Part shown: positions 1 to 35,612 of the stretch, piece by piece
Position numbering within the stretch: position 1 is the first letter of the stretch
Layout: the number at the start of each line of letters is the position of its first letter
Assembly (NCBI GenBank): GCA_021204025.1
Contig: JAJQAC010000046.1
Location: forward strand, 1-35,612
Origin: Clostridiales bacterium
GTDB lineage: Bacteria > Bacillota > Clostridia > Lachnospirales > Lachnospiraceae
Length of the DNA stretch: 35,612 nucleotides
Reading direction: 5' to 3'
The notes under the pieces: model-generated
What the model was told of the DNA's origin: nothing
The model's input: the letters and a program-made list of their open reading frames with translations, nothing else
The model's database searches: none
Translations under genes and position numbers: made by a program

Positions 1-6405
<6,405 letters not shown>

Positions 6406-6454
6406 ACGTCGGCGATCGGTTGATTTTCCGGAAAATATCCGGTAAAAGACAGGC

Positions 6455-6487
6455 GAGGAGGGGATTTCCCCTCCTCTGTTTGTTTAG
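6455..6487 (+). terminator. Intrinsic terminator of the surface-protein gene
   Basis: A perfect 9-bp stem, GAGGAGGGG with CCCCTCCTC, has a four-base ATTT loop (6464-6467). It is followed by a T-rich TGTTTGTTT tail, 50 bases after the stop codon. Confidence 0.8.
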
Positions 6488-6504
6488 ACATAAGGGAGGA
6501 GGAG

Positions 6505-6570
6505 ATGTATCCTGTAAGACAGCAACCTCCGGGCAGGATGTTGAGAGCCAGTAACTGGACTTATATTTGA
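6505..6570 (+). CDS. Possible 21-residue leader or small ORF
   Basis: An ATG at 6505 follows a very purine-rich GGGAGGAGGAG stretch and opens 21 codons ending in TGA at 6568-6570. It lies after the terminator of the surface-protein gene and before the promoter of the ATPase gene, so it is not obviously transcribed. The ribosome-binding stretch is almost touching the ATG, closer than normal. It has no recognisable similarity and may be chance. Confidence 0.15.
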   Translation: MYPVRQQPPGRMLRASNWTYI

Positions 6571-6586
6571 AAAAGAGAAATGCTTC

Positions 6587-6616
6587 TTGACATAACGATA
6601 CTCTATGAATTAGAAT
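6587..6616 (+). promoter_or_regulatory. Promoter of the ATPase/nuclease gene
   Basis: A perfect -35 TTGACA (6587-6592) is followed after 18 bases by TAGAAT (6611-6616), one mismatch from TATAAT. The expected start falls inside the adjoining inverted repeat at 6617-6637. An 11-base direct repeat, GACATAACGAT, occurs at 6589-6599 and 6634-6644. Confidence 0.6.
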
Positions 6617-6637
6617 TGTCTTGACAATATCAAGACA
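6617..6637. promoter_or_regulatory. Operator-like inverted repeat at the transcription start
   Basis: TGTCTTGA and TCAAGACA are perfect 8-base inverted arms around a 5-base spacer. They start directly after the -10 box, the classic position for a repressor to block initiation. The cognate regulator is not identifiable here. Confidence 0.5.
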
Positions 6638-6685
6638 TAACGATCAATTGTATGAGTATTATATAAAATTTTGTAAAGAGGGAAG

Positions 6686-8356
6686 GTGAGCATCCTGGAA
6701 AATAAGAAAATGCCGGTTGGCATAGAAGATTTCAAAGAAGTTATTACGCGGGATTTCTATTATGTTGATAAGACGGGAATGATAAAAGAACTTCTGAGAG
6801 ACTGGGGCAAGGTAAATCTTTTTACCCGCCCGCGCCGATTTGGTAAGAGTATGAATATGAGCATGCTCCGGCGGTTCTTTGAAATTGACACAGACAAGAG
6901 TCTGTTTGACGGTCTGGAAATCTCAAAAGATACGGAATTATGTGAAAAACATCTGGGACAGTATCCGGTAGTAGCTATATCGTTGAAACAGGTAAGCGGA
7001 AAGTCTTATGAAGAAGCTGTGGAAAATCTCAGGGATGTGATTAAGACAGAAGCCCGACGGTTTTCCTGTTTGCCGGAAAGCGATAGGCTGGATCCGGAGG
7101 ATAAAGAAGATCTGAAAGATATACGAAGAGGGAAGGGTCTTATCGACAGCAGTATTTATCATTTATCCCGACTGTTGAGTATGCACTATAATAAAAAGGT
7201 CATTATTCTGATTGACGAGTATGATGCTCCGCTTCAGAAAGCCTATGAAAACGGATATTATGATGATATGGTACGTTTGATCCGGCAGATTTTTGGTTAT
7301 GCTTTTAAATCAAATCAGTTTTTATATTTTGGTGTTCTGACGGGCTGCATGCGGGTTTCCAAAGAAAGTCTCTTTTCAGACTTAAATAATCCGACGTTAT
7401 ATACACTGGTAGACGATATGTGTGATGAGTGGTTTGGATTTACGGATCAGGAAGTGAAACAACTGCTGAATGATCTGAATCTTGGCGAATATTACGATAT
7501 CACGAGAGACTGGTATGACGGATATCGCATTGGAAGCACCGATATTTACTGTCCATGGGATGTTATAAACTGGTGCAGACAGCTTTTGCTGTCGTCGGAT
7601 CCGGAGCCGAAAAATTATTGGGTAAATGTCGGCGAAAATAATATAGTATATCGGTTTGTTGAAATGTCGGATGACAATACACGCTATGATCTTGAAGTCC
7701 TGTCAGAGGGAGCTTCTGTCGATAAGGCTTTGTCTTTCGAATTGACCTATAAGGATATCTATAGTGGGATTGATAACCTCTGGAGCGTTCTGTTTACGAC
7801 AGGATATCTTACTCAGCGTGGACGAAATAAGGACGGGACGTATCGTCTTGCGATTCCCAACCGCGAGATCCGGCATGTGTTTGCAGAACAGATCCAGAAG
7901 TGGTTTTTGATGAAAATCGAAGGAGGTTTGCAGGGGCTTTACAGAGCTTTCGATGTCGGCGATGCGCAAAGAGTGGAAAAATGTATTAACGATTGTCTGA
8001 AAGAATCCATTAGTTTTATGGATGGCGGTAATACCGATAAGCAGAGAGAGGCCAGTTATCATCTGATGCTTGTAGGTATGGCGCAGGGACATTCCGGCTG
8101 GATTGTGAAATCAAACAGAGAAGCGGGAAAAGGAAGAGCAGACATCATTATCATTAATCGTATGAGAAATGATGGTATCGTCATTGAAGTCAAATATACA
8201 GATAACGAAAAAAAAATGCAGGAGAAGGCAGAAGAAGCCTGTCGGCAGATCAAAGACAGGAATTATGAGGATTATTTCGTTGGATTTCGGATTCACAGGG
8301 TAGATGAGTATGGGATTGCTTTCAGTGGAAAAGAATGTAAGGTCAGGAAATGCTAA
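6686..8356 (+). CDS. AAA-ATPase-like / PD-(D/E)XK nuclease-like protein (DUF1703 type)
   Basis: A 556-residue protein of the family pairing an N-terminal AAA-ATPase-like domain (PF09820 type) with a C-terminal PD-(D/E)XK nuclease-like domain (PDDEXK_9 type). Visible features are the P-loop-like RPRRFGKS at residues 48-55, a Walker B ILIDEYD at 174-180, and nuclease residues D486, E501 and K503 in D-x14-E-V-K, with Q521 further on. The family is abundant and patchily distributed in gut Bacteroidetes and Clostridia. Its function is unproven; a defence or mobile-element role is often suspected. The GTG start has GAGGG close upstream; an ATG nine codons later, just before PVGIEDF, is an alternative. 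It stands alone, with its own promoter and operator-like repeat, consistent with cargo acquired as a unit. Confidence 0.85.
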   Translation: MSILENKKMPVGIEDFKEVITRDFYYVDKTGMIKELLRDWGKVNLFTRPRRFGKSMNMSMLRRFFEIDTDKSLFDGLEISKDTELCEKHLGQYPVVAISLKQVSGKSYEEAVENLRDVIKTEARRFSCLPESDRLDPEDKEDLKDIRRGKGLIDSSIYHLSRLLSMHYNKKVIILIDEYDAPLQKAYENGYYDDMVRLIRQIFGYAFKSNQFLYFGVLTGCMRVSKESLFSDLNNPTLYTLVDDMCDEWFGFTDQEVKQLLNDLNLGEYYDITRDWYDGYRIGSTDIYCPWDVINWCRQLLLSSDPEPKNYWVNVGENNIVYRFVEMSDDNTRYDLEVLSEGASVDKALSFELTYKDIYSGIDNLWSVLFTTGYLTQRGRNKDGTYRLAIPNREIRHVFAEQIQKWFLMKIEGGLQGLYRAFDVGDAQRVEKCINDCLKESISFMDGGNTDKQREASYHLMLVGMAQGHSGWIVKSNREAGKGRADIIIINRMRNDGIVIEVKYTDNEKKMQEKAEEACRQIKDRNYEDYFVGFRIHRVDEYGIAFSGKECKVRKC

Positions 8357-8379
8357 GGGAGAGATTGACGACGCCAGAA

Positions 8380-8397
8380 CAGGATATTCCTATCCTG
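8380..8397 (+). terminator. Weak terminator-like hairpin after the ATPase gene
   Basis: CAGGATA and TATCCTG form a perfect 7-bp stem around TTCC, 24 bases after the stop. The following ACTTAATTT is only moderately T-rich, so termination would be inefficient. Confidence 0.35.
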
Positions 8398-8439
8398 ACT
8401 TAATTTACACAGGAAAACCGGATTCTTTCAAAATTTTTG

Positions 8440-8468
8440 TTTACTTTTAAACTTTAAAGTGATACTAT
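8440..8468 (+). promoter_or_regulatory. Promoter of the YerC-like regulator
   Basis: TTTACT (8440-8445), a 17-base spacer and TACTAT (8463-8468) lie about 60 bases before the start codon. Confidence 0.45.
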
Positions 8469-8527
8469 GTTTCTTGGATTCAATGGATGTTATTGGATAC
8501 ATAGGTGATTGTCTTTGAACGGAGGGT

Positions 8528-8833
8528 ATGAGATTGGCAAGAAGAGTCCGGAAAGAACATGTGATGGAGATGTATGAAGCGATCCTGAAGCTGAATTCTG
8601 TGGAGGAATGTGTAAATTTTTTTGAAGATCTGTGTTCGCCGACGGAAATATCCGCGATGGAACAGCGGTATGCGGTTGCGGATCTGTTATTAAAGAATAC
8701 CGTGTATCTGGATATCCTTGAGAAGACAAAGGCGAGCACGGCCACCATCAGCCGGGTGAATCGGATGGTAAACAGCGGAACCGGCTGTCTGCCGCAGGTG
8801 ATCAAGCGTGTAAACCGGGAAAATCAGGTATAA
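8528..8833 (+). CDS. TrpR/YerC-YecD family DNA-binding protein
   Basis: A 101-residue, all-helical small regulator of the Trp-repressor-like YerC/YecD family. The helix-turn-helix core is seen as DILEKTKASTATISRVNR near residues 66-84, preceded by the FFEDLCSPTEI block that marks the family. Length matches the roughly 100-residue norm. The ATG at 8528 has GGAGGG only one base upstream; a TTG at 8534 lies seven bases from GGAGGG and would give better spacing and a product two residues shorter, so the start is uncertain. YerC-like proteins are poorly characterised regulators and do not respond to tryptophan by default. Its position directly before a palindrome-controlled gene makes local regulation possible, but this is inference. 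Confidence 0.85.
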   Translation: MRLARRVRKEHVMEMYEAILKLNSVEECVNFFEDLCSPTEISAMEQRYAVADLLLKNTVYLDILEKTKASTATISRVNRMVNSGTGCLPQVIKRVNRENQV

Positions 8834-8884
8834 TTGTTATAAATTGAACAAAATTCTCATCAAAACTTTACAGTTTCTTGTCTT

Positions 8885-8911
8885 GAACACGCCTTGATTC
8901 AAGGCGTGTTC
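8885..8911. promoter_or_regulatory. Perfect 27-bp palindrome overlapping the -35 box of the acyl-activating megaenzyme
   Basis: A 13-base arm starting GAACACGCC (8885-8897), a central T at 8898, and its exact complement ending at 8911. The -35 hexamer (8894-8899) sits in the middle. There is no T-tract after it, so it fits an operator better than a terminator of the upstream gene, although the RNA could also fold into an 11-bp hairpin. Confidence 0.65.
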
Positions 8912-8922
8912 TATGTTATAAT
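8894..8922 (+). promoter_or_regulatory. Promoter of the adenylation-carrier-condensation gene
   Basis: TTGATT (8894-8899), exactly 17 bases, and a perfect TATAAT (8917-8922). The start codon is 63 bases downstream, with AGAGGAGAGG as ribosome binding site. Confidence 0.65.
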
Positions 8923-8985
8923 CCCGATTTGAACAGATTGCTGACGAGTGTTGAAAAACACGTTTTTTAAAAGAGGAGAGGAAAA

Positions 8986-11900
8986 ATGATATTGTACGAG
9001 AACACGAAGACGGTTTACGATCTGATCTCTCGCGCGGAAGTGGAGTACCGGGACAAGGTGTATCTGCGGTACGAAGCAAATGGGGTTGTATTTGATGTGA
9101 CCTATCAGCAGTTTGCCCTTGAATGCAAGGCAATGATGGCATGGTATACGGACAGCTGCAAAAAGGCAGGACGTAAGATCAAGATCGGACTTATGGGAAG
9201 CGCCAGTCACCAGTATCTGGTGATGCTGCTGGGCGTGATGGCCGCAGGCGGTGTTGTGGTTCCTCTGGATATCCAGATGAACGTTGAGACATTTGCCGAC
9301 TGTGTGAACCGTTCCGATATTGATCTTTTATTTTATGACTGGAAGCATCTCGCGCTGGTCCGGGGGATGCGGGAACAGTGCCCGAACTGTAAAGGCGTCT
9401 TTTCCATGCAGCACGGTTTTCACGTACCGTGCTTTGACAACATTATGTCCGGTTATATCGGCCGCAGCGTGGAGCCGGAGATCTCCGAGGATGATCTGGC
9501 GATGATTCTCTTTACATCCGGGACAACCGGCAGAGGAAAGGGCGTCATGCTTTCCCAGAGAAATCTGATTGATAATACATTTTCCAATACGGATGAGTAT
9601 GCAAAGAATGAGGTTTATCTGAATATCCTGCCGATTCATCATGTATTCTGCATTAACGGAGACATTCTCCCGGTTATGCGATATGGCGCGACGGTCTGCT
9701 TAAACGGAGAGATGTCGCAGCTGGCGGCACATATTCAGGTATTTCAGCCGTCCGCGATCCGTATGGTTCCGATGGTGGCAAAATCCCTTTATAACCGGAT
9801 CGCGCTTCTGAGCAGACAGGATCGCACGCGCTCGATCAATGAGATTCGCTCAGAAGTACTGGGAGGTCATTTGCATCGGATTATCTGCGGAGGAGGATAT
9901 CTGACGCCTGAACTGGCGGCCAATTATCAGCGCCTGGGTATCTCCATCGCGCAGGGTTACGGGATGTCAGAATGTTCTCCGGTTATCTCTGCCGTAGACT
10001 GGAAGCGTCCGGATAAAGTGGCTTCAGTAGGTAAGATTGTTGACCGGTGTGAGGTACGGATTGTAGACGGAGAGATTCAGGTGAAGAGCCCGTCCGTCAT
10101 GATGGGATATTACAAGGAACCGGATAAAACGGCAGAGGCGATCACAGAGGATGGGTGGCTCTGCACCGGAGATCTGGGATATGTGGATGACGAGAATTTC
10201 CTGTATCTGACCGGGCGTAAAAAGAACCTGATCATTATGAGCAACGGGGAAAATGTCGCTCCGGAGGAGATTGAGAATCTCTTTACCGATGATCAGCTGA
10301 TAGAGGAGATTCTGGTATTTGGCGAAGATGATCAGATTACGGCGGAAATCTATCCGAACAATAAATATGCACAGGCAGCCGGGATTCAGGATATCCCGGG
10401 TGTGATTAATGAGATTGTCGGCAGGCATAATGACAGTCTTCCTACCTATAAGCGTATCATGAAGGTGCGTCTGCGTGATGTTCCGTTTGAGAAGACTTCT
10501 TCAAAAAAGATTATCCGCAGCCAGTACTTTACGCAGAAGAAGAAGGAAGAGGACGAGCTTGCGAAGGTGAAAAAGCCGGAGACCGAACTTCAGACCCGGA
10601 TCTATCAGTGTGTGGAGGGTGTGCTTGGACATTCGCGCTTTGGTATCGATACGGATCTCTATGCGGCCGGACTTGACTCGATGGGCAGTGTGCTTTTGAT
10701 CGGAGATCTGCATGATCAGATGAATGCGGAGATCACCCTGGCAGAACTGATGGAAAACGCGAGTGTGGAGAAGCTGGAAGCCTTTATCCAGAACAGCCAT
10801 GACAAACCGGAGGTCGATTATACAAAGCAGGATGTCTATCCGCTGACCGGGCTTCAGACCTATTTTGCTTATGTGATGCAAGGCAATACCACCGCGAATC
10901 TGCCATTCTTCTTTAAGCTGGATCCGTCCGTGGAGCTGGAGCGTCTGAGTCAGTCGATCGGAGACCTTTGTGACGTTCATCCGGAATTAAAGGATATCAT
11001 CCAGAAGGAGGATGGAGTATATAAGAACTTCCGTCATGATGAAGTCCGGGTGGAGATCCCGATTACGCGGATGAGCGATGCCGACTGGGCAAAAGAGAGA
11101 AAGACGCTATTAAAACCTTTCCTGTATAAAGACAATGAGCCGCTGTACCACATCGGAATTTATCAGACCGATTCGGCAAATTATCTGTACTTCGACGTCG
11201 CGCATATTATCGGCGACGGAATGACGATGAACGTGCTCTTTGAAGATCTGAACGCACTGTATATGGGCAAAGAGGTGAAAAAGCAGGATTATACCTATTA
11301 TGAGTATATCCTGGATGAGAAAGCAAGAGAGTCGACCGGCGAGCGCCAGAGGAATATTGAGTATTTTGCAGATCTGATGAAAGATTTCCGCATTAAAAAA
11401 TCGATCCTGACGCTGAAAAACAGCTATGATCTGAAAAAAGGGCATAACGCAGCGGTACATAAGAGACTTTCCGGTCTGAATAAGCGGGACGTGCTTGCAT
11501 TCTGCAAGAAATACGGAGTATCCGAAAATGTCATGTTCCTGACGGCATTTAATTACTGTATCGGTATTTTCAGCAATGAGGATGATACAATCAGCACCAG
11601 TATTCACAGCGGGCGTACAGACAGCCGCTGGAACCGCCTGGCGGGACCTCTTTTCCTGACCTATTTTTACCGTTATACCCGGATCCATCATGAGACGGTG
11701 CCGCAGCTGCTGAAGCGGAGCGGGAGACAGATCATGGAGACGATGCAGTGTCATATCTCTACGCTTCATGCAGATGAGATGTTCTTCCAGTATCAGGGAG
11801 ATATCCTGAATATTGATGAGATCGGCGGGGCACCGGCGGAGCGCCAGCAGATTCAGCTGGATTCGCTTCCGTTCCATCTGATGGTGATGTCTGACAGGCA

Positions 11901-12585
11901 GGGATATTATTATGAGCTCCGTTATTGGGAAAATCGTTTTGACGCGGAGCAGCTCAAGATCTTTATGATCTGTTATGAGACTATTGTTGAGGCAATGCTG
12001 GAGGAGCGTTCCGTGCGCCGTCTGAAAGAACATCTGCCGATTACCGTATATCCGCTTCATTATATGACAACAGCGGGACGTCTGAATGCCGAGGCCAACC
12101 ATGATCTGATTGCTGATGTCGGAGCGGACGAACCGATTAAGGTTTATGTGTTCAATAAGGATTATCGTAAGCAGCCGTTTGGCGCCTGGGGCGAACTTTT
12201 TATTCTGGATCATCCGGCGTCAGGATGGATCGATAAGATCACAAATCCTTATGGAAAAGGGATTCTTTACCAGACCGGCCGCACCGCGCGGATCCTGCCG
12301 AACGGCAATATTGAGATCCTTGAGAATGCAGGACGCATGGTGATACGTGAGAGTGTACGGGGCCGGGATTTCCTGGATCTGAACAAGCTAGAATGTGCTT
12401 TGCTCGAGTATGGCGGTATCAAACGCGCAGAGGCTTATGTCAGCTACTCAGAGGCAAATCAGCTGGTTCTGTGCGCGGACGTCTACGGAGACGGTACGAT
12501 TAAGGAAGAACCACTTCAGGAATATATTAAGGAAGAACTGGGCGAGACGCTTGTGCCGGCTAAGTGCAATATATATAAAGAATAG
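8986..12585 (+). CDS. Orphan NRPS-like enzyme: acyl-activating A domain, carrier, condensation, C-terminal A remnant
   Basis: A 1,199-residue cytosolic assembly-line enzyme. Residues 1-510 form an AMP-binding domain (LFTSGTTGRGKG at 175-185, GYGMSE, YLTGRKKN) most like acyl-CoA or acyl-ACP ligases. A carrier domain follows, with the phosphopantetheine serine at S565 in GLDSM. A condensation domain (about 617-1030) carries AHIIGDG with H740, D744 and G745; the first His of HHxxxDG is Ala, but the catalytic second His is kept. Residues 1049-1199 match only the late part of an adenylation domain (GELFI, YQTGRTARILPNGNIEIL), with no core A3-A5 motifs. No release, thioesterase or reductase domain is present, and no phosphopantetheinyl transferase is nearby. 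Inference: it activates an acyl or amino acid, loads it on its own carrier, and condenses it with a free amine or a partner-bound acceptor. The product is unknown. Confidence 0.85.
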   Translation: MILYENTKTVYDLISRAEVEYRDKVYLRYEANGVVFDVTYQQFALECKAMMAWYTDSCKKAGRKIKIGLMGSASHQYLVMLLGVMAAGGVVVPLDIQMNVETFADCVNRSDIDLLFYDWKHLALVRGMREQCPNCKGVFSMQHGFHVPCFDNIMSGYIGRSVEPEISEDDLAMILFTSGTTGRGKGVMLSQRNLIDNTFSNTDEYAKNEVYLNILPIHHVFCINGDILPVMRYGATVCLNGEMSQLAAHIQVFQPSAIRMVPMVAKSLYNRIALLSRQDRTRSINEIRSEVLGGHLHRIICGGGYLTPELAANYQRLGISIAQGYGMSECSPVISAVDWKRPDKVASVGKIVDRCEVRIVDGEIQVKSPSVMMGYYKEPDKTAEAITEDGWLCTGDLGYVDDENFLYLTGRKKNLIIMSNGENVAPEEIENLFTDDQLIEEILVFGEDDQITAEIYPNNKYAQAAGIQDIPGVINEIVGRHNDSLPTYKRIMKVRLRDVPFEKTSSKKIIRSQYFTQKKKEEDELAKVKKPETELQTRIYQCVEGVLGHSRFGIDTDLYAAGLDSMGSVLLIGDLHDQMNAEITLAELMENASVEKLEAFIQNSHDKPEVDYTKQDVYPLTGLQTYFAYVMQGNTTANLPFFFKLDPSVELERLSQSIGDLCDVHPELKDIIQKEDGVYKNFRHDEVRVEIPITRMSDADWAKERKTLLKPFLYKDNEPLYHIGIYQTDSANYLYFDVAHIIGDGMTMNVLFEDLNALYMGKEVKKQDYTYYEYILDEKARESTGERQRNIEYFADLMKDFRIKKSILTLKNSYDLKKGHNAAVHKRLSGLNKRDVLAFCKKYGVSENVMFLTAFNYCIGIFSNEDDTISTSIHSGRTDSRWNRLAGPLFLTYFYRYTRIHHETVPQLLKRSGRQIMETMQCHISTLHADEMFFQYQGDILNIDEIGGAPAERQQIQLDSLPFHLMVMSDRQGYYYELRYWENRFDAEQLKIFMICYETIVEAMLEERSVRRLKEHLPITVYPLHYMTTAGRLNAEANHDLIADVGADEPIKVYVFNKDYRKQPFGAWGELFILDHPASGWIDKITNPYGKGILYQTGRTARILPNGNIEILENAGRMVIRESVRGRDFLDLNKLECALLEYGGIKRAEAYVSYSEANQLVLCADVYGDGTIKEEPLQEYIKEELGETLVPAKCNIYKE

Positions 12586-12605
12586 ATAAAAGAAATACAA
12601 GAGAC

Positions 12606-12643
12606 AAAAAGGTCCTGCTGAATATATGGCAGGATCTTTTTAT
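12606..12643 (+). terminator. Intrinsic terminator of the megaenzyme gene
   Basis: A-rich AAAAAG, GGTCCTGC and its near-perfect complement GCAGGATC (one G-T pair) close into CTTTTT, about 20 bases after the stop codon. Confidence 0.8.
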
Positions 12644-12654
12644 TCCATAGGAAA
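12635..12654 (+). repeat. 20-base sequence shared with the pta terminator region
   Basis: TCTTTTTATTCCATAGGAAA occurs here and, on the opposite strand, at 33021-33040. In both places it starts in the T-tract of an intrinsic terminator. A CCATAG/CTATGG inverted pair (12645-12650 and 12697-12702) bounds the next 50 bases. This suggests an interspersed intergenic element; genome-wide copy number is needed to prove it. Confidence 0.5.
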
Positions 12655-12744
12655 TGCGCCTGAGTGCGTTCTTTGTTCTTTTATGCATACGGACGGCTAT
12701 GGAAATTTTGCTGCTGGCATTGTCTCTTACTCGGTCAACCTTCG

Positions 12745-12756
12745 GCAAACGTTTGC
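12745..12756. promoter_or_regulatory. LacI/PurR-type operator palindrome
   Basis: GCAAACGTTTGC is a perfect 12-bp palindrome with a central CG, identical to the core of the enterobacterial PurR box and typical of LacI/GalR-family and CcpA-related sites. It lies 42 bases before the -35 box of the ABC operon. Confidence 0.55.
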
Positions 12757-12760
12757 AATC

Positions 12761-12797
12761 TTTAATACTTTAAATTATTATAAATTGAAGCATTAAA
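12761..12797. promoter_or_regulatory. AT-rich imperfect palindrome next to the ABC-operon promoter
   Basis: TTTAATACTTTAA (12761-12773) faces TTGAAGCATTAAA (12785-12797), with 11 of 13 positions complementary. It ends one base before the -35 hexamer. It could be a second regulator site or a UP-like AT-rich element. Confidence 0.35.
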
Positions 12798-12798
12798 A

Positions 12799-12827
12799 TT
12801 GACTTGGATAAGAAAAAGTTGTATAGT
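12799..12827 (+). promoter_or_regulatory. Promoter of the ABC transporter operon
   Basis: TTGACT (12799-12804), a 17-base spacer and TATAGT (12822-12827). The start codon follows 53 bases later, behind AAGGAGG. Confidence 0.7.
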
Positions 12828-12880
12828 AAATGAAACTTTTGAAAAACCCGATCATGGGGATATAAGGAGGATAATAGTTT

Positions 12881-13945
12881 ATGAAAAAACAATTCGCATG
12901 CGCGGCGCTTGCCGTTTCCATGGTGATGATGACAGCCTGCGGCAGCTCTTCGAGCTCAACGGAGACGACCGCAGCCGTAACGGAGGCAGCGACTGAGGCT
13001 GCAGCAGGAGAAGAGAATGAGGCAGAAACAGAAGCAGAGACAGCGTCTGAGGAAGCGGCGTCTGATGTGACCTATCGGGTAGGTATCTGCCAGCTGGTGC
13101 AGCATGACGCTTTGGATGCGGCGACTCAGGGATTTCGCGATGCGCTGACAGAGGAACTGGGTGATGCTGTGGAGTTTGACGAGCAGAACGCGCAGGGCGA
13201 TTCGAATACCTGCTCGACGATCATCAACAGCTTTGTATCTGCGGATGTTGATCTGATTATGGCGAACGCGACTCCGGCGCTGCAGGCGGCGCAGGCCGGT
13301 ACTAATGAGATTCCGATTCTGGGAACTTCTGTTACCGAGTATGGAGTTGCGCTGGGAATCGATGATTTTGACGGCCTGGTTGGAACAAACATTTCCGGTA
13401 CGTCCGATTTGGCTCCGCTCACTGAGCAGGCGGCGATGCTTCACGAACTGTTCCCGGATGCCGAAAAAGTGGGTCTGCTGTACTGTTCGGCAGAGGCAAA
13501 TTCACAGTATCAGGTGGATACGGTGAAGGTTGCCCTGGAAGAACTGGGTTATACCTGTGAGTATTATGCGTTTTCTGATTCGAACGATCTGTCCACAATC
13601 TGTACGAAGGCTGCTTCTGAATCAGATGTGATCTATGTCCCGACTGACAATACGGTTGCGGCTAACACAGAGATTGTGAATAATATCTGTCAGCCGGCAG
13701 GCGTCCCGGTGATTGCCGGTGAGGAAGGGATCTGCTCAGGATGTGGTGTGGCGACTCTTTCCATCAGCTATTACGATCTGGGCGTGGCAACCGGTAAGAT
13801 GGCGGCAAAGATACTGACCGGCGAGTCCAAAGTCGAGGAGATGCCGATCGAATACGCGCCTCAGTTTACCAAGAAGTATAACGTCACGATCTGTGAGGCT
13901 CTTGGCGTTGAGATTCCGGATGATTATGTTGCTATTGAGGAATAA
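12881..13945 (+). CDS. ABC transporter substrate-binding lipoprotein (TrpX-like, ABC_sub_bind family)
   Basis: A 354-residue extracellular lipoprotein. A signal peptide ends in the lipobox MTAC with the lipidated C20, followed by a Ser/Thr/Ala/Glu-rich tether to about residue 64. The mature fold begins at YRVGICQLVQHDALDAATQGF and belongs to the PF04392-type periplasmic-binding family, which includes TrpX. It delivers a ligand to the permease and ATPase encoded next, whose genes follow by 2 bases and by a 1-base overlap. In streptococci the related TrpXYZ system is linked to tryptophan and controlled by a T-box; no T-box is visible here and a LacI-type palindrome is upstream, so the substrate may differ. 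Family assignment is strong; the substrate is not known. Confidence 0.88.
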   Translation: MKKQFACAALAVSMVMMTACGSSSSSTETTAAVTEAATEAAAGEENEAETEAETASEEAASDVTYRVGICQLVQHDALDAATQGFRDALTEELGDAVEFDEQNAQGDSNTCSTIINSFVSADVDLIMANATPALQAAQAGTNEIPILGTSVTEYGVALGIDDFDGLVGTNISGTSDLAPLTEQAAMLHELFPDAEKVGLLYCSAEANSQYQVDTVKVALEELGYTCEYYAFSDSNDLSTICTKAASESDVIYVPTDNTVAANTEIVNNICQPAGVPVIAGEEGICSGCGVATLSISYYDLGVATGKMAAKILTGESKVEEMPIEYAPQFTKKYNVTICEALGVEIPDDYVAIEE

Positions 13946-13947
13946 GA

Positions 13948-14853
13948 ATGACTAGTTTGCTGAATGCTCTGCCCGGTGCGGTGGCACAGGGCCTGATTTG
14001 GGGGATCATGGCGATCGGGGTCTATATCACGTATCGCATCCTGGATATTGCGGATCTGTCTGTGGACGGGACCCTCGGCACTGGAGGGGCAGTGTGCATC
14101 ATGTTGATGCTGTCCGGTCAGAATGTGTGGGTGGCGATGCTGGGCGCGCTGATCGCCGGTATGATCGCTGGTTTTGTGACCGGCTTTTTACAGACTTTTA
14201 TGGGGATACCGGCGATTCTTGCCGGTATCCTGACACAGCTTGGTCTGTATTCGATCAATTTAAAGACGATGGGTAAGGCCAATCAGGCGATCAATGTAGA
14301 TAAATATGATCTGCTGATTTCTCTTCGTTTTATTAAGGGAGTATCTCTTTTTAAAAATACGATTTTTTTTGTTGCAGTGATTATTCTTTGCCTGATTATC
14401 CTGCTTTACTGGTTTTTCGGCACAGAGCTTGGATGTTCGTTGCGTGCAACCGGATGTAATGAACGCATGGCGAGAGCGCAAGGAATTAATACCGATTTGA
14501 ATCGTGTACTGGGGCTGATGCTGTCGAATGGCCTGGTGGCATTTTCCGGTGCGCTGCTTGCTCAGTATCAGGGGTTCGCGGATGTCAACATGGGCCGTGG
14601 CGCGATTGTCATCGGACTGGCGGCCGTAATTATCGGAGAAGCCATTTTTGGCCGTATTTTCCACAATTTTGGCCTGACGCTTCTGGCGGTGGCGCTGGGT
14701 TCGATTATTTACTACCTGGTGCTGCAGGTAGTGATCTGGATGGGTATTGATACCGATCTGTTAAAACTCTTATCTGCTGTCGTCGTGGCGATCTTCCTGG
14801 CGATTCCGACCTGGAAATCCCGTTATCTCGATGGATTAGGAGGGAAGCGCTGA
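13948..14853 (+). CDS. ABC transporter permease (TrpY-like, branched-chain type)
   Basis: A 301-residue integral membrane protein with about eight to nine hydrophobic segments. It contains DLSVDGTLGTGGAV near the N-terminus and a GCSLRATGCNERMARAQGIN loop, typical of the permeases paired with TrpX-like binding proteins and related to the LivH/BPD_transp_2 family. It begins 2 bases after the stop of the binding-protein gene, and its TGA overlaps the ATG of the ATPase gene, showing translational coupling. It forms the translocation path for the ligand of the upstream lipoprotein. A single permease gene is present, so the channel is expected to be a homodimer. Confidence 0.88.
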   Translation: MTSLLNALPGAVAQGLIWGIMAIGVYITYRILDIADLSVDGTLGTGGAVCIMLMLSGQNVWVAMLGALIAGMIAGFVTGFLQTFMGIPAILAGILTQLGLYSINLKTMGKANQAINVDKYDLLISLRFIKGVSLFKNTIFFVAVIILCLIILLYWFFGTELGCSLRATGCNERMARAQGINTDLNRVLGLMLSNGLVAFSGALLAQYQGFADVNMGRGAIVIGLAAVIIGEAIFGRIFHNFGLTLLAVALGSIIYYLVLQVVIWMGIDTDLLKLLSAVVVAIFLAIPTWKSRYLDGLGGKR

Positions 14854-15650
14854 TGCTGGAAGTAAAGAACATCAAAAAGACTTTTAATAAAGGGACAGTA
14901 AATGAGAAGCAGGCTCTTCGCGGTGTCAATATTTTGTTGAATGATGGTGATTTCTGTACCATTATCGGTGGCAATGGCGCCGGTAAGTCAACGTTTCTGA
15001 ATGCGATTTCCGGTGTGTGGCCAGTCGATGAAGGAGAGATCCGGATCGATGGCAGGGATATTACGCGTCTTCCGGAATATAAACGGGCAGCTTTTCTGGG
15101 CCGGGTTTTTCAGGATCCGATGACAGGCACCGCGGCGACGATGGGGATCGAAGAAAATCTTGCGCTCGCGTTTCGGCGTGGAGGCAGACGGACGCTACGT
15201 GCCGGTATTACGGCGAAGGAACGGAAGTTTTATGAAGAGCAGCTGGCCAGGCTGGGATTAGGATTGCAGACGCGCATGACCAGCAAGGTGGGTCTTTTGT
15301 CCGGCGGGCAGAGACAGGCGCTGACGCTTCTGATGTCAACCCTGAAGCGGCCGAAACTGCTTTTGCTGGATGAGCATACGGCAGCTCTTGATCCGAAGAC
15401 GGCCAGGAAGGTGCTGGATCTGACGAACGAGATCGTTCAGGAGCAGAAGCTGACTGCGTTGATGGTTACTCATAACATGAAAGACGCGATTCAGATGGGA
15501 AATCGCTTAATTATGATGCATGAGGGTACGATCATCTACGATGTGGCCGGGGAAGAAAAGAAAAGCCTGACGGTAGAGGATCTTCTGCGTAAGTTTGAGG
15601 AAGTCAGCGGCGAGGAATTTGCGAATGACCGGATGATGCTGGCGAGATAA
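14853..15650 (+). CDS. ABC transporter ATP-binding protein (TrpZ-like)
   Basis: A 265-residue cytoplasmic ATPase. Visible motifs are Walker A GNGAGKST (residues 40-47), the signature LLSGGQRQ, Walker B LLLLDEHTAALDP and the switch histidine in MVTHNMKD. The DEHTAALD variant (His in place of the usual Pro after DE) is, from memory, common in this transporter subfamily. It powers import by the preceding permease and lipoprotein. It ends the operon, and a long inverted-repeat element starts 13 bases after its stop. Confidence 0.9.
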   Translation: MLEVKNIKKTFNKGTVNEKQALRGVNILLNDGDFCTIIGGNGAGKSTFLNAISGVWPVDEGEIRIDGRDITRLPEYKRAAFLGRVFQDPMTGTAATMGIEENLALAFRRGGRRTLRAGITAKERKFYEEQLARLGLGLQTRMTSKVGLLSGGQRQALTLLMSTLKRPKLLLLDEHTAALDPKTARKVLDLTNEIVQEQKLTALMVTHNMKDAIQMGNRLIMMHEGTIIYDVAGEEKKSLTVEDLLRKFEEVSGEEFANDRMMLAR

Positions 15651-15663
15651 TTAGTAATCGTCC

Positions 15664-15850
15664 GTCCCTGAGAGGAAAGAATATCTTCAGAGGACCGCTC
15701 GCGCTTAGGTTTTCACGTAGCGGTACTCCATATAACGTGTCACTGGCACGTTATATGGATACTAAGGCATAAGCTCACCGGAAAATCATCCGGTTCGTTA
15801 AGTGCCGACGTGAAAAATGTCCTCTACAGATATTCTTTCCTCTCAGGGAC
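15664..15850. repeat. 187-bp structured element with 32-bp inverted ends
   Basis: The ends 15664-15695 and 15819-15850 are inverted repeats matching at 30 of 32 positions. Inside, TTTTCACGT (15710-15718) pairs with ACGTGAAAA (15808-15816), a perfect 12-bp hairpin lies at 15728-15758 (7-base loop), and ACCGGA/TCCGGT form a hairpin at 15777-15794. The two mismatches in the outer arms are adjacent. A TCTTTT tail follows. It may act as the terminator of the ABC operon, but its size and nested hairpins resemble a MITE or a structured RNA. No clear target-site duplication was seen. Confidence 0.75.
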
Positions 15851-15916
15851 TCTTTTACTGGCGGAGTTTTATAAAAGGATCTTTATATTACATTTTAGAG
15901 AAAAGCAGATTATGGA

Positions 15917-15949
15917 CAGACCAAAATGAATTTTAGTCTGCCTTTTTCT
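15917..15949 (+). terminator. Intrinsic terminator before topB
   Basis: CAGAC-C-AAAAT and ATTTT-A-GTCTG pair around GA with one mismatch and are followed by CCTTTTTCTTT. It backs up the large element upstream and isolates topB from the ABC operon. Confidence 0.65.
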
Positions 15950-15958
15950 TTCTGTCTG

Positions 15959-15967
15959 TGGTATACT
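15959..15967 (+). promoter_or_regulatory. Extended -10 promoter of topB
   Basis: TGG followed directly by TATACT (15962-15967) is an extended -10 element. No good -35 is present at the expected place. It predicts a leader of about 130 bases before the ATG at 16105. Confidence 0.45.
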
Positions 15968-15980
15968 GAGAGCTGATTTT

Positions 15981-16027
15981 CTGGAGCGATGATTATGCTC
16001 TGGATTTTACCAGGAGAGTTCCTGGTA
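15981..16027 (+). promoter_or_regulatory. Two hairpins in the topB leader
   Basis: CTGGAGC/GCTCTGG (15981-15987 and 15997-16003, with two G-T pairs) and the perfect TACCAGGA/TCCTGGTA (16008-16015 and 16020-16027) fall inside the predicted untranslated leader. No known riboswitch class was recognised. Confidence 0.35.
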
Positions 16028-16104
16028 TCTCAGAAAAGTTGTTTGCTGTAGAAAGATTCATTTGTTGTCTGAATGGAATGAAAGATGAAAGGAATCCATA
16101 TTAT

Positions 16105-18096
16105 ATGGGGAAACCTTTATATATCGCTGAGAAGCCCAGTGTGGCGCAGCAGTTTGCGGCGGCGTTAAAGATCTCAGGTCGACGTGCGGATGGGTATGTG
16201 GAATCGGATGCCGCAGTGGTGACCTGGTGTGTGGGGCATCTGGTTACGATGAGCTATCCGGAGGTCTATGATCCGCGGCTTAAGAGATGGAGTCTTCAGA
16301 CGCTGCCGTTTCTCCCAAAGGAGTTTAAATATGAGGTGATTGGCTCGGTATCGAAGCAGTTCGGGATCGTGAAAAAACTGTTGACCAGATCGGACATTGA
16401 CACGATCTATATCTGTACGGACTCCGGGCGTGAGGGAGAGTATATTTACCGGCTGGTGGATCAGATGGCCGGCGTGGATCCGCAAAAGGAACGACGGCGG
16501 GTCTGGATCGATTCACAGACGGAGGAAGAGATCCTGCGCGGGATCCGTGAGGCGAAGGACTGGAAAGAGTATGACAATCTGGCAGCTTCGGCGTATCTTC
16601 GCGCAAAGGAAGATTATCTGATGGGGATTAATTTTTCCCGTCTGATGACATTGAAATATGGACCGACGATTTCTCATTATCTGGCAAAGGACCGCACGGT
16701 GATTTCGATCGGAAGAGTTATGACCTGCGTACTGGGGATGACGGTGCGGCGTGAGCGGGAGATCCGCGATTTTGTGAAAACACCGTTTTACCGGGTAATC
16801 GGCAATTTTGAGCGTCAGGGTTCCGGACTGGATGGCGAGTGGAAGAGCGTCGAGGGATCGGAATATGATCAGTCGCCTCATCTTTATAAAGAGAACGGGT
16901 TTAAAGATCGCAGATATGCGGAAGAACTGATTGAAAAACTCGGAAAAACGGATCCTTATCATGCTGTCCTGAACCGGATTGAGAAAAAGAAGGAGACAAA
17001 GGCGCCGCCGTTATTATATAATCTGGCAGAGCTTCAGAATGACTGTTCCCGGATGTTTAAGATCAGTCCGGATGAGACGTTAAAGGTAGCGCAGGAACTC
17101 TATGAAAAGAAGCTGGTTACCTATCCGCGTACAGATGCCAGAGTACTGTCCTCGGCAGTTGCAAAGGAAATCGGGAAAAATATCGGCGGGCTGAAGAATT
17201 TTGAGCCGCTTGCCGGCTTTGCTGCGGAGGTACTCGGACAGGACGCATGGAAGAAGATCGCAGGTACCCGGTATGTCAATGATAAGCAGATTACGGATCA
17301 CTATGCAATTATCCCGACCGGACAGGGATTTGGCGCGTTGCGTTCGCTCCCGCCCCTGTCGCTGAAGGTGTATGAGCTGATCGGAAGAAGATTTTTAAGC
17401 ATTTTTTATCCGGCGGCTGTTTATCAGAAGTTTGCCCTGGATCTTGTCTGTGGGAAGGAACATTTCTTCGCGAATTTTAAGATTCTGAAGGAACCGGGTT
17501 ATCAGAAGGTTGCGGCTGTTGGAGGGAAAAAGGATTCGGATGTCGTGGAGAATCCGGCGCTGCCCGCGATGCTGGACGGATTAAAGAAAGGGATGGAGTT
17601 TGAGATTCGTACTTTCACAGTGAAAGAGGGTGAAACGACTCCTCCTAAGCGCTATACTTCCGGTTCCATGATCCTCGCGATGGAGAATGCGGGACAGCTG
17701 ATCGAAGACGAGGAACTGCGCGCGCAGATCAGGGGCAGTGGGATCGGGACATCCGCCACCAGAGCTGAGATACTGAAAAAACTGGTCAATATCAAATATC
17801 TGGCTCTGAATAAAAAGACTCAGGTGATCACGCCCACACTTCTGGGTGAACTGATTTATGAGACGGTTTTCTCTTCCATGAAGCAGATGCTGAACCCGGA
17901 TCTCACCGCAAGCTGGGAGAAAGGACTGACTTATGTGGCGGAGGGGAGCATTACCCCGGAAGAATATATGGAGAAGCTGGAGTATTTTGTCCGCCGCCGG
18001 ACGGTTCAGGTGATGCAGCTGCACAATGAAGCGAACCTGCAGGAGTCCTTTCATCAGGTCAGAAAATATTATGATATCAGGGATAAACGGTCATGA
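16105..18096 (+). CDS. topB: DNA topoisomerase III
   Basis: A 663-residue type IA topoisomerase that breaks and rejoins single DNA strands, active in decatenation and recombination intermediates. The Toprim domain shows YIAEKPSVA at the N-terminus and D106-S-G-R-E110-G-E112 for metal binding. The catalytic tyrosine is Y340 in TYPRTDARVLSS. It lacks a zinc-ribbon tail, as is usual for TopB. The ATG at 16105 is chosen because it starts directly at MGKPLYIAEKPS and has AAAGGAA upstream; a TTG at 16039 would add 22 unlikely residues with no ribosome binding site. No relaxase or conjugation genes are nearby, so it is read as chromosomal and not plasmid-borne. A hairpin overlaps its stop codon. Confidence 0.92.
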   Translation: MGKPLYIAEKPSVAQQFAAALKISGRRADGYVESDAAVVTWCVGHLVTMSYPEVYDPRLKRWSLQTLPFLPKEFKYEVIGSVSKQFGIVKKLLTRSDIDTIYICTDSGREGEYIYRLVDQMAGVDPQKERRRVWIDSQTEEEILRGIREAKDWKEYDNLAASAYLRAKEDYLMGINFSRLMTLKYGPTISHYLAKDRTVISIGRVMTCVLGMTVRREREIRDFVKTPFYRVIGNFERQGSGLDGEWKSVEGSEYDQSPHLYKENGFKDRRYAEELIEKLGKTDPYHAVLNRIEKKKETKAPPLLYNLAELQNDCSRMFKISPDETLKVAQELYEKKLVTYPRTDARVLSSAVAKEIGKNIGGLKNFEPLAGFAAEVLGQDAWKKIAGTRYVNDKQITDHYAIIPTGQGFGALRSLPPLSLKVYELIGRRFLSIFYPAAVYQKFALDLVCGKEHFFANFKILKEPGYQKVAAVGGKKDSDVVENPALPAMLDGLKKGMEFEIRTFTVKEGETTPPKRYTSGSMILAMENAGQLIEDEELRAQIRGSGIGTSATRAEILKKLVNIKYLALNKKTQVITPTLLGELIYETVFSSMKQMLNPDLTASWEKGLTYVAEGSITPEEYMEKLEYFVRRRTVQVMQLHNEANLQESFHQVRKYYDIRDKRS

Positions 18097-18123
18097 AGGA
18101 ACCGCTTGCGGTTCCATTCATGA
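18091..18123. repeat. Long hairpin overlapping the topB stop codon
   Basis: TCATGAA-GGAACCGC pairs with GCGGTTCC-A-TTCATGA around a TT loop, about 15 bp with one bulged base. The arm contains the topB TGA (18094-18096). There is no T-tract, so it looks like a REP-type element or an mRNA-stability hairpin between topB and the next gene. Confidence 0.6.
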
Positions 18124-18191
18124 CATTGGGATACTGCAGGGACCAGATATTTTTAACACCGACATTATTATAGAAAAGGAGAATAACGATT

Positions 18192-18863
18192 ATGAAACAG
18201 TCACAGATGAAGATCAGCGATTTATTCAGCCTGGAGCATACGATGGCAAAGCCGCTCCTGGAGCAATATGTGTATCCGTGGGAGGTGCTTCCGCATATCA
18301 GTGAGTTTATCTATGAGCTGGGAGCAAAGCTGCCGAAAGGGGAGTATGTCAATCCGCATGAGGGTATCTGGATCCACAAGACAGCCAAGATTGCTCCGAC
18401 CGCTGGTATCATCGCGCCGGTGATTATCGGCCCCTGCGCGGAGGTCCGGCACTGTGCCTATATCCGTGGAAAGGTGATTGTCGGTGCCAATGCGGTCGTC
18501 GGCAATTCGACCGAGCTTAAAAATGTAATCCTGTTTGATTATGTGCAGGTGCCGCATTATAATTATGTCGGTGATTCGATCCTCGGCTATCGCGCTCATA
18601 TGGGCGCCGGTTCCATCACATCCAATGTGAAATCCGATAAAAAACTGGTGTTTATCCATGCAGAGGACGGCGATATTGAAACGGGTTTAAAGAAGATTGG
18701 CGCGATGCTCGGCGACGGTGTAGAGATCGGATGCGGGTCGGTGTTAAATCCGGGGACGATGATCGGCAGAGAGAGCATCGTATATCCGCTTTCCAGCGTG
18801 AGAGGATGTGTGGATGCGAAGTCAATCTATAAGAAGCAGGGAGAGATCACAGGGAGAGAGTAG
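18192..18863 (+). CDS. Hexapeptide-repeat (left-handed beta-helix) transferase-like protein
   Basis: A 223-residue protein with GlmU-C-terminal-like hexapeptide repeats (IAPVIIGPCAEVRHCAYIRG, IVGANAVVGNSTEL, MLGDGVEIGCGSVLNPG) forming a left-handed beta-helix from about residue 55 to 205. Such proteins are acyl or acetyl transferases acting on sugar nucleotides or similar substrates. It has no nucleotidyltransferase domain, so it is not full GlmU. The conserved HAEDGDIETGLKKIGAM block is a feature of this sub-family, often annotated as a UDP-N-acetylglucosamine pyrophosphorylase-like protein. The start has AAAAGGAG nine bases upstream. It sits 95 bases after topB without a terminator between, so co-transcription is possible. 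The substrate is unknown. Confidence 0.8.
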   Translation: MKQSQMKISDLFSLEHTMAKPLLEQYVYPWEVLPHISEFIYELGAKLPKGEYVNPHEGIWIHKTAKIAPTAGIIAPVIIGPCAEVRHCAYIRGKVIVGANAVVGNSTELKNVILFDYVQVPHYNYVGDSILGYRAHMGAGSITSNVKSDKKLVFIHAEDGDIETGLKKIGAMLGDGVEIGCGSVLNPGTMIGRESIVYPLSSVRGCVDAKSIYKKQGEITGRE

Positions 18864-18893
18864 AGGAATAAAAAGAATATCATTTCCTGAAAG

Positions 18894-18938
18894 AAATTCA
18901 CTGACGATATGAGAAGTTACCGGTCAGTGAATTTTTTT
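18894..18938 (+). terminator. Terminator between the hexapeptide gene and the lipoprotein gene
   Basis: A perfect 12-bp stem, AAATTCACTGAC with GTCAGTGAATTT, runs into seven T. It stops the plus-strand gene; the complement may also help end the convergent lipoprotein transcript. Confidence 0.85.
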
Positions 18939-18949
18939 CATGCATCGAT

Positions 18950-19756
18950 TTATTTTGTCTCTGGAGCATAGGTAACCATCGCGTAGTCTCCCAGTTCATG
19001 AGAAACCGGAATCGTGAAATAGATCACTCCGTCTTTCTCAAAACTGAAGCTGCCAGGATAGAGTGTATTCGGATCAATACTGACCGGAAAATCTGCTTCC
19101 TTGAAGAGGCTGGTATACTGCGAGATCGAAAGACTGTTCTTTTCTTTCATCAGTTCCGATTTCGTGGAGGATGACAGAGATTCATCAAGGTTGGTAAAGT
19201 AGCAGTCATCGGAAAGTACGTAACCGGCGAGGGTATAGGCGTCTGCAAAATCATTCAGGGTAATATTTGCCGCTTTATTGAGGTCGACGGTATTGCTGCA
19301 GAAGATATTGACGGTTTCCGCCCCTTTTTTTGTTATGGTTCCCTGATAGATGATGGTGATGCGGCTTTTATCCTGAGCAAGAACCTCAGAAGTCATTGTC
19401 AGCGTGTCATCATCAGTCAGTTCATAAGCGTCCAGGATGGACCGGGCATTTTTCTGAATCAGTTCGTTGACCGCGTCGCTGGCGTCATCAAGAACCGGAT
19501 ACTGGACGGAGCTTTTGCCGGAAGTGCTGCTCTGGAAGCTGTAGCCGGCGTCGATGACGATCGAGGGAGCGGCTGTATCCGCGGCAGCTGAGGTTTCGGA
19601 AGCGGCTGCCGCTGTTTCTGTGGCTGCCGCCTGTGCGGCAGTCGATGACGTCTCTGTCTCCGAAGAATCCGAATTTTTTTTCTTACAGCCATTCAACAGA
19701 CATACGGATGAAAGCGTAAGGATGAGAATGACTGACCATTTTCTGAATTTCTGCAT
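18950..19756 (-). CDS. Lipoprotein with PdaC/RsiV-like DUF4163-DUF3298 architecture
   Basis: A 268-residue membrane-anchored lipoprotein. The signal peptide ends at LLNGC with lipidated C24, then a Ser/Thr/Ala/Glu linker to about residue 65. The remainder resembles the non-catalytic DUF4163 plus DUF3298 region found in PdaC-type deacetylases and the anti-sigma factor RsiV; the end, YFTIPVSHELGDYAMVTY, is typical of DUF3298. No polysaccharide-deacetylase domain is present, so a binding or sensing role at the cell envelope is more likely than catalysis. The ATG has AAAGGAG upstream. It is transcribed alone and divergently from the small gene at 19898. Confidence 0.8.
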   Translation of the reverse strand: MQKFRKWSVILILTLSSVCLLNGCKKKNSDSSETETSSTAAQAAATETAAAASETSAAADTAAPSIVIDAGYSFQSSTSGKSSVQYPVLDDASDAVNELIQKNARSILDAYELTDDDTLTMTSEVLAQDKSRITIIYQGTITKKGAETVNIFCSNTVDLNKAANITLNDFADAYTLAGYVLSDDCYFTNLDESLSSSTKSELMKEKNSLSISQYTSLFKEADFPVSIDPNTLYPGSFSFEKDGVIYFTIPVSHELGDYAMVTYAPETK

Positions 19757-19806
19757 AACGATCTCCTTTTCCCGTTTTCTTTTCTTAGAACGAATTTTTC
19801 ATATCA

Positions 19807-19863
19807 ATGCTGCGGATGATTGGTTCCGCAGGCAGAGAATCCTGCTTTGCAGGATTCTTTTTT
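19807..19863 (+). terminator. Hairpin plus strong terminator inside a divergent intergenic region
   Basis: CTGCGGA/TCCGCAG is followed by a perfect 9-bp stem GAATCCTGC/GCAGGATTC (19837-19857) and six T. It points rightwards yet no plus-strand gene precedes it: the neighbour on the left is transcribed leftwards. It could be an attenuator in the leader of the 19898 gene, or the end of a short unseen RNA. Confidence 0.7.
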
Positions 19864-19869
19864 ATTATA
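19864..19869 (-). promoter_or_regulatory. Candidate -10 box of the lipoprotein gene
   Basis: On the minus strand a perfect TATAAT lies at 19869-19864, about 110 bases before the lipoprotein start. The -35 region is weak. Transcription from here would place the hairpins at 19807-19857 in the 5' leader. Confidence 0.35.
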
Positions 19870-19897
19870 CTTGATAAACCGCGAAAAGTGGTGAAAA

Positions 19898-20149
19898 ATG
19901 TCTGAATTTTTGGAAGAAAATATCTTACAAAAATTTTTGCCGAAGGGAATCTGCCCGATTCGTCCGGAGGAGTTTGAAATTTTCAGGGAAAAAGGAGAAA
20001 TTTGTGGAAATATTGTAAATCGGCAGTATAATGGAAGAGAAATCCACTATACAGTACAGTCAGGAGATCATTTCTGCAAAGTCTATACCGGACAGGAACG
20101 CTTGTACTGTGAAAGGAAAACCATATACCTGAGAAGGAAGGTCAGTTAA
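19898..20149 (+). CDS. Small unknown protein coupled to the PHP phosphatase
   Basis: An 83-residue protein with no recognised family. It is mixed-charge, has three cysteines, and contains NRQYNGREIHYTVQSGDHFCKVYTGQERLYC, which suggests a small beta-rich fold. No signal peptide or membrane segment is visible. The ribosome binding site is poor (AGTGGTG). Its stop lies two bases before the ATG of the PHP-domain gene, so the two are very probably co-translated; a terminator-like hairpin lies 35 bases upstream. The coding call rests on this spacing and the absence of any overlapping gene. Confidence 0.55.
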   Translation: MSEFLEENILQKFLPKGICPIRPEEFEIFREKGEICGNIVNRQYNGREIHYTVQSGDHFCKVYTGQERLYCERKTIYLRRKVS

Positions 20150-20151
20150 AG

Positions 20152-20880
20152 ATGCAAAGAAAACCATTGATTGATATGCACACGCACACTCTTGCGAGCG
20201 GCCATGCTTACAGTACGCTGAAAGAAAATATCGATGAGGCGAAACGAGTCGGGCTGAAAGTCCTGGGAACCAGCGAACACGCGAGGATGATGCCCGGAAC
20301 TGCTCCGCTTCTTTATTTTCATAATTTTAAGGTGATACCGAAAGAAGTAGATGGAGTCCGGCTTTACAACGGGATCGAGGCAAATATCTATGATGAGAAG
20401 GGCAGTATTGATGTAGAAGAGCCGATTCTGGACAAGATGGATTATATCATTGCCAGCCTGCATACGCCCTGTATCAAAGATCTGGGAGTGGCCGGAAATA
20501 CGGCCGCACTGATCGGCACGATGAAAAATCCCATGGTGACGGTGATCGGACATCCGGATGATAGCCGGTATCCGGTTGATGCGGATGAGCTGGCGGCTGC
20601 GGCTGTGGAATATCATACGGCGATTGAACTGAATAACGGCTCCTTAAACCCGCTTTCGAGCAGGAAGGATGGGCCGGAAAACAGCCGGCGGATCCTGGAA
20701 GCCTGTAAAAAATATAAAACGATGATACTGATGGGAACGGACAGTCATATCTGTTATGAGATCGGACGGTTCGATGCGGCGCTCGCGCTCCTGGAAGAGC
20801 TGGATTTTCCGGAAGAGCAGGTGATCAATTATGATCCGGCGCGGCTGTTTTATGTTCTTTTGCGGAAAAATCAGCATTAA
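20152..20880 (+). CDS. PHP-domain phosphatase (YcdX-like)
   Basis: A 242-residue metal-dependent phosphoesterase of the stand-alone PHP family resembling E. coli YcdX. Metal ligands expected for a trinuclear site are seen at H10 and H12 (DMHTHT), H43 (SEHA), E76 (GIEAN), H104 (SLHTP), H134 (GHPDD) and D197/H199 (GTDSH). Full family length. The physiological substrate of this family is not settled; small phosphorylated metabolites are assumed. The start is preceded by AAGGAAGG, which overlaps the end of the small upstream gene. Confidence 0.88.
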   Translation: MQRKPLIDMHTHTLASGHAYSTLKENIDEAKRVGLKVLGTSEHARMMPGTAPLLYFHNFKVIPKEVDGVRLYNGIEANIYDEKGSIDVEEPILDKMDYIIASLHTPCIKDLGVAGNTAALIGTMKNPMVTVIGHPDDSRYPVDADELAAAAVEYHTAIELNNGSLNPLSSRKDGPENSRRILEACKKYKTMILMGTDSHICYEIGRFDAALALLEELDFPEEQVINYDPARLFYVLLRKNQH

Positions 20881-20908
20881 GGAAGGTATATTTATAATAT
20901 AGTTAAGG

Positions 20909-20960
20909 CCACCGGTTAAGCCAGTGGTTTTGACTCTTATGGATATGTCCGGTCCATAAG
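20909..20960 (+). repeat. Two hairpins after the PHP gene
   Basis: CCAC-C-GG/CC-A-GTGG followed by TTTT (20909-20931), then the perfect CTTATGGA/TCCATAAG (20936-20943 and 20953-20960). Together with the terminator at 20964-21009 they make a continuous 100-base structured tract. The first hairpin could itself terminate the PHP transcript. Confidence 0.5.
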
Positions 20961-20963
20961 ACA

Positions 20964-21009
20964 AAAATACCGGAAGTCTATGTATAGAAACATAAACTTC
21001 CGGTATTTT
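20964..21009. terminator. Bidirectional terminator between the PHP gene and tRNA-Leu
   Basis: A perfect 14-bp stem, AAAATACCGGAAGT with ACTTCCGGTATTTT, has T/A tracts built into the ends, so it can work on both strands. An inner TATGT/ACATA extends it. It serves the converging PHP gene and tRNA. Confidence 0.8.
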
Positions 21010-21025
21010 CACCCCTGCCAAGGAG

Positions 21026-21108
21026 TGCCGGTGGTCGGACTCGAACCGACACGATGTTGCCACCGTCAGATTTTGAGTCTGATGCGTCTGCCATTCCGCC
21101 ACACCGGC
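21026..21108 (-). tRNA. tRNA-Leu (anticodon CAA)
   Basis: An 83-base class II tRNA read on the minus strand. The acceptor stem is GCCGGTG with CACCGGC, the discriminator is A, and the 3' CCA is not encoded. The anticodon loop CTCAAAA (21077-21071) gives CAA at 21075-21073, reading UUG. The long variable arm GGTGGCAACATC and the T-loop GGTTCGAGTCC are clear. Confidence 0.96.
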
Positions 21109-21119
21109 ATAACAAAATT

Positions 21120-21148
21120 ATGATAGCATGATTTAGAGAAATTTTCAA
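21120..21148 (-). promoter_or_regulatory. Promoter of tRNA-Leu
   Basis: Read on the minus strand: TTGAAA (21148-21143), 17 bases, TATCAT (21125-21120), which places the start just ahead of the tRNA 5' end. Confidence 0.55.
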
Positions 21149-21252
21149 GGATTTTTTATTCTTTCAGTAAATCTGGAAAATTCTGCAGTTAATCAGGGAA
21201 ATCCCCGGAAGATTTTTTTACAGGAAAGTACGTCCTGTGAAATAAGCAAGGA

Positions 21253-21281
21253 TTGAGAAAATGGATATCTTATGGTATGCT
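21253..21281 (+). promoter_or_regulatory. Promoter of the M20 amidohydrolase gene
   Basis: TTGAGA (21253-21258), 17 bases, TATGCT (21276-21281) with TG in the extended -10 position. About 75 bases of leader follow; nothing else was recognised in it. Confidence 0.5.
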
Positions 21282-21363
21282 TTCATCAGGGGGCAGCAGA
21301 TTTTTGTTATTCTGGCGTCAAATTGTTGTACCTTTTATTTTCTCATAAGTCAGGAGGTTTGTT

Positions 21364-22539
21364 ATGAATTTTGCTAAGCGCGCGAAAGAAATGGCACCAG
21401 ATCTTCATGAACTCTATAAAGATTTTCACAGCCATCCGGAGCTCCCCATGCAGGAGTTTCGGACGAGCAGAAAGGTTGTGGAGTTCCTTGAGAAAAATGG
21501 GATAGAGAGAATCCCGCTTGATACTCCGACTTCGGTAGCGGCGGTGATCCGGGGAGAGAAGCCGGGGAAAACAGTTGCTCTCCGGACAGAATTAGATGCT
21601 CTGCCGATCATAGAAGAGTCCGCCTGTGAATTCCCATCGCTGAATCCTGGTGTGATGCATGCCTGCGGACATGATGCACATCTGACCTGTCTTATGGGGG
21701 CGGCAAAAATGCTGGCGGAACATAAAAATGAGCTTTCCGGGCAGGTAATTCTTCTTTTTCAGGCGGCAGAGGAAAATGGCTGTGAAGCCAGGCAGATGAT
21801 TGAGGCAGGGATCCTCACACAAAAGATTGACGCGTTGTTTGGCCTGCATACCAATACAGGCATCGATGCGGGGAAAGTGGCATTTATGCCCGGCGCGTCT
21901 CAGGCGAGTGCCGATGTATTCCGGATTGTGATCCGGGGGAGCGGAGGACATGGAGCTTTTCCGCATACGGCTATTGATCCGGTTATGATTGCAGGACAGA
22001 TGATCAGCCAGCTGCATACGGTGGTGTCCCGTAATGTGGATCCGATGCAGACAGCAGTCCTTTCTGTCTGCCGGATGGAAGCGGGTACATCCGACAACAT
22101 TATCCCGGAAGAGGCTGTATTAACCGGAACCTATCGTGCAATGGCACCGGAAGTGCGCAGATTGATCCGTGAAAGAATACAACAGATCTGTTCGGGAATT
22201 GAGACCAGCTATCAATGTCGTTGTACCGTAGAACTGCCGGAAGGATGCCCGCCGATTGTTAATGATACGGAGCTGACCAGGTTTGCCGCCGAAGCCTGTT
22301 CTCATGTTCTGGGAGAAGAGAATGTGATTGATCTGCCTCCGGCCATGGTAGGTGATGATATGGCATTTTTCCTTGAAAGGGTGCCGGGGCTTCTGGGAGC
22401 TTTGGGAGTGAGAAACGAACAGAAAGGAATCATCTACGGAAATCATACTCCGAGGTTTGCCATCGATGAGGAATGTCTCTGGGTCGGAGCAGCGGCTATG
22501 GCGCAGATGGCATGGGAATATCTGGAAAAAATTAAATAG
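21364..22539 (+). CDS. M20 family metal-dependent amidohydrolase
   Basis: A 391-residue cytosolic M20D-type hydrolase of the hippurate / N-acyl-amino-acid amidohydrolase group, which cleaves the amide bond of N-acylated amino acids. Metal-site residues are seen at C101 and H103 (ACGHDAH), E136-E137 (AAEENG) and H162 (GLHTN), with the late His in GNHTPRF. The dimerisation domain GSGGHGAFPHTAIDPV is present. The start is supported by CAGGAGG eight bases upstream. It is a single-gene unit between its own promoter and terminator. The acyl group and amino acid specificity cannot be told from the sequence. It is in the wider neighbourhood of the acyl-condensing enzyme, but 9 kb away and not linked. 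Confidence 0.88.
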   Translation: MNFAKRAKEMAPDLHELYKDFHSHPELPMQEFRTSRKVVEFLEKNGIERIPLDTPTSVAAVIRGEKPGKTVALRTELDALPIIEESACEFPSLNPGVMHACGHDAHLTCLMGAAKMLAEHKNELSGQVILLFQAAEENGCEARQMIEAGILTQKIDALFGLHTNTGIDAGKVAFMPGASQASADVFRIVIRGSGGHGAFPHTAIDPVMIAGQMISQLHTVVSRNVDPMQTAVLSVCRMEAGTSDNIIPEEAVLTGTYRAMAPEVRRLIRERIQQICSGIETSYQCRCTVELPEGCPPIVNDTELTRFAAEACSHVLGEENVIDLPPAMVGDDMAFFLERVPGLLGALGVRNEQKGIIYGNHTPRFAIDEECLWVGAAAMAQMAWEYLEKIK

Positions 22540-22556
22540 ATGAATTTTTGATAGCT

Positions 22557-22594
22557 AAACACCGTGTCGGATGATTTTCCGGAACGGTGTTTTA
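22557..22594 (+). terminator. Terminator of the M20 gene
   Basis: AAACACCGT and ACGGTGTTT form a 9-bp outer stem with a short inner GGA/TCC pairing, ending in TTTT within and after the stem. Confidence 0.7.
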
Positions 22595-22650
22595 TCAATT
22601 AAATTATATTCTTCATTTATCAATAAAAGACTCCGTCCGCAATCATCCTC

Positions 22651-22679
22651 TTGACGCAATTTATAAACTCTGCTAGAAT
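22651..22679 (+). promoter_or_regulatory. Promoter of dapL
   Basis: TTGACG (22651-22656), 17 bases, TAGAAT (22674-22679). Transcription would start near 22686, which excludes a TTG at 22691 as a useful start codon. No lysine riboswitch was seen. Confidence 0.65.
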
Positions 22680-22732
22680 TTTACGATAGATTGAGCGTTA
22701 ACAAATTTGTGTGTGAAAGAGAGGGGTTTCCC

Positions 22733-23932
22733 ATGCCAAAATTAAATGAAAACTATCAGAATTTAAAAGAAAGCTATCTGTTCTCGGAAATCGCGCATCG
22801 TGTCGCTGATTATACCGCAAAAAATCCGGATAAAAAGGTGATTCGCCTGGGAATCGGGGATGTCACGCTGCCGCTGGGGAGTCTGGCGATTCAGGGCCTG
22901 CATGAAGGCGTTGACGCGATGGCTTCTTCTGAGACATTTAAGGGATATGGTCCGGAGCAGGGGTATGCTTTCCTGCGTGAAGCGATTTCCGATTATTATG
23001 CCCGAAATGGCGTTTCGGTTAATGCGGAAGATATCTTTATCTCGGACGGCGCAAAGAGTGATACCGGTAATATTTCGGAACTTTTTGCCGCGGATAATGT
23101 GATTCTGATCCCGGATCCGGTATATCCGGTCTATGTTGATTCCAATATCATGAACGGAAAAAAGGTCAGCTACATAGACGCAAATGCGGATAATAATTTC
23201 CTCCCGTTGCCGGATCCGTCCGTGCATGCAGATATTATCTATATCTGCTCTCCGAACAACCCAACCGGCGCCGCTTACAATAAGGAGCAGCTGAAGATCT
23301 GGGTGGATTACGCGCTGGCTAATAACGCGGTTATCCTGTATGACGCGGCTTATGAGTGCTTTATCTCAGATCCGGAGATTCCGCACAGTATTTATGCCAT
23401 CGAGGGAGCGAAAAAGTGTGCGATTGAATTCTGCTCTCTGTCCAAGACGGCCGGTTTTACCGGTACTCGCTGTGGTTATACGGTTGTGCCGAAGGATCTG
23501 GTCTTTATGGCATCGAACGGGCAGGAAATGTCACTTCATGCCATGTGGAATCGCCGTCAGTCTACGAAGTTTAACGGTACTTCGTATATTGTGCAAAAAG
23601 GCGCTGCTGCGGTATTTACCGAGGATGGCATGCGTCAGTGCCATGAAAACATCAGTTATTATAAAGAAAATGCGCGTATCATCGCGGAGACTCTCACCCG
23701 TAAAAATATCCGCTTCTTTGGCGGCGTCAATTCTCCGTACATCTGGCTGGAATGTCCGAACGGCATGGAGTCGTGGGCGTTCTTTGACTATCTGTTAAAC
23801 GAGATTCAGGTGGTCGGTACGCCTGGCGCAGGCTTCGGCGAGAATGGCAGAAACTTCTTCCGTCTGACTTCCTTTGGCAACCGGGAGAATACGATTGAGG
23901 CGATGGAGCGTTTTGAAAAACTGATTAAATGA
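22733..23932 (+). CDS. dapL: LL-diaminopimelate aminotransferase
   Basis: A 399-residue pyridoxal-phosphate enzyme that converts tetrahydrodipicolinate to LL-diaminopimelate in one step, for lysine and peptidoglycan synthesis. The N-terminal LNENYQNLKESYLFSEIAHR and RLGIGDVTLPL are highly characteristic of DapL. The Schiff-base lysine is K238 in SLSKTAGFTGTRCGY, and SPNNPTGAAY is the conserved Asn block. The ATG at 22733 has AGAGGGG six to seven bases upstream and matches the family N-terminus; a TTG 14 codons earlier is too near the transcription start. DapL pathways are typical of many Clostridia, chlamydiae and plants. It stands alone here. Confidence 0.93.
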   Translation: MPKLNENYQNLKESYLFSEIAHRVADYTAKNPDKKVIRLGIGDVTLPLGSLAIQGLHEGVDAMASSETFKGYGPEQGYAFLREAISDYYARNGVSVNAEDIFISDGAKSDTGNISELFAADNVILIPDPVYPVYVDSNIMNGKKVSYIDANADNNFLPLPDPSVHADIIYICSPNNPTGAAYNKEQLKIWVDYALANNAVILYDAAYECFISDPEIPHSIYAIEGAKKCAIEFCSLSKTAGFTGTRCGYTVVPKDLVFMASNGQEMSLHAMWNRRQSTKFNGTSYIVQKGAAAVFTEDGMRQCHENISYYKENARIIAETLTRKNIRFFGGVNSPYIWLECPNGMESWAFFDYLLNEIQVVGTPGAGFGENGRNFFRLTSFGNRENTIEAMERFEKLIK

Positions 23933-24007
23933 TCAGGGGTATTATCTGTCGATGGCGGGATCTGTAGTCCCTGACGGTGTTTTGTGAAATAACGGAGATC
24001 AATGATG

Positions 24008-24033
24008 TTGGGGTCAAAAGTATTTGACCCCAA
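24008..24033. repeat. REP-like perfect palindrome
   Basis: TTGGGGTCAAA and TTTGACCCCAA are perfect 11-base arms around AGTA. It lies between two converging genes (dapL and the nitroreductase) and has no T-tract. It resembles an interspersed palindromic repeat and may also act as a bidirectional transcript end. Confidence 0.6.
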
Positions 24034-24114
24034 TGATATTCGGGATTTTTTCGCGCTTCACGCTTACGAATCCTGATGATATATGAATTTGTATATTGCA
24101 AAATTGAAAATTAT

Positions 24115-24627
24115 TTATAAATAACTTACGGTTTGAGAGAGGTCCTTCCGGCTGCTGTGATTAGGCAGTGGGCCTGCGTCCGGTGCAGCGTACCCGAGAT
24201 CCATCGCCATAAGGATAACCTCGTCTTCCGGCAGTCCCAGTTTCTGAGCCAGCAGGTCCGGGTCCAGACAGTTGACCCAACAGCTGTCGACACCGGCATT
24301 CGCCGCGGCCAGGATCATGTGGGTTGCGACAATGGTAGCATCTTCGATCCCGGAATCCCGCTTTCCGCCGGGATAGGTATAGACATTGTCTTTGTGAAAT
24401 GCGACAATCAGTACGGTCGGAGCGTTATAACGACAGGGGGTGACTTCATCAATCGTGGCCAGTCCCTCATCAGACTGAATGACATAGATTTTCTGTTCCT
24501 GCAGGTTTTTGGCTGTCGGAGCCAGTCTTCCTGCTTCCAGGATGGCGGCAAGCTGCTCCCGGGTAATCTGCCGGCCGTCATATTTTTTGCAGCTGTAACG
24601 ATTTTTGATAACTTCGGTAAATTCCAT
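24115..24627 (-). CDS. Nitroreductase-family FMN protein
   Basis: A 170-residue flavin-dependent oxidoreductase of the nitroreductase fold. The FMN-binding RYSCKKYDGRQI near the N-terminus (residues 9-20) and RLAPTAKNLQEQ are diagnostic. Short length puts it among the compact single-domain members that use NAD(P)H to reduce nitro or quinone compounds; the natural substrate is unknown. The minus-strand ATG has AAGGAGAA seven to eight bases upstream. It is transcribed alone, divergent from the zinc-finger gene. Confidence 0.87.
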   Translation of the reverse strand: MEFTEVIKNRYSCKKYDGRQITREQLAAILEAGRLAPTAKNLQEQKIYVIQSDEGLATIDEVTPCRYNAPTVLIVAFHKDNVYTYPGGKRDSGIEDATIVATHMILAAANAGVDSCWVNCLDPDLLAQKLGLPEDEVILMAMDLGYAAPDAGPLPNHSSRKDLSQTVSYL

Positions 24628-24690
24628 GATAGTTCTCCTTTTTCTGGTTTGATCTTAAATGATTATACACCAATTTTTCAATCCCTGCAC

Positions 24691-24719
24691 TTTACTTTTT
24701 ATCCGACGTTCTTTATAAT
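24691..24719 (+). promoter_or_regulatory. Promoter of the zinc-finger protein-polA unit
   Basis: TTTACT (24691-24696), 17 bases and a perfect TATAAT (24714-24719), 34 bases before the start codon. A second TATAAT on the minus strand (24667-24662) probably serves the nitroreductase gene, with a poor -35. Confidence 0.6.
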
Positions 24720-24753
24720 AAAATGGATTGTTTGAAAAATTTGAGGTAATACG

Positions 24754-25095
24754 ATGCTGACATGCAAAGAAGCGGAAAAAATGGTTATGCCTTATATCGA
24801 GGACAAGCTCTCGGATGCTGACGAGGAGGCTTTTCTGCGGCATATCCATACCTGTCCGGAGTGCCGGGAGGAACTGGAGATCTATTACACGGTTTCGCTG
24901 GGATTAAAACAGCTTGATAATCAGTCAGATGAATATGATATTACCGGGGCGCTGGAAGAAAGTCTGGATCACTCATGGCTCAGAGTCCGCGGTGTAAAAT
25001 TCCGGAAAATTGTCTGCTATGTCGTCGACGCGCTGGGTACGACAGGACTCCTGGTGGCGCTGGTTATGCAGATCCGGATGTGGTTACAGAGTTAA
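24754..25095 (+). CDS. Zinc-finger (zf-HC2) anti-sigma-like membrane protein
   Basis: A 113-residue protein. The N-terminal zf-HC2 motif is C4 with H30-x3-C34-x2-C37, the fold found in zinc-binding anti-sigma factors. A C-terminal hydrophobic stretch (about residues 87-108) is a likely single membrane segment. No sigma factor gene is adjacent. Instead it lies 15 bases before polA and shares its promoter. It could be an orphan anti-sigma factor or a small membrane scaffold; the sequence does not decide. Confidence 0.75.
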   Translation: MLTCKEAEKMVMPYIEDKLSDADEEAFLRHIHTCPECREELEIYYTVSLGLKQLDNQSDEYDITGALEESLDHSWLRVRGVKFRKIVCYVVDALGTTGLLVALVMQIRMWLQS

Positions 25096-25110
25096 AAGGA
25101 GACGACCGTT

Positions 25111-27759
25111 ATGGGAAAAGCAGTGCTGATCGATGGACACAGTATTTTAAACCGGGCTTTTTATGGGGTGCCGGAGCTGACCAATTCGGAGGGACTTCAC
25201 ACCAACGCGGTGTATGGGTTCTTCAATATTATGTTTAAAATTCTGGAAGAAGAGGGCGCGGAATATCTGGCGGTTGCTTTTGATCTGAAGGAACCGACGT
25301 TCCGGCATAAGATGTATGATGCATATAAGGGGACACGAAAGCCGATGCCGGCAGAGCTTCATGAACAGGTCGGATTGATGAAAGAGGTGCTGACGTCCAT
25401 GGGCGTTCCGATCCTCAGTCTGCCGGGATATGAAGCGGATGACATCCTGGGGACGATTGCCAAAAGAATGCAGGGTGAGGGGCAGGAAGTTACGATTGTT
25501 TCCGGAGACCGGGATCTGCTGCAGCTGGCGGATGAGCATATTAAAATCTGTCTTCCTAAGACGACGAGAGCTGGGACAGAGGTGCACAACTACTATCCGG
25601 AGGACGTCAGGCGGGAATATCAGGTGAGTCCGACCGAATTTATCGATGTAAAGGCCCTGATGGGGGATTCTTCCGATAACATTCCGGGCGTCCCGTCCAT
25701 CGGAGAAAAGACAGCGACCAGTCTGATCGTCAGGTATGGAAGTATAGAAAACATCCGGGAGCATCTGACGGAAGTGAAGCCGCCGCGGGCGCAGAAAGCG
25801 CTTACCGAGCATTATGACATGGCTGTGATGAGTAAGGAACTGGCGACCATCTGTCTGCAATGTCCGATCTCATTTTCGCCGGAGGATGCAAAGATTGGCA
25901 ATCTTTATACGCAGGAAGCGTATCAGTATATGAAACGTCTGGAGTTTAAATCTCTCCTGACCCGGTTTGACGATGGGCAGCGGACTGCCCTTTCGGTCGA
26001 GGATCATTTCTGGACGATATCCGATCCGGAGGCGGTGCAGGAAATCTTTGAGAAAGCCGGTGCGGCGGATCGTGTCGCTTTTCAGCTCGTACAGGCGGAG
26101 GATCATGTGAGCGGGCTGTTGCTTTGCTTTGGCGAGGAAGATTGCTATCTGATACCAGCACGGGGAAGGGTGACAGGGGAGATCATCTGTGAGAAGATTA
26201 TGGGGCTTGTGGATCTTGCTGCAAAAGTGGGAAAACCAATTGCGGTGCTGGATTTAAAACCTCAGCTGAAATATCTGAACCTGTCCTGGGGCAGCCCTGT
26301 CCGGGATACCGGGGTGGCCGGATACCTGCTGAATCCGCTCAAGGACACTTATGAGTATGATGATCTGGCGAGAGACTATCTGTCTTTAACTGTACCGTCG
26401 CAAAAAGATCTGCTGGGCAGACAGCGGCTCTCAGCGGCAGTGGAAGAGGAAAATGACAAGGCGGCAACCTGTGCCTGCTATATGGGATACATTGCATGGA
26501 AATCCTTTCCGGTACTGGTAAGAAAACTGGAAGAACAGGGAATGTTAAAATTGTATGAGGGAATGGAGATGCCCCTTATCTACAGCCTGTATCGGATGGA
26601 GAAAGCCGGGATCCGCACGGATCGTGAAAGTCTTAAGGCATACGGCGACCGGCTGAAGATCCGCATCGGAGAGATGGAAGCGCAGATCTACGAACTTGCG
26701 GGTGAAAAGTTTAATATTAATTCACCCAAACAGCTGGGGGTAGTTCTTTTTGAACATATGAAACTTCCACATGGCAAAAAGACGAAAACCGGGTACTCGA
26801 CCGCGGCGGATGTGCTGGAAAAGCTGGCTGCGGATTATCCGATCGTCCGCATGATCCTGGATTATCGTCAATATACAAAATTAAATTCTACCTATGCAGA
26901 GGGACTTTCCGCTTTTATCGGGCCTGACGGGAGGATACACGGAACGTTTAATCAGACGATAACGGCGACTGGCAGGATCAGCAGTACGGAGCCGAATCTG
27001 CAGAATATCCCTGTCCGCATGGAACTGGGGAGAGAGATCCGCAAGGTCTTTGTACCGGAAGAGGGCTGCGTCTTTATTGACGCGGATTATTCCCAGATCG
27101 AACTGAGGATTCTGGCACATATGTCTGCAGATCCGATGCTCATTACCGCATATAAAGAAGCACAGGATATTCATGCGATCACAGCGTCGAAGGTTTTTCA
27201 TACCCCGATGGAAGAGGTGACGCCGTTGCAGCGTCGCAATGCGAAGGCAGTAAATTTTGGTATCGTTTATGGCATCAGTGCATTCGGACTGAGTGAGGAT
27301 CTGAGTATCAGCAGGAAAGAAGCCCTTGACTTTATTAACCAGTATTTTGAAACCTTCCCGGGGGTAAAGGCATACCTGGACCGTCAGGTGGAAGAGGGTA
27401 AGAGTAATGGGTATGTGACAACGCTCTATGGGCGCCGTCGTCCGATCCCGGAATTAAAGTCCAATAATTTCATGCAGCGTTCCTTTGGTGAACGAGTGGC
27501 AATGAATTCACCGATCCAGGGAACTGCGGCTGATATCATGAAACTTGCGATGATTGCGGTAGATCAGGAACTTGCGAGGAGAGGTTTCCGTTCACGGATC
27601 GTTCTCCAGGTACACGATGAACTGCTGATTGAAGCGGTAAAGGAGGAGAGTGAGGCGGTTCGGGAGATCCTGGAAGATAAAATGAAACACGCCGCGGAAC
27701 TCCGGGTCGCGCTTGAGGTGTCGGTGGCGAGTGGAGCGAGCTGGTTTGATGCGAAATAA
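25111..27759 (+). CDS. polA: DNA polymerase I
   Basis: An 882-residue repair and Okazaki-fragment polymerase. The N-terminal 5'-3' exonuclease has GHSILNRAFYG, SGDRDLLQLAD and LMGDSSDNIPGVPSIGEKTA. The middle 3'-5' exonuclease domain is degenerate: where the Asp-x-Glu pair is expected the sequence reads AFQLVQAED (residues 323-331), so proofreading should be absent, as in other Gram-positive PolA enzymes. The polymerase domain has motif A D659-YSQIELR, the O-helix RRNAKAVNFGIVYG and motif C VHDE with D836. AAAGGAG precedes the ATG. It follows the zinc-finger gene closely. Confidence 0.96.
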   Translation: MGKAVLIDGHSILNRAFYGVPELTNSEGLHTNAVYGFFNIMFKILEEEGAEYLAVAFDLKEPTFRHKMYDAYKGTRKPMPAELHEQVGLMKEVLTSMGVPILSLPGYEADDILGTIAKRMQGEGQEVTIVSGDRDLLQLADEHIKICLPKTTRAGTEVHNYYPEDVRREYQVSPTEFIDVKALMGDSSDNIPGVPSIGEKTATSLIVRYGSIENIREHLTEVKPPRAQKALTEHYDMAVMSKELATICLQCPISFSPEDAKIGNLYTQEAYQYMKRLEFKSLLTRFDDGQRTALSVEDHFWTISDPEAVQEIFEKAGAADRVAFQLVQAEDHVSGLLLCFGEEDCYLIPARGRVTGEIICEKIMGLVDLAAKVGKPIAVLDLKPQLKYLNLSWGSPVRDTGVAGYLLNPLKDTYEYDDLARDYLSLTVPSQKDLLGRQRLSAAVEEENDKAATCACYMGYIAWKSFPVLVRKLEEQGMLKLYEGMEMPLIYSLYRMEKAGIRTDRESLKAYGDRLKIRIGEMEAQIYELAGEKFNINSPKQLGVVLFEHMKLPHGKKTKTGYSTAADVLEKLAADYPIVRMILDYRQYTKLNSTYAEGLSAFIGPDGRIHGTFNQTITATGRISSTEPNLQNIPVRMELGREIRKVFVPEEGCVFIDADYSQIELRILAHMSADPMLITAYKEAQDIHAITASKVFHTPMEEVTPLQRRNAKAVNFGIVYGISAFGLSEDLSISRKEALDFINQYFETFPGVKAYLDRQVEEGKSNGYVTTLYGRRRPIPELKSNNFMQRSFGERVAMNSPIQGTAADIMKLAMIAVDQELARRGFRSRIVLQVHDELLIEAVKEESEAVREILEDKMKHAAELRVALEVSVASGASWFDAK

Positions 27760-27811
27760 CTGAGATGATTCTGTGATTGAAAAAGAAACGGTGGAATTGA
27801 AGAACAGTTTA

Positions 27812-27820
27812 TGTTATACT
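27812..27820 (+). promoter_or_regulatory. Extended -10 promoter of the SseB-coaE-WalJ unit
   Basis: TGT followed by TATACT (27815-27820) is an extended -10, with only a weak -35 (TGGAAT, 27792-27797). The start near 27827 rules out the in-frame ATG at 27823. A TGCCC/GGGCA hairpin followed by GATTTTTG (27845-27869) lies in the leader. Confidence 0.45.
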
Positions 27821-27891
27821 AAATGCCGGTCTATTATCTGTCTATGCCCAGATGTGCGGGCAGATTTTTGTTGGAAAAGAGAGGTACATTT

Positions 27892-28353
27892 ATGAATAAA
27901 AGCAACGATCAGAAGGTACGCAATCCGCAGCTGGTTATGGCGATGCGTGCAGTCAATAACAGCAACACCGCGTCCAGCAGGAGCCGGATGGCGGCAGAAC
28001 TGATGAACGCCCGGCTGCTGTCTCCGATCCAGAGCGAGACGGTACTGATGGAAAAGAGCGGACCATCTCACCGAATCCGTTTTGAAGATATTACCAATAC
28101 GTCCGGGGAAAAGTATTATCTCGCTTTTACGGATATGGAAGAATATGACAAATGGAATCAGGACGGTACGCATGACCGTGCGCTGATCATGACGATGGAG
28201 GACTTTGGTCATATTCTGATCCGCACGGTCAATGATTTAAAAGGTTTTGTTATCAATCCCTGCGGAGAAAATATCAGTATTTCCAAGGATCTGCTGTTAT
28301 CTTTGCTTAAGCAGCGTGAGATGCGGCAGATGCAGGAAAAACAGGGAAATTAA
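27892..28353 (+). CDS. SseB N-terminal-domain protein
   Basis: A 153-residue cytosolic protein with an SseB-type domain, seen in LLSPIQSETV, GEKYYLAFTDMEEYDKW and GFVINPCGENISISKDLL. The domain is common in Firmicutes and its role is not defined; it is not a virulence effector by default. The ATG at 27892 has GAGAGG seven bases upstream; an ATG 69 bases earlier lies before the predicted transcript start. Its TAA is directly followed by the ATG of coaE, so the two are translationally coupled. Confidence 0.75.
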   Translation: MNKSNDQKVRNPQLVMAMRAVNNSNTASSRSRMAAELMNARLLSPIQSETVLMEKSGPSHRIRFEDITNTSGEKYYLAFTDMEEYDKWNQDGTHDRALIMTMEDFGHILIRTVNDLKGFVINPCGENISISKDLLLSLLKQREMRQMQEKQGN

Positions 28354-29007
28354 ATGAATGCCGGAAATGGAAAATCAGACATGAGTTATGCAGACAGGGA
28401 GAAAAACGGAGCAGATACCGGGAAACGTGTCATTGGCATTACCGGTGGGGTAGGCTCCGGGAAAAGTCGGATTCTATCCGTGTTAAAAACGGATTATGAT
28501 GCGGAAGTGATCCAGGCAGATCAGGTAGCGGCAGAACTGGAAGAACCGGGGCAGGAAGGTTATATGCTCCTGGTTGAGCGGTTTGGAGCCAGGATTCTGG
28601 CTTTGGACGGCACCCTGGACCGCAAAACTTTTGCGGATCGGATTTTCGCGGATCCGCTGGCCCTGGCGGATGTAAACCGGATCATGCATCCGCTGACGAT
28701 CTGTGAGATGAAGCGCAGAATCGGAGCTTCCGGTTCTTGCCTGGTTGCAGTGGAAGCCGCGCTCTTTGATGAGGATAGTAAAGAACTGTGCGATGAGATG
28801 TGGCTGATCGATACGGATGAGGACACCCGGATTGGCCGGCTGATGCGGGATCGTGGATATTCTTATGAAAAATGCAAAAGTATCATGAAAAATCAGCCGT
28901 CCAGAGAACAGTTTCTGGCATTATCGGATCAGGTGATCGACAATAACGGCAGTATCGAGGATATCCGACGGCAGCTGCGTGAGCGGCTGGGGAGAGATGG
29001 CGTATGA
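28354..29007 (+). CDS. coaE: Dephospho-CoA kinase
   Basis: A 217-residue ATP-dependent kinase for the last step of coenzyme A synthesis, phosphorylating the 3'-hydroxyl of dephospho-CoA. Walker A is GGVGSGKS at residues 31-38, with ADQVAAELEEPG and the lid region DEDTRIGRLMRDRGYS matching the family. There are about 24 extra N-terminal residues before KRVIGITGG; a second ATG at 28381 is possible, but the first is kept because it abuts the upstream stop and has AGGGA at usable distance. It overlaps the next gene by 4 bases (ATGA). No polA fusion, but closeness to polA is common in Gram-positives. Confidence 0.92.
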   Translation: MNAGNGKSDMSYADREKNGADTGKRVIGITGGVGSGKSRILSVLKTDYDAEVIQADQVAAELEEPGQEGYMLLVERFGARILALDGTLDRKTFADRIFADPLALADVNRIMHPLTICEMKRRIGASGSCLVAVEAALFDEDSKELCDEMWLIDTDEDTRIGRLMRDRGYSYEKCKSIMKNQPSREQFLALSDQVIDNNGSIEDIRRQLRERLGRDGV

Positions 29008-29804
29008 GAATGGTGAGTATTGCCAGCGGCAGCAGCGGTAATTGTATTTATATCGGTTCTGAGCGTACCCATATCCTGATTGATGCCGGAATCAGTACCA
29101 AAAGGATCGAGCAGGGGCTTCGCGATATTGGTCTTTGCGGCAGTGATCTGGATGCGGTCGTGATCACGCATGAACATTCGGATCATGTCCGGGGGTTAAG
29201 CGTTATGGCAAAGAAGTTTGAGCTTCCGATCTACGCAACCGGCGGGACGCTCGCAGAGATCCGGCATCTGAAGTATCTCGGAGAGTATCCGCAGGAGCTG
29301 CTTTGTGAGGTGATGCCGGATGTCCGTTTTGGCATTGGAGATCTGGAACTGCTTCCCTTTTCCATTGATCATGACGCGGTAAATCCAGTGGCTTACCGGG
29401 TTAAAAATGGTCGTGGGCAGGTAGCGGTCGCGACGGACATGGGGCATTATGATCAATACACGGTTGATCACCTGATGGGGCTGGACGCTGTGCTTCTGGA
29501 GGCAAATCATGATGTCAATATGCTTCTGGCCGGAAAATATCCGTACTATCTGAAACAGCGGATTCTTGGTGATCATGGGCACCTTTCCAATGAGAATGCG
29601 GGACGGCTGCTTTCCTGCATCCTGAATGATCATCTGAAGCAGATTCTGCTGGGTCATCTGAGCAAAGAAAATAACTATGAAGCGCTGGCTTATGAGACGG
29701 TTAAACTGGAAATTGATCAGGGAGACAGTCCCTACCGGGCGAAAGATTTTCCGATTACGGTTGCCGGCAGAGACCGGATGTCGGAAATCATTACGATAGA
29801 ATGA
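29004..29804 (+). CDS. WalJ/YycJ-like metallo-beta-lactamase-fold hydrolase
   Basis: A 266-residue cytosolic MBL-fold phosphodiesterase-like protein. Metal ligands are seen in THEHSDH (H56, H58, D60, H61) and D144 or so in ATDMGH, with ASGSSGNCIYI at the N-terminus, which marks the YycJ/WalJ branch. In Bacilli it sits with the WalKR operon; here it is in an operon with coaE, overlapping it by 4 bases. A role in DNA repair or replication is suggested for the family but unproven. Confidence 0.87.
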   Translation: MRMVSIASGSSGNCIYIGSERTHILIDAGISTKRIEQGLRDIGLCGSDLDAVVITHEHSDHVRGLSVMAKKFELPIYATGGTLAEIRHLKYLGEYPQELLCEVMPDVRFGIGDLELLPFSIDHDAVNPVAYRVKNGRGQVAVATDMGHYDQYTVDHLMGLDAVLLEANHDVNMLLAGKYPYYLKQRILGDHGHLSNENAGRLLSCILNDHLKQILLGHLSKENNYEALAYETVKLEIDQGDSPYRAKDFPITVAGRDRMSEIITIE

Positions 29805-29821
29805 GTGCAGGAGAGTGGAAT

Positions 29822-30094
29822 ATGAATAAAGTAATTATTACGGTAGTAGGTATTGACACCGTGGGCATTATTGCAAAGATCTGTACCTATCTGGCGGAAA
29901 AGCATGTAAATATTCTGGATATTTCCCAGACCATTGTTCAGGAGTATTTTAATATGATGATGATTGCGGATATTGACAAAGCTACCGTATCTTTTGGTGA
30001 GATTGCGGAAGAGATGAACCGCATTGGCGAGGAGATCGGCGTGACTATTAAGTGCCAGCGGGAAGAAATCTTCACGCGGATGCATCGGATCTGA
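29822..30094 (+). CDS. ACT-domain protein (UPF0237 family)
   Basis: A 90-residue stand-alone ACT domain, a small ligand-binding regulatory fold. The sequence KVIITVVGIDTVGIIAKICTYLAEKHVNILDISQ is the first beta-alpha-beta unit seen throughout UPF0237. The ATG at 29822 has AGGAG eight bases upstream and gives the family's 89-91 residues; an ATG seven codons earlier overlaps the end of the upstream gene. It is nearly always paired with UPF0210, which follows by 32 bases, so they probably work together; the ligand is unknown. Confidence 0.9.
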   Translation: MNKVIITVVGIDTVGIIAKICTYLAEKHVNILDISQTIVQEYFNMMMIADIDKATVSFGEIAEEMNRIGEEIGVTIKCQREEIFTRMHRI

Positions 30095-30126
30095 ACGTCT
30101 GATTATGATAGAAAGCAGGTTGTCAA

Positions 30127-31491
30127 ATGTTAAATATGTTTGAAGTGATCGAGACCAATCATATGATCGAGCATGAAAACCTGGATGTGCGCACGATAAC
30201 GATGGGTATCAGCCTCCTGGACTGCTGTGACAGCGATCTGGATCGATTGAATGAAAAGATTTACCGGAAAATTACAACATATGCGAAGAATCTTGTCGCT
30301 GTGGGAGAGGAGATTTCCCGGGATTTTCGTGTGCCGATTGTTAATAAGCGAATCTCAGTGACGCCGATTGCACTGGTTGGCGGCTGTGCCTGTAAGACTC
30401 CGGAAGATTTTGTAACGATTGCAAAGACACTGGATCGCGCAGCAAAAGAAGTGGGCGTTAATTTTATCGGCGGATATACGGCATTGGTATCCAAGGGAAT
30501 GACTCCGGCGGAGGAGAATCTTATCCTTTCGATCCCGCAGGCTCTGGCGTCAACAGAGCGGGTGTGCAGTTCGGTCAATGTCGGTTCGACGAAGACAGGT
30601 TTGAATATGGATGCGGTCAGCCTGATGGGTCGTATGGTACATGAGACGGCAGCTGCGACCAAGGATCAGGATTCCATCGGCTGTGCCAAGCTGGTCGTAT
30701 TTTGCAATGCGCCGGATGATAATCCTTTCATGGCAGGGGCTTTTCACGGGGTGACTGAGGCCGACGCTGTGATCCATGTCGGAGTCAGCGGACCCGGCGT
30801 AGTGAAGGTTGCGCTCGAAGCGGCCCGGGGAGAGAATTTTGAAGTGCTCTGTGAGACAATCAAAAAGACTGCGTTTAAGATCACACGGGTTGGTCAGCTG
30901 GTTGCCCAGGAGGCGTCAAAGCGCCTGGGGGTTCCGTTTGGAATTATCGACTTGTCGCTCGCGCCGACTCCGGCAGTGGGAGACAGCGTTGCGGAGATCC
31001 TGGAGGAAATCGGTCTTGAGAAAGTTGGCGCTCCGGGAACGACGGCGGCTCTTGCGATGTTAAATGATCAGGTCAAGAAGGGCGGCATCATGGCGTCCTC
31101 ATATGTGGGCGGTTTAAGCGGTGCGTTTATTCCGGTTAGTGAAGACCAGGGAATGATTGATGCAGTCTCGTGCGGTGCGCTTACCATTGAGAAACTGGAA
31201 GCGATGACCTGTGTCTGTTCCGTAGGACTTGATATGATTGCGATTCCCGGAGATACCCCGTCTACTTCGATCGCGGGAATTATCGCCGATGAAGCGGCAA
31301 TCGGCATGATCAATCAGAAAACGACTGCGGTGCGCGTGATTCCCGTGATCGGTAAGAGCGTGGGAGAGAGCGCTGAGTTTGGCGGATTACTGGGATACGC
31401 TCCGATTATTCCGGTTAATACCTGTTCCTGTGAGAAGTTTGTCACACGCGGAGGCAGGATCCCGGCGCCGGTTCACAGCTTTAAAAACTAA
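30127..31491 (+). CDS. UPF0210 family protein
   Basis: A 454-residue conserved protein of the UPF0210/PFL family, of unknown function. Typical blocks are [64 protein letters not shown] and [22 protein letters not shown]. Full length. The fold is related to formate-lyase-like barrels by family knowledge, but no catalytic glycine-radical motif is seen. It forms a two-gene unit with the ACT-domain protein, a pairing found across bacteria and archaea. Its TAA overlaps the stop codon of the convergent tmcAL gene. Confidence 0.93.
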
Positions 31492-32807
31492 ATTACAATG
31501 ACAGATTTTGTGTATTCATTTGGCATTCGTTTTCCGCATTTGGCGAAAACGAGCGATTGATACAGATGGGATGCAAAGAGATCCTTTTCCAAAATCTTCA
31601 GGCCGTCGGCGTCCAGACAGGTTCGGGCGTCGGCGGTTTTTGTGATCAATGGTAAGGAACAGGAGTGCTTCAGTTCGGTAAGCAGGGAAGCAGAGGATCT
31701 GCGAAAGCCCAGGATACGGATATAAGGGATATAGTCCATCTGTTTGGCGAGAGTGACGGAATCTCTGGTAATCCCCAGAACCAGATGCAGCAGAGCCCGG
31801 CTGATCCGTGCGTAAGTGAATGACTTTGTTTTCAACTGCTCCACTCGCCCGTGAAAAGACGTAAAATCCAGCAGATGATGAGAAAGCCTTGACGCGAGTT
31901 CCGGAGAGAAGTCCGAAAAGTCTGCAAAATCGATTCGTTTTTCTGACAGAGATAACAGCTTCGCGTTTAATATGGCAGTGATGTCATCCGGGAAAACCGG
32001 TGTCAGGTTCTGTAGTTGTTTGCAGCAGTCGGCAGATAAGCGAGTGTCTTTCAGGGCTTCGGACGGGCGGAACATAAGATTATTATAATAATCGAAATAA
32101 TCAATATCACCGGAAGCGATAGCTTTTCGCAGCGCCAAAGCAGAAGGGAATCCTTTTTCAACGTCCGGTCTGCTTTCATGGTAATCCTGTCCGGTCCGGC
32201 GGATGGTAAGTGGAGTGATCCGGCTGTTCCGGCGGCGCAGTGCTTTCAGGTATTCGATTGCAAGGATGTTATTGGGAGACGAACATAAAGTATTTGCGAC
32301 AGACGTAGTGACAGATCCGGACGTTGTTTCGGGGTCTGCGTTCCGGAGAGCGGGGAATGCGGCGGCGAGTGCCTGCGCCTGCGCTTTTGGATAGGAATTG
32401 CCGGATCTTAAACTCATTTGCAGAATCTCTTTCAGGGAAGATGGCTCTGCAAGGAGAATATCGGCGGCCATGGTCAGTGCGGTGAGATCACCGGCTTCAC
32501 TGCCGAAACAGAGACCATCTACCATGCCGAGATGATCAAAGAGCGATACACCGGCGGCAGCGAAATCTTCTGCGCCTGCGGTTGAAAAACAGACAGGAAG
32601 CTCCAGTACCAGATCAGCGCCAGCACGCAGGACAGTCTCGGTACGGGTGTATTTGTCATAAATCGCAGGTTCTCCGCGCTGGACAAAGTCACCGCTCATG
32701 GCGATGATGACAGACTTCGCGTCGAAACGACGGCGGATTTCCTGGATCTGATAGAGATGTCCTCCGTGAAACGGGTTGTATTCGGCAATGATTCCGACTG
32801 TGCGCAT
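31488..32807 (-). CDS. tmcAL: tRNA(Met) cytidine acetate ligase
   Basis: A 439-residue enzyme (YlbM/TmcAL) that activates acetate with ATP and acetylates the wobble cytidine of elongator tRNA-Met. The N-terminus [21 protein letters not shown] holds the nucleotidyl-transferase HxGH motif (H14-H17), followed by [18 protein letters not shown]. The start at 32807 matches the family; in-frame ATGs further upstream would add residues with no similarity. AAAGGA is about 13 bases from this ATG, rather far. Acetate is also the product of the nearby Pta-AckA pathway. Overlaps UPF0210 tail to tail by 4 bases. Confidence 0.9.
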
Positions 32808-32844
32808 AGAATAAGAAATATCCTTTCTGAATAAATTCTGCTTC

Positions 32845-32872
32845 ATTATAATATAAATATAGAATTTCGCAA
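32845..32872 (-). promoter_or_regulatory. Promoter of tmcAL
   Basis: Read on the minus strand: TTGCGA (32872-32867), 16 bases and a perfect TATAAT (32850-32845). The -35 lies in the first hairpin of the branched element at 32861-33004. Confidence 0.5.
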
Positions 32873-33004
32873 AGTGAAATTCTCGCGCCGTTGCTGAGTG
32901 CCAGTGGCACTCGATTAGCAACGACCGAAGCGGAGCGTAGACGCGGTCGCTTCAGCGACATAATTCCCTACGCGCGAGTGCGCATCCCGCCCGGAGGGCT
33001 TTTT
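32861..33004 (+). repeat. Branched, multi-hairpin intergenic element ending in a terminator
   Basis: From left: AGAATTTC/GAAATTCT hairpin (32861-32883); closing stem CTCGCGC (32882-32888) with GCGCGAG (32972-32978) enclosing GTTGCT-GAGTGCCA/TGGCACTC-AGCAAC (32890-32922), GACCG/CGGTC (32923-32948) and the alternative GTCGCT/AGCGAC (32946-32959); then GCCC/GGGC with five T (32989-33004). It is GC-rich against AT-rich flanks. It looks like an interspersed repeat or a structured RNA with its own terminator. No protein is encoded. Confidence 0.65.
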
Positions 33005-33020
33005 GTTCTATAGGACGTAT

Positions 33021-33063
33021 TTTCCTATGGAATAAAAAGAGCGCCTGTTTAAGCAGGCGCTCT
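33021..33063 (-). terminator. Terminator of pta, with the shared 20-base repeat
   Basis: On the minus strand AGAGCGCCTG/CAGGCGCTCT is a perfect 10-bp stem (33063-33038) running into TTTTATTCC. The bases 33040-33021 read TCTTTTTATTCCATAGGAAA, the same as 12635-12654. An ATAGGA/TCCTAT hairpin follows. Confidence 0.85.
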
Positions 33064-33097
33064 CTGATAATTATTTGATTTTTGCTGAATTCGCAGA

Positions 33098-34096
33098 TTA
33101 GTCAGCCAGAGCTGCTGTGATGATAGCCATCGAATAAACTTCGTCAGCGTTGCAGCCGCGGGACAGATCGTTGATCGGAGCATTCAGACCAAGAAGAATC
33201 GGACCATAGGCGTCAAAGTTACCGAGACGCTGTGCGATCTTATATCCGATGTTACCTGCGTTGATATCCGGGAATACAAATACATTTGCGTAACCGGCTA
33301 CCGGGTTGCCCGGACATTTGGTGCGGGCTACACGTGGAGATACTGCAGCGTCAAACTGCAGTTCACCTTCGATCAGAAGGTCTGGTCTCAGAGCTTTTGC
33401 TTTGGCAGCTGCGTTACGCATCTTATCTACATCCTCACCCTTACCGGAACCAAGAGTAGAATAGCTCAGGAAAGCAATCTTCGGATCGATACCAAAGATC
33501 TTGCCGCACTCTGCCGTGCCGATCGCGATCTCTGCCAGATCATCTTCGTTTGGTTTGAGGTTGATTGCGCAGTCACCCATTGCCAGAACCTCGCGCTCAC
33601 CGGTTGCGGAAGGACGTACCATGATGAAGCAGGAGCTTACGATATTGTAGCCAGGTTTTGTCTTGATGATCTGCAGTGCAGGACGGACGGTATCAGTGGT
33701 AGAGTAGGTAGCGCCGCCAAGCAGAGCATCTGCGATGCCCATCTTAACCAGCATAGTCCCGAAATAATTGCCATGAGCCAGTATCTTGCGCGCTTCATCC
33801 GGCTGCATATTTTTGCTCTTGCGGATTTCGCACAGGAGGGAAACCATTTCCTCCATACGATCAAAGTTGTCCGGGTCGATAATCTGTGCGCCTCTGATAT
33901 TATAACCGTATTCTTCTGCGGCATTCTGAACAGCCTCTTCGTTGCCGACCAGGATCGGAGTCAGGAAATTACTTGCCAGAAGACGGGAAGCCGCCTCCAG
34001 GATACGCTCATCTGTACCCTCGGTAAAGACAATTTTTTTCGGATCCTTTTTCAGCTTGTTGATCATCATGCCGAAGCCTTGCATCTGGTTTGCCAT
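33098..34096 (-). CDS. pta: Phosphate acetyltransferase
   Basis: A 332-residue enzyme that interconverts acetyl-CoA and acetyl phosphate, the first step of acetate production with substrate-level ATP formation. The whole length is the PTA/PTB catalytic domain: KIVFTEGTDERILEAA at the N-terminus, GGATYSTTDTVRPALQII, FLSYSTLGSGKGEDVDK and GELQFDAAVSPRVA. It lacks the N-terminal DRTGG extension of enterobacterial Pta, as is normal in Clostridia. The minus-strand ATG follows GGAGGATAATTATT. It is divergent from ackA, which is unusual since the two are often one operon. Confidence 0.95.
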   Translation of the reverse strand: MANQMQGFGMMINKLKKDPKKIVFTEGTDERILEAASRLLASNFLTPILVGNEEAVQNAAEEYGYNIRGAQIIDPDNFDRMEEMVSLLCEIRKSKNMQPDEARKILAHGNYFGTMLVKMGIADALLGGATYSTTDTVRPALQIIKTKPGYNIVSSCFIMVRPSATGEREVLAMGDCAINLKPNEDDLAEIAIGTAECGKIFGIDPKIAFLSYSTLGSGKGEDVDKMRNAAAKAKALRPDLLIEGELQFDAAVSPRVARTKCPGNPVAGYANVFVFPDINAGNIGYKIAQRLGNFDAYGPILLGLNAPINDLSRGCNADEVYSMAIITAALAD

Positions 34097-34140
34097 AATA
34101 ATTATCCTCCATTCATTATACAGTGAAATTTTCTAGTTCT

Positions 34141-34168
34141 ATTTTATCTGATTTTACGAATATTTCAA
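34141..34168 (-). promoter_or_regulatory. Promoter of pta
   Basis: On the minus strand: TTGAAA (34168-34163), 16 bases, TAAAAT (34146-34141). A TATAAT nearer the gene (about 34120) has no good -35 and is too close to the ribosome binding site. Confidence 0.5.
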
Positions 34169-34242
34169 CCTGTTTTTTGTATAAAAAGCTGTACAGAAGA
34201 ATTCGGTATCAGGAAAAATACAATATTTTGCAAAAAAATTAC

Positions 34243-34271
34243 TTGTTTCTCATCGGCGGTATGTATATAAT
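34243..34271 (+). promoter_or_regulatory. Promoter of ackA
   Basis: TTGTTT (34243-34248), 17 bases, perfect TATAAT (34266-34271). A leader of roughly 80 bases follows; CCTGA (34295-34299) and TCAGG (34341-34345) can close a structured region, and AGGAAAGGGG is the ribosome binding site. Confidence 0.6.
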
Positions 34272-34358
34272 TAGATAAGAGAAAAAATGCGGCGCCTGAC
34301 AGATCTGCAAGCCGGGGAGAAGGCGGTCGGGTACAGCCGTTCAGGAAAGGGGTAAACC

Positions 34359-35558
34359 ATGAAAATTTTAGTTATTAACTGTGGAAGTTCTTCTCTGAAG
34401 TATCAGGTTATCGATATGGATGATGAGAGCGTAATCGCGAAAGGTCTCTGCGAGCGTATCGGTATTGAGGGCTCTGAGCTGACCCATAAGCCGACCGGAA
34501 AGGCAAATTATGTAGTTCAGGAGCCGATGCCGGATCATACAACAGCAATTAAGCTGGTTATGGACGCACTGGTAGATCCGGAGCATGGTGTGATGAAGAG
34601 TACCGACGAGATCTCCGCAATCGGACATCGTGTGGTACACGGCGGTACTTACTACAGTTCTTCTGTACTGGTGGACGAGCAGGTTAAGAAAGTAATTAAG
34701 GATTGCTATGACCTAGCACCGCTTCACAATCCGGCAAATCTGACCGGTATCGAAGCCTGCGAAGCAGCAATGCCAGGCAAACCCAATGTTGTGGTTTGGG
34801 ATACTGCTTTTGGTATGTCGATGGAGCCAAAGGCTTATCTGTATGCAATCCCATATGAGTATTATGAGAAGTACGGCCTTCGCCGTTATGGGTTCCACGG
34901 TGCCAGCCATGCGTTCGTATCCGGCGAAGTAATTAAGATGGCAAACCTGGATCCGAAGACCGCGAAAGTGATTGTCTGCCATCTGGGCAACGGTGCAAGC
35001 ATTTCTGCTTCGATCGGTGGTAAGTGCGTAGATACCTCTATGGGTCTGACACCTCTGGAAGGTCTGATCATGGGAACCAGAAGCGGCAGCCTTGATCCAG
35101 CGATTGTTCAGTTCATCTGCAACAAAGAAGGTAAAGATGTCAATGAAGTTATTAATATTCTGAACAAGAAATCCGGTATCCTTGGTTTGAGCGGTGGTGT
35201 CTCCAGCGATTTCCGTGACATCGAGGCAGGAGCTGCAGAAGGCAATGAACTTTGTAAGTCTGCGCTTGAGGCTTATGTTCTGCGTGTTGCAAGATACGTC
35301 GGCGCTTATGTTGCAGAAATGAACGGTGTTGACGCAATTGCGTTTACAGCAGGCGTAGGAGAAAACGACAAGAGTACCAGAAAGGCTGTCTGCGAGTATC
35401 TTGGTTATCTCGGCATCCAGATCGATGACGAGGCAAATGACTGCAGAGGTGAGAATCGTGTGATCTCCACAGCTGATTCCAAGGTAAAGGTAATCCTGCT
35501 TCCGACCAATGAGGAGCTTTACATTGCGCGCGAGACGAAGGCAATCGTTGAGGGTTAA
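34359..35558 (+). CDS. ackA: Acetate kinase
   Basis: A 399-residue ASKHA-fold kinase that transfers phosphate from acetyl phosphate to ADP, giving ATP and acetate; the partner of Pta. Visible signatures are VINCGSSSLKYQVID with N7, VVHGG, RRYGFHGASHAFV, HLGNGASISA and the MGLTPLEGLIMGTRSG loop. Full length. Its gene is head to head with pta across 262 bases, so each can be expressed separately. After the stop, GAGTTGAA/TTCGACTC (35575-35592) is an inverted repeat without a T-tract, and the window ends 20 bases later. Confidence 0.96.
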   Translation: MKILVINCGSSSLKYQVIDMDDESVIAKGLCERIGIEGSELTHKPTGKANYVVQEPMPDHTTAIKLVMDALVDPEHGVMKSTDEISAIGHRVVHGGTYYSSSVLVDEQVKKVIKDCYDLAPLHNPANLTGIEACEAAMPGKPNVVVWDTAFGMSMEPKAYLYAIPYEYYEKYGLRRYGFHGASHAFVSGEVIKMANLDPKTAKVIVCHLGNGASISASIGGKCVDTSMGLTPLEGLIMGTRSGSLDPAIVQFICNKEGKDVNEVINILNKKSGILGLSGGVSSDFRDIEAGAAEGNELCKSALEAYVLRVARYVGAYVAEMNGVDAIAFTAGVGENDKSTRKAVCEYLGYLGIQIDDEANDCRGENRVISTADSKVKVILLPTNEELYIARETKAIVEG

Positions 35559-35612
35559 TCCCTGATTGACCGGGGAGTTGAATATTCGACTCAAAAATTT
35601 CTGATAAAAATT

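Follow-up and report, generated by a model that had tools for sequence, protein, structure and literature searches.

The open reading frame at positions 8986 to 12585 (+) of the window, i.e. of the whole analysed stretch of 35,612 nucleotides from a Lachnospiraceae genome, encodes a candidate N-acyl amide synthase of 1,199 amino acids with the domain order A-T-C-A*, as indicated by the frame itself, by Pfam and by 75 related loci. Here, A* stands for a second adenylation domain of which only the late part is present. Our preferred reading, to which we assign a probability of roughly 0.6, is a self-contained one-protein synthase of N-acyl amides (N-acyl amines), in which the condensation (C) domain releases an acyl chain onto a free amine and the dead A* aids folding.

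Domain layout and the A* tail

The frame is a single one of 1,199 codons with zero internal stops. In the encoded protein, Pfam detected AMP-binding (residues 21–376), AMP-binding_C_3 (414–520), PP-binding (538–601), and Condensation (614–920). Residues 1–525 (8986 to 10560, +) form the acyl-activating A domain, classified as an FAA-type (fatty acid amide) acyl ligase by Pfam, by its position in a tree, and by the A3 core TSGTTGxxKG together with Lys508; in a fold search with the model of the whole protein, the fold of this domain matched acyl-/aryl-CoA ligases. Then follow the carrier (T) domain (10597 to 10788, +; Pfam and alignment) with Ser565 within GLDSMG, and the C domain, residues 612–1030 (10819 to 12075, +; Pfam, alignment, and C trees), with the motif AHIIGDG and His740. 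The A* tail covers residues ~1048–1199 (12127 to 12582, +) and comprises the barrel part and the C-terminal subdomain of an adenylation domain, as judged from a PDB search, an alignment, and a model. No T domain, TE, or reductase was found after A* in this frame, in agreement with the original prediction that a release domain is absent. The protein does not qualify as a canonical NRPS elongation module (complete C-A-T), as A1–A5, the A7 Asp, A10, and a second T are all missing. That the frame is intact and encodes A-T-C plus a late adenylation part had also been predicted, and was confirmed by ORF, Pfam, and PDB search.

When residues 1026–1199 alone were compared with Pfam, zero matches were obtained at E values up to 1. 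A phmmer search of the PDB with residues 1016–1199, however, hit the late region of NRPS A domains (E values for the whole sequence: LgrA 6mfy, 9.1e-12; SrfA-C, 3.1e-10; TycB, 6.8e-8). In an alignment with such domains, the tail covers residues 308–471 of a 483-residue NRPS A domain; therefore, motifs A1–A5 and the A10 lysine segment are absent. This agrees with the assignment of the last ~150 residues to the late adenylation part only. The A7 aspartate is replaced, with D at position 1099 in 0 of 67 rows of the family alignment described below. The tail of the window protein ends short of A10, and among the six rows that run on for more than 15 residues past P1191, inspection by eye revealed no A10 lysine at the expected distance (16).

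An AlphaFold model of the whole protein reached a pLDDT of 88.9 and a pTM of 0.84. Because the A domain filled the fold search with the whole model, C and tail were modelled separately (pLDDT 93.0, pTM 0.91). In superpositions with VIA-align, C plus the A* barrel matched LgrA (6mfy) over 481 residues at 3.9 Å, BmdB (7ly4) over 471 residues at 4.1 Å, and Txo1 (6oyf) over 456 residues at 3.6 Å. C alone gave 2.6–3.7 Å over ~350–406 residues, and with the A* subdomain added the rmsd climbed to 5–6.5 Å. The superposition of C and barrel on solved C-A platforms places the modelled A* remnant roughly where the A domain sits against C, so that the barrel of the tail is predicted to dock on C roughly as in these platforms. 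A* looks like a kept, non-working piece of an adenylation domain, a scaffold rather than damage.

Family, conservation and genomic context

A scan of genome contigs yielded 202 relatives, the best 80 of which were kept and correspond to 75 distinct loci, so this count is a lower bound. The search for homologues with the same domain order thereby returned at least 75 loci encoding an A-T-C-A* protein of ~1,200 amino acids, with record titles mostly naming Lachnospiraceae or other Clostridia. The domain order, originally regarded as that of an unusual orphan, is therefore real, but it is shared as a fixed layout by a whole family and not peculiar to this genome. A few titles name other groups (Bacteroidales, L084; Coriobacteriaceae, L094; Oscillospiraceae, L093), and these are labels of MAG records only. 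Seven of 200 genomes sampled from the family had a full-length A-T-C-A* protein, and in a phylum sample of 398 genomes only the window's own protein passed an E value of 1e-100; the spread is therefore patchy with its centre in the Lachnospiraceae.

The alignment of the window protein with the 75 loci contains 76 rows, 67 of them full length; the nine short rows are due to contig ends and interrupted or partial frames. All 67 full-length rows have Ser565, His740, Asp744, and Gly745 as well as the A3 core TSGTTGxxKG and Lys508 in the first A domain, which bears out the claim that the carrier serine and the condensation histidine are intact. The C motif of the fused protein reads (A/G/S/C)HxxxDG in each of these rows; its first position is never D or H. 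Up to 15 residues past P1191, 61 of the 67 proteins have stopped, and five more stop within 19 residues, so that 66 end no further than 19 residues from P1191; L089 extends for 119. Values of dN/dS were computed for 41 pairs, and the figures given here come from the 25 pairs listed. For the window versus L035, dN/dS was 0.029 for the whole gene and 0.03 for the tail. Tail values of 0.3–0.5 were obtained in seven of the eight listed pairs with L105, where whole-gene values were 0.15–0.36, and the tail subdomain of the pair L096/L099 gave 0.48 at a dS of 0.08. The most variable part is the tail subdomain 1113–1199, with a median identity of 0.39 for residues 1111–1199. All parts of the A-T-C-A* protein, A* included, are conserved and under purifying selection.

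Upstream of the gene, a promoter-like sequence TTGATT-17-TATAAT with TG before the −10 hexamer is located at 8894 to 8922 (+); it is a consensus match only, and such sites occur seven times in 8300–12900 compared to 7.7 expected from shuffles. A 13+1+13 palindrome at 8885 to 8911 (+) lies over the −35-like hexamer and may be an operator. In L035 it differs by the central base only, and it was not seen in the 220 bases before the gene in the remaining 58 of the 59 loci examined. Neighbouring genes were called as longest-frame picks, by which the Trp-repressor-like gene was displaced by an opposite frame, and many flanks were short; conserved neighbours, for instance a decarboxylase or an exporter, were not seen with these crude calls. 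Only one of the 25 listed gene clusters occurring in at least four loci contains a neighbour from the window, an ABC ATPase (14853–15650) with relatives at scattered positions in 23 loci. Apart from this one, sharing of neighbours was limited to L035. The Trp-repressor-like gene is situated upstream at 8528–8833, and downstream a gene for a TrpX-like binding protein scored 229.8 bits, short of the equivalog cut-off of 390. A link to tryptophan was considered and set aside, the downstream genes 12881–14853 having relatives only in L035.

Ancestry of the two halves and comparison with known systems

For the A domain, 29 single-A matches at E 3.1e-91 or better were listed and 20 of their regions examined. 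C-T-A gene trios were found in 19 of them (L110–L128) and an A-T-reductase in the 20th (L129). The C motif of the trios is xHxxxDA in 17 and xHxxxDS in two. We took L110–L128 as FAA clusters because their trio layout and C motif match the description in the available text of a preprint (PMC13142362). Their ligases are ~36–42% identical to the A domain of the window protein. In the A tree, 19 fused and 19 FAA-cluster ligases group together (SH-aLRT 90, not starred), and this group sits in a 44-row acyl-ligase clade (99, starred) with six other ligases. The window A domain belongs to the FAA ligase group, which makes more specific the resemblance to acyl ligases noted originally.

C subtypes in the C trees were assigned by gene position only, not from reference sequences. 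On this basis, FAA C domains join the first C domains of NRPSs, and the fused C domains are one clade within elongation C domains of Lachnospiraceae NRPSs. In a quick tree of 78 sequences, made before removal of long branches, the deep fork on the FAA side was weak (69); in a careful tree of 49 sequences with long branches removed, support was 100/100 for the fused clade and 100/99 for FAA plus first C domains. FAA ancestry of the fused C domain was rejected, as constraining fused and FAA C domains to group together gave a p-AU of 0.0049 in the AU test. Since the fused C domain is outside the FAA clade, the amine specificity of FAA systems is not transferable to it. From the disagreement of the A and C trees we infer a chimera of an FAA-type loading half and an elongation C-A half with its A cut down.

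Free-amine acylation by A, T, and C acting together is known from VibE/VibB/VibH of vibriobactin, which differ from the window protein in using an aryl acid, in being separate proteins, and in having no A*. For gut Clostridia, the formation of fatty acid amides via a three-protein A/ACP/C system is described in the available text of PMC13142362, which cites Chang et al. 2021 for it. The same text, a preprint by Singh, Grant, and Gulick, deals with the FAA synthetases OaaA/OaaACP/OaaC from Coprococcus eutactus, gives the FAA C motif as (D/H)HxxxD(S/A, less often G), places the FAA C clade next to starter C domains, and states that FAA C domains exclude amino acids. The window protein resembles the Oaa type in its related acyl ligase, its acyl carrier donor, and the lack of both an in-protein acceptor carrier and a TE; moreover, the first His of the C motif is missing in all 67 fused rows as well as in 17 of the 19 trio C domains. 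In contrast, the Oaa type consists of three free-standing proteins instead of one of 1,199 amino acids and has no A* tail, and its C domains end in DS or DA, whereas the window C domain ends in DG and stems from an elongation-type lineage outside the FAA clade. The protein would work like an FAA synthetase, yet its C ancestry, its C motif, and its organisation place it outside the discrete Oaa family.

A second link to FAA clusters came from L089, where the C-terminal extension is an SCP2 domain (Pfam E 3e-9), a fusion found in this one of the 67 full-length rows only. When searched with this domain, 14 of the 19 FAA loci proved to carry a homologous SCP2 gene, free-standing and located upstream of C-T-A. 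In L110 and L115, the two loci inspected in detail, an alpha/beta-hydrolase gene lies between the SCP2 gene and C-T-A, and homologues of this hydrolase occur in 17 of the 19. SCP2 had no match in the window genome, no linked SCP2 gene was found near the 75 loci apart from the fused domain of L089, and alpha/beta-hydrolase neighbours among these loci were limited to two weak cases (L038, L070). That SCP2 is a fused domain in one system and a separate gene of the cluster in the other suggests products of the same kind, and judging from the fusion, FAA clusters are likely to have a lipid carrier as partner.

For the A* tail, the closest precedent is the glidonin synthetase, whose termination module is given as C13-A*-T13-TE with an A* without the N-terminal core part in the available text of PMC10587159. 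According to this source, free putrescine is the amine that C13 joins to the residue held on T12; A12T12C13 was insoluble and A12T12C13A* soluble but unstable after thawing; A12T12 without C gave some product, and T13 also mattered. The authors concluded that A*T13 stabilises the protein. The A12-T12-C13-A* part of GdnB and the window protein share an identical domain order, and in both A* keeps the C-terminal part and has lost the N-terminal core part. They differ in that the glidonin stretch closes a peptide line of 13 modules and is followed by T13-TE, whereas the window family has no T or TE after A*, and in that A12 loads alanine, whereas the FAA-type A domain of the window protein is a putative fatty acid loader. 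As far as these source texts go, FAA production by gut Clostridia and the A-T-C-A* order of glidonin synthesis have already been reported, so the original suggestion of an undescribed pathway is not supported in its broad sense. A description of the one-protein form with a differently descended C domain was not found in the literature covered, mostly titles and abstract openings with Chang et al. 2021 set outside the scope.

Proposed function, alternatives and meaning

In the proposed mechanism, a phosphopantetheinyl transferase would load the arm onto Ser565; the window genome encodes a 247-aa PPTase candidate, and an ACPS match is present in all seven genomes with the fused gene. The N-terminal FAA-type ligase would then adenylate a free fatty acid with ATP and pass the acyl group to the arm of T, and the C domain with His740 would allow a small amine that diffuses freely to attack the thioester. 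With amide formation as the release step, a TE would therefore not be needed. A*, unable to adenylate, would be a docked scaffold that keeps C folded and covers part of the face normally covered by the A domain; such an aid to folding may be assumed by analogy with the A* of glidonin synthetase. A fatty acid is the probable donor and a free amine the probable acceptor. We likewise infer, as originally proposed, acyl activation and an N-acyl amine product formed from a soluble amine.

The usual acceptors of elongation C domains are aminoacyl groups, and the descent of the fused C domain from this type would suit an N-acyl amino acid synthase, in which the same chemistry is directed to a free amino acid and not a biogenic amine. 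This reading deserves attention but is unlikely; the exclusion of amino acids by FAA C domains, according to the available text of PMC13142362, speaks against it, although that concerns another C lineage. Rather improbable is a reading in which a partner NRPS, or an aminoacyl carrier acting in trans, takes over the acyl chain; the T-C order, normal for elongation, could be taken as an argument for it. Additional C domains are indeed carried by four of the seven genomes with the fused gene (G135, G052, G023, and G101), but the other three (the window genome G000, G067, and G188) have none; in the window genome, 98.5% complete, the single C domain is that of the A-T-C-A* protein. An acceptor carrier is likewise absent from the protein itself. 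Three carriers in this genome reach the PF00550 cut-off, the fused T domain and two beside fatty-acid-synthesis genes with PlsX-type and KAS III Pfam matches. A fourth, carrier-like protein on contig 66 (free-standing, 92 amino acids, 20.6 bits against a cut-off of 20.8) might serve as an acceptor in trans. It lies between two AMP-binding genes, one of them fused to a nitroreductase domain, has no C domain nearby, and is unlinked to the A-T-C-A* gene.

Members of the C-domain superfamily can also form esters, and together with the lipid handling suggested by the SCP2 fusion of L089 this allows for an acceptor other than a small soluble amine, either an alcohol or a protein- or lipid-borne amine. 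We consider this quite improbable, as nothing specific in the sequence indicates it and the use of free amines is documented, in the source texts available, for the C-A* precedent and the FAA systems. Least credible, with hardly any weight left, is a decaying remnant of a larger NRPS which lost its second module. A* is indeed a truncated A domain without catalytic motifs, but the 67 full-length rows, the nearly identical ends of 66 of them, the invariant catalytic residues, and the low dN/dS of 0.029 between the window and L035 led us to rule out decay or truncation. The same data, with purifying selection on the tail, uphold the view that the gene is no simple recent wreck, and frameshifts pointing to a deleted full module were not encountered in the full-length rows.

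For the one-protein N-acyl amide synthase, a further-reaching statement would be that it represents a second, independently assembled class of gut FAA synthases, in which an FAA-type ligase and carrier were joined to an elongation C domain retaining a dead A piece as scaffold, present in at least ~70 genomes, mostly of Lachnospiraceae type, and producing N-acyl amines that might act on host receptors. We hold this tentatively, at slightly below even odds. A single protein with a built-in carrier would be an easy system for studying how a C domain comes to use a free amine in place of an acceptor bound to a carrier, and it also suits the question of what a leftover adenylation fragment does for a C domain. 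If the reading is true, a whole amide-forming pathway resides in one solitary gene, which cluster-based searches may overlook. Conjugates of fatty acids and amines are a kind of molecule able to mimic human signalling lipids, and many gut species would then be added as possible makers of endocannabinoid-like lipids.

Related proteins of other architecture

The C domains closest to those of the A-T-C-A* proteins were found in three stand-alone A-T-C proteins at the loci L143, L144 and L145, this grouping having values of 87 in the quick C tree and 93/81 in the careful one. These proteins comprise about 980-1,000 aa, carry NRPS-type A domains and lack the tail. At another locus, an A-T-R protein (L129:4522-7464) combines an FAA-like ligase, a T domain and an NAD-binding reductase domain in one fusion, and possibly makes a fatty aldehyde or alcohol. 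In the window's own genome, contig 66 contains a small NRPS-like gene group (L161:1876-7181) encoding an AMP-binding protein, a transporter, a carrier-like protein and an AMP-binding/nitroreductase fusion; no C domain was found in this group.

SCP2 and alpha/beta-hydrolase genes

Among the 19 FAA-type C-T-A trio loci (L110-L128; e.g., L115:2156-3482), an SCP2 lipid-carrier gene lies upstream of the trio in 14 and an alpha/beta-hydrolase gene is present in 17; where gene order was checked, in L110 and L115, this gene separates SCP2 from C. None of the terms SCP2, sterol or lipid transfer appears in the OaaC preprint (PMC13142362). In one A-T-C-A* homologue, an SCP2 domain is fused at the C-terminus as part of an extension of 119 residues (L089:5366-5722).

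Surroundings of the A-T-C-A* gene

Nucleotide similarity between the window and the homologous locus L035 begins only at position 8391; a gene at 262-6405 encodes a surface protein of 2,047 aa that carries choline-binding repeats and BspA-type leucine-rich repeats. A 27-nt palindrome (8885-8911) 5′ of the A-T-C-A* gene overlaps a promoter-like -35 and is conserved in L035 except for the central base; it is a possible operator. The A-T-C-A* gene is bordered directly by a Trp-repressor-like gene on its upstream side (8528-8833) and by a TrpX-like ABC uptake operon on its downstream side (12881-15650), and via these flanking genes a putative connection to tryptophan or tryptamine appears possible.
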